Positions 1 to 64,000 of a stretch of 64,000 nt of DNA are shown here, in pieces (the stretch's first letter is position 1; each line of letters begins with the position of its first letter). The notes beneath the pieces were generated by a model. The model had not been told where the DNA came from, made no database searches, and was given only the letters and a program-made list of their open reading frames with translations. The position numbers and the translations under genes were made by a program. Source of the DNA: Flavihumibacter profundi (GTDB lineage Bacteria > Bacteroidota > Bacteroidia > Chitinophagales > Chitinophagaceae); contig NZ_JAIQXE010000001.1 of assembly GCF_020076305.1 (NCBI RefSeq), positions 682,001-746,000 of the forward strand, written 5' to 3'.

Positions 1-133
<133 letters not shown>

Positions 134-152
134 CTACCTATTTGACTGCGCA

Positions 153-194
153 GACGGTATATGGATTTCGGTTTTCTCTACCATTATTGCTGAT
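153..194 (-). promoter_or_regulatory. Predicted AraC-type operator, copy A
   Basis: A 42-bp segment 47 bp upstream of the aldo/keto reductase start, matching 1950-1991 at 35 of 42 positions by eye. The shared core reads GGTATAyGGATTyCGG and then TCTACCAnTATTGCT. A GA(G/C)CTTT sequence, a plausible -7 box, lies 22 bp beyond the edge in both copies. I infer a binding site of the AraC regulator at 2057-2953. Confidence 0.55.
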
Positions 195-219
195 GCTGTA
201 GATTGTTTATTGATAACGG

Positions 220-1866
220 TTAGTGTAAGTTCCCGGAACTGACTGCCTTTTCTATTAGATCTAATCTTGCTTTTCTTGGGTCTGGTTTACTGACAGCCGA
301 ACCATCAGCCTGAAACTCCAATATCTCGCCGCTTTTGGGATCATAGGTTGACCATTTCGACAGTCCGGCACCGTTAGGATTTCCTGTTTTGGCGAAGTTT
401 GCCCAATAAGTGTTCATCATTTTGGCCACCTCCTTGTCTTTTTCTGCGACAGTGGCTCCATTCCACCCCCTTAGATTGTTAAAAACATAGCCAATTTCGG
501 AGGCATGCCCGGCGCCAAACCGCATCATCCCTTGCATTGGAGGAGAAACGTAGGAGAACAGGTAAATATAGGCCGGATAGCCTTTTGCTGTAAAGGCATT
601 TGCGGTAAACCTGGCAGGCTCGGCCCAAACCTTGTCAGTATTTACCAGCGTGAGCATTTTTGCAAAATCAGCATTGCCATCAGGATCGTAGACTGTCGAC
701 GCTTCGTTCTTCATACTTCCAAACAATGATAACAATTCATCTTTTGAACGGGCATTAACGAAACCTGCCGGAACCTCTGCACTGTTCGATCCGATTATCA
801 GCGAAATGCCTGCCTGCCTGCCGGCCTCGTATGCGCTCTGCGCAGTTTCCACAACCAGCTTACCATCGAGAATCGGACCCGGGTAGGTAGCCGGACCACC
901 AGGGCCAGCGGTTTCCTGGCCTCCATCTACAACCTGGGCAACAGTAAGCGCACGCAGCTTAGCCAGTGCGGCTGCATCAGTGCCTTCGATGCCGTATTTG
1001 CGGGCAAAGTTTATTCCGATGGTTTCTGCCGAAACGGGGTAATAGGGATCGGCATTTTCTTCATGTATTGGTCTACCGGTAAGGACACCATTCCGGCCAC
1101 CACCAGACTCGATGATTGCCTTTTTGAAAAGTCCTTTTGCGGCAGGCATTGCCAGGAGTGAATGAACTGACACACCACCGGCAGACTCACCGAAAATAGT
1201 AACATTCCCCGGATCGCCTCCAAATGCGGCGATATTCTTTTGCACCCATTTGAGTGCAGCAACCTGATCCATGTAACCGTAGTTGCCTTTCGGTTCTTCC
1301 GGATGCTCACTGCTTAGGGCAGGGAAGGCGAAAAAGCCGAGGCGCCCGAGACGATAGTTGAATGTGACCAAAATGACGCCTTGTTGAGCGAATTTCTCAC
1401 CAGAAAAGTCAGGCTGGGAACCACTGCCGAACACGAAAGCACCGCCGTGGATCCACACCATGACGGGCAGTTTTGAACCCTCTTTGGTTCCTGCAGGTAC
1501 CCACACATTGAGAAACAGGCAATCTTCCGATGAGGTCTTCGAGATTGAGTCGGCGCCGCGGGGAAAGCCCAACTGCGCACAGTCTGCGCCGAACTTATTT
1601 GCGTCACGTATTCCCTTCCATGCAGGAAAAGGTTGTGGCGGGCGCCAGCGATAATCGCCAACCGGTGCTGCCGCATAAGGTATGCCCTTGAAAATAGAGA
1701 CTTCCCCCTCGGTAACGCCACGCAAGACTCCGTAATTGGTACGAACCGTGGGCATAGTGACCGTAGGAGCGTTAACAACAGTATTCGGTGCTTTGCTTTC
1801 TGTTTGCTGAGCATGTAAAGAACATGCGATAAGAATCAGCATAAAACCGAATGATACATTTTTCAT
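220..1866 (-). CDS. Secreted carboxylesterase, type B
   Basis: A 548-residue alpha/beta hydrolase of the carboxylesterase type-B (para-nitrobenzyl esterase) family that hydrolyses carboxylic esters. A signal peptide of about 19 residues ends at LHAQ, so it should be exported. Visible family marks are the EDCLFLNVW signature (residues 114-122), the oxyanion-hole HGGAF (140-144), the nucleophile Ser228 in GESAGG, an acidic residue near Glu364 (NSAEV) and His454 (GAGHASE), which give a complete Ser-Glu-His triad. Length is normal for the family. It is divergent from the AraC gene at 2057, and a 42-bp repeat in the shared gap (1950-1991) also precedes the aldo/keto reductase. I infer a small detoxification or ester-use regulon; the substrate cannot be read from the sequence. 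Confidence 0.9.
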
Positions 1867-1949
1867 CGTTAACTTTTTATTTGGTTGGTAGGCTTAATCA
1901 GGTTTAACATTATGAAGTACGCTTAAAGGTCATTGCATTTTCCCGCCAG

Positions 1950-1991
1950 GATGGTATACGGATTCCGGTTTCTTCTACCAATATTGCTTAT
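1950..1991 (-). promoter_or_regulatory. Predicted AraC-type operator, copy B
   Basis: Second copy of the 42-bp site, between the divergent esterase (start 1866) and AraC gene (start 2057). It has the same orientation toward its minus-strand target as copy A, and a GACCTTT box 22 bp from its edge, as in copy A. Such fixed spacing fits an activator site just upstream of the -33 region. Confidence 0.55.
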
Positions 1992-2056
1992 TTGGAGCTG
2001 CACAGTAATGAAAGCATAAACAAAGCTTTAATTTTACAGGAGTTAAACATTGATTT

Positions 2057-2953
2057 ATGGATGACCTGCGGCGCTTCGAAACGATTAACGATTACAACGC
2101 ATTCAATAACAATGAAACGCGCCACCCGCTGGTGAGTGTTGTGGATTTGTCAAAAGCAAATCCCCGGCAGGGTTCAAAAATGTACTTCGGGTTTTATACC
2201 ATTTTTCTGAAAGATGTGAAATGCGGCGACCTTATTTATGGTCGTAATACATATGATTACCAGGAAGGCACATTGGTTTTTCTCGCTCCAGGGCAGGTCG
2301 CAGGCCTTAACAGCAATGGAGAAACCTACCAACCGAAAGGTTATGCCCTTATCTTTCATGCCGATTTAATACACGGTACTTCCCTTGGACGCCATATTAA
2401 TGACTATAGTTTCTTCACCTATCAATCAAAGGAAGCACTTCATCTATCGGAACGGGAAAGAAAAATTGTGTTGGATTGCTTTTCAAAAATCGAATATGAA
2501 TTGGAACATGCCATCGACACTCATAGTAAGCGGTTGATAGTACAAAACATTGACTTGTTTTTGAATTATTGTGTACGCTTTTACGACCGCCAATTTATTA
2601 CCCGTGAAAATGTACACAAGGGTATTTTGGAAAGGTTTGAGCATTTGCTGAACGAGTATTTCCAGACTGACAAACCACAAACAATTGGGTTGCCTTCTGT
2701 AGCCTGGTGTGCCAATGAATTAAATTTATCAGCTGGCTACTTTGGCGATTTAATAAAAAAGGAAACAGGTAAAACAGCTCAGGATTATATCCAGGCAAAG
2801 GTGATTGATGTTGCTAAAGAAAGAATATTCGATCACAGTAAATCTGTGAATCAAATTGCTTATGAACTAGGATTTAAATATCCCCAACATTTTACCCGTT
2901 TATTTAAGCAAAGGGTAGGGCAGTCGCCCAATGAATACAGGACTTTGAACTAA
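2057..2953 (+). CDS. AraC-family transcriptional regulator
   Basis: A 298-residue one-component regulator. The N-terminal part (about 1-190) looks like the cupin-like sensing domain of AraC proteins (GTLVFLAPGQV near residue 75). The last 90 residues hold two helix-turn-helix units: the first around NELNLSAGYFGDLIKKETG, the second around VNQIAYELGFKYPQHFTRLF, followed by the usual SPNEYR end. It is transcribed divergently from the carboxylesterase. The repeated 42-bp site before the esterase and before the aldo/keto reductase is the obvious candidate operator. The start follows AGGAG by 15 nt, a rather long spacing, so the exact start is less certain than the family. Confidence 0.9.
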   Translation: MDDLRRFETINDYNAFNNNETRHPLVSVVDLSKANPRQGSKMYFGFYTIFLKDVKCGDLIYGRNTYDYQEGTLVFLAPGQVAGLNSNGETYQPKGYALIFHADLIHGTSLGRHINDYSFFTYQSKEALHLSERERKIVLDCFSKIEYELEHAIDTHSKRLIVQNIDLFLNYCVRFYDRQFITRENVHKGILERFEHLLNEYFQTDKPQTIGLPSVAWCANELNLSAGYFGDLIKKETGKTAQDYIQAKVIDVAKERIFDHSKSVNQIAYELGFKYPQHFTRLFKQRVGQSPNEYRTLN

Positions 2954-3015
2954 TCCTTGTTACTATTCAATACATGGCCGTAACAACAAGAATATAGCAA
3001 TCAAATCCAGGGCAT

Positions 3016-3045
3016 AAAAAAAGGTCCCTGAATTAATCAGGAACC
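3016..3045 (-). terminator. Rho-independent terminator of the hscB/tRNA-Leu transcript
   Basis: Stem GGTTCCTGA / TCAGGGACC (minus strand, one mismatch, five-base loop) followed by seven T on the minus strand (3022-3016). It lies 28 bp downstream of the tRNA and may also stop AraC transcription from the other side. Confidence 0.75.
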
Positions 3046-3072
3046 CTTCTAAAACTCGTATTCAATATTCTG

Positions 3073-3156
3073 TGCCCAGAACAGGAATCGAACCTGCACT
3101 ACCTTGCGATAACCAGATTTTGAGTCTAGCGCGTCTACCAATTCCGCCATCTGGGC
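3073..3156 (-). tRNA. tRNA-Leu (anticodon CAA)
   Basis: An 84-nt class II tRNA. The acceptor stem pairs GCCCAGA (5') with TCTGGGC (3'); the anticodon loop is CTCAAAA with anticodon CAA at 3122-3120, which reads UUG leucine codons; a long variable arm (TTATCGCAAGGTA region) precedes the T arm GGTTCGATTCC. The 3' CCA is not encoded. The 5' end is 12 nt after the hscB stop codon on the same strand, so it may be co-transcribed with hscB, and a terminator follows at once. Confidence 0.95.
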
Positions 3157-3168
3157 TAGTTGCCGCGT

Positions 3169-3705
3169 TCACTCGCGGGGTGCAATATTACGGAGAGCAG
3201 CTATTTTGTCCAAAATTCGCTGCAAGTATTTTTTCTGGTAGTAGTAATCCTTTACTGGCAGCAGCGCTTTTTCGGGAGTAATACCTTCCTGATAGCCTGC
3301 CAGAGTCCCTTCAACGTCATGGTATATTGTTTTTAATAATTCATTGGTTGCGGCTTCCACTTTCGCCAGTTCTGCGGGTTCCGGGTCCATCTCCAGCTCC
3401 ATCAGCTGTTCGTTGATATCCATCACTTCCCCAAGGAACAGCGGATTCAACTGGAACTTTTCCTCGAGCTCGACGAATCCCTTTAATTCCAGCAGGTATT
3501 GAATCGTGGCATCCTTGTTCAGAAAAGTTTTATACGCCCTGTTCACCATGGCTGATTTCTCCAGCACATCGGCCTGTTCTTCCGATCCGGCCTGTGCAAA
3601 AAAATCGGGATGGTACAAACGGCTTAGCTCATAAAATTTCTTTTTCAGTGCAGCCTGGTCTATGGTAAAGCTAATCGGGAAGCCAAATAATTCAAAATAA
3701 TTCAT
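3169..3705 (-). CDS. hscB: Fe-S cluster assembly co-chaperone HscB
   Basis: A 178-residue J-domain protein. The J domain spans roughly residues 1-75 with the HPD motif at 32-34 (YHPDFF); the C-terminal part (about 90-178) is the helical domain that binds the IscU scaffold. HscB delivers IscU to the Hsp70 HscA and stimulates its ATPase during Fe-S cluster transfer. I chose the ATG at 3705 because the open frame further upstream starts only at a TTG (3714). It is last in a minus-strand run with the BNR-repeat gene (26-bp gap) and is followed by tRNA-Leu after 12 nt. A TAAATTTG box at 3719-3712, just upstream of this ATG, could give a separate, almost leaderless transcript. Confidence 0.85.
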   Translation of the reverse strand: MNYFELFGFPISFTIDQAALKKKFYELSRLYHPDFFAQAGSEEQADVLEKSAMVNRAYKTFLNKDATIQYLLELKGFVELEEKFQLNPLFLGEVMDINEQLMELEMDPEPAELAKVEAATNELLKTIYHDVEGTLAGYQEGITPEKALLPVKDYYYQKKYLQRILDKIAALRNIAPRE

Positions 3706-3711
3706 CTTTTG

Positions 3712-3719
3712 CAAATTTA
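3712..3719 (-). promoter_or_regulatory. Possible -7 box (TAAATTTG) before hscB
   Basis: A perfect match to the Bacteroidota -7 consensus TAnnTTTG on the minus strand, 6 nt upstream of the hscB ATG. Transcription from it would begin at or next to the start codon. A chance match is possible; no clear -33 TTG element is seen. Confidence 0.3.
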
Positions 3720-3731
3720 CGGGTATTCCGG

Positions 3732-4769
3732 CTACCAGTTTAACACGGCCATCCGGCCATTGCCGCCGGCGAGGTACACAGCTTTGCCGTCTTTCGAACG
3801 CTGGCAGACATGGTAGCCGGTTTTGCTGATATTGCGCCAGTGGCGGCCGCCATCTGAGGATACATCCACACCGGAAGTACCACAGGCGATCAGTTTTTTG
3901 CCTTTTATATAGGTTACGGATGACCGGTACCCGAATGGGGGCTCTTCAGGAACGGCCCAGGTCCTGCCAGCATCACTGGTTATGGCTGCATTCCCGGCTC
4001 GACTGCTATCATGGGTGAAATCGCCGCCGACCACTACCATATGCCGGGGATTCTTTGTGCGCCCGGATCCCTTTATGGCCAGTGAATTGGCACCGGTGCT
4101 ATTGGCTTTTTGTACCAGTGGCAGGTCCACCCAATAGTCATGATTATCACGGTGGATAAAAGCCCTGGACTTTAATCCGCCCGTAACAAAGGCAAAGTTA
4201 TTTTTTGAAAGGATCTTTATATTAGTGCCGCTGGAGGCAAAACATGCTTCGCCGGAATCTGGCTTGGGAAGGATCTCCGGCGAAATAGCCGTCCAGTGTT
4301 CCCCGGCATCACCGGTAGACAGCAGTACTGTTTTGCCACCAATAGGATCGCCAATGGCCATGCCTTGTTTATCTTTCCAGAAGTCCATCGCGTCGAGGAA
4401 AATACCGGAACGGTTATCGCGATACACTTGTTGCCAGGTTTCACCCCCGTCGTGGGTATGAAGAATCAGTCCGGGTGAATCCACTGCCATGATCACCGCA
4501 GTAACCACATCAAAAGCCTCAATATCCCTGAAGTCGCGCTTTTCATAGCCTTTCACGGGGATCCAGGAAAAAGATTTCCCGCCATCGGTACTTCTTCCGA
4601 CAGTGCCTTTATTGCCACTCACCCAAAGCAGCCTGTTATTCACAACGCTGAGTCCGCGGAAACTAATACCCGGCTTTGGTTGCAGGGTATCCAGGTGCTG
4701 GGAAAACGCACACAGCGGAAGCACTAACAACAATGTATAAACGATATAGGAGATGGTTCGCGTATTCAT
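3732..4769 (-). CDS. Secreted BNR/YCF48-like repeat protein
   Basis: A 345-residue exported protein with a signal peptide of about 23 residues (cleavage near CAFS-Q). It carries at least five Asp-box-like repeats: STDGGKSFSW, THDGGETWQQV, STGDAGEHWTAIS, TSDAGRTWAVP and SSDGGRHWRNI, spaced 50-80 residues apart. This is the beta-propeller pattern of YCF48/photosystem-II-assembly-like and sialidase-like proteins. In Bacteroidota such proteins are usually annotated as oxidoreductase or glycosyl hydrolase without proof. No catalytic residues can be named here. It sits 9 bp after the membrane protein at 4779 and 26 bp before hscB in one run. The fold is a good guess; the function is unknown. Confidence 0.75.
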   Translation of the reverse strand: MNTRTISYIVYTLLLVLPLCAFSQHLDTLQPKPGISFRGLSVVNNRLLWVSGNKGTVGRSTDGGKSFSWIPVKGYEKRDFRDIEAFDVVTAVIMAVDSPGLILHTHDGGETWQQVYRDNRSGIFLDAMDFWKDKQGMAIGDPIGGKTVLLSTGDAGEHWTAISPEILPKPDSGEACFASSGTNIKILSKNNFAFVTGGLKSRAFIHRDNHDYWVDLPLVQKANSTGANSLAIKGSGRTKNPRHMVVVGGDFTHDSSRAGNAAITSDAGRTWAVPEEPPFGYRSSVTYIKGKKLIACGTSGVDVSSDGGRHWRNISKTGYHVCQRSKDGKAVYLAGGNGRMAVLNW

Positions 4770-4778
4770 CCCTGAAAA

Positions 4779-5582
4779 CTACGGAATAATTGGAAAACCC
4801 TGCAAAGCCTGCCAGTAGAGCAGGGCGATAAAGGCAAGCCAGGTGATGGCCATGATGACCATGGTTGTTTTTTTCGGGAAAAGGTAATAGCCTGCCAGTG
4901 GCAATAATTGCAGGGTATGCAGGCCGAAAAAATGTGGTACCCGCAGGTCGCCGAATTCGCGGCTCCAGTTGGTCAGGGGAAGCCCGGCACTGCCATCGGG
5001 TGCACCAATCGTATGCTGGTTCAGGTACACCATATGCATGCCTTCAAATGCGAATATTACGAAGAAGAGGAGGCCAAGCCTCATGCCCCAGAGATAGCCT
5101 GGGCTCATCCAGATGGGCCATTCTTTTTGCCGGAAGAAGCAGTAACAGATCCAGCCGGTCCATAAAGTGAAAACAACTATGGCAATGCCCATAAGCTGGA
5201 AAAGGATGCCATCCAGCAGGGTTGCCGTATTGAAGTGGGAAGTTTTTCCAAGTGCTGCCTGGCCGGTAATAATCACCAATTCAATGACCATGGCAAATAC
5301 GAGTACCCAGCTGTAAATTTTTACCGTTTTCTGGTTGTTCAGGTAAACCAGGATCCAGGCCATGGTAAAACAGACCGTTGAAATTGACCCGAAAAATTTG
5401 AAAGGCTTTACAAACGCGTTTACGCCCAAAACCTGCAGGTTTGAAAAAACTACCAGCAACCCACAAACGAAAGCGCCCAGGAGGCTAAGCAGCCCGGCGG
5501 AATATAAAACCCTGTTCCTGCTTTTACATTGGATGAGCAGGCTTTTCCAGGCAGGTAATTTATTGGTTGTTAAATTAACCAT
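4779..5582 (-). CDS. Hypothetical multi-pass membrane protein
   Basis: A 267-residue integral membrane protein with about seven hydrophobic segments (near 27-48, 62-82, 88-108, 125-150, 165-185, 215-232, 238-258). I do not recognise the family. The longest polar stretch (about 187-215) has a conserved-looking block with GDLRVPHFFGLHTLQ just before the last two helices; its paired His residues suggest metal or haem binding, but that is inference. The gene follows the ABA4-like gene by 3 bp and precedes the BNR protein by 9 bp, so the genes are clearly co-transcribed. Confidence 0.7.
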   Translation of the reverse strand: MVNLTTNKLPAWKSLLIQCKSRNRVLYSAGLLSLLGAFVCGLLVVFSNLQVLGVNAFVKPFKFFGSISTVCFTMAWILVYLNNQKTVKIYSWVLVFAMVIELVIITGQAALGKTSHFNTATLLDGILFQLMGIAIVVFTLWTGWICYCFFRQKEWPIWMSPGYLWGMRLGLLFFVIFAFEGMHMVYLNQHTIGAPDGSAGLPLTNWSREFGDLRVPHFFGLHTLQLLPLAGYYLFPKKTTMVIMAITWLAFIALLYWQALQGFPIIP

Positions 5583-5585
5583 AGA

Positions 5586-6020
5586 TTATTCTGTACCCCC
5601 GAACCATGATTTTCTTTCATACCAGCGCAGGAGCAGGTAAAGCAAAAGTCCAAACGGACCGAACATAAATGTAAAGAACAGGCAGGGCAGGAGAGGCCAG
5701 AAGCCGATGCCTTCCCTGCGGGCGTCATTCACTATGAAAATGCCGGTAAATAAATCAAAGGCCAGGTAATGGACCCAGCCCGCCAGCAACGCGGCACGGC
5801 TGTGAAACAGGTTGGAAATATTGTCCAGCGAGTTGAAGCTGTCCGCTGAAAAACTGTCCAGGTTAGTGGCAATAAGCCAGGTGTACAGCAACGCAAAAAG
5901 AGTAACGATGGTACCCGTAAGCACTTTACCGATCCACAGGGTTTTGGAAAAGATAAGCAGGGAAATCCAGCCAATGAGGGCCAGGATACTGCTTAGGCGG
6001 AAGATGGTGTCGGGGGTCAT
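5586..6020 (-). CDS. ABA4-like family membrane protein (DUF4281)
   Basis: A 144-residue protein with four predicted membrane helices, resembling the ABA4-like/DUF4281 family named after plant ABA4 (neoxanthin formation). The diagnostic stretch is GWVHYLAFDLFTGIFIVNDA around residues 85-105, followed by PLLPCLFFTFMFGPFGLL. In bacteria the role is unknown; a link to carotenoids is only by family name. The frame is open further upstream, but those codons are a translation of the 7-bp repeat array (HSPFTIHHSP), so I place the start at the ATG at 6018-6020. It heads the run ending in hscB and tRNA-Leu. Confidence 0.75.
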   Translation of the reverse strand: MTPDTIFRLSSILALIGWISLLIFSKTLWIGKVLTGTIVTLFALLYTWLIATNLDSFSADSFNSLDNISNLFHSRAALLAGWVHYLAFDLFTGIFIVNDARREGIGFWPLLPCLFFTFMFGPFGLLLYLLLRWYERKSWFGGTE

Positions 6021-6033
6021 GGTGTTTAATTTG

Positions 6034-6108
6034 GGTGAATGGTGAATGGTGAATGGTGAATGGGAAAACGGAGGCCCACTATTCACAATTTACTATTCAC
6101 TATTCACA
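6034..6108. repeat. Facing heptamer arrays (GGTGAAT x4 / ATTCACT x4)
   Basis: Four exact GGTGAAT units at 6034-6061 face four units of the reverse complement (ATTCACA, ATTTACT, ATTCACT, ATTCACA) at 6081-6108, in perfect 7-bp phase. The two arms could form a long stem. The last unit contains the purC stop codon (TGA, 6104-6106). Confidence 0.9.
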
Positions 6109-7027
6109 ATTTCTCCAATGCCAATTCAATCCTCTGCTTTGTTTCCCCATCACTAAGTTCTTCGGGAACAAATTTTTTGCCAATCACTTTTTCGTATAAT
6201 TCAATATATCGTTTGCTGATCGTCGTTACCCATTCTTTGTCCATCACGGGAACTGTTTGTCCTTCTTTACCCATGAAATTGTTAGCGATAAGCCATTCGC
6301 GCACGAACTCTTTGCTCAGTTGTTTTTGCTTTTCGCCGGCTGCCTGTCTTTCTGCAAATCCATCTGCATAAAAATAGCGGGATGAATCGGGCGTATGGAT
6401 CTCATCCATCAGGTAAATAGTGTCACCAATTTTCCCGAATTCATATTTGGTGTCCACTAAGATAAGTCCCTGTTTTGCTGCAATTTCCTTACCGCGGGCA
6501 AACAATTGCAGGGCATATTTTTCCAGTACTGCCCAGTCTGCGGCACTGGCTAAGCCTGTGGCAATGATGTCTTCTTTAGAGATATCTTCGTCATGGCCTT
6601 CAGAAGCTTTGGTGGAAGGCGTGATAATAGGGGAGTGAAAATAATCATTTTCTTTAAGCCCATCCGGCATAGCAACACCACATAAAACCCTCTTCCCGCT
6701 GCTGTATGTCCGCCAGGCATGCCCGGTAAGGTTGCCACGCACAACCATTTCAATTTTAAAAGGCGTACATTTCTTACCGATAGACACATTAGGCGCGGGC
6801 ACAGAGAGCAGCCAGTTCGGACAGATATCGGTGGTAGCCTGAAGCATAAATGCAGCTATCTGGTTTAAAACTTGTCCTTTATAAGGGATAGGTTCAGGAA
6901 GAATGACGTCGAATGCAGAGATGCGATTGGAAGCAATCATCACCAAAAGGCGATCATTGATCGTGTACACGTCACGGACTTTTCCTTTGTAGAAAGCGGT
7001 TTGGTTGGGGAATTGAAATGTTGCCAT
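6104..7027 (-). CDS. purC: Phosphoribosylaminoimidazole-succinocarboxamide synthase
   Basis: A 307-residue SAICAR synthase: it joins CAIR and aspartate with ATP to form SAICAR in de novo purine synthesis, in the cytoplasm. The N-terminus has the family pattern [16 protein letters not shown] (residues 13-28) and [16 protein letters not shown] (33-48), with [10 protein letters not shown] (near 95-105) in the central part. Length fits the longer eukaryote-like bacterial PurC. The stop codon lies inside a 7-bp repeat array. Upstream, 7030-7065 holds two near-identical 14-bp blocks 21 bp apart. No other purine gene is next to it. Confidence 0.95.
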
Positions 7028-7029
7028 TG

Positions 7030-7065
7030 TGCTAAGTTACCAACCCATAACCGAAAGTTGCCAAC
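7030..7065. repeat. 21-bp-spaced direct repeat before purC
   Basis: Two copies of the block TGGGTTGG(C/T)AACTT (minus strand), 21 bp apart, directly upstream of the purC start. Two helical turns of spacing would suit a dimeric regulator, but 21 is also three heptamers, so this may be a degenerate relative of the arrays elsewhere. Confidence 0.4.
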
Positions 7066-7140
7066 CCACCCACTAAAAAAATTCATTAGATGATAGAAAT
7101 CCTTATTTTGTAAGAGAATATAACCTAAAACACAAGAGGT

Positions 7141-9894
7141 ATGAGAAAAACCTACAGCAAAATTGCTTGCATGCTGTTGGCCGTCTTCTTTTCGATTGCT
7201 GCTTTTGCCCAGACAATAACTATTACCGGAAATGTAAAAAACAGCACCAACCAGGAAGTCGTCCCTGCAGTATCAGTAACAATTAAAGGAACAACCACCG
7301 GTACATTTACCGATGATAAAGGGAACTTCACCCTTACTACCACACAGAAGCCTCCATTAACCTTAATTATTTCTTCTATCGGTTACGAAAGCCAGGAAGT
7401 GGTTGTTACCAATGCTGCAGAAGCAGTGGTGGTAAAAATCGCACCAACTTCATCGTTGGGAACTGAGGTTGTCGTTTCTGCGAGCCGAGTTCCGGAAAGG
7501 ATACTGGAATCACCGGTATCCATTGAAAGGGTGAATGCCGCAGCCATCCGGATTGCGCCTGCTGCATCTTATTATGATATTGTAGCAAATATGAAAGGTG
7601 TGGATGTAGTAACCTCCTCCCTGAACTTCAAAACACCAACCACGCGCGGATTTGGCGGAAGCGGTAATACCCGTTTCAACCAGGTGGTGGATGGCATGGA
7701 TAACCAGGCACCCGGACTGAACTTCTCTGTTGGTGCCATCATCGGTACCTCTGAACTCGATGTAGACAATATGGAATTACTGCCAGGTGCATCATCTGCA
7801 TTATATGGACCAGGTGGTATGAACGGAACCCTGCTGGTTACCAGTAAGAATCCATTTAAATATACCGGGCTTTCCTTCCAGCTCAAGGAGGGTGTTATGA
7901 ATACTGATGGCCGTTACAACGATCCGTCGGCCTACCATAACTGGTCGGTTCGCTGGGCAAATAAAGTAAGTGAAAAGTTTGCCTATAAAATCACTGCTGA
8001 ATACATCCAGGCGAAAGACTGGGTAGCAGCGGACAAAAGGAACTATGACAGGCTCAGTCCAACAGGACAGGGAGTGATTAAAGGAACCCGCGAGACAGAC
8101 CCGAATTATGACGGGGTAAATGTGTATGGTGATGAAACAACAGCGGATATCCGTGCTGTTTTACAAGGAATCGGCCAGCAGGCGTATTTCCTGCAACCCT
8201 ATATCAATACCATGATGGGATCCCCGATAAATGTATCGCGGACAGGATATGATGAAAAGGATATCATTGACCCCATGACCCTAAACTTCAAGATTGGGGG
8301 TGCTTTTCACTATAAGATTACCGACAAGCTGGAAGCGGTTTTTGCAGGTAACTGGGGTACCGGTAATACGGTATATACAGGAAGTGACCGCTATTCTTTC
8401 AAGGATTTTAAAATGGGCCAGTATAAACTTGAACTGAATGGCAAAAATTGGTTCCTGCGGGGATACACTACCCAGGAAAATGCAGGCCAGTCCTTCAATG
8501 CAACCGTAACAACGCGCCTTGTAAATGAGGCCTGGAAGCCGACGATTACCTTTAAGGATGGTGTGCCAAATCCGCAACCTACCGATTGGCTGGTGGAATA
8601 TACACAAGCCTACCTGGCGGGAAAGATGGCTGGAATGGGAGACCTGGATGCGCATACCCAAGCCCGTTCAGTGGCAGACCAGGGACGTCCGGCAGCCGGG
8701 TCAGACCAGTTCAAGCAGCTGTTTGATAAGATCCGTGGTATTCCGATTTCCAGCGGTGGCGGACTTTTCATTGAAAAGTCTGATATGTACCAACTCGAAG
8801 GCCAGTATAATTTATCGTCTGTAACCAGTAAAGTTGCCGATGTTCTTGTAGGTGGTAACTACAAAGTTTATAGCCTGAATTCAGAGGGTACACTTTTTGT
8901 GGATTCAGCAGGACGGATCCGTATTTGGGAAATTGGTGCTTATTTGCAGGCAAGCCGCAGGTTCTTCAACGATAAGTTGAAGCTGACATTCTCCGGCCGC
9001 TATGATAAGAACCAGAATTTTGAAGGCCGTTTTACGCCAAGGGCAACTGCGGTTGTCAGTGTAGCCAAGAACAGCAATATCCGGTTCTCTTACCAGACAG
9101 CCTATCGCTTCCCATCCACACAGCAACAATGGATTGACCTTACGATTGGAGGCGGTGTGCAGCTGATTGGCGGCGATAAGAGCTTCCAGACTTATTATGG
9201 TTTTGACAAGAATGCACCATATACCCTCAATGCGGATGGAAGTGCCGGTGCGACATACAAGTTCAACACCTTCAAGCCTGAATCAGTTTCGTCGTATGAA
9301 CTTGGTTATAAGGGCCTGCATGCAAAAGGCCGGTTGCTGGTAGACGTTTATGGCTATTACGGAACCTATAATGATTTCCTGGCCCGGACAACTGTATTCC
9401 AGAAAAGAGGGGCAGAGCCAAATCCGGCTACGGACAAGGCATTTTCAATTCCCCTGAATATATCTGATAAAGTAACGACCTATGGTTATGGCCTCGGGCT
9501 GGATTACAGGATATACAAAGCATTTACAATAGGCGCGAACTTTTCTTCTGATATCCTGCAGGATGTTCCTGCCAATTATGTGGCCTTCTTTAACTCGCCG
9601 AAATACCGTTTCAATGCCAGTATTTCCAACAATGCACTGGGAAAAAGCAAGCGCTTTGGCGCCAGTGTAAGTTACCGCTGGCAGGATGCTTTCTACTATG
9701 AGGGCGACTTTGCAAATGGCAGTGTTAATTCCATAAATACACTTGATGCACAGGTTAGCTACCGGTTACCGAAAATCAAATCGGTGGTTAAAATCGGAGG
9801 GAACAATATCCTGAACCAATACTATTTCAATGCTGTTGGTAACAGCTTCGTAGGTGGATTGTATTATGTTTCTTTCGGGTATAATATTTTCTAA
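7141..9894 (+). CDS. TonB-dependent receptor with carboxypeptidase-like N-domain
   Basis: A 917-residue outer-membrane receptor. A signal peptide of 23 residues (ends AFAQ) is followed by a carboxypeptidase-D-regulatory-like beta domain (about 25-105), a plug domain (about 115-230, with VVVSASRVPERILESPVSIE at its start) and a long beta-barrel ending in aromatic residues (VSFGYNIF). Such receptors import large or rare ligands with energy from TonB-ExbBD. No SusD follows; the next gene, 23 bp on, is a fasciclin lipoprotein, which may be a surface partner. The ligand is unknown. RBS AGAGGT precedes the ATG. Confidence 0.9.
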   Translation: MRKTYSKIACMLLAVFFSIAAFAQTITITGNVKNSTNQEVVPAVSVTIKGTTTGTFTDDKGNFTLTTTQKPPLTLIISSIGYESQEVVVTNAAEAVVVKIAPTSSLGTEVVVSASRVPERILESPVSIERVNAAAIRIAPAASYYDIVANMKGVDVVTSSLNFKTPTTRGFGGSGNTRFNQVVDGMDNQAPGLNFSVGAIIGTSELDVDNMELLPGASSALYGPGGMNGTLLVTSKNPFKYTGLSFQLKEGVMNTDGRYNDPSAYHNWSVRWANKVSEKFAYKITAEYIQAKDWVAADKRNYDRLSPTGQGVIKGTRETDPNYDGVNVYGDETTADIRAVLQGIGQQAYFLQPYINTMMGSPINVSRTGYDEKDIIDPMTLNFKIGGAFHYKITDKLEAVFAGNWGTGNTVYTGSDRYSFKDFKMGQYKLELNGKNWFLRGYTTQENAGQSFNATVTTRLVNEAWKPTITFKDGVPNPQPTDWLVEYTQAYLAGKMAGMGDLDAHTQARSVADQGRPAAGSDQFKQLFDKIRGIPISSGGGLFIEKSDMYQLEGQYNLSSVTSKVADVLVGGNYKVYSLNSEGTLFVDSAGRIRIWEIGAYLQASRRFFNDKLKLTFSGRYDKNQNFEGRFTPRATAVVSVAKNSNIRFSYQTAYRFPSTQQQWIDLTIGGGVQLIGGDKSFQTYYGFDKNAPYTLNADGSAGATYKFNTFKPESVSSYELGYKGLHAKGRLLVDVYGYYGTYNDFLARTTVFQKRGAEPNPATDKAFSIPLNISDKVTTYGYGLGLDYRIYKAFTIGANFSSDILQDVPANYVAFFNSPKYRFNASISNNALGKSKRFGASVSYRWQDAFYYEGDFANGSVNSINTLDAQVSYRLPKIKSVVKIGGNNILNQYYFNAVGNSFVGGLYYVSFGYNIF

Positions 9895-9917
9895 CAGAAA
9901 CCATCAAATCAAGTAAC

Positions 9918-11027
9918 ATGTTTACAACAATAAAAAAATATTCCCGGGGTGCAGTGCTGGTTATGGCTGTATTCAGCCTGATCACCGCCTGTAATAAGAT
10001 CCAGGAGGTGGAGGATATCGATACAACACCGCCATCCGGTCCAACCCTTGCGGACCTCATTACCACTGATGCAAATTATTCACTGTTAAAACTGGCTGCA
10101 TCGAAAGCCGGGTTAATGCCCCTGCTATCCAATCCGACTTCCAAATTAACCTTGTTTGCGCCGGACAACAATGGATTGGCCTATGCCGGGATCAGTGAGG
10201 CAGTGATTAATGCCTTGCCTGCGGAACAACTGGCAGCGGTACTGAGTTATCATGTGATTGCCCAGACATTGCCTGCAGCTTCAATTCCTGAAACTTTTCC
10301 CAATGTGGAGATGCCAACGCTATTGCAATTGCCAGGTGCGCCGGCCATTGTAAAAATGAATACATTTCCTTCACGCAGGGGGAATTCGTCATATGTTAAC
10401 AACATACCTGTCAACCTGGTTCTTCCGGGTGTTGCGGCGCCGGATGTTGTAGCCTCTAACGGGGTTCTCCGTCCGGTGTTTACAGTAGTTATGCCGCCAG
10501 CCAAGGTTTTATTTGAGGCATTAGCCAGCGATACCAGCCTTTCTTATATGATGGCAGCCATCACCCGTGCCGACCTTGGTATGCCAGATGGATCAAAGTT
10601 TTCGCAATTGCTGTCCAACCCGGTCACCAATTTCACGGTATTTGCGCCGGATAATAATGCCTTCCGGAATGCCCTTTTAATGCTTGGGTTTCCTACTTCG
10701 GATATTTCCTGGATACAGTATATCCCTATTCCAAAACTGATTGGTATACTGGCCTATCATATACATGTCCTGGATGCGCTTCCGCCTTCAAATATTACGT
10801 TTTCAAGGGCATTTTCAGTAAACCTGCCAGCTACACCTACACCCATTAATACTTTCCTGAAACTGGTAAATTATCCTAACCCCACACCGCCGATAGTAGT
10901 AGATATTACGCAGGGTGTGAAGGGATATGTTAACCCAACTTTTTCGAAAATTATTTCTGCAGATAATAATGCGGTTAATGGTGTGTACCATAAGATTGAC
11001 CAGATTATGCTGCCGTTTGTACCGTAG
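9918..11027 (+). CDS. Fasciclin (FAS1)-domain lipoprotein
   Basis: A 369-residue lipoprotein: an N-terminal hydrophobic segment ends at Cys25 in SLITAC. Two FAS1 domains follow, roughly residues 40-190 and 195-365, each with the conserved pieces LTLFAPDNNGLAY / FTVFAPDNNAFRN, a central YHV or YHI block and a closing NGVLRPV / NGVYHKIDQIM strand. FAS1 proteins act in adhesion and surface protein interaction. It lies 23 bp after a TonB receptor and is probably co-transcribed with it, so it may help present the ligand or hold the receptor complex together. A 7-bp repeat array begins 1 nt after its TAG stop, and an intrinsic terminator follows. Confidence 0.88.
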   Translation: MFTTIKKYSRGAVLVMAVFSLITACNKIQEVEDIDTTPPSGPTLADLITTDANYSLLKLAASKAGLMPLLSNPTSKLTLFAPDNNGLAYAGISEAVINALPAEQLAAVLSYHVIAQTLPAASIPETFPNVEMPTLLQLPGAPAIVKMNTFPSRRGNSSYVNNIPVNLVLPGVAAPDVVASNGVLRPVFTVVMPPAKVLFEALASDTSLSYMMAAITRADLGMPDGSKFSQLLSNPVTNFTVFAPDNNAFRNALLMLGFPTSDISWIQYIPIPKLIGILAYHIHVLDALPPSNITFSRAFSVNLPATPTPINTFLKLVNYPNPTPPIVVDITQGVKGYVNPTFSKIISADNNAVNGVYHKIDQIMLPFVP

Positions 11028-11028
11028 G

Positions 11029-11136
11029 GGTGAGCAGTGAACCGTAAGCCGTAAGCGGTGAACCGTGATACTCAAATAAAAAAGCTACAGGATTTTCCTG
11101 TAGCTTTTTTTTACCGTTTACCGTTTACCGCTCACC
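11029..11136. repeat. Facing heptamer arrays around a terminator
   Basis: Five to six units in 7-bp phase at 11029-11070 (GGTGAGC, AGTGAAC, CGTAAGC twice, GGTGAAC, CGTGATA) face a reverse array at 11111-11136 (minus: GGTGAGC, GGTAAAC twice, GGTAA). Both arms start with GGTGAGC at or 1 nt from a TAG stop codon (fasciclin gene on plus, ychF on minus). The terminator sits between them. Confidence 0.88.
11078..11112. terminator. Bidirectional intrinsic terminator
   Basis: Stem AAAAAAGCTACAGG / CCTGTAGCTTTTTT with a five-base loop and T runs on both strands. It serves the convergent fasciclin gene (plus) and ychF (minus). Confidence 0.92.
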
Positions 11137-12237
11137 CTAAACATTAAACCTAAAATGCATCACATCACCATCCTTCACCACATATTCCTTTCCTTCGATG
11201 CGCAACCTGCCGGCATCGCGGCAGGCGGATTCTGAGCCATATTGTACAAAATCGGCGAAGCTGATCACTTCTGCCTTGATGAATCCTTTTTCAAAATCAG
11301 TATGGATCACACTGGCTGCCTGTGGGGCTTTCCAACCCTCGTGAATGGTCCAGGCCCGCACTTCCTGCACACCTGCAGTAAAATAGGTTTGCAGTTGCAG
11401 AAGTTCGTAAACCGCCCTGATGAGTTTATTCAGTGCAGGTTCTTTCATGTGGTATTCTTCCATGAACAGTGCACGGTCATCCGGGTCTTCCAGTTCTGCA
11501 ATCTGTTGCTCAATGCTGTTGTTCATAATAATCACTTCCGCATGTTCAGCTTCAGCAGCAACCTTAAGTGCATCAGAGAATTTATTCCCGGTATGCATCG
11601 ATGGCTCATCAACATTGGCTACATATAAAACAGGTTTCTCAGTAAGCAGGAAAAGGTCTGCAATGGCAGTACGGTCTTCCTTGCTAAGGTTCAGTTCCCT
11701 GATATTCTTCCCGGCTTCCAGTTGAGCATAGCATTGTTTCAACACTTCATATTCTGCCTTAACTTTTGCATCACCGGTTCGGGCCAGTTTTTCGGTACGC
11801 TGTAATTTCTTCTCAACACTATCAAGGTCTTTGAGTTGCAGTTCGGTATCAATGATCCCCTTGTCGTTTACGGGGTTAATCGGACCCTCATCACGCAGGA
11901 TATTCTCGTCTTCAAAACAGCGGATCACATGTACGATTGCATCCACTTCCCGGATATTCGCCAGGAATTTATTACCCAGTCCTTCTCCTTTGCTGGCACC
12001 TTTCACCAGTCCGGCTATATCCACAATCTCAATCTGCGTGGGGACAGTGCGGTTGGGTTTAACCAGCTCGGCCAGTTTATCAATACGCGGGTCCGGAACA
12101 TCCACCAAACCAACATTGGGTTCAATGGTGCAGAACCGGTAATTGCTGGCCTGCGCCTTTGCGCTGATGCTTACTGCATTAAAAAGGGTCGATTTGCCCA
12201 CATTCGGTAATCCAACTATCCCTGCTTGTAATCCCAT
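11137..12237 (-). CDS. ychF: Redox-regulated ATPase / ribosome-binding YchF (Obg family)
   Basis: A 366-residue cytoplasmic P-loop protein of the Obg-related YchF/OLA1 family, which prefers ATP to GTP and binds ribosomes. Visible motifs are the Walker A GLPNVGKSTLFNA (residues 8-20), switch region with DIAGLVKGASKGEGLGNKFL (about 72-91, 20 residues), an NVDEPS block in place of the usual NKxD specificity motif (consistent with altered base preference), and the C-terminal TGS-like domain with FFTAGVQEVRAW-type sequence near residue 290. Length matches E. coli YchF. A TATCTTTG box 43 bp upstream is a good promoter -7 element. Confidence 0.96.
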   Translation of the reverse strand: MGLQAGIVGLPNVGKSTLFNAVSISAKAQASNYRFCTIEPNVGLVDVPDPRIDKLAELVKPNRTVPTQIEIVDIAGLVKGASKGEGLGNKFLANIREVDAIVHVIRCFEDENILRDEGPINPVNDKGIIDTELQLKDLDSVEKKLQRTEKLARTGDAKVKAEYEVLKQCYAQLEAGKNIRELNLSKEDRTAIADLFLLTEKPVLYVANVDEPSMHTGNKFSDALKVAAEAEHAEVIIMNNSIEQQIAELEDPDDRALFMEEYHMKEPALNKLIRAVYELLQLQTYFTAGVQEVRAWTIHEGWKAPQAASVIHTDFEKGFIKAEVISFADFVQYGSESACRDAGRLRIEGKEYVVKDGDVMHFRFNV

Positions 12238-12279
12238 GAATATAAATTATTAATAATGTCTAATTCCTGTTTCGGGCCG

Positions 12280-12287
12280 CAAAGATA
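12280..12287 (-). promoter_or_regulatory. -7 box (TATCTTTG) of ychF
   Basis: A perfect TAnnTTTG match on the minus strand, 42 nt upstream of the ychF ATG. A heptamer array (12299-12326) lies just upstream, where the -33 element would be. Confidence 0.5.
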
Positions 12288-12298
12288 GGGAAATGTGG

Positions 12299-12398
12299 GG
12301 TAAACGGTAAGCGGTAAGCGGTAAGCGGGGAATGGGGAAAAGAAGTATCTTCCGGTCTTATCTATTCACTATTTACCATTCACTATTCACCATTCACT
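12299..12398. repeat. Facing heptamer arrays (GGTAARC / ATTCACY)
   Basis: Plus-oriented units GGTAAAC, GGTAAGC, GGTAAGC, GGTAAGC at 12299-12326 (two degenerate units follow) face five reverse units (ATTCACT, ATTTACC, ATTCACT, ATTCACC, ATTCACT) at 12364-12398, all in 7-bp phase. This locus lies between two divergent start codons instead of next to stops; the reverse arm ends 11 bp before the ATG at 12410. Confidence 0.88.
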
Positions 12399-12409
12399 AA
12401 AATTCTCCC

Positions 12410-13648
12410 ATGGCCCTGAATATCGTCTGGATCGCATTTTTTGTTATTGCTTTCATTGTTGCCCTTATCAAGCTGGTTTTTTTCGGGGATATTGAAATTT
12501 TCAGGCGCCTGGCGGATGGCATTTTTGATTCAGCGAAATCGTCTGTCCTTGATGTTGCATTTCCACTTACCGGAACCATGGTTTTTTTCCTGGGCTTGTT
12601 GAATATTGCTGAAAAGGCCGGCGCAGTAAGGTTCCTGGCCCGCTTTGTGAATCCATTGATGAAAAGGATATTTCCAGGTGTGCCGGAAGGCCATCCTGCC
12701 ATGGGCGAAATGGTGATGAATTTTTCGGCAAACCTGCTGGGGCTTGACAATGCTGCAACCCCGTTTGGGTTAAAAGCCATGGAAAGCCTGCAGAGCCTGA
12801 ACCCTGAAAAGGAAAAAGCCACCAACGCACAAATAATGTTCCTGGTGCTGCATACATCCGGACTTACGATCATTCCCTTAACCATTATTGCTTACCGAAT
12901 ATCTGCAGGCAGCACGCAACCTGCGGCAATTTTTATTCCCTGTGTACTGGGTACACTGGTTACCACGCTGGCCAGTGTTGCCGTAGTAAGTATCTGGCAG
13001 AAAATCAAATGGGACACCGTTTTATTTGTATGGGTGATTTCGGCCTTGTCTGCAGTTACCCTGCTATTGTTTTATATCAACCACCTGTCCCCCCAGCAAA
13101 AAGAAACCTTCACCACAGTTGTAGGAAACCTTTTGCTGCTGGTAATTGTCCTGAGCTTTATTGTTGGGGGAGCCTGGAAAAGGATCAATGTGTTTGATGC
13201 CTTTATAGAAGGCGCAAAAACCGGCTTTGATGTGGTGTTGAAAATCATTCCTTACCTGGTGGGCATGTTGGTGGCCATCAGGGTTTTCCGCGATTCCGGT
13301 GCCCTGGAATATGTGATCAGCGGTTTGGCCTGGTGTATACAGGCTTTGGGGTTTGATACTGCCTTCGTTCCTGCATTACCGGTAGCGATCATGAAACCAT
13401 TCAGCGGAAGTGGCGCAAGGGGAATGATGCTGGATATATTCAAGAATCCATCACTTGGGCCTGATTCCTTTCCCGGGCTGGCTGCAAGTATATTCCAGGG
13501 ATCGGCCGATACCACATTTTATATCATCGCGCTGTACTTCGGCAGTGTGGGTATACGAAAAGTCAGGTATGCCATCTGGGCAGGCATGATTGCGGATTTT
13601 ATAGGTGTGATTGCCGCGATTATTATCGCCTATATTTTCTTCACCTGA
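12410..13648 (+). CDS. Fused SpmA/SpmB-type nucleoside-recognition membrane protein
   Basis: A 412-residue membrane protein with about ten helices. The N-terminal half (about 1-200) matches SpmA (NFSANLLGLDNAATPFGLKA at 104-123) and the C-terminal half (about 235-412) matches SpmB (GMLVAIRVFRDSGAL, then MKPFSGSGARGMM and a closing GSADTTFYIIALYFGSVGI). Both halves are Gate/nucleoside-recognition domains. In Bacillus spmA and spmB are separate genes for spore-core dehydration; a fused form occurs in non-sporulating Bacteroidota, where the transported solute is unknown. It converges on nhaA with a 10-bp gap. Confidence 0.85.
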   Translation: MALNIVWIAFFVIAFIVALIKLVFFGDIEIFRRLADGIFDSAKSSVLDVAFPLTGTMVFFLGLLNIAEKAGAVRFLARFVNPLMKRIFPGVPEGHPAMGEMVMNFSANLLGLDNAATPFGLKAMESLQSLNPEKEKATNAQIMFLVLHTSGLTIIPLTIIAYRISAGSTQPAAIFIPCVLGTLVTTLASVAVVSIWQKIKWDTVLFVWVISALSAVTLLLFYINHLSPQQKETFTTVVGNLLLLVIVLSFIVGGAWKRINVFDAFIEGAKTGFDVVLKIIPYLVGMLVAIRVFRDSGALEYVISGLAWCIQALGFDTAFVPALPVAIMKPFSGSGARGMMLDIFKNPSLGPDSFPGLAASIFQGSADTTFYIIALYFGSVGIRKVRYAIWAGMIADFIGVIAAIIIAYIFFT

Positions 13649-13658
13649 AATCTTATCA

Positions 13659-14846
13659 TTATTCCACCTTCACCCCGCGGGTGCTGACCTGGAGAAGTAA
13701 CAGTCCGGCAATAATGGAAATAACAGCGCCAAGCAGGATAGCCAGCTTGGAAATATTTTGTTGTTCGGCATCTGAGAAGGCCAGCATTGTAATGAAGATT
13801 GACATGGTGAAACCGATACCTGCCAGGGCACCAATGCCCAGCAACTGGAAGAGTGTTGTTCCCGCAGGTTGTTCACCCCAGCCCATTTTGATAGTTGCCC
13901 AGGAAAAGAGAGTTATGCCCAATGGTTTTCCGATGACCAGGCCGGCCAGCACTCCCCAGCTTAATGTTGAGGTCAGGGACTCCAGCAGGTTGCCTGGTAT
14001 GATAATGGCCGTGTTGGCCAGGGCAAAAAGTGGCAGGATAATAAAGTTTACGGGATCATGAAATTTATGTTCATAATTGCTCAGCCGGTCAAGGGGCACC
14101 AGGAAAGCGGTAACTACACCTGCAATGGTAGCATGGATACCAGAATTATAAATACAATACCAAAGAACTAATCCACCTATCATTGTAACCCACCACCGGT
14201 TCAGGTTGAATTTATTCAGGGCGGCAAGTATGGCAACAATAATCGCCCCTGCTAACAGGTAAAACCAGCTTACTGAACCACCATAAAATAAAGCAATAAC
14301 TAAAATGGCTCCCAGGTCATCGATTATAGCCAATGCCATCAGGAATATCTTTAAGGATACCGGGATCCTTGACCCGAGCAAGGATGCAACACCTAATGAA
14401 AACGCTATATCGGTGGCCATGGGAATTCCCCATCCGGAATGAAAGGGAGTCCCCTTATTAAAAGCGGTAAAAATCAGAGCAGGGACAATCATCCCGCCCA
14501 ATGCAGCAGCAACCGGCAAACTGGCTTTTTTAATAGAAGACAATTCGCCAATCACCAGTTCCCTTTTTATTTCCATACCAACCAGGAAAAAGAAGAATGC
14601 CATTAATCCATCATTGATCCAGTGCAGGAGGGTATGCGGAAGATGTAATAATCCATCCCCAATATGAATTTCGCGTTCTACCAGTTGGAGATATGCTTCC
14701 GACCAATGGGTATTAGTAAGTATAATAGAAAGCAGGGTACAGGCCAGTAATATAATCCCTACCGCGCGGCTGTCTTTGATGAATTCCTGGATCGGACTAA
14801 GGAATTGGTTCCGGAGGATGTGCCTGATTCGCGGTATTGCTGCCAT
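13659..14846 (-). CDS. nhaA: Na+/H+ antiporter NhaA
   Basis: A 395-residue inner-membrane antiporter of the NhaA family (exchange of Na+ or Li+ for protons, pH and salt homeostasis). Family blocks are NDGLMAFFFFLVGMEIKREL (residues 78-97), the ion-binding PMATDIAFSLG with Asp146, and LAIIDDLGAI with the Asp176-Asp177 pair equivalent to the catalytic Asp163-Asp164 of E. coli. Later GIGFTMSIFI is also typical. About twelve helices fit the family. It is last in a minus-strand run after the OstA-like gene (6-bp gap). Confidence 0.95.
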   Translation of the reverse strand: MAAIPRIRHILRNQFLSPIQEFIKDSRAVGIILLACTLLSIILTNTHWSEAYLQLVEREIHIGDGLLHLPHTLLHWINDGLMAFFFFLVGMEIKRELVIGELSSIKKASLPVAAALGGMIVPALIFTAFNKGTPFHSGWGIPMATDIAFSLGVASLLGSRIPVSLKIFLMALAIIDDLGAILVIALFYGGSVSWFYLLAGAIIVAILAALNKFNLNRWWVTMIGGLVLWYCIYNSGIHATIAGVVTAFLVPLDRLSNYEHKFHDPVNFIILPLFALANTAIIIPGNLLESLTSTLSWGVLAGLVIGKPLGITLFSWATIKMGWGEQPAGTTLFQLLGIGALAGIGFTMSIFITMLAFSDAEQQNISKLAILLGAVISIIAGLLLLQVSTRGVKVE

Positions 14847-14852
14847 ATTGCG

Positions 14853-16532
14853 CTATTCGGTTTGGGAGGGTTCTTCGAATAATTCAAACTTAGTCTTAGG
14901 TCGCCGGATTTCTAACCATTGAAATGCCCTGACCCTCATTTCCTGGTGGTTCACCTGCCGGAAGGGATACAGGGTACCGTTCACATCGCTCCTGAATACC
15001 ACACGGCTTAACTCCTTATTGCGGAAGTAAATATCAATAATATCTGCCGTTGAACGATTTACGCCAGAATAGGCACTGTCTTCATCCTGTATATAATAAA
15101 TACTTTCAGCTGATCCTTTTGCACGCATGTAATCAATATTACCATCAATAAAATACCCGTTGATGGTATTGCCCTTTAACTGGTTGAAATAGCTTTCGGC
15201 AGTTTTATTAATCACCATGCCATTTTCAAAAACACGGATGCGCTGTGGTTTTTTATTCATGGTAAACAGGTACATCGTATCGCCGGTAACCTGGGTGCCA
15301 TTGGCCCAGGTAACAGGGTTCTGGAAAAGCCGGAACACAGAATCCACCCCGGAATAAAACATGCTATCACAAACTGCCTGAAGTGAATCAGTGAAAATGC
15401 GCACCCTGTGGAAGGCCTGGATATAACGGTTACGGTTGCTCGTATCCTTTGCATTAAGGACGACGGGTTTGTAAAGGCTGTCACGTTGCAGGCTATCACG
15501 TTGCAGGCTATCATTAGTAATGCCCTCAGGAGTTAAGAATGTTTTTTCAAATCCTGCCATATCTGTCAGTCGCCCTGAATAAAGGGTATCCGCAGTCATG
15601 TAAATAGAGTCTTTGTCCTGCTGGATGATCATCAGCGGATGCTGCGTGGCCATCAGGGTGTTGTTCTTTTTATTTGACTTCAGGTCATTGGCCAGTAAAG
15701 AAAAGCCCTGGGCGGTGTCCCGGAAAACAGCATTCCCCCTTGCGTAACTTTCACCCGTTACATCATCAAAGCCCACTTCTTCGCCGGTAACCAGTGTACT
15801 GCCGTCTTTAATAACAGGTCTTTGCCCGAATTTCGCATTCTTCTTTTTCAGGTCATAATACCCTTCAGAAGTTACAACATCCCTTCTTCCGGAGTCTGCC
15901 TTGATATGGGTTTTTGTAATGAAAGTGGCGATTTGTGAATCGGTATTGTATAAAAGTGAATCGGTATCCAGATCGTATTGCGGATCGCGCATCTTCACAT
16001 TCTTTTTGAAGTACACGTCTTTCATATCGCCGTAATAAGTGGCTTCCTGGCTGGTCAGCACAGTCTTTTCGCTGACTACTTTACCCCCGTTGGTGTAGAT
16101 GCCGATCTTGGTATCTGTGTCGTATTCAAGGTCGTTTGTTGTTAAAACAGATTTGCCGTCGGTAAGCTTTACATTTTTTTTCAGGAAGGCTTTCCGTGTG
16201 TCTGAATAATAAATAAGGTAATTTGAATAGGTATGGATGCTGTCTGCGTCATTAATGTGCACTTTCCCAAAAGCCTCAACCACGCCGGTGTTCCTGTTTA
16301 TCACTGCGCTGTCGCAATAAAATTTGGTGCTTCCCTGCTCTAGATAAACATTACCCGAAAGCATTTGCAGTTCTGTAGCGGAATCTTTTTTCTCATATCG
16401 CAGCCTGTCGGCGTGTTTAATCAATACTACCTGTGTGGTATCGCCGGGTGTGGTTGCAGTAACCTGTGCGAACAGGGAATGCTGCGCCAGTATTGCCGCC
16501 AAAAAAAATAACACAAAACCGGGGATCCTCAT
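14853..16532 (-). CDS. OstA-like/LptA-domain protein
   Basis: A 559-residue exported protein (signal peptide about 22 residues, cleavage near LFAQ). The body is built of short beta-rich repeats of the OstA/LptA jelly-roll type, such as LQMLSGNVYLEQGSTKFYCD (residues 57-76) and later VEAFGKVHIND and TYSNYLIYYSD. LptA-type proteins form the periplasmic bridge carrying lipopolysaccharide to LptD. Its neighbours fit: an MCE protein 3 bp upstream, an amidase, and a divergent LptD-like gene at 18646. At 15476-15512 a 15-bp unit is repeated, giving SLQRDSLQRDSL in a linker. It is much longer than E. coli LptA, as is usual for Bacteroidota OstA-like proteins. Confidence 0.8.
   Translation of the reverse strand: MRIPGFVLFFLAAILAQHSLFAQVTATTPGDTTQVVLIKHADRLRYEKKDSATELQMLSGNVYLEQGSTKFYCDSAVINRNTGVVEAFGKVHINDADSIHTYSNYLIYYSDTRKAFLKKNVKLTDGKSVLTTNDLEYDTDTKIGIYTNGGKVVSEKTVLTSQEATYYGDMKDVYFKKNVKMRDPQYDLDTDSLLYNTDSQIATFITKTHIKADSGRRDVVTSEGYYDLKKKNAKFGQRPVIKDGSTLVTGEEVGFDDVTGESYARGNAVFRDTAQGFSLLANDLKSNKKNNTLMATQHPLMIIQQDKDSIYMTADTLYSGRLTDMAGFEKTFLTPEGITNDSLQRDSLQRDSLYKPVVLNAKDTSNRNRYIQAFHRVRIFTDSLQAVCDSMFYSGVDSVFRLFQNPVTWANGTQVTGDTMYLFTMNKKPQRIRVFENGMVINKTAESYFNQLKGNTINGYFIDGNIDYMRAKGSAESIYYIQDEDSAYSGVNRSTADIIDIYFRNKELSRVVFRSDVNGTLYPFRQVNHQEMRVRAFQWLEIRRPKTKFELFEEPSQTE
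15476..15512 (-). repeat. 15-bp tandem repeat in the OstA-like gene
   Basis: About two and a half copies of a 15-bp unit (GTTGCAGGCTATCAC on the plus strand), differing at one base. It is in frame and encodes the pentapeptide DSLQR in a linker, so copy number could change without loss of frame. Confidence 0.7.
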
Positions 16533-16535
16533 TAA

Positions 16536-17534
16536 TTATTTCTTAGGGGCGTTTAAAGAAGAATCGGGTGGAAGCGGCGCTGAAAGGGGAGTGCTTTTAT
16601 CTTTCTTTCCAAAGACAGAAACGTTTACATAGCGTTTGGGGTGCACCCTTAAATCATCCAGCAAAATATTAAGGCTACGGGATGTGCTTTCGAGGTTATT
16701 GTACAATTGTTTGTCGTTCAGTAAAAGCCCGATTGAACCATCCTTGCTGTTGGCTTTGGCCAGAACACCGTTTAGTCCGGTTACTGCACTGTTCAGTGAA
16801 TTAAGCGTTTCGTCCAGTTTCAGGCTGGCAAAATGGTCGGTGGTTTTCTCCAGGTTAGACAGGGTATTGGTGATGGTTCCGTTATTGCTGTCGAGATTGC
16901 CTGTAATACTGTTAACGTGTGCCAGGGTCTTGTTCAGGTTGCTGTTCTGGGAAGTGATCAGCGTATTGAGTGAAGCCGAGGCAGCACTTAGGTTGGCAAA
17001 AATTTTATGAAAGTTGTTTTTCGTGTTAGGATCAAAATAGGTACCAGCCACCTGTATGAGAGAATCAAGTGATAGCAGTGTGCCGTCGAGGGAACGCAGC
17101 GCCGGGTTGATACTGCCACTAACATCATCCAGTAAACCCATTTTAATACGGCTGGCCAGGGTATCTCCGTTTTGCAGGAATTCAGCAGCGTTACCCGGTT
17201 CAATAATGATAGAGGCACCGCCCAGCAGTTCTGTATTAATTACGGCTACAGAGTTTTTGGGGATATTGATATCGCGGGCCAGGTTAATAGTCACCAATAT
17301 GCCATCGGAGAGGTTTTTGCTGCGTTCTTCTATTTTATACACCATTCCAACCTGCAATCCATTAATCAGTACCGGGTTTGAACCTTCGAGTCCGGGCACT
17401 TTCTGAAAAATAGCATAGATCTTATCATTTTTCTCGAAAAGGTTTTTGCCTTTAAGGAAATTGAAGCCAAGAATCAGGATGGCAATTGCGACAACAGCCA
17501 GGACACCGATTTTGGTTTCATTAGAAATTTTCAT
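16536..17534 (-). CDS. MCE/MlaD-family lipid-transport protein
   Basis: A 332-residue protein with one N-terminal membrane anchor (about 8-25) followed by an MCE domain (about 35-120; YAIFQKVPGLEGSNPVLINGL is its typical opening). The rest is helical with many Ser, Asn and Leu residues, as in MlaD-like proteins whose helices line a lipid channel. MCE proteins move phospholipids between inner and outer membrane. Genes for the MlaE permease and MlaF ATPase are not in the window. It sits 53 bp after the amidase and 3 bp before the OstA-like gene, so it belongs to an envelope-building operon. Confidence 0.85.
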   Translation of the reverse strand: MKISNETKIGVLAVVAIAILILGFNFLKGKNLFEKNDKIYAIFQKVPGLEGSNPVLINGLQVGMVYKIEERSKNLSDGILVTINLARDINIPKNSVAVINTELLGGASIIIEPGNAAEFLQNGDTLASRIKMGLLDDVSGSINPALRSLDGTLLSLDSLIQVAGTYFDPNTKNNFHKIFANLSAASASLNTLITSQNSNLNKTLAHVNSITGNLDSNNGTITNTLSNLEKTTDHFASLKLDETLNSLNSAVTGLNGVLAKANSKDGSIGLLLNDKQLYNNLESTSRSLNILLDDLRVHPKRYVNVSVFGKKDKSTPLSAPLPPDSSLNAPKK

Positions 17535-17587
17535 CCGTATGAGTTTAATGGTTGATAAGGCCAGCGGACCTGCCCAAATGTATTAAA

Positions 17588-18562
17588 TTATTTGCCGGCA
17601 GCGGCATGGGTGTTATGCTTTGACGCTTCCAGTTCCTGCTTGTAGCGCCTGAATGCCCCGGAAATATTTTCAACAATTTCCTGCTGTCCTTTTTCACTGT
17701 TCAGGTATTCCTCTTCTTCCTTATTGGTAATGAAACCGGTTTCTACCAGTATACTTGGCATTCCTGTTGCCTGAAGGACCCAGATCCCTTTATTATTCCT
17801 TTGTTTTACGCCGAAGCTTGAACGGCCCGATTTTGAAAATTCATCTTCCACCATGGAAGCCAGCAGTGCTGAATTACGGAAGAAATACTTTGTATACAAT
17901 TGCGCCCTGATTTTAGCCTCCGGTGAATTAAGGTCAAGTATATTATTGGGGTCATCAACCGGTTCGTCTTCACCACCTTCTTCGCCGCCCAATACTACAT
18001 TTTCACTTTTCTCGTCACTCCGGTCTGCGGCCCAGATATAGGTTTCTGTGCCAACGCGGGTGTTTTTTACATAATATGATTCATATATGGGTTCCTGGAT
18101 ATGTTTCTTCCTCCTGCGCTTACCCGAGCCTGTGTATACCACTTTAGGCTTGTAACCCACAATTTTTTTTGCATACCATCCGCCTGCTTTCTGGCCGGTG
18201 GCGTTCAGGTGTATGGCTATAAATAGATCACCTTTAAGGTCATTAGCCATATTGGCCCGGTTAACAAGTCCCTGCCTTACATTGGTAGCGCCGCCGGGCA
18301 GTACATCGGTAGTGCGCGTATAAACGAACTTAATATTGGGGAACTCTTTTTCGAGGGCCGCACCCAATTTCAGGCTGATGGAAAGCGCAACTTCTGCTTC
18401 AGTAGAAAACAAGCCCCTTGCACCCGGATCGATACCGCCATGACCCGGATCAATTATTACAGTACGGATAACATTCTTCTGTGCCAGAACGGATTGTGAT
18501 AACATTAGCAAACACCCGGCAGCAAAAGATATAGCTAAACAGGTCTTGATCTTTTTCATCAT
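17588..18562 (-). CDS. N-acetylmuramoyl-L-alanine amidase (Amidase_3)
   Basis: A 324-residue exported zinc amidase that cuts the bond between muramic acid and the stem peptide of peptidoglycan. Signal peptide ends near VLAQ (residue 28). The family motifs are DPGHGGIDPGARG (first zinc His), TEAEVALSISLKLG (zinc Glu), LFIAIHLNA (second zinc His) and LVETGFITN (catalytic Glu). An insert of about 70 residues between the second His and the catalytic Glu, rich in Lys/Arg and then Glu/Asp, is common in Bacteroidota. It heads the minus-strand run amidase, MCE, OstA-like, NhaA and is divergent from the LptD-like gene with an 83-bp gap. Confidence 0.92.
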   Translation of the reverse strand: MMKKIKTCLAISFAAGCLLMLSQSVLAQKNVIRTVIIDPGHGGIDPGARGLFSTEAEVALSISLKLGAALEKEFPNIKFVYTRTTDVLPGGATNVRQGLVNRANMANDLKGDLFIAIHLNATGQKAGGWYAKKIVGYKPKVVYTGSGKRRRKKHIQEPIYESYYVKNTRVGTETYIWAADRSDEKSENVVLGGEEGGEDEPVDDPNNILDLNSPEAKIRAQLYTKYFFRNSALLASMVEDEFSKSGRSSFGVKQRNNKGIWVLQATGMPSILVETGFITNKEEEEYLNSEKGQQEIVENISGAFRRYKQELEASKHNTHAAAGK

Positions 18563-18622
18563 AAGATATCCTTTGATTAATGGGTTTTAAGTTTCTTCAT
18601 AGCGGATTAAAGTCTGAATCAC

Positions 18623-18630
18623 TATTTTTG
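18623..18630 (+). promoter_or_regulatory. -7 box (TATTTTTG) of the LptD-like gene
   Basis: A perfect TAnnTTTG match 15 nt upstream of the ATG at 18646. Its position makes upstream in-frame ATG 18580 unlikely as the start, since that codon lies before the promoter. Confidence 0.5.
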
Positions 18631-18645
18631 CCCCCATTCAATAAT

Positions 18646-21354
18646 ATGAATAACGGCGGCAAATTTAGTTTAAAATATACTTCAATTGGGCTTTTTACGC
18701 TGCTACTTTGCACTTTAACGCTCTTATCTTCAGCGAATTATTACGTTTCGCCAATATTTTACATCCAATTAACACAAGCAGGTAACGATACAGTGCCAGT
18801 GAGGCCCCAAACTGTGCCTGCAAGGCCCGATACAGTGCCAGTTAAGCAGGGAGATACCGGAATACAGACCTTTCAAAAGGTAGACACTCTAAATGTTAAA
18901 TTGTCAAAAGATTCACTTGACGGTCCTGTTACTTACACTGCCACCGATTCCATGGTACTGGATGTGCCGACAAAAAAGATATCACTTTACTCAAACGCAA
19001 CCACCAAATACAAAGACCTTGACCTTTCTGCAGCCAAAATAGAACTGGATCAGCCAACCCAGATAGTGTTGGCTACATTTACCAGGGATTCGGCAGGCAA
19101 AATGGTGGGTAAACCACATTTTGTGCAAGGAGAAAGTAATATGGACGCCGATTCGATTACCTATAATTTCAAATCACAGAAGGGATTAACCAAGACCACT
19201 TTTACCCAGCAGGGAGAAATGTATGTGTGGGGTGAACGCATCAAAAAAATTAACCTCACTGATTTCTACGCAATTTCAGGCCGATTTACTACCTGTAACC
19301 TCGACACGCCGCACTTTGCCTTTCGCACCAAGAAATTGAAACTGGTGAACAAGAAGCTTGCAATAAGTGGCCCGATCCATCCGGAATTTGAAGGCGTACC
19401 GATACCTATTTATATACCTTTTGGTTTCTTCCCGCTTTCCCAGGGAAGGCATTCCGGGATACTACCACCACAGTTTACGACCAATGCCCAATACGGAGTC
19501 GGACTGGAAGGACTGGGTTACTATAAAGTGCTGAATGATATGTTTGATGCCATGTTCAGGGGAGACCTTTATTCCTATGGGGGGTGGCGGGCAACACTAA
19601 CACCATCCTACCGGGTAAGGTACCGCTACCAGGGGCGGTTAAACCTTGCGATCCAGCATACCCGGATATTAAGTAATGATCCCAAAAAAGAGTATGATGT
19701 TAACCAGAGTTTCAATATCCAGTGGAGCCATTCTGCTGATTCCAAAGCCCGGCCGGGTACCAGTTTCTCGGCCAGTGTGAATGCTGGTTCAACGCAATAC
19801 AATAAACTTGTCGGCAGTAACCCATCCATAAATTTCCAGAACCAGTTATACTCATCCATCACTTATACCAAAAACTGGAACAACAAGTTTAACCTGTCGC
19901 TTAGTGCCGGTCATGACCAGAACAGCAATACCCGGCAGGTAAATATCCGCCTGCCAGACGGATCCTTTACAGTGAACAATTTTTATCCGTTCCAGAAAAA
20001 AGAATTCGTAGGGGAAGCCAAATGGTATGAAAAGCTGGGTATCGGATTAAACTCGCAGTTCAGGAACCAGGCTTCCTTTTATGACAGCCTTTTTACATTT
20101 GGGACATTCATAGATACTATGCAATGGGGTGCGCAGCATAGTATACCCATTACCCTGGCACTGCCATCCCTTGGTCCATTGCAGGTATCGCCTGGATTTT
20201 CATATACCGAAAGATGGTATGCCCAGCAGTTTTTCCGCACCTGGAATCCTACCACTAATAAGGTTGATTCTTCCATCAGTAAAGGATTCTACACTGCAAG
20301 GGATATTTCGTTCAGTGTTGGTTTGAACACCGCCATATTTGGTATGTTCAATAATTTCGGAAAGAATAGCCGGGTAAGGGCCATAAGGCACGTGGTACGT
20401 CCATCCGTCAGTGCCAGTTACCATCCCGACCTTAACGGGAAGGATTATTATTATGTGCAGACGGATACTACAGGGCGACTGCTTCATGCCAGTAAATATG
20501 CCGGTAGTTTGTATGGTCCGTTTAGTGCGGGTGAATTTGGGGGGTTAAGCTTTAACCTCGATAATAACCTTGAAATGAAAGTAAAGTCGAAAACGGATAC
20601 TACGGAAGAAGGTATTAAAAAAGTGAAACTGCTTGACGGGTTCGGGTTATCTACCAATTACAATTTCCTGGCAGATTCTTTCAGGTTAGCGCCTATCAGT
20701 TTTTATGTAAGGAGTACCCTGTTTGAAAAAATCAATATAACGGCATCGGCCAGTATGGACCCTTATAAAGCTGACAGTAAAGGATACCGGATCAACCAGT
20801 ATGCCTGGGATGGCGGTGGGTTTTCCTTAGGGCGGATAACATCAGGGAATATTGCCATTTCAACCAGCTTTAAAAGCAAGCAGGGGGATGATAAGAATAA
20901 ATTGACTGAAGGACAACAGGAAAAAAACGGGTTATTGCCAATGACCATGGAAGAACAGCAGGCCCAATTGAATTATGTGCGTAATAACCCCGCGGAATTC
21001 GCAGATTTTAAAATACCCTGGTCTGTTAATATTTCCTATTCACTTAGTTTTATCACCGCCCCTAAAAAGGACTATTCCGGTTTCCAGACACAGCTATCTT
21101 CCAGTCTCAACTTAAGTGGCGACTTCAACCTTTCCCCCAAATGGAAGGTAGGGGCAAATACTTTTTATGATTTCCGCGGTTCTTCCCTCCAGCAGCTAAC
21201 GATGTTCCTTAGCCGCGAATTGCATTGCTGGCAGATGGGCATAAATATTACGCCGGTAGGCCTTTACCGTTCCTTCAATATCACCATCAACCCGAAATCG
21301 GGCCTGTTGCGTGACCTGAAGATCAACAGGTCGAAATATTTTTATACGCAGTAG
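18646..21354 (+). CDS. LptD-like outer-membrane LPS assembly protein
   Basis: A 902-residue outer-membrane protein with an N-terminal hydrophobic export segment (about 11-30). A short proline/threonine linker (TVPVRP, TVPARP, DTVPVK) leads into an OstA-like periplasmic domain (about 80-230; LDVPTKKISLYSNATTKYKD opens it). The remaining 650 residues are a LptD-type barrel with PIYIPFGFFPLSQGRHSGIL in the first strands. It would insert lipopolysaccharide or lipooligosaccharide in the outer leaflet. I chose the ATG at 18646, just after a TATTTTTG -7 box; an upstream ATG (18580) in the same frame precedes that box. It lies divergent from the amidase, MCE and OstA-like genes. The stop is followed within 3 nt by a heptamer array. 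Confidence 0.85.
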   Translation: MNNGGKFSLKYTSIGLFTLLLCTLTLLSSANYYVSPIFYIQLTQAGNDTVPVRPQTVPARPDTVPVKQGDTGIQTFQKVDTLNVKLSKDSLDGPVTYTATDSMVLDVPTKKISLYSNATTKYKDLDLSAAKIELDQPTQIVLATFTRDSAGKMVGKPHFVQGESNMDADSITYNFKSQKGLTKTTFTQQGEMYVWGERIKKINLTDFYAISGRFTTCNLDTPHFAFRTKKLKLVNKKLAISGPIHPEFEGVPIPIYIPFGFFPLSQGRHSGILPPQFTTNAQYGVGLEGLGYYKVLNDMFDAMFRGDLYSYGGWRATLTPSYRVRYRYQGRLNLAIQHTRILSNDPKKEYDVNQSFNIQWSHSADSKARPGTSFSASVNAGSTQYNKLVGSNPSINFQNQLYSSITYTKNWNNKFNLSLSAGHDQNSNTRQVNIRLPDGSFTVNNFYPFQKKEFVGEAKWYEKLGIGLNSQFRNQASFYDSLFTFGTFIDTMQWGAQHSIPITLALPSLGPLQVSPGFSYTERWYAQQFFRTWNPTTNKVDSSISKGFYTARDISFSVGLNTAIFGMFNNFGKNSRVRAIRHVVRPSVSASYHPDLNGKDYYYVQTDTTGRLLHASKYAGSLYGPFSAGEFGGLSFNLDNNLEMKVKSKTDTTEEGIKKVKLLDGFGLSTNYNFLADSFRLAPISFYVRSTLFEKINITASASMDPYKADSKGYRINQYAWDGGGFSLGRITSGNIAISTSFKSKQGDDKNKLTEGQQEKNGLLPMTMEEQQAQLNYVRNNPAEFADFKIPWSVNISYSLSFITAPKKDYSGFQTQLSSSLNLSGDFNLSPKWKVGANTFYDFRGSSLQQLTMFLSRELHCWQMGINITPVGLYRSFNITINPKSGLLRDLKINRSKYFYTQ

Positions 21355-21356
21355 GT

Positions 21357-21391
21357 GGTGAATGGTGAATGGTGAATGGTGAATAGTGAAT
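21357..21391 (+). repeat. Heptamer array (GGTGAAT x5)
   Basis: Four GGTGAAT units and one AGTGAAT in 7-bp phase, starting 2 nt after the LptD-like TAG stop. It faces the reverse array at 21839-21880 across the four-helix-bundle gene. Confidence 0.9.
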
Positions 21392-21450
21392 GGGAAATAC
21401 CGTTTATTCACGCTACCGAATTTTAGTTTGGCAGTGTATTTTGTCCAGAA

Positions 21451-21825
21451 ATGAAACCTCATCAACGACTGGATGTTTGGAAATTGAGTATGGAATTTGT
21501 CAAAGAAATTTATCAACTAACTGCTTTGTTTCCGTCAAATGAAAAATTTGGAATTACTTCACAATTGCAAAGGGCCGCAATTTCGGTTTGTGCAAATATT
21601 GCTGAAGGCGCAGGAAGGCAGTCCAGAAGGGAGTTCATTTATTTTTTAAATATTGCTTCAGGGTCATTGAGTGAGTTAGATACACTAATTTTATTAGCTC
21701 AATCAATTGGCTACTTAAATATTACAATAGCAGATCAATTAATACTAAAATTAAATACAATAGCTAAATTGTTAGGTGGACTTATAAGAAAAATCAGGTT
21801 TGAATTAGCAGCATCTGAAAAATAA
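21451..21825 (+). CDS. Four-helix-bundle protein (S23/IVS family)
   Basis: A 124-residue helical protein of the family first seen inside 23S rRNA intervening sequences. The pattern is clear: an N-terminal RLDVWKLSMEFVKEIYQLT, then LQRAAISVCANIAEGAGR (around 43-60), and a SGSLSELDTLILLAQSIGYL helix. The fold forms pentamers; the cellular role is unknown, although the related Avd protein assists diversity-generating retroelements. No 23S rRNA, reverse transcriptase or variable repeat is near. The gene is bounded on both sides by facing heptamer arrays (21357-21391 and 21839-21880), the only gene in the window boxed this way. Confidence 0.85.
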   Translation: MKPHQRLDVWKLSMEFVKEIYQLTALFPSNEKFGITSQLQRAAISVCANIAEGAGRQSRREFIYFLNIASGSLSELDTLILLAQSIGYLNITIADQLILKLNTIAKLLGGLIRKIRFELAASEK

Positions 21826-21838
21826 TAATTTGCATCCC

Positions 21839-21880
21839 ATTCACCATTCACTATTCACTATTCACTATTCACCGTTCACC
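21839..21880 (-). repeat. Heptamer array, reverse orientation (6 units)
   Basis: Six units in 7-bp phase: ATTCACC, ATTCACT three times, ATTCACC, GTTCACC. Read on the minus strand, the array encodes the last residues of the acyltransferase (Val-Asn-Gly-Glu) and its TAG stop at 21867-21865. Confidence 0.9.
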
Positions 21881-22611
21881 TCAACATAGTGCCGCGCCAT
21901 CACCTCAAAAGCCTTCGCTTTCAAACTCTCTACTGTATCAGTTTCTGTGACGGCTATTGGTGGTAAAAAATCGATGCGCAAACGGTGGGGTATGAGGTAG
22001 AAGATTTTGTCAGCTGGGTTTACAATGCGGGTATTAAAAATTACCCCTGGAATAATAGCTTTACCACTGTCTAATGCAAGCCTGAATGCCCCGTCGTGAA
22101 AGGGTTTCAGGGGCTCATTGGTTTTGTTCCGGGTGCCCTCGGGGTAGATGCACATATGCAATCCCATGTCCAGCACCCGCTTCATTTTAGCAAAGCTTTC
22201 CTTCCTGCTCTTATCACTCTTCCGGTCAACCAGGACACTACCCATTTTATAGATGAGCCCAAATATGGGGAATTTTGCCATTTCGGATTTCGCGATCGTC
22301 TTATTTCCGCCAGGAATAGCAGGTGAGGAAACAGGCACATCCATTAGTGCATTATGGTTGCATATCACAATATAATTTTGTCCGGGGGCAAAATTCTCTT
22401 TTCCATTTACAGTTAAAGGGCATCCGATCATCCGCAGGAAAAATGCCATCCATATGCGGGAAAAATGAATAAACCTGTGGGTTCGTTTCGGCTCTGTCAA
22501 TGGCGTACAAAACAGAATTACCGGTAAAAGGAATACCAGCATTGTAGCAATAAACGCTATCAAAGTCCAGGCCGCCCATACCCGTCCAAAAATATTTTTA
22601 AGCCAATTCAT
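21865..22611 (-). CDS. 1-acyl-sn-glycerol-3-phosphate acyltransferase (PlsC-like)
   Basis: A 248-residue membrane-associated acyltransferase, expected to acylate lysophosphatidic acid in phospholipid synthesis. It has one or two N-terminal helices (about 10-35), the catalytic HX4D motif with His86 and Asp91 (NHNALMD), and the substrate-binding YPEGTR at 156-161. I chose the ATG at 22611; a longer frame from 22638 would overlap ung and adds a non-conserved tail. Its last four residues and stop codon come from the heptamer array, so the original C-terminus may have been altered. Ung lies 14 bp upstream on the same strand. Confidence 0.88.
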   Translation of the reverse strand: MNWLKNIFGRVWAAWTLIAFIATMLVFLLPVILFCTPLTEPKRTHRFIHFSRIWMAFFLRMIGCPLTVNGKENFAPGQNYIVICNHNALMDVPVSSPAIPGGNKTIAKSEMAKFPIFGLIYKMGSVLVDRKSDKSRKESFAKMKRVLDMGLHMCIYPEGTRNKTNEPLKPFHDGAFRLALDSGKAIIPGVIFNTRIVNPADKIFYLIPHRLRIDFLPPIAVTETDTVESLKAKAFEVMARHYVEVNGE

Positions 22612-22625
22612 GCAGCGAATGTAAA

Positions 22626-23297
22626 TCACAAAGACCAATCAATGGGATCAATACCCTGGCTAACCAGGTATTCATTGGTCCGGGAAAAATGCCGGCAGCC
22701 AAAAAAACCTTTGTCTGCACTGAAAGGGGATGGGTGGGCAGCTTTCAATACCAGGTGTTTGGTTTCGTCTATAAGGGCCTGTTTTTCCTGCGCAAATTTT
22801 CCCCATAATAAAAAAACCACATGCTCTTTCTGGTCGCTGATATGCTTTATCACGGCATCGGTAAAATCCATCCAGCCAATTTTCGAGTGACTGGCTGGTT
22901 CGTTGGCGCGCACAGTCAGCACGGCATTAAGCAATAAAACGCCCCGTTCCGCCCATTTTTCCAGGTTACCCTGCCTGGGCATATTAACACCAATATCAGA
23001 CGCAATTTCTTTGTAAATATTAATCAATGAGGGAGGTGGGTTTACGCCTTCCGGAACAGAAAAACTGAGTCCATGCGCCTGTCCGGGGTTGTGGTAAGGA
23101 TCCTGTCCTAGGATGACCACCTTGATTTTGTCAAAAGGGGTTTTATTGAATGCGTTAAAAATCAGGGAACCCGGCGGGTAAATGATTTTTCCCGACATTT
23201 TCTCCGTTTTTATATGGGTAACCACCTGCTGAAAAGAATCCCTGGTGAACTCATTTTTCAAAATGGCCTTCCATCCCGGTTCAATTTTTACGTCCAT
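22626..23297 (-). CDS. ung: Uracil-DNA glycosylase, family 1
   Basis: A 223-residue DNA-repair enzyme that removes uracil from DNA. The water-activating loop GQDPYHNPGQAHGLSFS carries the catalytic Asp66, and the minor-groove loop HPSPFSADKGFFG carries His188. The uracil-binding FLLWGKFAQEK block lies between (about 162-172). Length is normal for family 1. The ATG at 23297 gives the usual N-terminus; the longer frame from 23378 adds 27 residues with no family likeness. It is probably co-transcribed with the acyltransferase 14 bp downstream. Confidence 0.94.
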   Translation of the reverse strand: MDVKIEPGWKAILKNEFTRDSFQQVVTHIKTEKMSGKIIYPPGSLIFNAFNKTPFDKIKVVILGQDPYHNPGQAHGLSFSVPEGVNPPPSLINIYKEIASDIGVNMPRQGNLEKWAERGVLLLNAVLTVRANEPASHSKIGWMDFTDAVIKHISDQKEHVVFLLWGKFAQEKQALIDETKHLVLKAAHPSPFSADKGFFGCRHFSRTNEYLVSQGIDPIDWSL

Positions 23298-23431
23298 CTT
23301 GTTATGTATTAATGGGAAACAGAGGTTTTTTTTCGCTGTGCACAAATTAAAGAGAAGTTGCGGGATTAACTTAACCATAATCTATATATTGAGAAAACAA
23401 TTCATACATTTCATGTCCAAAAACTTAAGCC

Positions 23432-24004
23432 ATGCTTGAAAAAATATTGCAACTGATAAAGGAAAATGCGGGAGAATCTGTGATAAATAACGCTGATATC
23501 CCCAGTGAGCATAAAGAGGCTGTTCTGCAGGAAACCGGGACTTCAATTGTGAGCGGATTGCAGGGAATGCTGGCACAGGGAAAAATAAAAGATGTTCTGG
23601 GCCTTTTTAGTAACCCTTCCAATGTGAACAATAGTAATGCCGTCGTGCAGCAATTGTCTGGAGGCGTTCTGCAATCCCTTATTGACAAGTTTGGCCTGAA
23701 TAGCGGCCAGGCAGGGAATATTGTATCCACCCTGATTCCAACAGTGCTCAGTAAACTGGTTGGGAAGACCCAAAACCCGGCTGACAGTAGTTTTAATATA
23801 CAGGACATTTTCAATTCACTGAGTGGCGGAAACACTGCAGGAATTGATGTACAGGGATTATTGGGAAAGCTGGCCCAGGGTACTGGCCTGGACAGGGATG
23901 GCGATGGTGACGTTGACCTGCAAGACCTTGCAGCAGCATTTACCGGTGGTGGAAAAACCGGCGGGAACCCGCTTGATGCGTTAAAAGGCCTTTTCGGAAA
24001 TTAA
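23432..24004 (+). CDS. Hypothetical protein, DUF937-like, with a Ca-binding-type loop
   Basis: A 190-residue protein without signal peptide. It is rich in Gly, Asn, Leu and Ser with repeated helical stretches (VSGLQGMLAQ, LQSLIDKFGLN, LIPTVLSKLVGK) that recall the DUF937/YidB-like family. Near the C-terminus (about 151-163) the loop DRDGDGDVDLQDL has Asp or Gly at the positions expected in an EF-hand or dockerin calcium loop, followed by a GGGKTGGNPLDALKGLFG tail. The role is unknown. It is a single-gene unit, closed by a strong terminator at 24026. Confidence 0.7.
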   Translation: MLEKILQLIKENAGESVINNADIPSEHKEAVLQETGTSIVSGLQGMLAQGKIKDVLGLFSNPSNVNNSNAVVQQLSGGVLQSLIDKFGLNSGQAGNIVSTLIPTVLSKLVGKTQNPADSSFNIQDIFNSLSGGNTAGIDVQGLLGKLAQGTGLDRDGDGDVDLQDLAAAFTGGGKTGGNPLDALKGLFGN

Positions 24005-24025
24005 TATATAAATTCAATTCAATAC

Positions 24026-24056
24026 AAAGACCCGGATTTCATATTCGGGTCTTTTT
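24026..24056 (+). terminator. Intrinsic terminator
   Basis: Stem AAAGACCCGgat / attCGGGTCTTT with a short loop and a run of six T, 22 nt after the DUF937-like stop. Confidence 0.9.
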
Positions 24057-24122
24057 TATTATGTTAACAGGTGAAACTAATTTTCGTATATGGGTTTACG
24101 ATAGTTTAAAAATTATCCCCGA

Positions 24123-24130
24123 TAAATTTG
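24123..24130 (+). promoter_or_regulatory. Possible -7 box (TAAATTTG) of the Gfo/Idh/MocA operon
   Basis: Perfect TAnnTTTG match about 110 nt upstream of the ATG at 24240. It implies a leader of about 100 nt that contains the palindrome at 24178-24193. Confidence 0.4.
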
Positions 24131-24177
24131 GGGTTAAAATGAGGTAAATGACTAAATTGGTGAAAGAAATTTAATAT

Positions 24178-24193
24178 GCACACTTTAGTGTGC
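24178..24193 (+). promoter_or_regulatory. Palindrome in the leader of the Gfo/Idh/MocA gene
   Basis: Perfect inverted repeat GCACAC-TTTA-GTGTGC, 46 bp before the ATG. It could be an operator or a small RNA hairpin; the sequence does not decide. Confidence 0.4.
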
Positions 24194-24239
24194 CATCAAT
24201 AATTTGTTGACCAATACTTAAACGATAAAAATATTTGCC

Positions 24240-25595
24240 ATGAGTTCACGCAGGAAATTCATTCGCCAATCGCTGAAAGCCGGTGCTGGCGTTTATTTGG
24301 GTACTATGGGAATCAGTGCTTCCAGTTACGCCCGTATACTGGGATCCAATGACAGGGTCAGGGTTGGGGTAGTTGGTTTTTCTGACCGGTTCAGGGGATC
24401 GCTCCTGCCTAGTTTTATGAATCACCACAAGGAAATGAATTTTGATATCGTTGCTGTTTCTGATATCTGGAAAATGCGCAGGGAGGCGGGCGCTGATTTC
24501 CTGAAGACTAAATTCGAACATGATATAACGGCCTGCAAAAACAACGATGAACTGCATGCGCGGAAGGATATTGATGCAGTTATCATCAGTACTGCAGATT
24601 TCCAGCATGCCTTACATACGATTGAAGCTGTTAAAGCCGGGCGGGATACTTATACCGAGAAACCATTTGCGGAAACAATGGATGATAACAATGCAGCGCT
24701 TGACGCGGTAAAAGCATCCGGTCGCATTGTACAACTTGGCTCACAGCGACGCAGTGGCGGTAATTATAAAGCAGCCGCAGATTTTATCCAGCAAGGCAAG
24801 TTTGGAGCCATTACCAAAGTTGAATTAACCTGGAATGTTAACCAGCCAGGCCGCTGGCGCAGAGAGGAACTGGTAGGTAAAATCAGGGAAGAAGATACAG
24901 ACTGGACCCGCTTCCAGCTCAATCGTCCGAAAGCTCCCTGGGATCCCCGGAAATATCTTGAGTTCCGCCTGTTCTGGCCGTATTCTTCCGGATTGTCGGG
25001 TCAGTGGATGAGCCACCAGATCGATACAGTACATTGGTTCAGTGGTCTTGGCCACCCGAGAAGCGTTGTTGCTAACGGGGGCATCTATATGTGGAAGGAC
25101 GGCCGGGCCAACTGGGATACCATAACAGCAGTATTTGATTATGGTCCTGTAGATGATCCTGCAACAGGTTTCCAGGTGGTTTTTTCTTCCCGCATGCATA
25201 ATGGTGAAGATGATCCAACCGAGTTATATTTTTCAAATGGGGGTGTTATGAACCTCGATACGAATACGATTTCCCCTAAGGGCGGCTTAACGAAAAAGGC
25301 AGCCGAAGCCATGCACATGAAAGAAAACCTGTTGCCGGCAATGGAGCTGGTACCTGAAAAAAGCGAGGTAGTTGCATCAGCTGATACCGGCGGTGATAAA
25401 CTAACAAGTGCGCATATGCGCAATTGGATGGAATGTGTACGGAGCCGGAAACAACCAAATGCACCTGTTGAAGCTGGCTACAATCATTCAATTGCTACTA
25501 TTATGACCAATGCTGCAGCCAGGTCCGGTGGCAGGGCCACATTTGATGAGAAAACAAGGCAGGTACTGGTAAACGGGAAACCATTTAAATATTAA
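24240..25595 (+). CDS. Gfo/Idh/MocA-family oxidoreductase with Tat signal
   Basis: A 451-residue NAD(P)-dependent sugar oxidoreductase. The N-terminus has a twin-arginine signal (SSRRKFIRQSLKAG, then a hydrophobic stretch), so it is exported folded with its cofactor. The Rossmann part begins at VRVGVVGFSDRFRGS (40-54) and has the EKP motif at 140-142 (YTEKPFAE), whose Lys is catalytic in this family; the DTVHWFSGLGHPRSVVANGG block lies in the C-terminal half. Exported Gfo/Idh/MocA enzymes are common in Bacteroidota and some act on glycosides by redox chemistry. It is followed after 10 bp by a PmoA-like protein, a frequent pairing. The substrate is unknown. Confidence 0.9.
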   Translation: MSSRRKFIRQSLKAGAGVYLGTMGISASSYARILGSNDRVRVGVVGFSDRFRGSLLPSFMNHHKEMNFDIVAVSDIWKMRREAGADFLKTKFEHDITACKNNDELHARKDIDAVIISTADFQHALHTIEAVKAGRDTYTEKPFAETMDDNNAALDAVKASGRIVQLGSQRRSGGNYKAAADFIQQGKFGAITKVELTWNVNQPGRWRREELVGKIREEDTDWTRFQLNRPKAPWDPRKYLEFRLFWPYSSGLSGQWMSHQIDTVHWFSGLGHPRSVVANGGIYMWKDGRANWDTITAVFDYGPVDDPATGFQVVFSSRMHNGEDDPTELYFSNGGVMNLDTNTISPKGGLTKKAAEAMHMKENLLPAMELVPEKSEVVASADTGGDKLTSAHMRNWMECVRSRKQPNAPVEAGYNHSIATIMTNAAARSGGRATFDEKTRQVLVNGKPFKY

Positions 25596-25605
25596 AAACC
25601 GCAGA

Positions 25606-26634
25606 ATGAGAATATTCCTGATTTGTGGCAGCCTGTTGCTGGCCACAATTGTGAATGCGCAAAAAAAGGCCGGATTTAAATTCGTTGAAAAGCTTTCTGA
25701 AAAACGCATTGAGGTACTGTATAATGGGCGCTTACTCACGGCCTTTCGATTTGATGATTCGATAGCCAAACAGGTACTTTATCCGGTTAACACAGTTGAT
25801 GGCATTACCGTTACCCGCGGCTACCCATTAGAGCCGAGGCCCGGGGACAGGACCGACCATCCCCACCATATCGGGATCTGGATGAATTATGAATCAGTAA
25901 ACGGGTTGGATTTCTGGAATAATTCAACGGCTATCCCACCAGATAAAAGGGATCATTACGGCAGGATATTATTTACGGGTGTTGACAAGGAAGAGGAAAA
26001 GGGTTCTTCTGCAAAACTTTCAGTAACCGCTAAATGGGTTCGCCCTGGCGGGGAACTTGTTTTGAATGAAAAAACTACCTATACTTTTTCTGTGGTGAAC
26101 AATGATTTTTTCATTGATCGCGCCACCACTTTAACTGCTGACAAGGATACCGCTTTCTTCAAGGATGTGAAAGATGGTTTTTTTGCCATCAGGGTAGCCA
26201 GGGAGCTGGAACAGCCTTCAAATGAGACCACTGAATATATAGACGCCCAGGGTAATAAGACTTCAGTGCCTGGAACAGGGAATGCCTCCAGTACCGGCCT
26301 TTATACCAGTAGTAACGGTTTGAAAGGTGATGCAGTCTGGAGTACCCAGGGTGAATGGGTGATGCTGCAGGGTGTAAAAGATGCGAAGAAGATAACTATT
26401 GGAATGTTAGATCATCCGGGGAACGTTGGCTACCCGGCATACTGGCATGCCAGGGGCTATGGCTTGTTTGCAGTAAACCCATTAGGCCGTGCTGTTTTCA
26501 GTAAGGGTAAGGATAACTTAAACCTGGTCTTAGCACCTGGTCAATCAGCCAATTTCCGGTATACAGTAATTGTGTCTTCGGGTAGGGATATCACTTCACA
26601 GGACATGAATAACTGGTCTAAACTATTTAATTGA
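25606..26634 (+). CDS. PmoA-like secreted protein (DUF6807)
   Basis: A 342-residue exported protein (signal peptide about 18 residues, ends VNAQ) of the family annotated as PmoA family/DUF6807 in Bacteroidota and Planctomycetota. The typical block is TDHPHHIGIWMNYESVNG (about 85-102), and GMLDHPGNVGYPAYWHARGYGLFAVNP-type sequence occurs near residue 265. Despite the name it is unrelated to particulate methane monooxygenase PmoA in function; its activity is unknown, and conserved His residues suggest metal or sugar binding. It forms a two-gene unit with the Gfo/Idh/MocA gene and overlaps the convergent DUF481 gene by 8 bp at the 3' end. Confidence 0.8.
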   Translation: MRIFLICGSLLLATIVNAQKKAGFKFVEKLSEKRIEVLYNGRLLTAFRFDDSIAKQVLYPVNTVDGITVTRGYPLEPRPGDRTDHPHHIGIWMNYESVNGLDFWNNSTAIPPDKRDHYGRILFTGVDKEEEKGSSAKLSVTAKWVRPGGELVLNEKTTYTFSVVNNDFFIDRATTLTADKDTAFFKDVKDGFFAIRVARELEQPSNETTEYIDAQGNKTSVPGTGNASSTGLYTSSNGLKGDAVWSTQGEWVMLQGVKDAKKITIGMLDHPGNVGYPAYWHARGYGLFAVNPLGRAVFSKGKDNLNLVLAPGQSANFRYTVIVSSGRDITSQDMNNWSKLFN

Positions 26635-27667
26635 AGATATAACTGATAGCTAAATCATAGCCATAGTCAAATGTCCTGCCTCCCGCAGTAGGCGGTTTGC
26701 TGTCGTAGTTATTATAAAAACTGAGATTGATTTTCAGGTTAGTGATTATTTCATAGCCGAGTGTGGTTTGTCCGTCGTTCCTTATCCTGCCAGCCTGGTC
26801 TAATCCGAAATAAACTGTTTCGCTGATTCCAAGATCAATTTTTGGTTTGATGAAACTAAACACATTGAATTGCAATTGCACCGGTATGTCAATGAGGATT
26901 TTTGCGCCTCCCCCTTCAGAATTGGTTTCCTGGTTAATGACCAGCCCGGTCATTCCCCAGGCCCGGGTACGGTTTCTCAATAAGAATTTATTTCCTATTC
27001 CTCCACCTTCCTGGAAGCGGCTCAGGATACCTAATTCAAGGTTCCTTTGGTAAGCGACCAGGGATGAGGCAAACCAGGTAGGATTTTTTTTAAAATAAAA
27101 ATTGGGTTGTATGGAAACAAGCTCACGGTCACGGCTATATAAGGAATCTTCAAGGGTACCAACGGTTGATATAGTTAAAACAGTTTCCGTCAATTTTGTG
27201 TTATAACGGATCGTAGCATCAAGGTTCAACCGGCCAAGATTACTCGAGCGGGTATAATTAAACCCCGCGGAAACGCTACCGGTCATTTTTTTAAAGAAAC
27301 TATTTCCCATTGGGGCAAGCGTTACGATATCCTGGATCCATACTGTTGGGGTATCCACAGGCCCAATTAATTTAACATACCCGGCTTTTTCGCTGTGCGT
27401 TAAACGCGCATAATAAATTTCTTTATTAATCATTTCCAGGCGATAGTAACGGAAGCCTGTAGCAATGGATTTTAATTTATGGAATTGTACGGAAATATCA
27501 TTGGCATCATCCGGGTCGAATGTGATGATCCCAAGGCTGATTTTTTTCATTTTGCCTATGACAATAGAGCCATTGTTAAAAAACAAAGTGTCTTTCTGTA
27601 CCTGTCCCTGGAGTAAAGGAAGAAAGCCAAAAAGGCAAATAAGAAGGAAAAACAGGAAAAGCCGCAT
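26627..27667 (-). CDS. DUF481-type outer-membrane beta-barrel protein
   Basis: A 346-residue exported protein (signal peptide about 21 residues, ends LLQGQ). After a short N-terminal beta domain (about 25-125; SIVIGKMKKISLGIITFDPD) the C-terminal 220 residues look like a DUF481/YdiY barrel: TGSVSAGFNYTRSSNLGRLN opens it, strands alternate in polarity, and the chain ends in YIFN. YdiY in E. coli is salt-induced and of unknown function. Its 3' end overlaps the PmoA-like gene by 8 bp on the opposite strand. It is divergent from the metallophosphoesterase. Confidence 0.75.
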   Translation of the reverse strand: MRLFLFFLLICLFGFLPLLQGQVQKDTLFFNNGSIVIGKMKKISLGIITFDPDDANDISVQFHKLKSIATGFRYYRLEMINKEIYYARLTHSEKAGYVKLIGPVDTPTVWIQDIVTLAPMGNSFFKKMTGSVSAGFNYTRSSNLGRLNLDATIRYNTKLTETVLTISTVGTLEDSLYSRDRELVSIQPNFYFKKNPTWFASSLVAYQRNLELGILSRFQEGGGIGNKFLLRNRTRAWGMTGLVINQETNSEGGGAKILIDIPVQLQFNVFSFIKPKIDLGISETVYFGLDQAGRIRNDGQTTLGYEIITNLKINLSFYNNYDSKPPTAGGRTFDYGYDLAISYIFN

Positions 27668-27758
27668 GAATTTGTTTGCCGGTTTTGGATAAATAGTAGT
27701 AAAGATATTTATATTGTATAAGTTAATAACCAGCCTTTTCCAATAAATTCAAAAGATC

Positions 27759-30095
27759 ATGCCGCAACTCCCCCAAAAACAACGGGTAAACCGCATTCTT
27801 GCGGGTATCGTTTTTTTACTTGGAGTGGTTGCTTTTACAACGGCATTTGGTAAAGACAGGGAAGTGGAAGAACAGTTGGGTGGACTGGTTATCTGGGCAG
27901 CATTGGTTGAGATATTCCATGGATTTCGCAGGGCATTGCCCGACCAGCGCAACATGGCCTGGAAGAGTGCAGCTGTCAGCATAATTATGGGCGTGTTCCT
28001 CATCAATTCACCCTTATTGTTAAGCAGTGCTTTAGCTATATTGGTAGCCGTTAGTTTCGCTGCCGATGCAATAAATTATTTGCGCCATGCACTTTCTGAA
28101 AACGACGTCGCAAAAAGAAGGAAAGACTGGCTGGCAGTTGCCGGCAATCTTGCAGTTTTACTGCTCATCCTGGTATTGAGGAAACAAGGGGTTTATATTG
28201 CCCTTTCAATAGCAGTTGGGCTCCGGATTTTTGGAATTGGTTATAATATCCTTACTGCAACGACCGGGAAAATGGAAAACGTTAGTGAAGACCTCATGGT
28301 TAGCATGCACACTGAAGACAATCCTGAAATTTCCGCCATTGCAGAAAAAATTGAGCAGGCAGAAGCGGTGAGGGCGCCTTTTGACAGATACTGGATAACT
28401 ATGTTTATTGTTATCCTTTTTTTTATACACTTAGGCCGGATGGGATTTGACCGGAGTTTCCTTGGGGTTTTATCGCCGCTGGTAGCAGTGGTTGGTGATA
28501 TGGTCATAGCCATGGTAATTACCTATGGGATACTTGGTCCGCTATTATTCGCCTTCCGCTGGATCAGTAAACCAATAGAACGTTTTTTCTGGAGTTGGGT
28601 GCAAAAGGTGACACCAGGCGAAAGGAAAAAAATCAGCTGGAGAAGTTTCTTGCAGTATATCCTGGAAGGCCGGTTAACAGTGCTTATACGATTGCGTAAG
28701 GCAGGTTATTCCTTTCAGGTGGCCATCCGTACCGGTTTAAAAACGGGGTTACCATGGGCTGCATTACTGGCTGCCGTAATGCCCGTTTTAGGCATGAGCT
28801 GGTATTTTGATACCGAGAACTGGGCTTCAGGGGTATGGGATACCTGGGCAGCGAAAAGAACGGACACCTGGCGCACGAATATGGTGGAAGCAACGGGAAT
28901 AAGACCATCTGCCAATTCATTTCGGTTATCACCGGAAGGAATACAGGACAATGGGGATTTTTCTTTTGTGGTTATCGGCGACCCGGGTGAAGGCGATGCA
29001 TCCCAACTCGTCCTGAAAGATAGGGTACTGGCTGTAACCCAACAGCCTGAGGTAAAATTTGTAGTGATTTCTTCTGATGTTATATATCCCTCAGGATCGA
29101 TAAATGATTATGAAAAGAAATTTTACCTGCCATTGAAAGGCGTCACCAAACCGGTGTATGCCATCCCCGGCAACCACGACTGGTATGATGCTCTTGAAGG
29201 GTTCGCGGCAAATTTCTACGAGCCCGGTATCGCCAGGAAAGCTATGCAGGCAAGGGTGGACAAGGACCTTAATATTTCGACTTCCACCGACCGGAATATT
29301 GATGAAATGATCAGCAGGGCCGGTTTCCTGCGAAAGGAATATGGCGTTCCTACTGGTTTTCAGAAGGCTCCGTATTTCCAGGTAGGGACTGATGATTTCG
29401 TATTGATTTGTATCGACACGGGCGTTAAGCGGCAACTGGATTCCCTGGAAATGACCTGGGTGAAATCCGTACTTGAAAATAGTAAGGGGAAATTTGTGAT
29501 GGCTTTGCTTGGTCATCCATTTTATGCGATCGGGGAATACCAGGGCGACCTGAACCCCGAATTTAAAAAATTGCACCAGTTACTCCGGGATTATAAAGTG
29601 CCGGTAGTGATGGCAGGTGACACGCACGATTTTGAATATTACCGGGAAGAGCCAAAAAATAATGACGATCAGGTAATGCATCATTTTGTGAATGGCGGGG
29701 GTGGAGCCTACCTGAGCATAGGAACAGCAATGGCTGATACGGCTGAAATGCCAACCAGGGACTATGCATTTTACCCCAGCTATAACCCATTGGTAAAAAA
29801 GATAGACGACAATACTTCCTGGTATAAATATCCCGCCTGGTGGTATACCAAAAAATTTAATGGGTGGCCTTTTAGTGCCGAATGGCTATCGGCCGCTTTT
29901 GATTACAATGTGGCGCCATTCTTCCAGAGCTTTATGGAGATTAAAGTGCAAAAATCAAATAACCGTATATGTTATATCCCATACTCCCAGGACGGCCGAC
30001 TAAAGTGGAAGGACATTACGAGTACGCCAGGCGCGAGAGGGGGAAATACTGACCCGGAATCCCTGGTGGAATGGTCAATACCACTGCATCAATGA
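27759..30095 (+). CDS. Membrane-anchored metallophosphoesterase with HdeD-like N-domain
   Basis: A 778-residue two-part protein. Residues 1-170 contain about six helices resembling HdeD/DUF308; three or four more helices follow (about 212-345). The last 375 residues are a calcineurin-like phosphoesterase, probably periplasmic: GDPGEGD (407-413), SSDVIYP (438-444, where most relatives have GDxxY), GNHDW (471-475), GHP with His586 and GDTHD (620-624). All five metal-binding blocks are present, so it should be an active dinuclear-metal phosphatase or phosphodiesterase. It precedes a DUF502 membrane protein by 32 bp, probably in one operon. The substrate is unknown. Confidence 0.85.
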   Translation: MPQLPQKQRVNRILAGIVFLLGVVAFTTAFGKDREVEEQLGGLVIWAALVEIFHGFRRALPDQRNMAWKSAAVSIIMGVFLINSPLLLSSALAILVAVSFAADAINYLRHALSENDVAKRRKDWLAVAGNLAVLLLILVLRKQGVYIALSIAVGLRIFGIGYNILTATTGKMENVSEDLMVSMHTEDNPEISAIAEKIEQAEAVRAPFDRYWITMFIVILFFIHLGRMGFDRSFLGVLSPLVAVVGDMVIAMVITYGILGPLLFAFRWISKPIERFFWSWVQKVTPGERKKISWRSFLQYILEGRLTVLIRLRKAGYSFQVAIRTGLKTGLPWAALLAAVMPVLGMSWYFDTENWASGVWDTWAAKRTDTWRTNMVEATGIRPSANSFRLSPEGIQDNGDFSFVVIGDPGEGDASQLVLKDRVLAVTQQPEVKFVVISSDVIYPSGSINDYEKKFYLPLKGVTKPVYAIPGNHDWYDALEGFAANFYEPGIARKAMQARVDKDLNISTSTDRNIDEMISRAGFLRKEYGVPTGFQKAPYFQVGTDDFVLICIDTGVKRQLDSLEMTWVKSVLENSKGKFVMALLGHPFYAIGEYQGDLNPEFKKLHQLLRDYKVPVVMAGDTHDFEYYREEPKNNDDQVMHHFVNGGGGAYLSIGTAMADTAEMPTRDYAFYPSYNPLVKKIDDNTSWYKYPAWWYTKKFNGWPFSAEWLSAAFDYNVAPFFQSFMEIKVQKSNNRICYIPYSQDGRLKWKDITSTPGARGGNTDPESLVEWSIPLHQ

Positions 30096-30127
30096 TAAAA
30101 ATTCAAACACAATAAAATTTAGAAGTA

Positions 30128-30703
30128 ATGAAAAAGATACTTGGTTTTCTTAGAACAACGATAGCAGGCGGGGTACTTTTTTTGCTGCCCCTGGTGCTGT
30201 TAATAATAATCCTGGGTAAAGGCAACCAGTTAATATTGAAAATTTCAGCGCCCCTCGCAAAATTCCTGCCAGACCGGATATTGGGGTTTGATGGCAGCAA
30301 GGTATTAGCTATTTTATTGCTGCTTCTTATTTGCTTTGTAAGCGGGCTCATTTTTACTTCAGGGCGGGTAAGGAAAATGGTAGGCAGCCTGGAAGATAAT
30401 GTGCTTTCAAATGTACCCGGATACAGTTTAATGAAATCTATTGTTGCGGGTGTATTGGGTGAAAAACTGGAACAGAATATGGTGCCGGTTTTGGTGCGGG
30501 ATGGTGATTCCTTGAGCATTGGGTTTTTAGTGGAAGAAGACAAGGAATATAGTGTTGTTTTTTTCCCGGAGGCCCCCAAGCATGATTCTGGAGAAGTGAA
30601 ACTGGTACTTTCTTCTGCCGTTAAAAAAATAGATATTTCCAGCAATATTGTCGCCAAAAGCCTGAAAACCTTTGGACGGGGAGCGCTTCAATGGACGAAA
30701 TAG
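30128..30703 (+). CDS. DUF502-family membrane protein
   Basis: A 191-residue protein with two N-terminal helices (about 10-32 and 58-78) and a cytoplasmic or periplasmic beta-rich tail. The order RTTIAGGVLFLLPLVLLIII, then SGLIFTSGRVRKMVGSLEDN and NVPGYSLMKSIVAGV, is that of DUF502 proteins, found in many bacteria and in plants (COV-like). The function is unknown. It follows the metallophosphoesterase by 32 bp. Confidence 0.88.
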   Translation: MKKILGFLRTTIAGGVLFLLPLVLLIIILGKGNQLILKISAPLAKFLPDRILGFDGSKVLAILLLLLICFVSGLIFTSGRVRKMVGSLEDNVLSNVPGYSLMKSIVAGVLGEKLEQNMVPVLVRDGDSLSIGFLVEEDKEYSVVFFPEAPKHDSGEVKLVLSSAVKKIDISSNIVAKSLKTFGRGALQWTK

Positions 30704-30874
30704 CTAAGTAACCAAAGGGGTATTCTGACCTTATTTGTAAAAAATCATATATCAACCTGATATTTCTCAGTTATTTACGCATAACAACAGGCCTACCTTT
30801 AAAAAAATATTTTTAAACTGCATTGCCTATATTCCAGGGGATGGAAAGGGCAAAAACCATTAAATTAAAAAAAT

Positions 30875-31477
30875 ATGAAAAAGTTGTTAGCTGTAATTCT
30901 CATTGGTACTTTATTTTCCTGTTCGCCTTCCACACAAATTGAAAAATCATGGCGTGAACCTGGTAGTACCTATACCAAAAGTCCAAATAATAAGGTACTG
31001 GTAATTGCCATGGTTAAAGATGAAGCAGCCCGCAGGACAATAGAAGATAATATCGTCAAAAGAATCGGTACAGCAGTAGCATCATATTCAGCAATTACGG
31101 CTGAAATGATAAAGTCCGCTAAGGAAGATGACCTGACTAATTTTTTAAAACAAGGTAACTATACCCATATTTTACTGATGCGCCTGGCTGATGTTGAAAA
31201 GGAAACTTCCTATGTTCCAGGATCTACAGGAGGATATTATGGCGGTTATGGAAGGTATTATGGGTATGGCGCTGGTTATTATTCATCTCCGGGTTATTAT
31301 ACTACTGACAAGAATTATTTTGTTGAAACCACTATATATTCTGTAAATCCGGATAAGTTATTATGGACCTGTACCACAAAAACAGTGAATCCATCAAAAG
31401 TTGAAAAGACGATTGATGAGATAGCTACTGCAATTACTGATAAAATGAAAAAAGACGGATTTATACCGAGTAAGTAA
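30875..31477 (+). CDS. Lipoprotein, copy 1 of a paralogous pair
   Basis: A 200-residue lipoprotein: signal peptide with lipobox LFSC (Cys16), then a DUF4136-like alpha/beta body. A glycine/tyrosine-rich loop lies at about 115-145 (GGYYGGYGRYYGYGAGYY). It is clearly homologous to 48123-48737 over the full length; both have TQIEKSW after the lipobox, KVLV...MVKDE or LVKDE, THILLMRLA and NKLLWT/DKLLWT, but the Gly/Tyr loops differ. The stop overlaps the ATG of the glucosidase by 1 nt (TAATG), so the two are translationally coupled. I do not know the function; the coupling suggests an envelope partner of the glucoside operon or a stress response. Confidence 0.8.
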   Translation: MKKLLAVILIGTLFSCSPSTQIEKSWREPGSTYTKSPNNKVLVIAMVKDEAARRTIEDNIVKRIGTAVASYSAITAEMIKSAKEDDLTNFLKQGNYTHILLMRLADVEKETSYVPGSTGGYYGGYGRYYGYGAGYYSSPGYYTTDKNYFVETTIYSVNPDKLLWTCTTKTVNPSKVEKTIDEIATAITDKMKKDGFIPSK

Positions 31478-34209
31478 TGGAATATAAACGATTGCAGGAA
31501 GCCCGCCTAAATAAGGTCCCCTGGAAAAAATGGGGGCCTTATTTAAGTGAACGCCAGTGGGGAACCGTTCGCGAGGATTATAGTGAGAATGGCGATGCCT
31601 GGAATTATTTTCCTCATGATCATGCCCGTTCCAGGGCATATCATTGGGGTGAAGATGGTTTGGCCGGAATTTCAGACGATAAACAGTTGCTTTGCTTTGC
31701 AGTAACACTTTGGAATGGGAAAGACCCGATCCTTAAAGAGCGGCTATTCGGTTTAAGCAATTCGGAGGGTAACCATGGTGAAGATGTGAAAGAATACTAT
31801 TTCTATCTCGACTCAACACCAACGCACTCGTACATGAAGTACCTGTACAAGTACCCGCACAATGCCTATCCTTATAATGATATCGTAACGGTGAACCGTA
31901 ATCGTAGCCGGAGTGAACCTGAGTACGAGTTACTGGATACCGGTATATTCAATGGTCATCGCTATTTTGATGTGTTCGTAGAATATGCAAAAGCTTCCGC
32001 TGAAGACATACTTATCAGGATCACAATTGAAAACCGCGGACCTGAAGATTCACCTGTACATGTATTACCTACAATATGGTTTCGCAATACTTGGCATGAC
32101 CAACCCGGAGAAAACCGACCGGAGTTAAAGCAATTGAGCCTTGACACAACATCGGGTGTGATTGCAGTTTCTCATCAGCAAATAGGAGAATTTGTATTCA
32201 GCGCAGAGGGAACGGGGGAGTTACTATTTACAAATAATGAAACAAATACTGAGCGGCTTGCCGGCCTGCCTAACCAGACACCTTATGTGAAGGACGGTAT
32301 CAATAACTATATCGTACAGGGGCAAACGAATAGTGTTAATCCAGTGATGTCCGGAACTAAAGCCGCTGCTCATTATAATATAATCGTTGAAGCAGGGAAA
32401 TCAAGGACTCTGCGTTTGCGCCTAACACAAACGTCCGCTGCATATGAACCTTCCCGGAAGCAGGTGTTGAAAGAAATATCCTGGGACGATTTTGACAACC
32501 TGTTTAACTCACGCCTGAAGGAAGCTGATGAATTCTATTTAAAAATTATTCCCGTAAAACTTGGACCAGACGATGCTAACATAATGCGACAGGCCCTGGG
32601 TGGGATGTTATGGTCAAAACAATTTTTTTATTATGATGTACGCAAATGGTTAATGGAGCATGGCATTTCCCCTAACAAACCCAGGCAGCGTTCCATTCGT
32701 AACAAGCAATGGAGCCACATGGAAAATGAGGACATAATTTCTATGCCGGACAAGTGGGAATATCCATGGTATGCAGCATGGGACCTGGCCTTTCATGTTT
32801 TACCCTTGATGCTGGTAGACGAGGAATTCGGGAAGGGACAACTGGAGATAATGCTAAGTACGAAATACCAGCATCCCAATGGCCAGATACCTGCATATGA
32901 ATGGAATTTCAGTGATGTCAATCCCCCCGTGCATGCCTGGTCAACGATATTCAGTTTTTTCCTGGATAAGGCAAAGAATGGTACAGGGGATATCCAATGG
33001 CTGGAACGATGTTTTCATAAACTGCTCCTCAATTTCAACTGGTGGGTGAACAGGAAGGACAGGGAGGGAAGTAATGTATTTGAAGGAGGGTTCCTTGGTT
33101 TGGATAATATCGGCGTATTCGACCGGAGTTCGCCATTGCCCACCGGTGGGTACCTTGAGCAGGCCGACGGCACAGCCTGGATGGTACTTTTCAGTCAGAA
33201 TATGATCGAAATAGGTGCACAGCTCGCTATGGAAAATCCTGCCTATATTGAAATCACCAAGAAATTCTTTGAACATTTTTTGTATATATCCTCGTCTATG
33301 ATAAGAGCCGATGATGACGGCGGGATGTGGGATGAGAATGACGGTTTCTTTTATGATGTACTTCAGCTTCCTGATGGTAGTAGTCATCGGCTGAAAGTAC
33401 GTTCAATGGTTGGTTTGCTTCCATTATGCGCTGTCACCGTTTTTGAACGGGAGATGGCGAAAAAATATCCGGATTTTGCGGACTTCATTTCAGAATTCCT
33501 GTCTACCAGGCCGGAGTTAACAGCTTTTATTCATGATCCCGCACAGGAAGGGCATAGTGGCAGGCGTATGGCTTCGGTGCTTAATGAGCGGAACTTTCGA
33601 AGGGTGTTGGGTATCATGCTTGACGAAAAAGAATTTTTGAGTACCTACGGCATCAGGGCACTTTCCAGGATTCATGGTGAGCACCCTTTCATCCTGCATG
33701 TGGAAGGCCAGGAATATAAAGTGTCTTATTTGCCCGGGGAATCCGACAATAATATGTTCGGCGGCAATTCCAATTGGAGAGGTCCAATATGGATGCCTGT
33801 TAATATGATTATCATACGTGCATTGTTGAATGCCTATATGTATTATGGAAATGAGTTCAAGGTCGAATGTCCCACAGGGTCAGGGAAAATGATGAACCTG
33901 TACCAGGTAGCTGAGGATATCACCCACAGGCTATCCGCCATTTTCCTGCGCGACAGTGCCGGACACAGGCCGGTATATGGAAACAATCAAATATTCCAGG
34001 AGGACCCTTACTGGAAGGATTTAATATTATTCCATGAATATTTCAATGGTGAAACCGGGGTGGGTGTTGGCGCAAGTCACCAGACCGGATGGACCGGGGT
34101 GATCGCCAGGGTTATGCACTTCTTTATGGAAACTTCGCAAGAAGATGCCTTAAAATATAGTAAGGAAAAGATCTTCGAGGTGCCCGGGGGATTTGCTAAT
34201 GACAAGTAA
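31477..34209 (+). CDS. GH63-type glucosidase (MGH1-like domain)
   Basis: A 910-residue protein without signal peptide, so cytoplasmic. It matches the large bacterial GH63/mannosylglycerate-hydrolase-like group: the N-terminal part has SERQWGTVREDYSENGDAWN and FPHDHARSRAYHWGEDG (around 26-65), a beta-sandwich follows, and an (alpha/alpha)6 catalytic part has WDLAFHVLPLMLVD (about 434-447), HPNGQIPAYEWNFSDVNPP and a late GVGASHQTGWTGVIA. Known relatives hydrolyse glucosylglycerate, mannosylglycerate or alpha-glucosides. The next genes are a GH13 enzyme, a glucose-dehydrogenase-like enzyme and an aquaporin, so I infer breakdown of an internal glucoside or compatible solute. Confidence 0.85.
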   Translation: MEYKRLQEARLNKVPWKKWGPYLSERQWGTVREDYSENGDAWNYFPHDHARSRAYHWGEDGLAGISDDKQLLCFAVTLWNGKDPILKERLFGLSNSEGNHGEDVKEYYFYLDSTPTHSYMKYLYKYPHNAYPYNDIVTVNRNRSRSEPEYELLDTGIFNGHRYFDVFVEYAKASAEDILIRITIENRGPEDSPVHVLPTIWFRNTWHDQPGENRPELKQLSLDTTSGVIAVSHQQIGEFVFSAEGTGELLFTNNETNTERLAGLPNQTPYVKDGINNYIVQGQTNSVNPVMSGTKAAAHYNIIVEAGKSRTLRLRLTQTSAAYEPSRKQVLKEISWDDFDNLFNSRLKEADEFYLKIIPVKLGPDDANIMRQALGGMLWSKQFFYYDVRKWLMEHGISPNKPRQRSIRNKQWSHMENEDIISMPDKWEYPWYAAWDLAFHVLPLMLVDEEFGKGQLEIMLSTKYQHPNGQIPAYEWNFSDVNPPVHAWSTIFSFFLDKAKNGTGDIQWLERCFHKLLLNFNWWVNRKDREGSNVFEGGFLGLDNIGVFDRSSPLPTGGYLEQADGTAWMVLFSQNMIEIGAQLAMENPAYIEITKKFFEHFLYISSSMIRADDDGGMWDENDGFFYDVLQLPDGSSHRLKVRSMVGLLPLCAVTVFEREMAKKYPDFADFISEFLSTRPELTAFIHDPAQEGHSGRRMASVLNERNFRRVLGIMLDEKEFLSTYGIRALSRIHGEHPFILHVEGQEYKVSYLPGESDNNMFGGNSNWRGPIWMPVNMIIIRALLNAYMYYGNEFKVECPTGSGKMMNLYQVAEDITHRLSAIFLRDSAGHRPVYGNNQIFQEDPYWKDLILFHEYFNGETGVGVGASHQTGWTGVIARVMHFFMETSQEDALKYSKEKIFEVPGGFANDK

Positions 34210-34248
34210 AATTAAAAGGAGCTACAACCGGAAATTGTAGTAAATAAT

Positions 34249-35733
34249 ATGCAACAACCGAAATATCCATCACTTTACCAGATCAATACAAGGGTAAGGT
34301 TAACAGAACTGTCAAAAGAACTTGGTCGGAAGGCTACGCTGGATGATATACCAGATGGTGAACTGGATGACCTGGCAGAAATGGGTTTTGACTGGATATG
34401 GTACCTGAGTGTATGGACTACGGGTGAGCTTGCACGTATGGTTTCACTGGAGAACCCCGACTTCCGGCGCGACTTCGAAGCCACAATTCCCGACCTGAAA
34501 GAAGACGATATAGGCGGCTCCGGATTCGCTATTGCAGGATATAAAGTCCATCCTGATCTTGGTGGCGATGATGCCCTTAAACGGCTTCGTGAAAGGCTAA
34601 GCAGACGGGGACTTAAACTCATGCTTGACTTTGTCCCGAACCATATGGGACCCGACCATCCCTGGGTTGAAGACCACCCGGAGTATTTTGTTGCCGGAAC
34701 CGAAGATGACCTTGAGAAATATCCACAGAATTACAAAAGGGTAAAACGCAGGCAGGGTGATATGATTCTCGCCTATGGCCGTGATCCATATTTTGCTGGC
34801 TGGCCCGATACGGTGCAGTTGGATTATAGCAATCCTGCAACTGTCCAGGCAATGCTCAATGAATTATTGCGCATTTCAAGTCAATGCGACGGCCTGCGAT
34901 GCGATATGTCGATGCTTATCCTGCCCGATGTTTTTGAAAAAACCTGGGGTCGCAAAGCACAAATATTCTGGCCTGTTGCCACAAAAGCAGTACGTGATAA
35001 AACCCCTGGTTTTTGCTTCATGGCTGAAGTATACTGGGATATGGAGTGGGAACTTCAGCAGCAAGGATTTGATTATACTTACGACAAGCGGTTGTACGAC
35101 CGTTTAACAGAAGGCCATGCGAGGGCTGTGCGGGAGCATTTTTATGCCGGGCTGGATTACCAGGATAAACTAGCCAGGTTCCTGGAAAATCATGATGAAC
35201 CACGCGCTGCTGCAACCTTTGAACAGAAAAATCATGAAGCTGCAGCTGTAATCACATTTTTATCGCCAGGCCTGCGATTTTTCCACCAGGGACAATTTGA
35301 AGGAAAGAAAAAACGCATTTCACCGCATTTAATCCGCGGGCCGCAGGAGCCACTTAATGCAGCGCTGCAAAATTTTTACAATGGACTCCTCATTGTAATC
35401 GGGAAGCCACTTTTTCGCAACGGGCAATGGCGACTGCTGGAATGCTTGCCGACATGGGATGGCAATGGCAGCTGGGATGCTTTCATTGCATTTGCCTGGG
35501 AGGGAAATGATGGGGCAAAGTCGCTTGTTGCAGTTAACTACTCACCCAACGCAAGCCAGTGTTTTGTTCACCTGCCATTTGGCGCACTAAATGATAAATC
35601 TGTCCGCTTCAGTGACCTGTTAAGCCCTGCAACGTATGACAGGGATGGCAATGAGTTATTGGCAAAAGGAATTTTTTTAGATATGCCTGCATGGGGATAC
35701 CACATTTTTGAAGTAACAGTAATGAATAAGTGA
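34249..35733 (+). CDS. GH13 alpha-amylase-family hydrolase
   Basis: A 494-residue cytoplasmic GH13 enzyme. The four conserved regions are visible: DFVPNH (127-132), GLRCD with nucleophile Asp219, AEVYW with acid/base Glu260, and ENHDEPR with Asp316. So the catalytic triad is complete. The C-terminal 100 residues form the usual beta-sandwich. The N-terminus lacks a signal peptide. Substrate specificity (trehalose-like, sucrose, maltose or other) cannot be read with confidence. It is 39 bp after the GH63 gene and 27 bp before the dehydrogenase. Confidence 0.9.
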   Translation: MQQPKYPSLYQINTRVRLTELSKELGRKATLDDIPDGELDDLAEMGFDWIWYLSVWTTGELARMVSLENPDFRRDFEATIPDLKEDDIGGSGFAIAGYKVHPDLGGDDALKRLRERLSRRGLKLMLDFVPNHMGPDHPWVEDHPEYFVAGTEDDLEKYPQNYKRVKRRQGDMILAYGRDPYFAGWPDTVQLDYSNPATVQAMLNELLRISSQCDGLRCDMSMLILPDVFEKTWGRKAQIFWPVATKAVRDKTPGFCFMAEVYWDMEWELQQQGFDYTYDKRLYDRLTEGHARAVREHFYAGLDYQDKLARFLENHDEPRAAATFEQKNHEAAAVITFLSPGLRFFHQGQFEGKKKRISPHLIRGPQEPLNAALQNFYNGLLIVIGKPLFRNGQWRLLECLPTWDGNGSWDAFIAFAWEGNDGAKSLVAVNYSPNASQCFVHLPFGALNDKSVRFSDLLSPATYDRDGNELLAKGIFLDMPAWGYHIFEVTVMNK

Positions 35734-35760
35734 CAATTAAAATTATTGAGGAAATTTTTT

Positions 35761-36810
35761 ATGAAAGCAATTACAGTTATACCAAAGAAACCCGGCACAG
35801 CTCAACTGATGGACATTCCTGAGCCGGGTTTGCATGAAGGATCGATTCTTGTAGAAGCAGTTGCTGTAGGCGTATGCGGTACTGATGTTGAAATCGTTGA
35901 AGGAAAATATGGCTGGGCTCCTTCTGGCCAACCGCATCTGGTATTGGGACATGAATCCCTGGGCCGTGTAATAGACCCGGGTCCGACAGGCGGATTTAAA
36001 AAAGGGGACCTGGTTGTTGGCATCGTTCGCCGGCCCGATCCTGTGCCTTGTCCGAACTGTGCAGTAGGTGAATGGGACATGTGCAGTAATGGCCAGTACA
36101 CCGAGCGCGGGATCAAAGAAATCCATGGATACATGTCGGAACGCTGGAGGATCGAGCCTGAATATGCCATTAAAGTGGATCCTTCCCTGGGTATCCTTGG
36201 CGTTTTGCTTGAGCCTGCAACAGTGGTGGCAAAAGCATTGGAACAAACTATTTTTATCGGCCGGAGGTCTTTCTGGGAGCCCAAAACAATTTTAGTGACC
36301 GGAGCCGGACCGATTGGCCTTCTGGCAGCACTTTTTGCAAAAATGAATGGAATGGATGTGCATGTCCTTGACAGGATTGAATCAGGGCCCAAACCGGACC
36401 TTGTGCGATCTCTCGGAGCGACGTATCACTCGGGCAGTGTATTGAATATTGGCTTCGAACCGGATATAATCCTTGAATGCACCGGTGTTGGCCAGGTCAT
36501 AGCCGATTGCATCGAGCAGATCGGGGCGAACGGGATTTTATGTCTGGCCGGTATCGGACATGGAGGCCACGTCAGATCCTTGTCCCTGGCCAATTTAGCC
36601 GCATCTGCGGTTTTAAGGAATAACGTGATTTTCGGTAGTGTCAATGCCAATAAACGGCACTGGTATAAGGCAGGACAATGGCTGGCCCGTGCAGACCGCT
36701 CCTGGTTGTCAAAGTTGATAACCAGGGTTGAACGCCCAGAGAATTTCATGAATGCACTCCAAAGAACACCAGATGACATCAAGGTGGTGATACAATTCTC
36801 TGAAATATGA
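35761..36810 (+). CDS. Glucose 1-dehydrogenase-like zinc MDR enzyme
   Basis: A 349-residue medium-chain dehydrogenase resembling archaeal-type glucose 1-dehydrogenase. It has a catalytic zinc Cys39 (VGVCGTDVEI), His64-Glu65 (GHES), a CPNC...DMC cluster at 97-108 with three of the four classical structural-zinc Cys, and a Rossmann GAGPIGLLAALFA near 180. The C-terminal region has SVNANKRHWYKA, also seen in glucose dehydrogenases of this type. It would oxidise glucose to gluconolactone with NAD(P). I start at the ATG at 35761, 8 nt after GAGGA; an in-frame ATG 15 nt upstream lies before that RBS. The last four bases overlap the aquaporin start (ATGA). Confidence 0.85.
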   Translation: MKAITVIPKKPGTAQLMDIPEPGLHEGSILVEAVAVGVCGTDVEIVEGKYGWAPSGQPHLVLGHESLGRVIDPGPTGGFKKGDLVVGIVRRPDPVPCPNCAVGEWDMCSNGQYTERGIKEIHGYMSERWRIEPEYAIKVDPSLGILGVLLEPATVVAKALEQTIFIGRRSFWEPKTILVTGAGPIGLLAALFAKMNGMDVHVLDRIESGPKPDLVRSLGATYHSGSVLNIGFEPDIILECTGVGQVIADCIEQIGANGILCLAGIGHGGHVRSLSLANLAASAVLRNNVIFGSVNANKRHWYKAGQWLARADRSWLSKLITRVERPENFMNALQRTPDDIKVVIQFSEI

Positions 36811-37616
36811 ATAAGGAAGAATTTCCCTGGCGCCTTTTCTGGGCCGAGTTCCTGGGTGTGGCATTACTATTGCTGGCGGGGCTCTCACTTGTGATTTTTA
36901 TGTTTGGCGAGGGCAGCTCCATGGCCATTCTTATACCCAATGTGGTCTTACGCAGGGTGATAACCGGTTTTATCTTTGGCGGCTTTGGTTCCCTGATCTC
37001 TATCACGCGCCTGGGAAGGGAAAGTGGGGCACATATCAACCCGGCAGTAACCATGGTGTTCAGGTTGTTTTTGAAGATCGATACACGCACATCCCTCATT
37101 TATATTGTCGCGCAATTCATGGGTGCGGTTGTCGGTTGCCTGCCGCTTCTCGCCTGGGGCGAGATGGGCCGCAGCATTTCCTTCGGGGCCACCATACCTG
37201 GCGAAGGCTATCCTACCATGGTAGTTCTGCTTGGTGAGGTCCTGACTACTTTTGCCCTGGTCTCGCTGCTTTCCATTTTTATCGGCTTCAGGAAGCTCCG
37301 TCCGTACACCCCTGCAATTTCCCCTATACTCTATGCAATTATGGTACCCCTGGAAGCCGGGATTTCCGGCACCAGCACGAACCCCGCGCGAAGTTTTGGT
37401 CCCGCCGTTATTTCCGGCGTATGGCAGGACTGGTGGATCTACCTTGTTGGTCCATGCTGCGGTGCTTTTCTGGCATCGATAGTCTTTAGTTTCCTGGCAA
37501 AGAAAATCACCGTGGCGAAATTGTATCATTTCGATAGCGATCGCGATGGAATATTCCGGAAAATGGCGGAGGATAATTATAGTAACCAGTCGCCAAAGGA
37601 AAAAATTAAATTTTGA
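36807..37616 (+). CDS. MIP-family channel, aquaporin type
   Basis: A 269-residue channel with six helices and both half-helix motifs: HINPAVT (Asn78) and TNPARSFGPA (Asn192). The residue after NPAR is Ser, as in aquaporins; glycerol facilitators usually have Asp there. So I favour water over glycerol, though some aquaporins pass both. A charged C-terminal tail of about 30 residues is cytoplasmic. It overlaps the dehydrogenase stop by 4 bp and ends the glucoside operon, which fits osmotic adjustment during use of a compatible solute. Confidence 0.88.
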   Translation: MNKEEFPWRLFWAEFLGVALLLLAGLSLVIFMFGEGSSMAILIPNVVLRRVITGFIFGGFGSLISITRLGRESGAHINPAVTMVFRLFLKIDTRTSLIYIVAQFMGAVVGCLPLLAWGEMGRSISFGATIPGEGYPTMVVLLGEVLTTFALVSLLSIFIGFRKLRPYTPAISPILYAIMVPLEAGISGTSTNPARSFGPAVISGVWQDWWIYLVGPCCGAFLASIVFSFLAKKITVAKLYHFDSDRDGIFRKMAEDNYSNQSPKEKIKF

Positions 37617-37743
37617 TATCTATCAGTAATTGAAATGAGTAAAGTCATAATTATAAAATGATAATGCCTTTTAATTTTAAATATATTTTCTCTGAGCAAG
37701 GACTCAAAACGAAAAAATAATTCAACAAATAAAAACAACAATT

Positions 37744-38523
37744 ATGAAATCAAAGTTCACGGCCAGTATTCTTATCGTATTGGCAATTGCGTTTACATCA
37801 TGTGTTTCCAGTAAGAAATACAAAAGCGCAGAGGCACAGTCGCAAAAACTCCAGACTGAATTAACATCCTGCGACAATAATTTAAAAGGCGCCAATGACA
37901 AGATCGCTGAACTTAATAAGCAGGTTTCCGATTTAACAAGCCAGAATGCTACATTAAGTGTGGATGCGGCAAAATACCAGCATATTAAGGCAAATGCGGA
38001 AATGAGGGAAGCAAGATTAAATGCAGCCCTTGCAGAACAAGGTACATCCATGGAAGAAATCCGGGATAAACTAGTTTCAGGACTTAGCGCCCTTATAGAT
38101 TCTGGCATGGAAGTAAGCTATAAAGAAGGTTTATTGCATATTAACCTGCCTGAAAAAATGTTATTTACACCGGGATCTGCAACGCTTAGTAAATCATCCA
38201 AAAATGCATTGTCTGCTTTGGCTTCAATCATGAACGATTATCCCAAAGTACAGATATATGTTGTCGGACATACAGATACTCAAAAAATTCACACAGCCCG
38301 TTTTGAGGACAACTGGTCATTGAGTACTGAAAGGGCAAACAGCATTGTTCGTGTATTCAGGGACAAGTATTCAGTTGATCCAACGAGGTTATTGTCTGCA
38401 GGTAGAGGCAAATACATGCCTGTTGCCACCAACGATACCAAGGAAGGAAGAACTTTAAACCGTCGTATCGAAATAATACTGAATCCTAATCTTATTAAGC
38501 TTTGGGAATTGATGAATCAATAA
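37744..38523 (+). CDS. OmpA-family lipoprotein
   Basis: A 259-residue lipoprotein with lipobox AFTSC (Cys20). A coiled coil covers about 30-95 (heptads with KLQTELTSCDNNLKGANDKI), then an OmpA C-terminal peptidoglycan-binding domain at about 135-250 with YVVGHTDTQ, LSTERANSIVRVF and NRRIEIIL. It anchors the outer membrane to peptidoglycan. It stands alone: a terminator follows at 38545. Its start is preceded by AAAACAACAATT, identical to the leader of the secreted protein at 52685. Confidence 0.92.
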   Translation: MKSKFTASILIVLAIAFTSCVSSKKYKSAEAQSQKLQTELTSCDNNLKGANDKIAELNKQVSDLTSQNATLSVDAAKYQHIKANAEMREARLNAALAEQGTSMEEIRDKLVSGLSALIDSGMEVSYKEGLLHINLPEKMLFTPGSATLSKSSKNALSALASIMNDYPKVQIYVVGHTDTQKIHTARFEDNWSLSTERANSIVRVFRDKYSVDPTRLLSAGRGKYMPVATNDTKEGRTLNRRIEIILNPNLIKLWELMNQ

Positions 38524-38544
38524 GGGGAATACTTTGATTATATG

Positions 38545-38580
38545 AAAAAACCGTCACCCTTATTTTGGAGACGGTTTTTT
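38545..38580 (+). terminator. Intrinsic terminator after the OmpA gene
   Basis: Perfect stem AAAAAACCGTC / GACGGTTTTTT (38545-38555 and 38570-38580) with a 14-nt loop and a run of eight T. Confidence 0.93.
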
Positions 38581-38676
38581 TTATATTCAGGTCATTTTTT
38601 CCTGGCATATTTAAGCTTCAATTCCAGTTAATAACTATTTAACCGGGCTGAATTTGTAAATCTTCAAATAAAAAAT

Positions 38677-40389
38677 ATGAAAGTTATCATCGTTGGCGGA
38701 GTTGCCGGAGGTGCCTCATGTGCAGCACGATTGCGCAGGCTTGATGAAAAAGCTGAAATCCTGATGTTGGAGCGGGGGCCCTATGTTTCCTACGCGAATT
38801 GCGGGCTGCCTTATCATGTAGGAGGTGTAATTGAAAAAGAATCCAGCCTGCTGGTTGCCAATGAACAGACGTTTCGCGGGCAGTTTAATATTGATGTACG
38901 GACCAATACCGAAATGACTGGTATTTCAGCGGGAGAAAAAAAGGTGCAAATACGCAATCTGGCTACCGGTGAAGAATACACGGAAACATATGATAAACTG
39001 GTGCTTTCGCCAGGTGCAGTATCTGTGCGCCCTCCATTGCCGGGCATAGACCTTCCGGGAATTTTTCACGTCCGCACGGTGCCAGACGCAAGAGCAATAG
39101 TTGAGTGGATAGAAAAAGGCAATCCATTTCTCGCAGGTATATACCGGTATTCCGGCTTCCAGACCCTGAGGCCAAAACCACGGGCTGTGGTAATCGGTGG
39201 TGGATTCATCGGGCTGGAGATGGTGGAAAACCTTGTTCATAAAGACTTTGATGTAACACTGGTTGAGATGATCGACCAGATATTGCCACCGATTGATAAA
39301 GAACATTCCAGTGTGGTGGAATTCTACCTGAAAAAACATGGTGTCCACCTTGCTTTAGGAGATGGTGTGGCTGGTTTTAAGCAGGCTGATAAGGGTACAA
39401 TAAATGTAGAGACCAAATCCGGAAAAACCTATCCGGCAGATGTAGTGATCCTCGCCCTTGGCGTGCGGCCGGATACAAAACTGGCAAAACTGGCAGGACT
39501 GGAAATTGGGGAAAGAGGTGGAATCAGGGTGAACGAACAGATGATTACCAGTGATCCGGATATCCTCGCTGTTGGTGATGCCGTTGAAGTGAAGGATTTT
39601 GTTACCGGGGAGTGGAGCCTCGTGGCGCTTGCCGGGCCTGCAAACCGACAGGGCCGTATTGCCGCTGATGTGATTGCCGGACGCAACTCCCGTTTCAGGG
39701 GAACCCAGGGAACCTCCGTTATCGGTTTGTTTGGGGCAACTGCTGCATGGACAGGTGTGAGCGAAAAAACGCTGATCCGTAGGGGGGATGCTGATTATGA
39801 AAAAATCTATCTCTATCCAAATTCACACGCAGGGTATTACCCGGGAGCCAAACCCATTGCCCTAAAAGTTATTTTCCGGAAATCGGATGGTCGGTTGCTT
39901 GGTGCCCAGGGACTTGGATTGGATGGTGTAGAAAAACGGATAGACGTTTTTGCTGCCATACTCCAGATGGGTGGAACTGTTTACGATTTGGAAGAAGCCG
40001 AACTTTGCTATGCACCTCCTTTTGGTAGTGCGAAAGATCCCATGAACTTTGCGGGAATGGTTGCGGCCGATATCCTTAGGGGTGATATGAAAATCAGCCA
40101 CTGGAAAGAGGCGAAATCCGGGTTCATGCTGGATGTGCGGCATCCCATCGAACTTGCTGTGGAAAATGTCGCGGGCGCCATCAATATCCCTTTGGATGAT
40201 TTACGGGCGCGAATCAACGAACTTCCCAAAGATCGCGAAATACATGTCATTTGCCGTTCCGGCCAGCGCGCATATATTGCTGCCAGGATTCTGACACAAC
40301 ATGGATATGATGCAAAAATTATATCAGGCGGAATGCTTTCGCTGGCGCATAATTATTTGTTTGGCAGGAGCGAAACCGGAGAATCCTGA
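38677..40389 (+). CDS. CoA-disulfide reductase/rhodanese fusion (CoADR-RHD)
   Basis: A 570-residue flavoprotein. The FAD Rossmann motif is VIIVGGVAGGASCAARLRR (3-21); the single redox-active Cys42 sits in SYANCGLPYHVGG, typical of CoA disulfide reductase and NADH oxidase; a second GxGxxG (VIGGGFIGLEM) binds NAD(P)H near 172. A C-terminal rhodanese domain begins about residue 470 and has Cys526 in HVICRSGQRAY. CoADR-RHD enzymes reduce CoA disulfide, CoA persulfide or polysulfide, so they act in thiol redox balance or sulfane-sulfur handling. The gene stands alone between a terminator and the dicarboxylate transporter; a TGAATTTG box about 30 nt upstream is a weak -7 candidate. Confidence 0.92.
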   Translation: MKVIIVGGVAGGASCAARLRRLDEKAEILMLERGPYVSYANCGLPYHVGGVIEKESSLLVANEQTFRGQFNIDVRTNTEMTGISAGEKKVQIRNLATGEEYTETYDKLVLSPGAVSVRPPLPGIDLPGIFHVRTVPDARAIVEWIEKGNPFLAGIYRYSGFQTLRPKPRAVVIGGGFIGLEMVENLVHKDFDVTLVEMIDQILPPIDKEHSSVVEFYLKKHGVHLALGDGVAGFKQADKGTINVETKSGKTYPADVVILALGVRPDTKLAKLAGLEIGERGGIRVNEQMITSDPDILAVGDAVEVKDFVTGEWSLVALAGPANRQGRIAADVIAGRNSRFRGTQGTSVIGLFGATAAWTGVSEKTLIRRGDADYEKIYLYPNSHAGYYPGAKPIALKVIFRKSDGRLLGAQGLGLDGVEKRIDVFAAILQMGGTVYDLEEAELCYAPPFGSAKDPMNFAGMVAADILRGDMKISHWKEAKSGFMLDVRHPIELAVENVAGAINIPLDDLRARINELPKDREIHVICRSGQRAYIAARILTQHGYDAKIISGGMLSLAHNYLFGRSETGES

Positions 40390-40447
40390 TAACATTTCCA
40401 ATTTGTTAAACTGAATTATGAGTGTTCATTACAGTATTTCATTTTCT

Positions 40448-40478
40448 ATCTATGACCTGACTGACAAAGGTCATAGAT
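40448..40478. promoter_or_regulatory. 11-bp inverted repeat upstream of the dcu-like gene
   Basis: Perfect arms ATCTATGACCT and AGGTCATAGAT separated by 9 bp, 120 bp before the transporter start. It has no T run, so an operator is more likely than a terminator. Confidence 0.5.
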
Positions 40479-40515
40479 CATTAATATATTCTGATTCAAC
40501 TTTATACATTACGGA

Positions 40516-40532
40516 ATACTTTCAGAAAGTAT
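40516..40532. promoter_or_regulatory. 17-bp palindrome upstream of the dcu-like gene
   Basis: Perfect palindrome ATACTTTC-A-GAAAGTAT, 65 bp before the transporter ATG. It is a second, different operator candidate in this 208-bp gap. Confidence 0.5.
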
Positions 40533-40597
40533 CAAACTTATTGTACCTTATGGATGGTCGATTGTTTTGATATAATTAAATATTAAACAACTTTCCA

Positions 40598-41953
40598 ATG
40601 ATATTCATTCAACTTGCCATAGTTCTGGTTTGCATTTTCATAGGTTCGCGCATGTCGGGTATAGGTTTGGGAGTTATGGGTATGATCGGCCTGCTTCTTT
40701 TGATCTTCATTTTTAAAATGCAACCTTCAGACCCTCCGCTTGAAGTGATGCTGATTATCTTAAGTGTTGTAACGGCAGCAGCGTCTCTACAGGCAGCAGG
40801 TGGCATGGAATATCTTGTTAGCATTGCAGGCAAGTTGCTTCGCAGCAGGCCGCAGCAAATCACTATCCTTGGGCCATTGGTAACGTATTTTTTTACACTT
40901 TTTGCCGGAACTGCACATATATCCTATTCCATCATGCCGATTATCGCTGAAGTGGCCATCAAAAAACGGATCCGGCCGGAACGTGCACTGAGCATGAGTG
41001 TTATGGCGGCCCACCTTGCCATTACGGCCAGCCCGGTATCAGCCGCGACCGCAGCCTTACTAACCGTATTGACAGCAAGTGGAGTTAAACTGACAGACAT
41101 TCTGATGGTATGTATTCCTTCAACGCTGATTGGTGTGATTGTTGGAATTTTATTTGTATTAAAAAGAGGAAAGGAATTAAGTGAAGACCCGGAATTCCGG
41201 GAGCGCATGAAAGATCCGGCATTTGTAAAAAACCTGGATCCGGAAGTAGATCAGAATGCACAAGCTACCTTTAAACCAGGTGCAATTAAGTCGGTCATCA
41301 TTTTTGCATTGGGTGTGTTAGCAGTTGTTTTGTTAGGTTCCTTTCCTTCATTACTTCCACAATTCTCAGGCAAGGAAGGTTTTGTACCGGGCTTTGCTGT
41401 TAATGCTGCCGGGAAATTACAAATGCCTTCCATGATTATGATGGTCATGCTTGCAGCGGCCGGGTTGATTATACTCCTTGCAAATACCACTGCCGCACAG
41501 GTAACCAAAGCCAGCCTTTTTATGTCTGCAGGCCAGGCTACGATCGCGGTATTCGGCGTGGTGTGGATGAGCAGTACATTTATGGACAATAATTACGAGG
41601 TAATCAAAAATACCCTGGGTGATTTGGTTACTGCTTATCCCTGGGCTTTTGCGATAGCCTTGTTTGCGCTGAGTATTTTGCTATTCAGCCAGGCTGCAAC
41701 AACAAAAGCACTGATGCCACTAGGCCTGTCACTAGGGATGTCGCCTGCCTACCTGATTGGTATTTTTCCGGCAACAAATGGTATCTTTTTTGTGCCAGGA
41801 TATCCCACCTTGTTAACAGCTATTCAATTTGACCGGACAGGAACAACACGTATTGGAAAGTATGTCGTGAACCATAGTTTCATGCTGCCTGGCATTGTTA
41901 GTACAACAGCGGCAGTAATTGCTGGCCTGATATTGAAATCAGTTTTATTATAA
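40598..41953 (+). CDS. Anaerobic C4-dicarboxylate transporter, DcuA/DcuB type
   Basis: A 451-residue inner-membrane transporter with about ten to twelve helices. The sequence shows the Dcu pattern: MIGLLLLIFIFKMQPSDPPL early, VVTAAASLQAAGGMEYLV (about 54-71), FAGTAHISYSIMPIIAEVA, and AHLAITASPVSAATAALL (about 133-150). The C-terminal part has FPATNGIFFVPGYPTLL, also typical. It would exchange fumarate, succinate, malate or aspartate, mainly under low oxygen. Two different palindromes in the upstream gap suggest control by dedicated regulators. The next gene is an esterase 37 bp on. Confidence 0.92.
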   Translation: MIFIQLAIVLVCIFIGSRMSGIGLGVMGMIGLLLLIFIFKMQPSDPPLEVMLIILSVVTAAASLQAAGGMEYLVSIAGKLLRSRPQQITILGPLVTYFFTLFAGTAHISYSIMPIIAEVAIKKRIRPERALSMSVMAAHLAITASPVSAATAALLTVLTASGVKLTDILMVCIPSTLIGVIVGILFVLKRGKELSEDPEFRERMKDPAFVKNLDPEVDQNAQATFKPGAIKSVIIFALGVLAVVLLGSFPSLLPQFSGKEGFVPGFAVNAAGKLQMPSMIMMVMLAAAGLIILLANTTAAQVTKASLFMSAGQATIAVFGVVWMSSTFMDNNYEVIKNTLGDLVTAYPWAFAIALFALSILLFSQAATTKALMPLGLSLGMSPAYLIGIFPATNGIFFVPGYPTLLTAIQFDRTGTTRIGKYVVNHSFMLPGIVSTTAAVIAGLILKSVLL

Positions 41954-41990
41954 CGTTGTGCTGACCACTTTGCCACAATAACATTAGGAT

Positions 41991-43121
41991 ATGCCAAAGG
42001 ACAAAAAAGAAAAAAAAGACAAAAAGGGGAAAAAGCAGAAAAAGGAAAAAACGGAAGGTATATATTCAACTTCCGGCCTCCTGAAAAGAACCCTGCGAGT
42101 CGCCTATCCGGCAGGCAAGGGGCGAATGGTGCTGCGTACAGAACAAGACTGGGATGAAGACATTGAGCCGGTGTACATAAGTGAAGATGGTAACACTTCC
42201 ACTTTTGAAATAGCCGCCAGCCTGCCATTCCTTTACTTCAAAGCCTGCCTGGTTGATGATAGTACACTTCACTGGTCTGTGGGCAATAATAACCTGCTTT
42301 TAATGGAAGAAAAAGACCAGCGCATTTTGTACCCTTTCTTTTTCGGTGAAGACAATGGGGAATTCTCGCAGTTGGTAGAATTTCCATCGCAAATACTTAA
42401 CCGAACCCACTACCTCCGGATATACCTTCCACCAGGTTACCATGAAAATACCCTGGCCACCTACCCGGTGGCGTTTATGCAGGATGGCCAGAACCTCTTT
42501 TTTCCTGAGGAAGCATTCCAGGGCCAGGATTGGAAAGTTGAAAGAACCAGCCATACATTGCGGGCAATGAGTGCAGTTGAGGACTTCATCATTATTGGCA
42601 TCCGCTCCGGCGACCGGATGCAGGAATTTACTGCCCCGGGTTATGCAGCCTATGGCCAGTCGCTTGCCGAAGAGATCGTACCAGAAGTGCAACGCCTGCT
42701 TCGCATAGGTAACCACCGCCGGTTTCGTACCGTTTGGGGGTCTTCCCTTGGTGGGGTTGTTTCCTTTTATACAGTTTGGCAATACCCTGAAATCTTTGGA
42801 ACGGCTGTATGTATGTCGAGTACCTTTTCTTTCCAGGACGACCTCATAGAGCGTGTATTGAATGAGCCTCAGCGGGATGTGGCATTTTACCTTGACAGCG
42901 GATGGCCAGGTGATAACTATGAAGTGACAATGGCTATGGCAATGGCCCTGGTTTCACGGGGGTGGAAATATGGCCGGAACTTATTACACCTGAGCTTTCC
43001 GGATGCCGGCCATAATGAAACAGCCTGGGGTATGCGATTACACCTGCCGATGCAGTTCCTGAATGGCGCAGTTGCCCGGGCCGCAAGGGCCGGTGCACAG
43101 GTACTGGGAGACAAGCCCTGA
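41991..43121 (+). CDS. Esterase of the EsterD/enterochelin-esterase type with Lys-rich tail
   Basis: A 376-residue alpha/beta hydrolase. Residues 3-20 are almost all Lys, Glu, Asp and Gln (KDKKEKKDKK and on), then an Ig-like or CBM48-like beta domain (about 30-125) precedes the catalytic domain. The nucleophile is Ser252 in WGSSLGG; an Asp in AFYLDSGWPGDN and the His in DAGHNETAW complete a likely triad. Relatives include enterochelin esterases and feruloyl/xylan esterases. No signal peptide is seen, so it should be cytoplasmic. The Lys-rich start may bind nucleic acid or membranes, but this is a guess. It ends 68 bp before the convergent DUF2490 gene. Confidence 0.82.
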   Translation: MPKDKKEKKDKKGKKQKKEKTEGIYSTSGLLKRTLRVAYPAGKGRMVLRTEQDWDEDIEPVYISEDGNTSTFEIAASLPFLYFKACLVDDSTLHWSVGNNNLLLMEEKDQRILYPFFFGEDNGEFSQLVEFPSQILNRTHYLRIYLPPGYHENTLATYPVAFMQDGQNLFFPEEAFQGQDWKVERTSHTLRAMSAVEDFIIIGIRSGDRMQEFTAPGYAAYGQSLAEEIVPEVQRLLRIGNHRRFRTVWGSSLGGVVSFYTVWQYPEIFGTAVCMSSTFSFQDDLIERVLNEPQRDVAFYLDSGWPGDNYEVTMAMAMALVSRGWKYGRNLLHLSFPDAGHNETAWGMRLHLPMQFLNGAVARAARAGAQVLGDKP

Positions 43122-43188
43122 GACATACAAGTACAAAATGGAATCAACGCGAAACAAGTATTTGGAAAACCTTTCCACCAAATTAATC

Positions 43189-43929
43189 TCACTTATTATT
43201 TTTGGAATGTTTTGTTTCAAAGAATACGTGCACTATAATATTTAAGGCATAAAGGTTTTCTGTATTGTAATGAGAATCGTACTGATAGGTTATATTTCCC
43301 TCATAGGCAAAGCGCGATCCCCATGCAGCGGTGGCACCACCAATTAACCGGATCCGATTGATTGTAGAGTAGCGGGAATCCCAATATGGTTCGGCATTCA
43401 CGTAAGGGACGATTGACCTGCGCCCGGTTAAATATTCTTTCTCAATCATAACCCGGTAACGAAACCTGTAGGAGAATACCGGATCCTGTCCAACCCAGCG
43501 AAGGTCTGTGCGAAAACGATTAGATAGCAAAATCCCATTGTTTAGCGGGGTCCTCCTGTGAATTTCCCCAAAAACCATATCCTCAGTATATTCACCGGCA
43601 CTTTCACCGAGGCTCCATCCCTCCATAATTCCGCCACGTGCCAGCCATCCTTTCATCTGCTGAGCCTTGATATCGTCCACAAGCCTCCTGAGGATTAAAT
43701 GTTTTGTTTTTCCCCAGGCATAATCTGCCTGCAAATAAATATTTAAATCCAGGTTCTTACTCTCATTGTATTTTGTAACGGGAATGAATGCTGAAAGCCG
43801 CCAGGATTGGTTAAGCCTGTACCATATATCGGTTTCGGGCCAGAACTCCACTGATGAATTTTGTGCAATGCAGGTATTGCCTGTACAAAGGCTGATAATG
43901 AGGCCTAAACAAATCAGTCGGAGTTTCAT
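43189..43929 (-). CDS. DUF2490-family outer-membrane protein
   Basis: A 246-residue exported protein (signal peptide about 22 residues, ends CIAQ) of the DUF2490 type: FWPETDIWYRLNQSWRLSAF (around 28-47), a series of amphipathic strands, and an end HVFFETKHSKNNK. It is probably a small outer-membrane barrel of unknown function. I start at the ATG at 43929; a TTG two codons upstream is also in frame. It is a single gene, convergent with the esterase. Confidence 0.8.
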   Translation of the reverse strand: MKLRLICLGLIISLCTGNTCIAQNSSVEFWPETDIWYRLNQSWRLSAFIPVTKYNESKNLDLNIYLQADYAWGKTKHLILRRLVDDIKAQQMKGWLARGGIMEGWSLGESAGEYTEDMVFGEIHRRTPLNNGILLSNRFRTDLRWVGQDPVFSYRFRYRVMIEKEYLTGRRSIVPYVNAEPYWDSRYSTINRIRLIGGATAAWGSRFAYEGNITYQYDSHYNTENLYALNIIVHVFFETKHSKNNK

Positions 43930-44053
43930 TTCCAAAACATAGTTTTTCTGTCGGCATAATAGCTGTGGTTATCCAACAAACCTGTATATACGAAGGTACT
44001 TGACTTTAATTAGATGGAAGAACAAGAAAAGCTGTAAAGCCCTTTATAAACCA

Positions 44054-44665
44054 TCAGGCTTTCAATAGCTCCTTTAATTGATTGTAGATGATCAGCAGTC
44101 CCAACGCTACCTGGACAACACCGAGAATTGCCCCCAATAAGGCAAGAAAGACCAAAAGCAATTTGCCTATATGGCGGGTTAGGAGCATGATTACCAGGTT
44201 AAGCGCCATTATACACAATACTATAACACCAATAATTATTTTATTCTTGAGATCAGGGGTAAGTGCGAGAAACACGATGACTGCTGCGATCCCATAGGGT
44301 GTAACTATGGTCGGGAAGGCAAGGGGATTCAACGCTACACTCATGTCCGGAATGGATGCAGCATGCTCCTGCTGTAATTCATGTGGCGTAAACTGCTGGA
44401 TGATATTTAAAAGCGCCACCAGGAAAAGTATGATTCCTGCAGATATTGCTAAAATAGGTACAGGAATACCAAAATTGGACAGGATATTCTCGCCCATAAC
44501 GGCCGCTAACAGTAGGGCAATGGTGGATAATAGTATTGCACGGAATGCGATCTTTCGGGTGAGGGCCGGTGTTGCATTCTGGGTGATCTTTGCAAAGGGC
44601 CCGATGATTTTAAAGGGGCCCAGCATCAGAAAGAGAAATGTGAATACCTGTATTTTCAGTTCCAT
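44054..44665 (-). CDS. MarC-family membrane protein
   Basis: A 203-residue inner-membrane protein with six helices. MarC family marks are FLFLMLGPFKIIGPFAKIT (about 10-28), a central LAISAGIILFLVALLNI, and FPTIVTPYGIAAVIVFLAL (about 114-132). MarC was once linked to multiple antibiotic resistance, but that link was withdrawn and the function is unknown. It lies 46 bp after the DUF202 gene on the same strand. Confidence 0.92.
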   Translation of the reverse strand: MELKIQVFTFLFLMLGPFKIIGPFAKITQNATPALTRKIAFRAILLSTIALLLAAVMGENILSNFGIPVPILAISAGIILFLVALLNIIQQFTPHELQQEHAASIPDMSVALNPLAFPTIVTPYGIAAVIVFLALTPDLKNKIIIGVIVLCIMALNLVIMLLTRHIGKLLLVFLALLGAILGVVQVALGLLIIYNQLKELLKA

Positions 44666-44711
44666 GTTTATATAGTTTTTGCAAAGTATTTAAATGTGTT
44701 TACAAAGGTTA

Positions 44712-45143
44712 TTACCTAATACCTTTAACCTGGAACACTATACCCAGGAAAATAACGATTCCGAAAATTGTGAGGATGGCTGCCATAAACAATGAATACC
44801 TCGTACGAGTGAACTCATACCGACCACGCAAACGCATAATGGTTTCCACATTTTCAATAGTCCCCATAATTAAAGATAGGACGCCCATGCCAACCATAAA
44901 AAGTCCAACCACTTCCGGTCCTGAAATGTCAACTGGAATCTTACTAACGGCTAAGAGTTGCTTGTTTGAATTTTCGAGGAACTTGTAGATGGTGAAACCA
45001 AAACTGATCAGGGAAAGGCCGGTACGAACCCAGGCCATCAGGGACCTGTCTGCGGCCATCACTGTACGATCTACAGCCATGGCGGTACTGTCAATTGCCG
45101 ATTGTAGCTTTTCACCAGGTAAATTATTTTTTTCGTTTGCCAT
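44712..45143 (-). CDS. DUF202-family membrane protein
   Basis: A 143-residue protein with three helices (about 43-60, 77-97 and 118-138). The DUF202 signature DRSLMAWVRTGLSLISFGF is at about 31-49. Such proteins (YidH-like) are of unknown function. I prefer the ATG at 45143, preceded by AAGGAAC; an in-frame ATG at 45173 overlaps the rhodanese stop (TAATG) and would add ten residues, so translational coupling is an alternative. It lies between the rhodanese and MarC genes. Confidence 0.85.
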   Translation of the reverse strand: MANEKNNLPGEKLQSAIDSTAMAVDRTVMAADRSLMAWVRTGLSLISFGFTIYKFLENSNKQLLAVSKIPVDISGPEVVGLFMVGMGVLSLIMGTIENVETIMRLRGRYEFTRTRYSLFMAAILTIFGIVIFLGIVFQVKGIR

Positions 45144-45172
45144 ATCAGGTTCCTTTTGAATTATTTCCAGCA

Positions 45173-45685
45173 TTAATGAACTGTAGGTAGCAACATTTGC
45201 TCGGGAGAAAGCTTATAAGACCAGGGGCATCCTGAGTTCTTCCAGCCGTTCTTCAGCCGCTGGCCATTGAATACACTGGCCGGGTCATTAACCGTATCTC
45301 CTTCCATGCCATCAACGATGTTGTAAGCTTTTGTAAAACCTGCTTTGGCGAGCATGTTAACAGCTATTGCACTTCTGCCACCTGAACGGCACATAACCAT
45401 GACCGTGTCGCCGGGTTTTGCAACCTGTTGAACACGTGATACAAAATCGGGGAGGAGTTTCATGGGAAACTGTCCCTTTATGGTATCCCATTCGTAAGAT
45501 TGGGTGGCAACAGGTATTTTCCAGGCCATGGTAGGAAATCCCACAAAAAGATACTCTTCAGGGGTGCGGACATCAATGACCTTTACCATTCCGGGTTCAG
45601 CTTTCCAACGTTCATAGGCTTCCTTAGCTGTCACATATAGCCCCGGTGCCGTTTGTTTTTCTAAGGGAATGTTAAGTTCTGCCAT
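45173..45685 (-). CDS. Rhodanese-like sulfurtransferase
   Basis: A 170-residue single-domain rhodanese without signal peptide. The catalytic loop is CRSGGRS with Cys99 (MVMCRSGGRSAIAV), and the domain starts with VKVIDVRTPEEYLFVGFP. It has a short insertion (GFPTMAWKIPVATQSYEWDT) before the active site and a C-terminal extension ending in KLSPEQMLLP. It would move sulfane sulfur between thiols. An ATG at 45685 is 8 nt after GGAGG, a better spacing than the ATG at 45691. It is downstream of the DszB-like gene (122-bp gap with a 16-bp perfect inverted repeat) and followed by the DUF202 gene. Confidence 0.9.
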   Translation of the reverse strand: MAELNIPLEKQTAPGLYVTAKEAYERWKAEPGMVKVIDVRTPEEYLFVGFPTMAWKIPVATQSYEWDTIKGQFPMKLLPDFVSRVQQVAKPGDTVMVMCRSGGRSAIAVNMLAKAGFTKAYNIVDGMEGDTVNDPASVFNGQRLKNGWKNSGCPWSYKLSPEQMLLPTVH

Positions 45686-45727
45686 GTTCATAACCTCCGC
45701 TTATTTTCTTTAATAATATTTGGTATT

Positions 45728-45767
45728 ATTTATTGGAACCCATAATAATCGATGGGTTCCAATAAAT
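45728..45767. other. 16-bp perfect inverted repeat (hairpin)
   Basis: Arms ATTTATTGGAACCCAT (45728-45743) and ATGGGTTCCAATAAAT (45752-45767) with an 8-nt loop. It lies between the DszB-like stop and the rhodanese start on the minus strand. There is no T run after it, so a processing or mRNA-stabilising stem, an attenuator or an operator are all possible. Confidence 0.7.
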
Positions 45768-45813
45768 GATTTTAAAAGGGCAATAATTCAACTTCCTTTA
45801 AACTTACACCCGA

Positions 45814-47022
45814 CTACCCCAATCTGGTTCCTGACGCCAGCGGTGCTGCTGTTTCAGGAAGTTTTGATGTAGTTCTTTTCTTCCATTCATCTTCCAGTAG
45901 TTCCCTGGCTGCCTGCTCAAGGAATTCAGGTGCAGCCCATTTTTGCACATCGAAGTCGTTCTTGATGTAGCCATGGCTCAGCATAAAGTCCTTGCCGATC
46001 TCAACGGAGGCCAGGTTCTGTGGTGACAGGTTAGGTACCATGTCGATATGCCTGATCCCCTCATAAGTATCCTCTACGTCAAGATAAAATGTCTGCTTGT
46101 CAAGGATAGCTGCTGCTGCATGCTTATGTTCGTTGGCCCAGCGCCCCACTTTGATCATGCCTTTCAGGTAAGTAATGACCAACTCAGGATGTTGTTCCGC
46201 CATCACATCGGTGCAGGTAATAGCTGCGGGAATGTTTGCCACCTGCAGGGTCCAGTCCGGATACCTTGACAGATCCTCGATTGCCTTCATCTTACCAGTC
46301 GCTTCCTGAAGATGCTGGAAGGGTTTGCTTTGGGTGTAAATCGCATCAACTACCCCATTCAACAGCGCTGTTTCAAGGGGGCGGAAAGCCAGGTCATATT
46401 TATGGTTACGCTTGAGCCACAATTCTGAAGGGTTTTCCATTGGGTCAAGCATAGCCGGATTGTTATACCAGTCATCGGCATAGGGGAATTCCACGATCTC
46501 AACATCAGCGCGGGTCATACCGTTCATCCTTAGCATAAGTTCAATTCCCTGCTCCTCCTGGATGCGCCACCAGTCGTTCTTGATCTGGTTTAAACTCTTG
46601 GAAAGACCAATTTTCTTGCCTTTCAGGTCCTTCATCAGGTATATATTATCCCTGGAACGCACCATCATGCAACCTCCTTCGTGTGGTGCATGTGTTACCC
46701 CAAGAAGTCTCGTCCTGCGGATATCAGCCTGGACATGGACAGGCGGGAATAAGCCACCGAAACGGATGAGGTTATCAAGGTTGTGGATGTAGTGTGGATA
46801 CCAGTCGTTTTCGCGAACAGAACGTAAGAAACCATATTTCACACCGATTTTCTTATACTCCTCCCTCGTCCAGCCCAGTTCCTGGTCAACGTTGCTGGCT
46901 GAAACCAAAGGACAATTGGTGTAGTATACCTCTTTCCAGTTCAATGGAATGGTATTTAATTTTGTGTTTTCGAAAGTTGTACTTTTCAATGCTTCGTTTC
47001 CCATAAAAGCTTTTTTTTTCAT
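45814..47022 (-). CDS. DszB-like sulfinate desulfinase (periplasmic-binding-protein fold)
   Basis: A 402-residue protein that a routine search would call an ABC substrate-binding protein (NMT1/sulfonate type), but it has no signal peptide and no ABC permease or ATPase nearby. It matches what I recall of Rhodococcus DszB, the 2'-hydroxybiphenyl-2-sulfinate desulfinase: YYTNCPLV with Cys37 (DszB Cys27), His77 ten residues before Arg87 in IRFGG (DszB His60 and Arg70 in TRFGG), then RTRLLGVT, LKGKKIGLS and a late KWAAPEFLEQA. All three catalytic residues are therefore present at the right spacing. I infer a cytoplasmic C-S-cleaving enzyme acting on an unknown sulfinate. A related lyase or binding role remains possible. 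The next gene downstream is a rhodanese. Confidence 0.7.
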   Translation of the reverse strand: MKKKAFMGNEALKSTTFENTKLNTIPLNWKEVYYTNCPLVSASNVDQELGWTREEYKKIGVKYGFLRSVRENDWYPHYIHNLDNLIRFGGLFPPVHVQADIRRTRLLGVTHAPHEGGCMMVRSRDNIYLMKDLKGKKIGLSKSLNQIKNDWWRIQEEQGIELMLRMNGMTRADVEIVEFPYADDWYNNPAMLDPMENPSELWLKRNHKYDLAFRPLETALLNGVVDAIYTQSKPFQHLQEATGKMKAIEDLSRYPDWTLQVANIPAAITCTDVMAEQHPELVITYLKGMIKVGRWANEHKHAAAAILDKQTFYLDVEDTYEGIRHIDMVPNLSPQNLASVEIGKDFMLSHGYIKNDFDVQKWAAPEFLEQAARELLEDEWKKRTTSKLPETAAPLASGTRLG

Positions 47023-47189
47023 AACCCGGCCGGTGGTAATGACTTGGTATTATTAAATAAGGCCCGGTCACCTGGAAAGGGTTTAAAATCCTGAACTAAT
47101 TTGAATCTAAATACTGAACAGGGTTATGATCTATTTCACTAAATAATATGATTAAAATCAATAATGGATAACTTCCAGCGCTCAATCTT

Positions 47190-47197
47190 TACCTTTG
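47190..47197 (+). promoter_or_regulatory. -7 box (TACCTTTG) of the DUF4239 gene
   Basis: Perfect TAnnTTTG match 41 nt before the ATG at 47239. No clear -33 element. The rest of the 216-bp gap 47023-47238 shows only A/T-rich sequence. Confidence 0.45.
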
Positions 47198-47238
47198 ATT
47201 TTAACGACCGCAAATTTTAAAGGTAAATTGATTTATAA

Positions 47239-48033
47239 ATGATATTCCAGGACATGCCGTTATGGCTAATTGTAGCAGCAACAATTTTCGCTGTGCTGCT
47301 TTCCATTGAACTTGGGTATAGGTTAGGAAATAACCTCAACAAACGCATTGAGGTAGAAAAGGAATCACCGGTTTCTGTCATTTCAGGGGCTATATTAGGC
47401 TTGCTTGCATTTATGCTGGCATTCGTTTTCGGGATCCTGTATAACCGTTTTGAAGCCCGTAAAGGCCTGGTACGTGAAGAATCCCTTGCCATCAGCAAAG
47501 TATGGTTGAGGTCAGATTTCATGTCGGAACCAGACAGGGGAAAGTCGGTTAAGCTTTTGAAAGAATATCTTGACACTCGTATATCTTCTTTTCAATCGGG
47601 TGATAAAGCCAGGATTATAATAGCATTAAAAGAGTCTGACCGGATTCAGGCCGAGTTATGGGATATGGCTGTTGTGAATGCCCGTAAGGATATGAACTCA
47701 GATGTTGCTGCATTATATATTGAAGCACTGAATGAAATGATGGACATTCATGATATGCGGGTTGTCAGGGGGCTCCAGGCAAAAACACCTTTAGGTTTAT
47801 GGCTTGGGCTTTATGCAATTCTTTTTTTGGGTATGTTTTCAATTGGCTACCAGACGGCAATTGTGCAATCCCGACGATCACTGGCATCGCTGTTACTGGC
47901 TTTATCCTTTACTACTATGTTTATTTTAATTACTACACTCGATCGACCGCTCGAAGGATTTTTTAAGGTACCCCAGCAACCACTCCTAAACTTACAGGCT
48001 AAAATGGCCGGTAAGGAAATTCCAGTAGAATAG
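47239..48033 (+). CDS. Bestrophin-like membrane protein (DUF4239)
   Basis: A 264-residue membrane protein with two N-terminal helices (about 7-27 and 48-72), a soluble helical middle (75-180; FEARKGLVREESLAISKVWL begins it) and two C-terminal helices (about 188-207 and 214-232) followed by LDRPLEGFFKVPQQPL. This is the pattern of DUF4239, a bestrophin-like group of unknown function. Bestrophins are anion channels, so ion leakage is a guess. It is followed after 89 bp by the second lipoprotein paralogue. Confidence 0.8.
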   Translation: MIFQDMPLWLIVAATIFAVLLSIELGYRLGNNLNKRIEVEKESPVSVISGAILGLLAFMLAFVFGILYNRFEARKGLVREESLAISKVWLRSDFMSEPDRGKSVKLLKEYLDTRISSFQSGDKARIIIALKESDRIQAELWDMAVVNARKDMNSDVAALYIEALNEMMDIHDMRVVRGLQAKTPLGLWLGLYAILFLGMFSIGYQTAIVQSRRSLASLLLALSFTTMFILITTLDRPLEGFFKVPQQPLLNLQAKMAGKEIPVE

Positions 48034-48122
48034 CTATTCAATAGATACTGATGAATTATAGGTTTTGTGTTTCACTTCAACTAAAGTTGGATTAATGTTA
48101 TATTGCCCAAAAATGTAATTAC

Positions 48123-48737
48123 ATGAATAGATTATTTGCTGTTATTTTAATAAGTGCTTTAGCTGCCTGCCAACCCACAACACAAATTGAAAAGTCGTGG
48201 TTTGAAATTGGCACACATTATACCCCAAGTCCCAGCAATAAGGTCCTGGTAGTGGCCCTGGTTAAAGATGAATATTCCCGCACCGTGATTGAGGATAACC
48301 TCGTGAAGAAATTTAAGAACCCGGCAGTTGAATCTTATAAGTTATTAACTAAGGAAATGATAAAGGAAGCAAAGCCGGAAGCATTAGAGAAATATATTGC
48401 TGAAGGAGGCTTTACCCATATATTATTGATGCGCCTTGCAGGCGTGGAAGAGCAGGCTTATTATGTTCCCGGTGCATCAGTAAGTGTAGGCGTTGGCATG
48501 TATGGAGGTTACGGAACGTATTTTGGTTATGCAGCTCCTGTTTATTCCGCACCAGGTTCTTATAGTACAGATAAGAAATACCATATAGAAACTGCATTTT
48601 ATTCAGTAAAGCCGAATAAGTTATTATGGACTGGTACAACAAAAACCGAAAATCCCAAAAAACTGGATAAGGCGGTTAATATGATTGCCGATGTTGTGGT
48701 TGATAAAATGACAAAGCAGGGTTTCCTTGTGAGGTAA
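48123..48737 (+). CDS. Lipoprotein, copy 2 of a paralogous pair
   Basis: A 204-residue lipoprotein with lipobox LAAC (Cys16). Full-length homologue of 30875-31477: shared TQIEKSW, KVLVVALVKDE, VIEDNLVKK, THILLMRLAGVE and PNKLLWTGTTKT. The central Gly/Tyr loop is different here (GVGMYGGYGTYFGYAAPVYS). In copy 1 the gene is coupled to a glucosidase; here it follows a DUF4239 gene and stands before an outer-membrane protein. Function unknown; duplication with divergence of the loop is what the sequence shows. Confidence 0.8.
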   Translation: MNRLFAVILISALAACQPTTQIEKSWFEIGTHYTPSPSNKVLVVALVKDEYSRTVIEDNLVKKFKNPAVESYKLLTKEMIKEAKPEALEKYIAEGGFTHILLMRLAGVEEQAYYVPGASVSVGVGMYGGYGTYFGYAAPVYSAPGSYSTDKKYHIETAFYSVKPNKLLWTGTTKTENPKKLDKAVNMIADVVVDKMTKQGFLVR

Positions 48738-48895
48738 GGCAAATACTTCATTAACCCAAAAAGTATGATTGAGGAGGATACTCAATTATACAGTAGCATT
48801 AATCCTTGTTGCAACTATTAGTAAAGAATAAACTTCAGACCCTTAGCTGGATAACCTCCCAAAAGTTTAATTGACTGATATTTAAACAAGAATCA

Positions 48896-49690
48896 ATGAA
48901 ATATGATATGCTCATAATCAGGACAGTGGCGCTTGCCATACTATTGGCAATAGCTAATACCTCGGTTGTATCAGCGCAGGGTAGCAAGCAGGACGAACAG
49001 CCAAAAAGCAAATGGTCGTTCCTGGTTGAACCATACCTAATGCTTCCGAATATGAGCGGGAATGTGGGTCTGGGTGACCTGCCGGATGTTAGCATAGATG
49101 CCAGCTCTGGCGACATCTTCAGTAAACTGAAAATGGGTGCGATGCTGAACCTGGAAGCATCCAATGATAAATGGACTATAGCGACAGATTTTATATACAT
49201 GGACCTTAAGCAGGAGGTAAAAACCGGCACTTTAATCAATAGCGGCGATGTTACCGCCAAACAGTTTGCCTGGGAGATCGCAGGCCTGAAAAGGCTCACC
49301 CCCTGGCTTGAATTGGGAATAGGGGGAATCCTTAATTCGGTTAATTCCGGCGTGAATATTAATTTAAATGCTATCGTTGGGGGTACCAATAACAAGGCCA
49401 AAGAACTAACCCAAACCTGGTTTGATCCTATGTTAGTTGCCAGAATAAAAAATAAACCCGGCCAAAAATTTATTTACCAGTTGAGGGGTGAAATCGGTGG
49501 CTTTGGTATTGGGTCTGACCTTGCCTGGCAAATACAGGCATATGCCGGATACCGGTTTTCTAAACTGTTCCAGGTTGCTGGCGGATACCGGGTAATAAGC
49601 CTTGATTATACTACCGTAAGCGGTGAAAGCAGGTTCATGTATAATATAGATACATTTGGGCCTGTTGTCCGTTTCGGGTTCAATTTCTAA
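48896..49690 (+). CDS. Hypothetical outer-membrane beta-barrel protein
   Basis: A 264-residue exported protein (signal peptide about 26 residues, ends VVSAQ). The body is a chain of amphipathic strands starting with WSFLVEPYLMLPNMSGNVGL and ending PVVRFGFNF with a C-terminal Phe, as expected for a small barrel. It resembles proteins annotated as hypothetical outer-membrane proteins with no known function. It lies 23 bp before the octaheme cytochrome and may be its outer-membrane partner. Confidence 0.72.
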   Translation: MKYDMLIIRTVALAILLAIANTSVVSAQGSKQDEQPKSKWSFLVEPYLMLPNMSGNVGLGDLPDVSIDASSGDIFSKLKMGAMLNLEASNDKWTIATDFIYMDLKQEVKTGTLINSGDVTAKQFAWEIAGLKRLTPWLELGIGGILNSVNSGVNINLNAIVGGTNNKAKELTQTWFDPMLVARIKNKPGQKFIYQLRGEIGGFGIGSDLAWQIQAYAGYRFSKLFQVAGGYRVISLDYTTVSGESRFMYNIDTFGPVVRFGFNF

Positions 49691-49713
49691 GTTTACATAA
49701 ACAGCAATATACC

Positions 49714-51951
49714 ATGAAGATATTTTCGGTTATTTTTTTTGTACTGCTCATTGGTGTATTGTTTTATTGCTGCGTTGAAACTACAAAACCAGAAGAGGTT
49801 TCACCGAAAACCTATGTAGGTTCAGCAAAATGCCAATCTTGTCACGCTAAGGAATTCACGAATTATACTGGTTCCGACCATTTTCATGCCATGGATTCTG
49901 CCTTACCCCGTTCGGTAAAAGGCAATTTCAATAATAGTTATTTTATCTATTTTGGCGATACCAGTTTCTTTTACCAGAAAGAGGGCGGATACTTTGTACG
50001 TACAAAAGATTCCCTGGGACATAAAAGGGAATTCAAAGTGGATTTTACTTTCGGCTGGAAACCATTACAACAATACCTGGTTAAGTTTGACGATGGCCGG
50101 ATTCAAACCCTGCCTTTTTGCTGGGATACCAGGCCAAAAGAAAAAGGCGGTCAACGATGGTTCCATATTTATGGCAAGGATAAAATACTACCAGGCGATG
50201 AATTGTTCTGGATGGATATCAATCAAAACTGGAACAACATGTGTGCTGATTGCCATACGACCAATTACGTAAAGAAATACGAAATCGGCAATCACAGTTT
50301 TAAAAGCACCTGGGGCGAATCTGATGTTTCCTGTGAATCCTGCCATGGGCCTGCCTCAGGTCATTTGGGCTGGGCTGAACAAAAAACAGGAAAGGATTCG
50401 TTGAAAGGCTTTTCTGTAAGCCTTAGGTCCAGTAATGTACAGTGGAAATTTAATCCCGGGAAAGGAATAGCCTACCCCGATAAAATTGTGTCTAATAATA
50501 CACAAATTGAAACCTGTGCCCGCTGCCATGCCCGTGCATCGCGGTTGAGTGATGATTATTACCACGGACAATCATTCCTGCAGACCCATATCCCATCTAC
50601 AATAAATGCTACCAATTATTATATTGATGGACAGATCAAAGAGGAAGATTATGAATATGGCTCCTTCCTGCAAAGTAAAATGTATGCGCAGGGAGTAACC
50701 TGTGTTAACTGTCATGATGCGCACTCCATGCAACTGAAGGCACCTGGAAATGCAACCTGTTTTTCCTGCCATGCCCCAGAAAAGTTTAACGTTGAAGGGC
50801 ATACGCACCATGCGGAAAATTCTGTTGGAGCCAGCTGTGCCAATTGCCATATGCCCGTTTCGACCTATATGGGGGTTGATGACAGGCGGGACCACAGTAT
50901 CCGGATACCCCGGCCGGATTTATCTGAGCAAACAGGCACTCCAAATGCCTGCAATAAATGCCATACAAATGAACCGGTAAGCTGGACGAAAAAATATTTC
51001 CTGCAATGGTATGGAGACAAATTGCCTAAGAACCAGACCTATGGTGAGTTGATGTATCTTATGTCTAAGAATGCAGAGGGCGGCGAAAAGGCATGGCATG
51101 AATTAATTTCCTCGGAAACTTATCCTGCAATTATTAAAGCAACGGTGCTTGATCAATACAGGCAGTACCTGTCTCCAAGGAATATTGATGAAGTAAAGAA
51201 TAAACTGCAAAGTGATAACCCTGATTTGCGGTTAAATGCCATTCATGCGATTTCCGGTTTGCCTCCTGAAGAGGTGATGCCATTGCTATTACCAATGTTA
51301 AACGACAAGGTGCTTTCCGTCAGGACAGAAGCAATGAACGCCATGTCTTCATTTTACAACCTGGTTGACCAGAACAGCAGGACCAGGTTTAACCAGGTAT
51401 TGGAAGAGTACCTGACCATTCAAAGAAAGATGGGTGACCGGCCTGAAGGATACCTGAACCAGGGAATTGTTTTAGCAGCAACAGGAAGGATGGTTGAATC
51501 AGAACAGATATACCTGCTGGGTATACAACGTTTCCCAAAATTCACCGCCTTGTATGCAAACCTGGCTGACCTGTACAGGGAGATGGGCAATGATGCAAAA
51601 TCAAAAGAGTATTTGGATAGCGGATTATCTGTTGACCCCCGGAATGGGACATTATATTACTCCCTTGGATTGTGGTACTTCCGGAACCATGATGAAAAAA
51701 ATGGGTTCACCGCCTTGCAGAAGTCCCTTAAATTGAATCCTGCTGATCCTTCCTTTACCTATACCTATGCCATTGCCCAACATTCCAAAGGCGAGTCAGG
51801 ACAGGCTGTTAAAACACTTGAAACTTACCTGGAGAAAAATGGCAATGACCCGCAAATACTGAACGCTTTAATTTCACTTTACCAGGATTTAAACCAAAGG
51901 GAAAAAGTGAACTATTATCTCCAAAAAAGGAAATCAATTTTCGGGTATTAG
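49714..51951 (+). CDS. Octaheme c-type cytochrome with HEAT and TPR repeats
   Basis: A 745-residue exported protein with eight CXXCH haem-binding motifs at residues 40, 177, 207, 268, 330, 349, 375 and 413. The N-terminal hydrophobic stretch ends in FYCC, a poor but possible lipobox. The haem region (about 35-420) resembles the cytochrome c-554/octaheme group; the part from about 430 to 560 contains HEAT-like helices (LNAIHAISGLPPEEVMPLLL) and the last 180 residues are TPR repeats (FPKFTALYANLADLYREMGN). Such proteins transfer electrons in the periplasm; the TPR part suggests a protein partner. No nitrite-reductase NrfH, hydroxylamine or tetrathionate genes are adjacent, so the electron acceptor is unknown. 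Confidence 0.9.
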   Translation: MKIFSVIFFVLLIGVLFYCCVETTKPEEVSPKTYVGSAKCQSCHAKEFTNYTGSDHFHAMDSALPRSVKGNFNNSYFIYFGDTSFFYQKEGGYFVRTKDSLGHKREFKVDFTFGWKPLQQYLVKFDDGRIQTLPFCWDTRPKEKGGQRWFHIYGKDKILPGDELFWMDINQNWNNMCADCHTTNYVKKYEIGNHSFKSTWGESDVSCESCHGPASGHLGWAEQKTGKDSLKGFSVSLRSSNVQWKFNPGKGIAYPDKIVSNNTQIETCARCHARASRLSDDYYHGQSFLQTHIPSTINATNYYIDGQIKEEDYEYGSFLQSKMYAQGVTCVNCHDAHSMQLKAPGNATCFSCHAPEKFNVEGHTHHAENSVGASCANCHMPVSTYMGVDDRRDHSIRIPRPDLSEQTGTPNACNKCHTNEPVSWTKKYFLQWYGDKLPKNQTYGELMYLMSKNAEGGEKAWHELISSETYPAIIKATVLDQYRQYLSPRNIDEVKNKLQSDNPDLRLNAIHAISGLPPEEVMPLLLPMLNDKVLSVRTEAMNAMSSFYNLVDQNSRTRFNQVLEEYLTIQRKMGDRPEGYLNQGIVLAATGRMVESEQIYLLGIQRFPKFTALYANLADLYREMGNDAKSKEYLDSGLSVDPRNGTLYYSLGLWYFRNHDEKNGFTALQKSLKLNPADPSFTYTYAIAQHSKGESGQAVKTLETYLEKNGNDPQILNALISLYQDLNQREKVNYYLQKRKSIFGY

Positions 51952-51981
51952 GCTGCCAAATAATGCACAGTGGGTTCCTTA

Positions 51982-52452
51982 TCATTCTTCCTTTTTACCT
52001 TTCACCAGGTAAAAGCTTACCGTCAATACCAAAATAATTGCCGGTAAAACCAACAGATCCCATTTAATTGACTCCTTAGAACTTCTTATCAGTGTAAGGC
52101 AGAAAACCACCATGGTTAGTAATATGGTTTCCCACAAAAGGATTTTAAGTTCTTTGAAACTTTTAATTTTCAGCCATTCCGGCAAATTATCATCTGGAAT
52201 TTGGTCGTGCGTGAAAATTTTCATGATCCCTAAGGCGAAAATCATAAAAACAATACCTACAAGAAAAAAATCTAATCCTTTCAGGAAGTATATACCGATA
52301 CTTTTTTCCTCCTCAAAACCATACTGGTAAAAAATCATATACCCCTTTATGGATTCTAATGCACCACCAATAATAAATAGCAGTGCATTAATTAAGGTAA
52401 AGGCCACACCAAGTAAAATAAAGAATCTTATGTTCAGGATCTTTTTAAACAC
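51982..52452 (-). CDS. UPF0114/YqhA-family membrane protein
   Basis: A 156-residue membrane protein with four helices, starting with a GTG codon at 52452 (no ATG nearby). UPF0114 traits are FKKILNIRFFILLGVAFTLI at the start, YFLKGLDFFLVGIVFMIFALG (about 54-74) and a last LPAIILVLTVSFYL helix. Function unknown. It lies convergent to the octaheme cytochrome (30-bp gap). Confidence 0.85.
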   Translation of the reverse strand: MFKKILNIRFFILLGVAFTLINALLFIIGGALESIKGYMIFYQYGFEEEKSIGIYFLKGLDFFLVGIVFMIFALGIMKIFTHDQIPDDNLPEWLKIKSFKELKILLWETILLTMVVFCLTLIRSSKESIKWDLLVLPAIILVLTVSFYLVKGKKEE

Positions 52453-52684
52453 TGCTATTTATTTTGATTTAGTTAAACGGGATGATGTAAGTTACATTCA
52501 ATATAAATATAATTCTTAATGCAGGACAGCCTAACTATTTTCATATTAAAATGAATTTACCCTGGAAAAATTGACATTAATCATATTTTATATTGAATAA
52601 GATCATAATCCATATATGGATCAAATTTCAACTTCGCCTTATTAGGCAATTATTACATACTGATTTATTATTAAAACAACAATT

Positions 52685-53182
52685 ATGAGAAATTTCCTTT
52701 TGTTTTCTGCTTTTTTGCTGATTTCCGCTGTTTCTTTTGGTCAATCCAATAAAGAGGATGTTGATATGATCCAGGCCATGTTTGGAAAAGAAAAGAAAGA
52801 CCTGGTACAGGCCTATATGACTATTCCTGAAGCCCAAAAAACCGCTTTCTGGAATTTATATGACCAATATGAAGGTGAGCGTAAAGCACTGGGTAGGGAG
52901 AGGATTGCCCTGATCGAAAGCTATGCAAATGATTATAACAAGTTGGATGACGCTAAGTCCAGCAGCCTGATGAACAGGAAACTGAAATGGCTTGGTGATT
53001 ATACCAAACTGCAGAAAAAATATTTTGATAGTATGTCTAAGGTTATTGGTGGAAAACAGGCTTCTAAGTTATTCCAGCTGGAAGATTACCTTGAAAACAA
53101 TATCCGCCTGACTATCCAGGAATCCATTCCGTTTATTGAGGAACTTGACAAAACAAAGGCTAAAGACGCTACAAAACAGTAA
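52685..53182 (+). CDS. Hypothetical secreted helical protein
   Basis: A 165-residue exported protein (signal peptide about 19 residues, ends VSFGQ). The mature part is almost all helical and charged (YDQYEGERKALGRERIALIE, about 58-77; LMNRKLKWLGDYTKLQKKYF near 98-117), with the length and periodicity seen in CpxP/Spy-like periplasmic chaperones, but no LTxxQ motif. So I leave the function open. Its leader ends in AAAACAACAATT before the ATG, the same as the OmpA gene. The 232-bp gap upstream shows only A/T-rich sequence. Confidence 0.72.
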   Translation: MRNFLLFSAFLLISAVSFGQSNKEDVDMIQAMFGKEKKDLVQAYMTIPEAQKTAFWNLYDQYEGERKALGRERIALIESYANDYNKLDDAKSSSLMNRKLKWLGDYTKLQKKYFDSMSKVIGGKQASKLFQLEDYLENNIRLTIQESIPFIEELDKTKAKDATKQ

Positions 53183-53233
53183 TTTGTAATCATACCAGAT
53201 GGATTGGGCGCGAAAAACCCATATTCCATTTTT

Positions 53234-53277
53234 TCATCTTCACTTTGGAATAATGGTTTATTCTAAAGTGAAGATGA
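53234..53277 (+). other. 20-bp inverted repeat at the 5' end of the next gene
   Basis: Arms 53234-53253 and 53258-53277 pair at 20 of 20 positions if one G-U pair is allowed; loop TGGT. The right arm contains an in-frame ATG (53274). No T run follows. It could mask the start of the outer-membrane protein gene or protect an mRNA end. Confidence 0.75.
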
Positions 53278-54590
53278 TTTGTAAAGGTGAAATCCAGTTT
53301 ATTTCAGTTAATAGCAATCAATTGAATAAAATACTTCCTTTTTGCCTTGTTTTTATTTGTAGTCTTCATCCCATACTGGGGATGGCTCAGGATACTTCAC
53401 GGCTAACAGTTTGTCCACCAAAGGATCTTCCTGATGTAATAAATTCCTGGCGAAAACATCCTAAAGAGAGAAAAGATAAAACAGGTTCACTGTTTCTGGT
53501 GCCAGTGATCAGTTCAAATCCTGCTACCGGTTTTGCATTTGGTGTAGCCGGGCAATATGCTTTTAGAGGGAAAAAACCGGAGAGCCTTTATTCTATTATT
53601 TCCGGAAATGCAACCCTAACAACCAAGGACCAGGTTATGTTCCAGGTAAAGAATAATATTTACCTGAAAGATGACAAGCTATTCCTGACCGGGGACTGGC
53701 GGTATTTTTTATTTTCCCAGGCTACATACGGGTTAGGAACCAATACTCCGGAAGGGGGGGCATTGAATTACCAGTATGGAATTAATGGATGGGAAGCAAG
53801 TGATGATTCCCTTGTGCAACCCATGAAATATGATCATATCCGGTTTCACCAAACTATTTCCTGGCGGCTGCGCAAATCCTTGTACCTGGGATTTGGGTAC
53901 CACCTCGATTGGTTCAGAAATATTTATGATGAGAAACTGGATACTTTACGACCACTTTATACCAGTCATTACCTGTATAGCAAGAAGTATGGATTTGATA
54001 CAGAAGAATACCTGGTTTCCGGTCTGAGTATAAATATGACTTACGACACCAGGGATAACCTGGTAAATGCTTATAAAGGAGTTTTTGCAAATTTTAATTA
54101 TAGGATAAGCCCGGAATTCCTGGGTAGTAAAAAGACGGTAAACCTGCTGAGCCTGGAGTGGCGGAGTTTCCATAGTTTGTCTTCCCTGAATCCCCGCCAC
54201 CTGATTAGTTTCTGGTTTATGGGTAATTTCACAGATGCAGGTCAAATGCCCTATTTAAACTTGCCTGCATTAGGTTATGACCAACGGGGCAGAAGTGGAA
54301 GGGGATATACCCAGGGAAGGTTCAGGGGAACCAATATGGTTTATGGAGAAACTGAATACAGGTTCCCGATTTCGCCCTGTGGCGGAATATTCGGGGGTGT
54401 GCTCTTCCTCAATGCAACTACAGCATCCAAACCCGAAGGGGAAGAAAAATTATTTGATTATCTCGCCCCGGGATATGGGTTTGGACTCAGGATGATGGTA
54501 GATAAAAAATCAAGGACTAACCTGCAGATCGATTTTGGGTTTGGTAACAAATCGGCAGGTGTTTACTTTGGCGCTTCTGAAACTTTTTAG
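53274..54590 (+). CDS. BamA/TamA-family (Omp85-like) surface-antigen barrel
   Basis: About 438 residues. The export segment NKILPFCLVFICSLHPILG ends before MAQDTS, so mature protein starts there. A short N-terminal part leads to a barrel with the Omp85 features LFLVPVISSNPATGFAFGVA at the first strand, LNMTY or INMTYDTRDN repeats, GRSGRGYTQGRFRGTNM (an RGF-like lid motif) and a C-terminal ASETF with Phe. No POTRA domains are visible, so it is a short barrel-only version. The start is uncertain: ATG 53199, 53253 and 53274 and a TTG at 53322 are all in frame, and a strong hairpin covers 53234-53277. The gene lies 30 bp before another envelope protein. Confidence 0.75.
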   Translation: MICKGEIQFISVNSNQLNKILPFCLVFICSLHPILGMAQDTSRLTVCPPKDLPDVINSWRKHPKERKDKTGSLFLVPVISSNPATGFAFGVAGQYAFRGKKPESLYSIISGNATLTTKDQVMFQVKNNIYLKDDKLFLTGDWRYFLFSQATYGLGTNTPEGGALNYQYGINGWEASDDSLVQPMKYDHIRFHQTISWRLRKSLYLGFGYHLDWFRNIYDEKLDTLRPLYTSHYLYSKKYGFDTEEYLVSGLSINMTYDTRDNLVNAYKGVFANFNYRISPEFLGSKKTVNLLSLEWRSFHSLSSLNPRHLISFWFMGNFTDAGQMPYLNLPALGYDQRGRSGRGYTQGRFRGTNMVYGETEYRFPISPCGGIFGGVLFLNATTASKPEGEEKLFDYLAPGYGFGLRMMVDKKSRTNLQIDFGFGNKSAGVYFGASETF

Positions 54591-54619
54591 CGGTATTTTT
54601 CATCATTTAGATCAGCAAT

Positions 54620-55330
54620 ATGAAAAAGTTCATTGCATTAATTTTGGTTGCATTATTATTTATTGGTAATGCTTCTGCCCAGAAGGATATATATACTACA
54701 ACTGGTGGTGAATTGATATTTTCTTTTGCCAATATTGAGCAAAATGGAAATAATGGCAATTCAATTATGCGCTTCGCCCCGGTGTTCAATATACAAACCT
54801 GGATGCATGCTGATATCAGCAATAAATTCGGTTTCTTTACCGGTTTGGCCTTTCGAAATGTCGGCTATATTTATGGTGATTATAAGACCAATACTCAAGA
54901 GGTTTTAACATATAAGAAAAAATTCAGGTCATACAATCTTGGGGTACCCCTTGGTATCAAGATTGGAAATATGGATGGGACTTTTTTTTATGCAGGCTAT
55001 GAAGTCGAGTTGCCTGTTTTCTACAAGGAAAAAACTTTCGATGGCGGAGATAAGATTGATAAAATAACCGGCTTCTTCAGCAACCGGGAAAATTTATTCC
55101 AGCATGGATTCCTGGTTGGCGTCCAGGGACCCTATGGCGTGAATTTAAAATTCAAATATTACCTGAGTGAATTCCATAACCAGGATTTTGTGGATGCGGC
55201 TGGTATCAAGCCATATGCCGGACTAAAATCCAATATATTTTACTTCTCACTGAGTACATTCTTTTTCAGGGATTTCAAAACAAGTAGCAGCTCTACTGAA
55301 ATGAAATCATTTAAAATGCAACAACTATAA
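54620..55330 (+). CDS. Hypothetical outer-membrane beta-barrel protein
   Basis: A 236-residue exported protein (signal peptide about 21 residues, ends ASAQ). The body has alternating strands typical of OmpW/OmpX-size barrels (FGFFTGLAFRNVGYIYGDYK, about 71-90; GVNLKFKYYLSEF). No known family is recognised. It is 30 bp after the Omp85-like gene on the same strand and may be co-transcribed with it. Confidence 0.7.
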   Translation: MKKFIALILVALLFIGNASAQKDIYTTTGGELIFSFANIEQNGNNGNSIMRFAPVFNIQTWMHADISNKFGFFTGLAFRNVGYIYGDYKTNTQEVLTYKKKFRSYNLGVPLGIKIGNMDGTFFYAGYEVELPVFYKEKTFDGGDKIDKITGFFSNRENLFQHGFLVGVQGPYGVNLKFKYYLSEFHNQDFVDAAGIKPYAGLKSNIFYFSLSTFFFRDFKTSSSSTEMKSFKMQQL

Positions 55331-55331
55331 A

Positions 55332-55387
55332 AAAGGCAAAATAAAATTGCACTGCATATGTTCGGTGCCGTAAATATGCAGTGCAAT
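55332..55387 (-). terminator. Terminator of the sulfatase operon
   Basis: Perfect 14-bp stem ATTGCACTGCATAT / ATATGCAGTGCAAT (55374-55387 and 55346-55359) with a 14-nt loop. On the minus strand it is followed by TTTTATTTTGCCTTTTTT. It closes the minus-strand operon 31 nt after the hydroxylase stop. Confidence 0.8.
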
Positions 55388-55418
55388 CAATACAAGGATG
55401 TAAGTATATTCTGCCTGT

Positions 55419-56333
55419 TCAGGATGCTACCCGTGTAATGTTATAATTAAGCGCTGGTTCTTCCACCGGATCCTGGGCTACCATTGGTCCGTCAGCAGAC
55501 AATTCACTCCCTTCTTTTTTCGATTTAAAAATTGGCCATAGGAACTGTGCATACCATTCTTCTTTTTTATAGTTTTTGGTTCCGTAGCCTGAAGGATATT
55601 GGCGGGTGATGATGCCTGTCTTAAAAATCACGTCCCAGATAAAAAACATGTTGCCAAAATTCCCTTTATAATAGCCAACACCATCATCAGTAGTATCGGC
55701 ATGGTGGGCATGGTGTGTTGCAGGAGTTGAGATTAGTCTTTCCATTACCCATGCAACTGGATGCAACCATTTTTTAGTATAGAATGGTTTGTCCCATTTG
55801 ATACTTGAATGTGCTCCTGTTGTTATCAGGGATTTCAAGCCAGTTACAAAAATCGCTGCATAGCCCAGACCCAGGTAGGTAAGTGCGGCGGTCAGGTAAA
55901 TTTGCGAGAAGAAAATTGTGTACAATAAATTCTGCCGGCTGGCCATTGCCATTCCCATGTATGGAGCGGAATGGTGGGTGCGGTGGAAACGCCATAGCCA
56001 GGGAACCTGGTGGTGCAGGCGGTGGTACCAATACTGCGTAAGGTCATCTGCCACTGCAATGATCAGGAAGCCCCAGAAAAAAGGTACCCAGGAAAAAATT
56101 CCTTTCAATCCCGGTAATAAAGCAGGCAGTGCCAATAATGTGAAATATACAATAGCTGGCCTGATCACGATTTTTGGCACTACAAAACAAACGATATCCA
56201 GTATGCGTTCGTTTTTATCCCACTTGTTTTCATAGAGTCCGAGTGCAAATTCAACGATTCCGGTAATGATCATCAGGACCGGTAGTCCCCATACACTGAG
56301 GTTTCTAAATATCAGTTCGATATAATGTAGCAT
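55419..56333 (-). CDS. Sterol desaturase/fatty-acid hydroxylase family protein
   Basis: A 304-residue membrane di-iron enzyme with four or five helices. The His boxes are WYHRLHH (about 107-113), HRTHHS (119-124 region) and a later THHAHH (near 210), the three clusters of this superfamily, so iron binding looks intact. Members hydroxylate or desaturate lipids, sterols or carotenoids with O2. It is last in the operon with two sulfatases and the mini-proteins (10-bp gap), so its substrate may be tied to the sulfated compound imported by the SusCD pair. That is inference. Confidence 0.88.
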   Translation of the reverse strand: MLHYIELIFRNLSVWGLPVLMIITGIVEFALGLYENKWDKNERILDIVCFVVPKIVIRPAIVYFTLLALPALLPGLKGIFSWVPFFWGFLIIAVADDLTQYWYHRLHHQVPWLWRFHRTHHSAPYMGMAMASRQNLLYTIFFSQIYLTAALTYLGLGYAAIFVTGLKSLITTGAHSSIKWDKPFYTKKWLHPVAWVMERLISTPATHHAHHADTTDDGVGYYKGNFGNMFFIWDVIFKTGIITRQYPSGYGTKNYKKEEWYAQFLWPIFKSKKEGSELSADGPMVAQDPVEEPALNYNITRVAS

Positions 56334-56343
56334 GTTTTGGGTT

Positions 56344-56505
56344 TTAGTGATTGTTAAGAATTGTTGCGGTAGTTTTTTCCTTCCAGGGTCTTTGGCCGTT
56401 TACATAAAAGGTCAATAACATCAATACAACAGGCAGTGCATAAATGAACAGGCTGATGATGATATCCCTGGTTAATTTTCGGGCTGTGTCTTTTTCAAGT
56501 TTCAT
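56344..56505 (-). CDS. Mini membrane protein 2
   Basis: A 53-residue protein with one helix (about 15-37). Sequence begins MKLEKDTARKLTRDIIISLF and carries ALPVVLMLLTFYVNGQRPW. It aligns with the mini-protein at 56516-56635: both have a charged start, LT(R/K)(D/K)II, a helix with a Pro near its middle (LP/VP), and a short end after a Gln-Arg or Gln-Asn. A frame extends upstream, but the ATG at 56505 is supported by the 10-bp gap from the preceding gene. Function unknown; it may be a small subunit or assembly factor of the neighbouring hydroxylase. Confidence 0.65.
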   Translation of the reverse strand: MKLEKDTARKLTRDIIISLFIYALPVVLMLLTFYVNGQRPWKEKTTATILNNH

Positions 56506-56515
56506 GTGTAAAAAT

Positions 56516-56635
56516 TTATGGTAAACTATTTTGTACAAGGAAGAGTCCGGCGAGAAATATCAATAAGGGAACTAAAAACACGAGGATACCAACGATGATT
56601 TTCTTCGTGATTAATTTGATGTCCTGGAAATTCAT
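56516..56635 (-). CDS. Mini membrane protein 1
   Basis: A 39-residue one-helix protein (MNFQDIKLITKKIIVGILVF then LVPLLIFLAGLFLVQNSLP), too short for routine gene calling. Its ATG at 56635 is 10 bp after the sulfatase stop, and its stop is 10 bp before the next mini-protein; the same spacing repeats before the hydroxylase, which supports a real gene. Related in layout and partly in sequence to mini-protein 2, so they look like a tandem duplication. Function unknown. Confidence 0.6.
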   Translation of the reverse strand: MNFQDIKLITKKIIVGILVFLVPLLIFLAGLFLVQNSLP

Positions 56636-56645
56636 GACAGTATAT

Positions 56646-58481
56646 TTAGAAGGTTTTAGTATTTGAAGTTTTGTGGATCCTGCGTTTGAACACATCATCC
56701 CAATCAATGAAGGGATAGATATTATTCGTTTTCGCTTCACTATCGAAAAGTGCTTTCAGCTCTTTTAATTTTTCAGGATATTTAGAAGCCAGGTTTACCC
56801 TTTCATTAAAATCTTCATTCAGGTTATACAATTCCCAAACATCATTTTCATAACTATTATTCAGGGAATCTTTTCCAGGTGCAGTCACATCTATGTAATC
56901 CGGATGATGGGTTGCCGCAGCTTTCCAGCCATCTTTGTAAATGGAGCGGTTACCGAAAATATAGTAGTACTGTTTTGTGTGGTGAGAAGCAGCTGTGGCA
57001 TCTTTCAGGGAATAAAACAATGAAGTGCCCTGCAGGGTATCCTGTTTAATGCCCTTGATCTGTTCTGGTAGTTTTATCCCGGTAACATCCAGTGTAGTTG
57101 GTAACAAATCGATTACATGCCCGTATTGTTTCCTGATACCGCCTTTCTCCAATCCGCCTTTTGGATAAAAAATGATTAATGGATTCCGGGTGCCGCCTTC
57201 TGACTGTGCATCCTGCTTCCATAATTTGAATGGTGTGTTGGTGGCCTGGGCCCATCCCAAAGGGTAATTGGTTTGTTTGCCCTGAGGTGTGCCAATAGCG
57301 TCAATTTCAGCCAGGTTTACTTTGATTGCTTCCTCATCAGGAAGCCTTTTGCCCATAACGCCCTTGTTGATAGCCCCGGTATATGTGCCTTCCTTACTGG
57401 CACCGTTGTCGCCGATGACCAGGAAAATGATGGTGTTATCCAGCTGGTTAATTTCTTTCAGGTAATTAACAACACGGCCAACTTCATGGTCGGTATAGGT
57501 TAGGAAACCAGCAAATACTTCCATGAATTTCGCATACAGTTTCTTTTCATTGGCGGGTAAACTATTCCAGGCTTTCAAATTTGCATTACGGGGGGGGAGT
57601 TGTGCATTTGCCGGAATGATGCCCAGTTTTTTCTGGTTGGCGAGCACTTTTTCGCGGTAAACATCCCAGCCTTCATCAAATTTCCCGGCATAGGCATCGC
57701 TCCATTGTTTGGTTACCTGGTGCGGCGCATGGACTGCTGCGGGTGCATAGTATAAAAAGAAGGGTTTGTCTGGTGCGGCTTTTTTTTGCCGGGCGATATA
57801 ACTTATGGCTTTATCGGTGATCTGTTCATTGAGGTGGCGGCCATCCGGTTTTACATGGGCGTTGTCTTCAACAAGGTCGGGCTCATACTGGTCGGTTTGG
57901 GAACCCAGGAAGCCAAAGAAGTGGTCGAAGCCTTTTCCGCTTGGCCATCGATCAAATGGACCAGCATCAGTGGCTTCTTCATCGGGAGTAACACCGTATT
58001 TTCCAACAGCAAAAGTATTGTAGCCATTTTCGCGGAGAATTTCAGCAATAGTGCCTTTGTCTGCAGGAATCCTGCCATCATAACCTGGAAATCCAGCGGA
58101 TAAAATGGTATGGGAAAATCCGCCGACATGCACATAGTGGTGATTCCTTCCGGTTAACAATCCGGCACGCGTAGGCGCGCAAATTGCGGCTGTATGAAAA
58201 TTTGTATACCGTAATCCCTGGCTGGCCAGGCTATCAAAAACAGGTGTATTGATGAGGCCGCCAAATGCGCTTGATGCACCATAACCGACATCATCCAGCA
58301 AGATCCAAACCACATTAGGGGCGCCAGCCGGTGCTTTTACCGGGGGTGCCCACCATTCTTTTGATTCGGCTAATGTTTTACCAACAACCCCCTGGTAGGG
58401 CTGCGTATTTTGTGCTATGGCTGGTAATTGTTTAATGCTCATCCCTGTTACAAGAGCTAATATTAGGGTTGTTTTTTTCAT
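56646..58481 (-). CDS. Arylsulfatase, AtsA/PAS-like
   Basis: A 611-residue exported sulfatase (signal peptide about 24 residues, ends AIAQ) that should hydrolyse a sulfate ester in the periplasm. The formylglycine site is CAPTR with Cys101 and Arg105 in AAICAPTRAGLLTGRNHH; metal ligands include the early LLDDVGYG (Asp63, Asp64) and VIGDNGASK near residue 358. The N-terminal segment with ESKEWWAPPVKAPAGAPNVV and the length match the Pseudomonas AtsA type. The gene follows the second sulfatase by 4 bp. It needs a maturation enzyme, which is not in the window. Confidence 0.93.
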   Translation of the reverse strand: MKKTTLILALVTGMSIKQLPAIAQNTQPYQGVVGKTLAESKEWWAPPVKAPAGAPNVVWILLDDVGYGASSAFGGLINTPVFDSLASQGLRYTNFHTAAICAPTRAGLLTGRNHHYVHVGGFSHTILSAGFPGYDGRIPADKGTIAEILRENGYNTFAVGKYGVTPDEEATDAGPFDRWPSGKGFDHFFGFLGSQTDQYEPDLVEDNAHVKPDGRHLNEQITDKAISYIARQKKAAPDKPFFLYYAPAAVHAPHQVTKQWSDAYAGKFDEGWDVYREKVLANQKKLGIIPANAQLPPRNANLKAWNSLPANEKKLYAKFMEVFAGFLTYTDHEVGRVVNYLKEINQLDNTIIFLVIGDNGASKEGTYTGAINKGVMGKRLPDEEAIKVNLAEIDAIGTPQGKQTNYPLGWAQATNTPFKLWKQDAQSEGGTRNPLIIFYPKGGLEKGGIRKQYGHVIDLLPTTLDVTGIKLPEQIKGIKQDTLQGTSLFYSLKDATAASHHTKQYYYIFGNRSIYKDGWKAAATHHPDYIDVTAPGKDSLNNSYENDVWELYNLNEDFNERVNLASKYPEKLKELKALFDSEAKTNNIYPFIDWDDVFKRRIHKTSNTKTF

Positions 58482-58485
58482 GCTA

Positions 58486-59919
58486 TTATTGTTTCTTTTC
58501 GTATTTAAATGGAAATAAAAGGGAAGGCCTATGTGCCTTGTCCATAAGCTGGTTTAATTCGGTGACTTTCTCGGGGAATTTTGCCGCCAGGTTATTCACT
58601 TCACCCGGATCATTTGCCAGGTCATAAAGTTCTACAGGGCCGTTGGGTAATGAATCAACATTCAGTTTTACAGCTTTCCAATTTTGTTGTCGCAGGGCCT
58701 GTTTACCATCTTGTTCATGAAACTCCCAATACAGGAAATCGTGTTTTTGTTGTTTACCTGAACCAGTTAAAACAGGTAATAATGAAACGCCGTCTGTTGG
58801 TCCGGAAAATTTTGACTTAGCCAAAGCAACTGATGTAGGTAAGATATCCCAGAAAGCACCAACAAAATCAGTGCTGCCACCTTGCTTTATTACGCCTGGC
58901 CAGCTTGCAATAAATGGAACATGTATCCCACCTTCATATAGGTCGCGTTTGGTTCCACTGTAGATGCCATTACTGTTGAAAAAATCGGGGTCCGCACCAC
59001 CTTCAATATGCGGCCCATTATCACTGGTAAAAATAATAAGGGTATTCTTATCAAGTCCTCTTGCTTTTAAAGCAGCAACCACCTGGCCTACATAAAGATC
59101 AAGCCTGCTGACCATTGCAGCGAAACTGGCATGTGGGTAAGGTTGGGAGCTGTAACCATCATCGATTGCATTTGCTCCATAATCTTTTCCAGTAAAAGGT
59201 TTTTCCGGAAAACGGCCTTTATATGTATGGAAGATAGAATCATCCGGAACCAATAATTCTGCATGTGGCAGGATATAGGGTAAAAATAAAAAGAAGGGTT
59301 GCCGGTTAGATTGTTTAGCAATAAAAGACAGGGCTTTTTCCTGGATCAGATCTGGTGCGTAAGTAATTGTTTTTTTAAAACCTTCATTTTCCTGCAACTC
59401 AATTTTTTGTTGGTTGTCCCAAAGGTGATCAGGATAATACCGGTGTGCAAGTCCCTGTGAATTATAGCCAAAGAAATGGTCAATCCCCTGCTTATTGGGA
59501 TCCCCTTCAGTACCAACCGGACCTAAACCCCATTTCCCAAATGCACCAGTAATATATCCGGCTTTTTTCAGAATTTCCGGTAAAGTAATAATGTCTCCTG
59601 CCAGTGGTTCTTCACCTTCCGGAAAGGCTGCTTTATTTCCCCGGATATAGGTATGCCCGGTATGCAGGCCAGTCAATAATGCCGAACGGGAAGGAGCACA
59701 TACCGTAGCACCGGAATAAAATTGCGTGAAATTAAGACCGTTAAATGCCAGCCTGTCGATATTTGGTGTAAGGAATTTTTGCTGTCCATTTACTGAAATA
59801 TCTCCATAGCCTAAATCATCAGCTAATATGAATACAATATTAGGTTTTGAATTAGGCAGTTGAGCAAATCCTGGTTGCAACCAAAATCCTCCAAATATTA
59901 TAAATAGTAACTTATTCAC
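58486..59919 (-). CDS. Arylsulfatase, S1-type
   Basis: A 477-residue exported sulfatase starting with GTG at 59919 (signal peptide about 19 residues, ends PGFAQ). The site is CAPSR with Cys74 (ATVCAPSRSALLTG); metal-binding residues include ILADDLGYGD (Asp34-Asp35) and FTSDNGPHIEGG near 305. The C-terminal part has WKAVKLN and VELYDLANDPGEVNNLA, a common sulfatase end. Its sequence is distinct from the AtsA-like enzyme downstream, so the two probably remove sulfates from different positions or substrates. It follows the PstS-like gene by 6 bp. Confidence 0.93.
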   Translation of the reverse strand: MNKLLFIIFGGFWLQPGFAQLPNSKPNIVFILADDLGYGDISVNGQQKFLTPNIDRLAFNGLNFTQFYSGATVCAPSRSALLTGLHTGHTYIRGNKAAFPEGEEPLAGDIITLPEILKKAGYITGAFGKWGLGPVGTEGDPNKQGIDHFFGYNSQGLAHRYYPDHLWDNQQKIELQENEGFKKTITYAPDLIQEKALSFIAKQSNRQPFFLFLPYILPHAELLVPDDSIFHTYKGRFPEKPFTGKDYGANAIDDGYSSQPYPHASFAAMVSRLDLYVGQVVAALKARGLDKNTLIIFTSDNGPHIEGGADPDFFNSNGIYSGTKRDLYEGGIHVPFIASWPGVIKQGGSTDFVGAFWDILPTSVALAKSKFSGPTDGVSLLPVLTGSGKQQKHDFLYWEFHEQDGKQALRQQNWKAVKLNVDSLPNGPVELYDLANDPGEVNNLAAKFPEKVTELNQLMDKAHRPSLLFPFKYEKKQ

Positions 59920-59925
59920 CGGTGG

Positions 59926-60813
59926 CTATTTTTTTGGTTCACTGATATTTAAGGTCAGGAATCCATATTCATGGTTATAGGCCTGTCCCTTGGTAAGTAT
60001 CCATTGTATAAATGCTTCCAGGCTTTTGTTTGGTTTATCTTTTTTATACAATACATAAACAAACTCTACCGGGATTTTGGGATGGTTATTTTTTTCCTGG
60101 AATGCAAGTACATCATCTATTGTGTTGTAGATGTTTTCAGACGCATCTATTTCCCCGTTTTCATCAAGATCAATAGGAATTATGGCAATGCTGTCAGTAA
60201 CTTTCCGGCTTTGTAAATTGTAAATAAAGCCAAGATTATTATAAGAAACGCCATTAGCATCAGTTTTGACGGCATTCAATAAATCACGATCGTCTCCCGC
60301 AACACCAATTCCTGATATGTCTTTTTGCTCATGACCGTAATGATGGGCAAATGAAATTGATGCGCAGGCAGGCTTGCTTCTTGTATACACATTAAAAGGG
60401 TTTTCTTGTGTATTTTGTTTATCGGTGGCATTTAAAGTGAAATAAATATTGCTGATTGATTTTTCTGAAAACCCCCGTGATAACAGTTCCGCCAAGTCCT
60501 TCCTTTTACTATTTACGATCGGCAGTTGTATGTATCTTGCCAAGGCAACATATGATTTTCCACCTGCCAGGTCAGTTTGATCAAGGCTATGCGAAACTAT
60601 TTGCAATGCAATGCTATCTGCCGGCAACTTAGCTCCGATTTGAAACCTTATTTCCGGATGTTGGAGATGGAATTCATCCGCCCACCTCTGCATGATCGGA
60701 TATACCAACCGCGTACCGGTTATGGTGATGATACCATTACCGGCCTTTAGCTGGGACTGACCATTTATTGATAAGACAAAAAAAACAATCAGTAAAAAAA
60801 ATATTCTCTTCAT
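59926..60813 (-). CDS. PstS-like substrate-binding protein
   Basis: A 295-residue exported protein (signal peptide about 20 residues, ends SINGQSQ). It has the type-2 binding-protein fold of PstS: ITGTRLVYPIMQRWADEFHL (about 30-49) corresponds to the GSTTVYP/W(A)xxF opening, and the C-terminal FIQWILTKGQAYNHEYGFLTL is also typical. It may bind phosphate or another oxyanion such as sulfate. No Pst permease or ATPase is near; instead it lies between SusD (22 bp) and two sulfatases (6 bp), so it probably captures a product, or a ligand, of that locus. Acidic residues in a DLDENGEIDASEN stretch might bind calcium. Confidence 0.78.
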   Translation of the reverse strand: MKRIFFLLIVFFVLSINGQSQLKAGNGIITITGTRLVYPIMQRWADEFHLQHPEIRFQIGAKLPADSIALQIVSHSLDQTDLAGGKSYVALARYIQLPIVNSKRKDLAELLSRGFSEKSISNIYFTLNATDKQNTQENPFNVYTRSKPACASISFAHHYGHEQKDISGIGVAGDDRDLLNAVKTDANGVSYNNLGFIYNLQSRKVTDSIAIIPIDLDENGEIDASENIYNTIDDVLAFQEKNNHPKIPVEFVYVLYKKDKPNKSLEAFIQWILTKGQAYNHEYGFLTLNISEPKK

Positions 60814-60835
60814 CTGTGTATTGGTATTAAGGAAA

Positions 60836-62335
60836 TTACCAGCCTGGATTTTGTTTTAAGAGCGGATTCAGGTCAATTTCAACTTGTGGAATGGGATACA
60901 AATAATTTTTATCACTTACATTGGGTTCTTTGGCCGGAATTTTTTTCAAGGCCTCTACCAATGTTCCACTTCTCACCAGGTCAAACCACCTGTTAGCTTC
61001 CTGCACGAACTCTTTTCTCCTTTCCAGGAAAACTGCATCCCTGAATTCAGCTTGTGAAAGTTCTGGAGCGAGATCATGCGCTACACCCCCGTAAGCCCGG
61101 GTCCTGACTTTATTTATTGCCGCATAAGCGTCGGCAGTGGGTCCGCTGATTTCATTCAATGTTTCTGCGTATAGTAATAGAATATCTGCATATCGTAATA
61201 CGGGGAAATTCACACCGCTTTGACCCTGGTTGGTCAATGGATTAAGCGTAAAATCTATGAATTTCCCAAAATGTGTAACTGCACCAAAATCAACAATTGT
61301 ATTGTTTGCAGGATTGAATAATTTATTGAAGAAGGAAACTGCCCTGCGCGTATCGGTGGTATCGAAAATAGCTACCAGCCTTTCGTCGGGAAGGTCACCG
61401 GCATAAACCGCGGGGTTGTAAGAATTGAAATCACCGGAACTTAAAAAGTTAGCACTGTTTTTTGCTCCCAGGTTGGTTTCATACTGCACTGAAAAGATAT
61501 GTTCCTTACCATTTTTTGTCGGCTTCTGGAAAGCATCCCTATAATTCGCGAAAAGGTCATACCCGTAAGAGCCTGTAGCATTCGGAAAAGTTCCGGTTGT
61601 TAATACAGATTCCAATTCAAGCTTTGCATTTGTCCAATCCTTTCTGGTTACGTATACCTTTGCGAGCAAGGCATGTGCTGCACCAGATGTTACCCTGCCT
61701 TTGTCGGCTCCGGTGTATGACTTTGGCAAATTAGTTGCATCAGTGAGATCTGCGATAATTTGACTGTACACTTCATTAAGCGGGGTCCTTGCCACTTTGA
61801 GGCTATTGACATCAACAGTGGTTGGGTCATGCAGGATCAAAGGTACATCACCATGCAGTCGCACCAGGTTAAAATATAATAGTGCCCTGATGAATTTTGC
61901 CTCATTAACCAGGCGGTTACGTAAGGTTTCATCAAAGTGAATATTGGGAATATTGTCAATGGCAATATTTGCCTTACTTATCCCGTAATAATGCTGTTGC
62001 CAGTTTTTTCTGACCCTGTCATTGCTCGCAACATAGGTAGTGGTACCTAAGGCACGCACATCGGGATTAGTATTCGATGGACTGTAGACCTGGTCGTCAC
62101 TACCATTCCCAATGAGGAGGTTAAGGTTTCGGCCATAAAGCGGGAAATCACCTGCAGGGTCGCTGTTTAATGTACTGTAAACAGCCGACACAGCAGCAAC
62201 TGCATCTGATTGCGTTTTGTAAAATTGATCCGAAACAATAATTGAACTTGGCTCCTCTGTCAGTTTATTGCACGACATTAAAGTGCTTGAAGAAAAAATT
62301 GTTAAGATAATAAAATGAATATGGTAATTTTTCAT
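60836..62335 (-). CDS. SusD/RagB-family nutrient-binding lipoprotein
   Basis: A 499-residue lipoprotein with lipobox LMSC (Cys22). SusD traits are the N-terminal TEEPSSIIVSDQFYKTQSDA and AVSAVYSTLNS, the four-TPR scaffold, VRLHGDVPLILHDPTT (about 158-173), TSGAAHALLAKVYVTRKDW and, near the end, RRKEFVQEANRWFDLVRSG and YLYPIPQVEIDLNPLLKQNPGW. It sits on the cell surface as a lid over SusC. It follows SusC by 20 bp and leads the operon with a PstS-like protein and sulfatases, suggesting a sulfated glycan or sulfated small molecule as ligand. Confidence 0.94.
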   Translation of the reverse strand: MKNYHIHFIILTIFSSSTLMSCNKLTEEPSSIIVSDQFYKTQSDAVAAVSAVYSTLNSDPAGDFPLYGRNLNLLIGNGSDDQVYSPSNTNPDVRALGTTTYVASNDRVRKNWQQHYYGISKANIAIDNIPNIHFDETLRNRLVNEAKFIRALLYFNLVRLHGDVPLILHDPTTVDVNSLKVARTPLNEVYSQIIADLTDATNLPKSYTGADKGRVTSGAAHALLAKVYVTRKDWTNAKLELESVLTTGTFPNATGSYGYDLFANYRDAFQKPTKNGKEHIFSVQYETNLGAKNSANFLSSGDFNSYNPAVYAGDLPDERLVAIFDTTDTRRAVSFFNKLFNPANNTIVDFGAVTHFGKFIDFTLNPLTNQGQSGVNFPVLRYADILLLYAETLNEISGPTADAYAAINKVRTRAYGGVAHDLAPELSQAEFRDAVFLERRKEFVQEANRWFDLVRSGTLVEALKKIPAKEPNVSDKNYLYPIPQVEIDLNPLLKQNPGW

Positions 62336-62355
62336 TGAAGTAAATTTTGAAATAC

Positions 62356-64000
62356 TTAAAAAGTGATATTAATACCAGCAAGGAATGTTTTTGAAGAAGG
62401 ATAAATGCCATAGTCAATACCTTGTTTAGTATTGTCACTGTCATAGAAATTAACTTCCGGATCCAGGCCGGTATACTTTGTCCAGGTCGCCAGGTTCTGT
62501 GCTGAGACATATATCCTGAGCTGCTTTGCGCGAATTTTTGAAGTAAGGCCATTGGAAAAATTATACCCCAGTGAAATGTTTTTAAGTTTCACATAGGAGC
62601 CATCTTCGACCAATTTGTCAATTACCTGGGGAACGGGGGAGTTGGTTGCCCTTGGTTCAGTTCCATTTGGATTTGATGTACTCCAGCGGTTCAGTAAGGA
62701 AGCCGATGAGTTTAAAGACAGCGTTGGGATTTCCAGTTTCTGGCGCAACAAATTGAATATTTTATTGCCATATGATCCCTGGAAAAATATTGAAAGGTCA
62801 AAACCTTTATAGTTGAAATTGTTAGTAAATCCGAATGTGAATTTTGGTTGCGAGTTTCCAAGGTCAACTTTGTCAGCAGTAGTTACTGCACTATTGCCAT
62901 TTACATCAATGTATTTACGGTCACCTTCTTTTTGTGGTACACCGGCTAATATTGGGGTACCTTTCGAGATATCCTCAGCTGTCAGTAGTCCATCGGTTTT
63001 ATATCCCCAGAAAGTACCAACGGGCAATCCGACTTTTACGATCACAGGAGACACCTGGCCTGTTGGTGCTATTGGGAAATAAGAATTAACCCCTTCACTT
63101 AAGCTTAGGATTTTGTTTTTGTTCACTGCAAAAACAAGTGCAGTTTTCCATCCCAGTACTTTTGATCGAAGGTTGTCTGTATTCAATCCTAATTCAAACC
63201 CTTTATTTTCTACACTGCCCGAATTTTTCAATACGCTTGTATAACCTGAATACAATGGGAACGGTACGTACAATAAGAGGTCGGATGTTTTTTTGTAGTA
63301 TACATCAAAAGTCAGGTTGACCCGGTTTTTATACAGGCCTAAGTCAATACCTCCATTATATTGTGTAGTGGTTTCCCATTTAAGGTCGGGATTAGCCAAT
63401 TGTGCGGGTGAAATTCCGGTTACCAGTGTGCTGTTGAAATAGTAGTTAGTTGGTGTTAATACTGCCAGGGAACTATATGGCGGTACTTCTGAATTACCAG
63501 TTTGTCCTGCTGTTAACCTCAATTTCAGATTGCTGACCTGGTCAATTCTATTGATAAAGTCTTCAGCCCCGGCATTCCAGGAAAAACCAACAGAAGGGAA
63601 AAATCCCCATTTGTTATTTTTACCCAATCTTGATGAGCCATCTGCTCTTCCTGAAAGTGTAAGGCTGTATTTGTGCTGGTAAGAGTAATTCACCCTTGCC
63701 AGGTAAGAATTCACTGCAGACTCATGGGCATCTGACTGTGAGAGTACTGGTGTTCCTGCAAACGACATGTTATTGAATTTTGTCAGGTCATTCGGGAATT
63801 TTTGAGCGCTTGCTACTGATGATTCATCAGTTGAATGCTGCATGGTATAACCACCAAGAACATTTAGAAAATGATTATCATTGAAGGTGTGGTCCCAGGT
63901 CAATGTATTTTCATTCAGCCATGAAGTAGCTGAAACTGCTCCGACCGAGGCATATCCAATAGCTGCATATCCAGTTGACGCCCCCGCAGGTGAACCTGTA
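62356..64000 (-). CDS. SusC/RagA-family TonB-dependent receptor, 3' part
   Basis: The frame is open to the right window edge; at least 548 residues of the C-terminal barrel are present, and the signal peptide, CarboxypepD-like domain and plug lie outside. Barrel marks are NVLGGYTMQ (the usual SusC), SLTLSGRADGSSRLGKNNKW and SWNAGAEDF, PDLKWETTTQYNGGIDLGLY, GYTSVLKNSGSVENKGFELG, RKYIDVNGNSAVTTADKVDL and the closing SKTFLAGINITF. It imports the ligand captured by SusD with TonB energy. It is the first gene of the sulfatase operon visible here. Confidence 0.94.
   Translation of the reverse strand, partial: TGSPAGASTGYAAIGYASVGAVSATSWLNENTLTWDHTFNDNHFLNVLGGYTMQHSTDESSVASAQKFPNDLTKFNNMSFAGTPVLSQSDAHESAVNSYLARVNYSYQHKYSLTLSGRADGSSRLGKNNKWGFFPSVGFSWNAGAEDFINRIDQVSNLKLRLTAGQTGNSEVPPYSSLAVLTPTNYYFNSTLVTGISPAQLANPDLKWETTTQYNGGIDLGLYKNRVNLTFDVYYKKTSDLLLYVPFPLYSGYTSVLKNSGSVENKGFELGLNTDNLRSKVLGWKTALVFAVNKNKILSLSEGVNSYFPIAPTGQVSPVIVKVGLPVGTFWGYKTDGLLTAEDISKGTPILAGVPQKEGDRKYIDVNGNSAVTTADKVDLGNSQPKFTFGFTNNFNYKGFDLSIFFQGSYGNKIFNLLRQKLEIPTLSLNSSASLLNRWSTSNPNGTEPRATNSPVPQVIDKLVEDGSYVKLKNISLGYNFSNGLTSKIRAKQLRIYVSAQNLATWTKYTGLDPEVNFYDSDNTKQGIDYGIYPSSKTFLAGINITF

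Follow-up and report, generated by a model that had tools for sequence, protein, structure and literature searches.

A DszB-like gene and its surroundings

In the 64 kb stretch of DNA analysed here (the window), an open reading frame at 45814..47022 encodes a protein of 402 residues, P0001, on the minus strand, a strand that the first-pass annotation had left unnamed. That annotation proposed a desulfinase related to DszB, hidden under an ABC-binding-protein label, and orthologues of P0001 in Rhizobium do carry the label 'ABC transporter substrate-binding protein'. When P0001 was compared with the PDB, phmmer matched it to DszB with an E-value of 2e-12 and a profile search gave 2e-13, more than expected by chance; the remaining profile matches were weak (3qsl, a putative exported protein, 0.0094; SsuA, 3uif, 0.29). 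By both sequence and predicted-fold scores P0001 is closer to DszB than to SsuA-type binding proteins. Its single Pfam match, to the NMT1/THI5-like family, was weak (23.5 bits versus a cut-off of 20.5), covered residues 117–180 only and points to a broad fold family that carries no functional information. The NCBIfam model SsuA_fam scored 52.5 bits, below its cut-off of 163.5, and a weak NCBIfam match to SaoX was followed up and yielded no lead. P0001 is almost certainly a homologue of the DszB type, and its sequence places it as a member of a broad DszB-type family, in a clade of its own apart from the DszB of the 4S pathway.

The protein had also been described as lacking a signal peptide and transport partners. 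A simple hydropathy scan found no hydrophobic signal segment in P0001, and the window contained no ABC ATPase match; the nearest ABC ATPase found in the source genome (4.87 Mb, 6 contigs) lies ~76 kb from the P0001 gene.

Downstream of the P0001 gene, 122 bases away and on the same strand, is a gene for a single-domain rhodanese with the loop CRSGGR (45173..45691, minus; PF00581, 41.6 bits). This gene has one base in common with that of a DUF202 membrane protein assigned by Pfam (44712..45173, minus), and further along the same strand are genes for a MarC-type membrane protein, also assigned by Pfam (44054..44665, minus), and for a protein just below the DUF2490 cut-off (43189–43935, minus). 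The clusters to which the DUF202 and MarC-type proteins belong occur in 11 and 9 of 84 loci, respectively, counting the window. A CoA-disulfide reductase-like protein with a C-terminal rhodanese domain (38677..40389, plus; Pfam/NCBIfam) belongs to a cluster found in 27 of the 84 loci, again including the window. Transcribed divergently is the gene for a bestrophin-like membrane protein (47239..48033, plus; Pfam PF14023, which we take to be DUF4239), and a DUF4239 gene also lies near the Rhizobium orthologue of locus L001.

Across positions 43000–47300 we counted 11 promoter-like sites versus 9.0 in shuffled sequence, and a scan of the same interval for terminator-like sites found none. Of the possible marks of an island, GC content is 0.475 in the P0001 gene versus 0.441 overall, and the single tRNA in the window lies far from the gene at 3072–3156. 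Elsewhere in the window, positions 49714–51951 encode a multihaem cytochrome c-like protein with several CxxCH motifs (by eye) and a repeat-rich C-terminal part, and two consecutive sulfatase-like genes (by eye) occupy 56646–59919, the first of which clusters with genes at six other DszB-like loci.

Residues shared with DszB

Cys37, His77 and Arg87 of P0001 had been proposed as counterparts of the catalytic residues of DszB. All three are at these positions by their codons and align with C27, H60 and R70 of DszB; the spacing of 10 between the histidine and the arginine is as claimed, and the alignment confirmed that the RTRLLG and WAAPEFL blocks are common to the two proteins. We assessed conservation in an alignment of 86 rows from 84 loci, one of them L003 with its distant plasmid protein. 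Loss of Cys37 among orthologues had been named beforehand as an outcome that counts against the proposal, and the orthologues retain it: a cysteine is present in all 84 rows that have a letter at this place, with gaps in the other 2 (codon at 46912..46914, minus). His77 (46792..46794, minus) is found in 86 of 86 rows, as is each of Arg87, Gly89 and Gly90 in the motif Arg87-Phe-Gly89-Gly90 (46753..46764, minus), which corresponds to the RxGG motif of DszB, R70-x-G-G73. Thr35 (46918..46920, minus), at the place of S25 in DszB, is threonine in 84 of the 85 rows with a letter, and His80 is invariant (86/86). The Cys, His, Arg and GG residues were likewise retained in every row of a chosen set of 24, in which DszB stood beside 16 members of the clade and seven DszB-like rows. 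At the Cys/His/Arg places, E. coli SsuA has G/Q/D and TauA has S/S/Q.

According to a study of DszB (PMC6100217), the C27S variant is inactive and H60Q suffers a ~17-fold loss, H60 and S25 form a dyad, R70 lies within a conserved RXGG motif, and the loops 55-62 and 187-204 fold upon substrate binding.

Within the clade, D183, D184, W185, R205, K208 and D210 are invariant across 81 aligned sequences, the rows being tblastn-matched stretches rather than full open reading frames, with L054 and the loci from outside the related-loci search left out. DszB and the DszB-like rows lack D184, W185 and K208; some DszB-like rows do have D183 and R205, and DszB has D210. Part of the D183–D210 stretch aligns, approximately, with the 187-204 loop of DszB. 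This clade-specific charged and aromatic stretch may create a more polar pocket, which would favour a polar over an aromatic sulfinate.

Distribution and gene neighbourhoods of the orthologues

A scan of genome contigs returned 94 relatives, and the counts given here refer to the best 80 of these 94, which lie in 79 loci and are 64–92% identical to P0001. Together with those from the near relatives, the orthologues are 64–94% identical and fall in 14 labelled phyla, among them Thermodesulfobacteriota, Verrucomicrobiota, Acidobacteriota, Actinomycetota, Chloroflexota, Nitrospirota, Cyanobacteriota, Pseudomonadota and Bacteroidota, and including two archaeal metagenome-assembled genomes (MAGs), both of Methanomicrobiales. 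Many of the carriers are MAGs, in which binning errors are possible, but the gene is also present in records from four phyla that are not marked as MAGs (Nocardioides and Humibacillus; Synechococcus; Chelatococcus, Kaistia, Tateyamaria and Pseudomonas sp. N040; Lutimonas). Among plasmid records, four from Rhizobium (R. leguminosarum and R. johnstonii) are 69.5–78.2% identical, after which identity drops to ~27%. The Tateyamaria pelophila contig (L048) has three copies of the gene. Eight orthologue rows, P0001 not among them, were flagged for a hydrophobic stretch before the homologous part, and in contrast to P0001 the proteins of L037, L038, L056, L057 and L062 have, by eye, a twin-arginine-like export signal.

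Besides the window genome, one of 58 near relatives has an orthologue (G013, 94%; E 0.001), and a search of 394 further genomes sampled from the phylum found none at E 1e-50; a broad presence across the phylum was therefore rejected. In a quick tree P0001 grouped with G013, Methylobacter and Desulfobacterales (a set of four, support 97) and apart from the labelled Bacteroidota rows. Since the phylum labels on this tree need at least 31 changes, where the least possible number is 13 and the shuffled mean 48.8, the labels cluster, though far from perfectly. The tree placement, this imperfect clustering and the rarity of the gene in near relatives and in the phylum suggest, without amounting to proof, that the clade spread horizontally between phyla. 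The first-pass annotation had written of a Bacteroidota version of DszB; that description is not supported, as the orthologue group spans phyla and was apparently acquired horizontally. A phage or viral origin was rejected after a scan of viral contigs with the 81-sequence clade profile returned no relative. Two 'phage' matches at 25.6% identity look bacterial, judged by the gene table of one; with its ordinary bacterial genes for transport and metabolism, the contig labelled 'Acinetobacter phage MD-2021a' (L089) is probably of bacterial origin.

Gene neighbourhoods were compared at 83 loci, the distant L003 and the short duplicates L004 and L005 being dropped. The median flanks were 6.7 and 6.5 kb, mostly ≤ ~10 kb and often shorter, and 34 loci had 5 kb on both sides. 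Genes were called with a crude open reading frame picker that missed some in at least one high-GC locus (the permeases of L002), so that neighbour counts may be low, and neighbour clusters without a Pfam or NCBIfam scan were named by eye. An ABC ATPase homologue lay within 5 kb at 2 of the 83 loci (L002 and L077), with others at 8.6–9.0 kb in L035, L039 and L079, and three permease queries found a homologue at L002 only. These counts bear on whether P0001 is a binding protein and not an enzyme, namely a stand-alone or Tat-exported binder of sulfonates or sulfinates of the SsuA type. The scarcity of transporter genes argues against such a role, as do the missing signal segment, the SsuA_fam score well under its cut-off and the invariant Cys/His/Arg set, which is common to DszB and missing in SsuA and TauA; we consider it improbable.

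Genes of sulfur metabolism were frequent neighbours. A rhodanese-domain gene lay within 5 kb in 29 of the 34 fully flanked loci and a CoA-disulfide reductase-rhodanese gene in 17, and all but three (L044, L050 and L083) had a rhodanese, CoA-disulfide reductase-rhodanese, SulP or bile-acid-symporter-like gene at this distance (31/34). Within 10 kb, across all 83 loci, the corresponding numbers were 58 for rhodanese-domain genes and 64 for any of the four sulfur and transport gene types. With the source genome as the one background, its 20 rhodanese domain matches in ~15 open reading frames lead to an expectation of ~1 in 34 loci. A rhodanese gene was directly downstream on the same strand at 23 of 78 loci (five loci without a called downstream gene being left out), in eight named phyla plus the window. 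The loop CRSGGR is present in 23 of 34 rhodaneses in the larger cluster and in 1 of 8 in the smaller. As the pairwise identities of the DszB-like protein and its neighbour correlate only weakly (0.19 for the rhodanese and 0.17 for the CoA-disulfide reductase-rhodanese), the modules look shuffled rather than transferred as one block.

The absence of dszA and dszC, noted earlier for the window, extended to the clade: across the 83 loci, with flanks mostly ≤ ~10 kb, no DszA/DszC-type homologue was found with two luciferase-like monooxygenase and two acyl-CoA-dehydrogenase queries. The lack of monooxygenase homologues, the rhodanese directly downstream and the nearby CoA-disulfide reductase-rhodanese would also fit a sulfur-transfer enzyme that leaves sulfinate C–S bonds intact. 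Its Cys37 would carry a persulfide or thiosulfonate, and its substrates, processed jointly with the rhodanese, would be inorganic (sulfite or thiosulfate) or an organic thiosulfonate. Occurrence in MAGs of lineages that are mostly anaerobic is in keeping with such a role. Against it, DszB is a desulfinase and, to our knowledge, no other relative having these residues has been characterised; in addition, the gene clusters of the rhizobial paralogues resemble sulfone and sulfinate pathways; sulfur transfer of this kind seems to us rather unlikely.

Alternatively, P0001 might, like the 4S enzyme, desulfinate an aromatic compound, with the DszA and DszC functions coming from elsewhere in the genome. 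The fold and residues would allow this, and the source genome has three luciferase-like monooxygenases and four matches to the SfnB model. Since those monooxygenases match other families (no match to the SfnG, SsuD and NtaA/DmoA models at 1e-20) and the SfnB-model matches are all below the cut-off, supply of these functions from elsewhere is unlikely. The lack of monooxygenase and dehydrogenase homologues at the 83 loci also speaks against an aromatic substrate, as do D184, W185 and K208, which are invariant in the 81 clade sequences but missing from DszB and the DszB-like rows, and which lie in a stretch that aligns in part with the DszB loop described as folding on substrate binding. An aromatic, 4S-like role is thus the least credible of these readings and very improbable.

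Two further kinds of gene were seen at individual loci. At seven of them (L015, L023, L026, L031, L046, L053 and L072) a glycyl-radical enzyme, a phosphofructokinase-like gene and an activase share the locus with the DszB-like gene. These glycyl-radical enzymes all have ACVG at the likely thiyl cysteine (7/7), their median pairwise identity is 90% across several phyla, and the nearest NCBIfam model scores 493 bits versus a cut-off of 1100. On a Rhizobium plasmid (L001:5457-7903), two 2-hydroxyacyl-CoA-dehydratase-family genes are upstream of the DszB-like gene, followed by two activases; a Desulfobacteraceae MAG (L080:4184-6633) has two genes of the same clusters as this pair.

Proposed function and comparison with known systems

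The observations made here concern homology to DszB, the predicted fold, conserved residues, linkage to neighbouring genes and spread among taxa; desulfinase activity, release of sulfite, coupling to the rhodanese and a polar substrate are inferred. It is reasonably probable, in our view, that P0001 is a desulfinase that applies DszB chemistry to a sulfinate, probably a polar one, with the rhodanese handling the sulfite. P0001 would be a cytosolic DszB-type enzyme, a periplasmic-binding-protein fold become enzyme, for removing the sulfinate group from an organic sulfinate that is small and probably polar. In this scheme the sulfinate would be bound by Arg87 together with the GG turn, Cys37 would serve either as the attacking group or as proton donor, and His77, paired with Thr35, would accept charge from the cysteine. 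The sulfite presumably released would be joined by the co-encoded rhodanese with sulfane sulfur to form thiosulfate, or the sulfur would be handed on otherwise. More tentatively, an oxygen-independent, mobile desulfinase of bacterial phyla, and possibly archaea, could work with a rhodanese to convert the sulfur of a widespread polar sulfinate, one with some source in anoxic habitats, to thiosulfate.

If the desulfinase reading is true, widely shared 'transporter part' proteins are C–S lyases, and the chemistry of DszB, explored mostly with a view to desulfurising fuel, serves another, broader purpose in nature. A pool of organic sulfinates used by many lake, sediment and soil microbes would also be indicated, and the clade would supply diverse, well-conserved enzymes for study. 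Carriers with records not marked as MAGs, such as Chelatococcus asaccharovorans DSM 6462, Kaistia dalseonensis, Tateyamaria pelophila and Nocardioides terrigena, make the reading testable.

In the accessible parts of the open-access PMC literature (including PMC6100217, PMC4839641, PMC6015842, PMC11237513 and PMC9361551) we found no description of the clade or of a desulfinase-rhodanese cluster. The E. coli sulfonate- and taurine-binding proteins SsuA and TauA differ from the clade in lacking its Cys, His and Arg, and ssuA shares an operon with ssuB and ssuC.

DszB-like proteins had been taken to be otherwise limited to actinobacterial 4S operons, a restriction contradicted by rhizobial homologues in dszABC-like clusters and by Acinetobacter-labelled ones, one record of which already bears the label 'HBPS desulfinase'. 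These rhizobial-plasmid and Acinetobacter-labelled proteins (L003 and L086-L090) have the same Cys/His/Arg/RxGG residues as the window clade; they are ~27% relatives, shorter, and on a separate branch of the tree. An hhalign comparison of the group (six rows, L086 left out) with the window clade gave a probability of 99.9. In L087 and L088 the DszB-like gene has a luciferase-like monooxygenase on one side and an acyl-CoA-dehydrogenase-like gene on the other, those of L087 being nearest SfnG and SfnB, both below the cut-off. L003 has a luciferase-like monooxygenase beside the DszB-like gene and L090 an acyl-CoA-dehydrogenase-like gene; L086 is unannotated.

DszB itself, the 2'-hydroxybiphenyl-2-sulfinate desulfinase (PDB 2de2, 2de3 and 2de4), is ~23% identical to P0001. 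Compared with it, the window clade has threonine in place of S25, His80 in place of Y63 and an extra stretch with D184, W185 and K208, and, where the 4S enzyme is accompanied by dszA and dszC, the clade has neither nearby at the loci compared and is often adjoined by a rhodanese.
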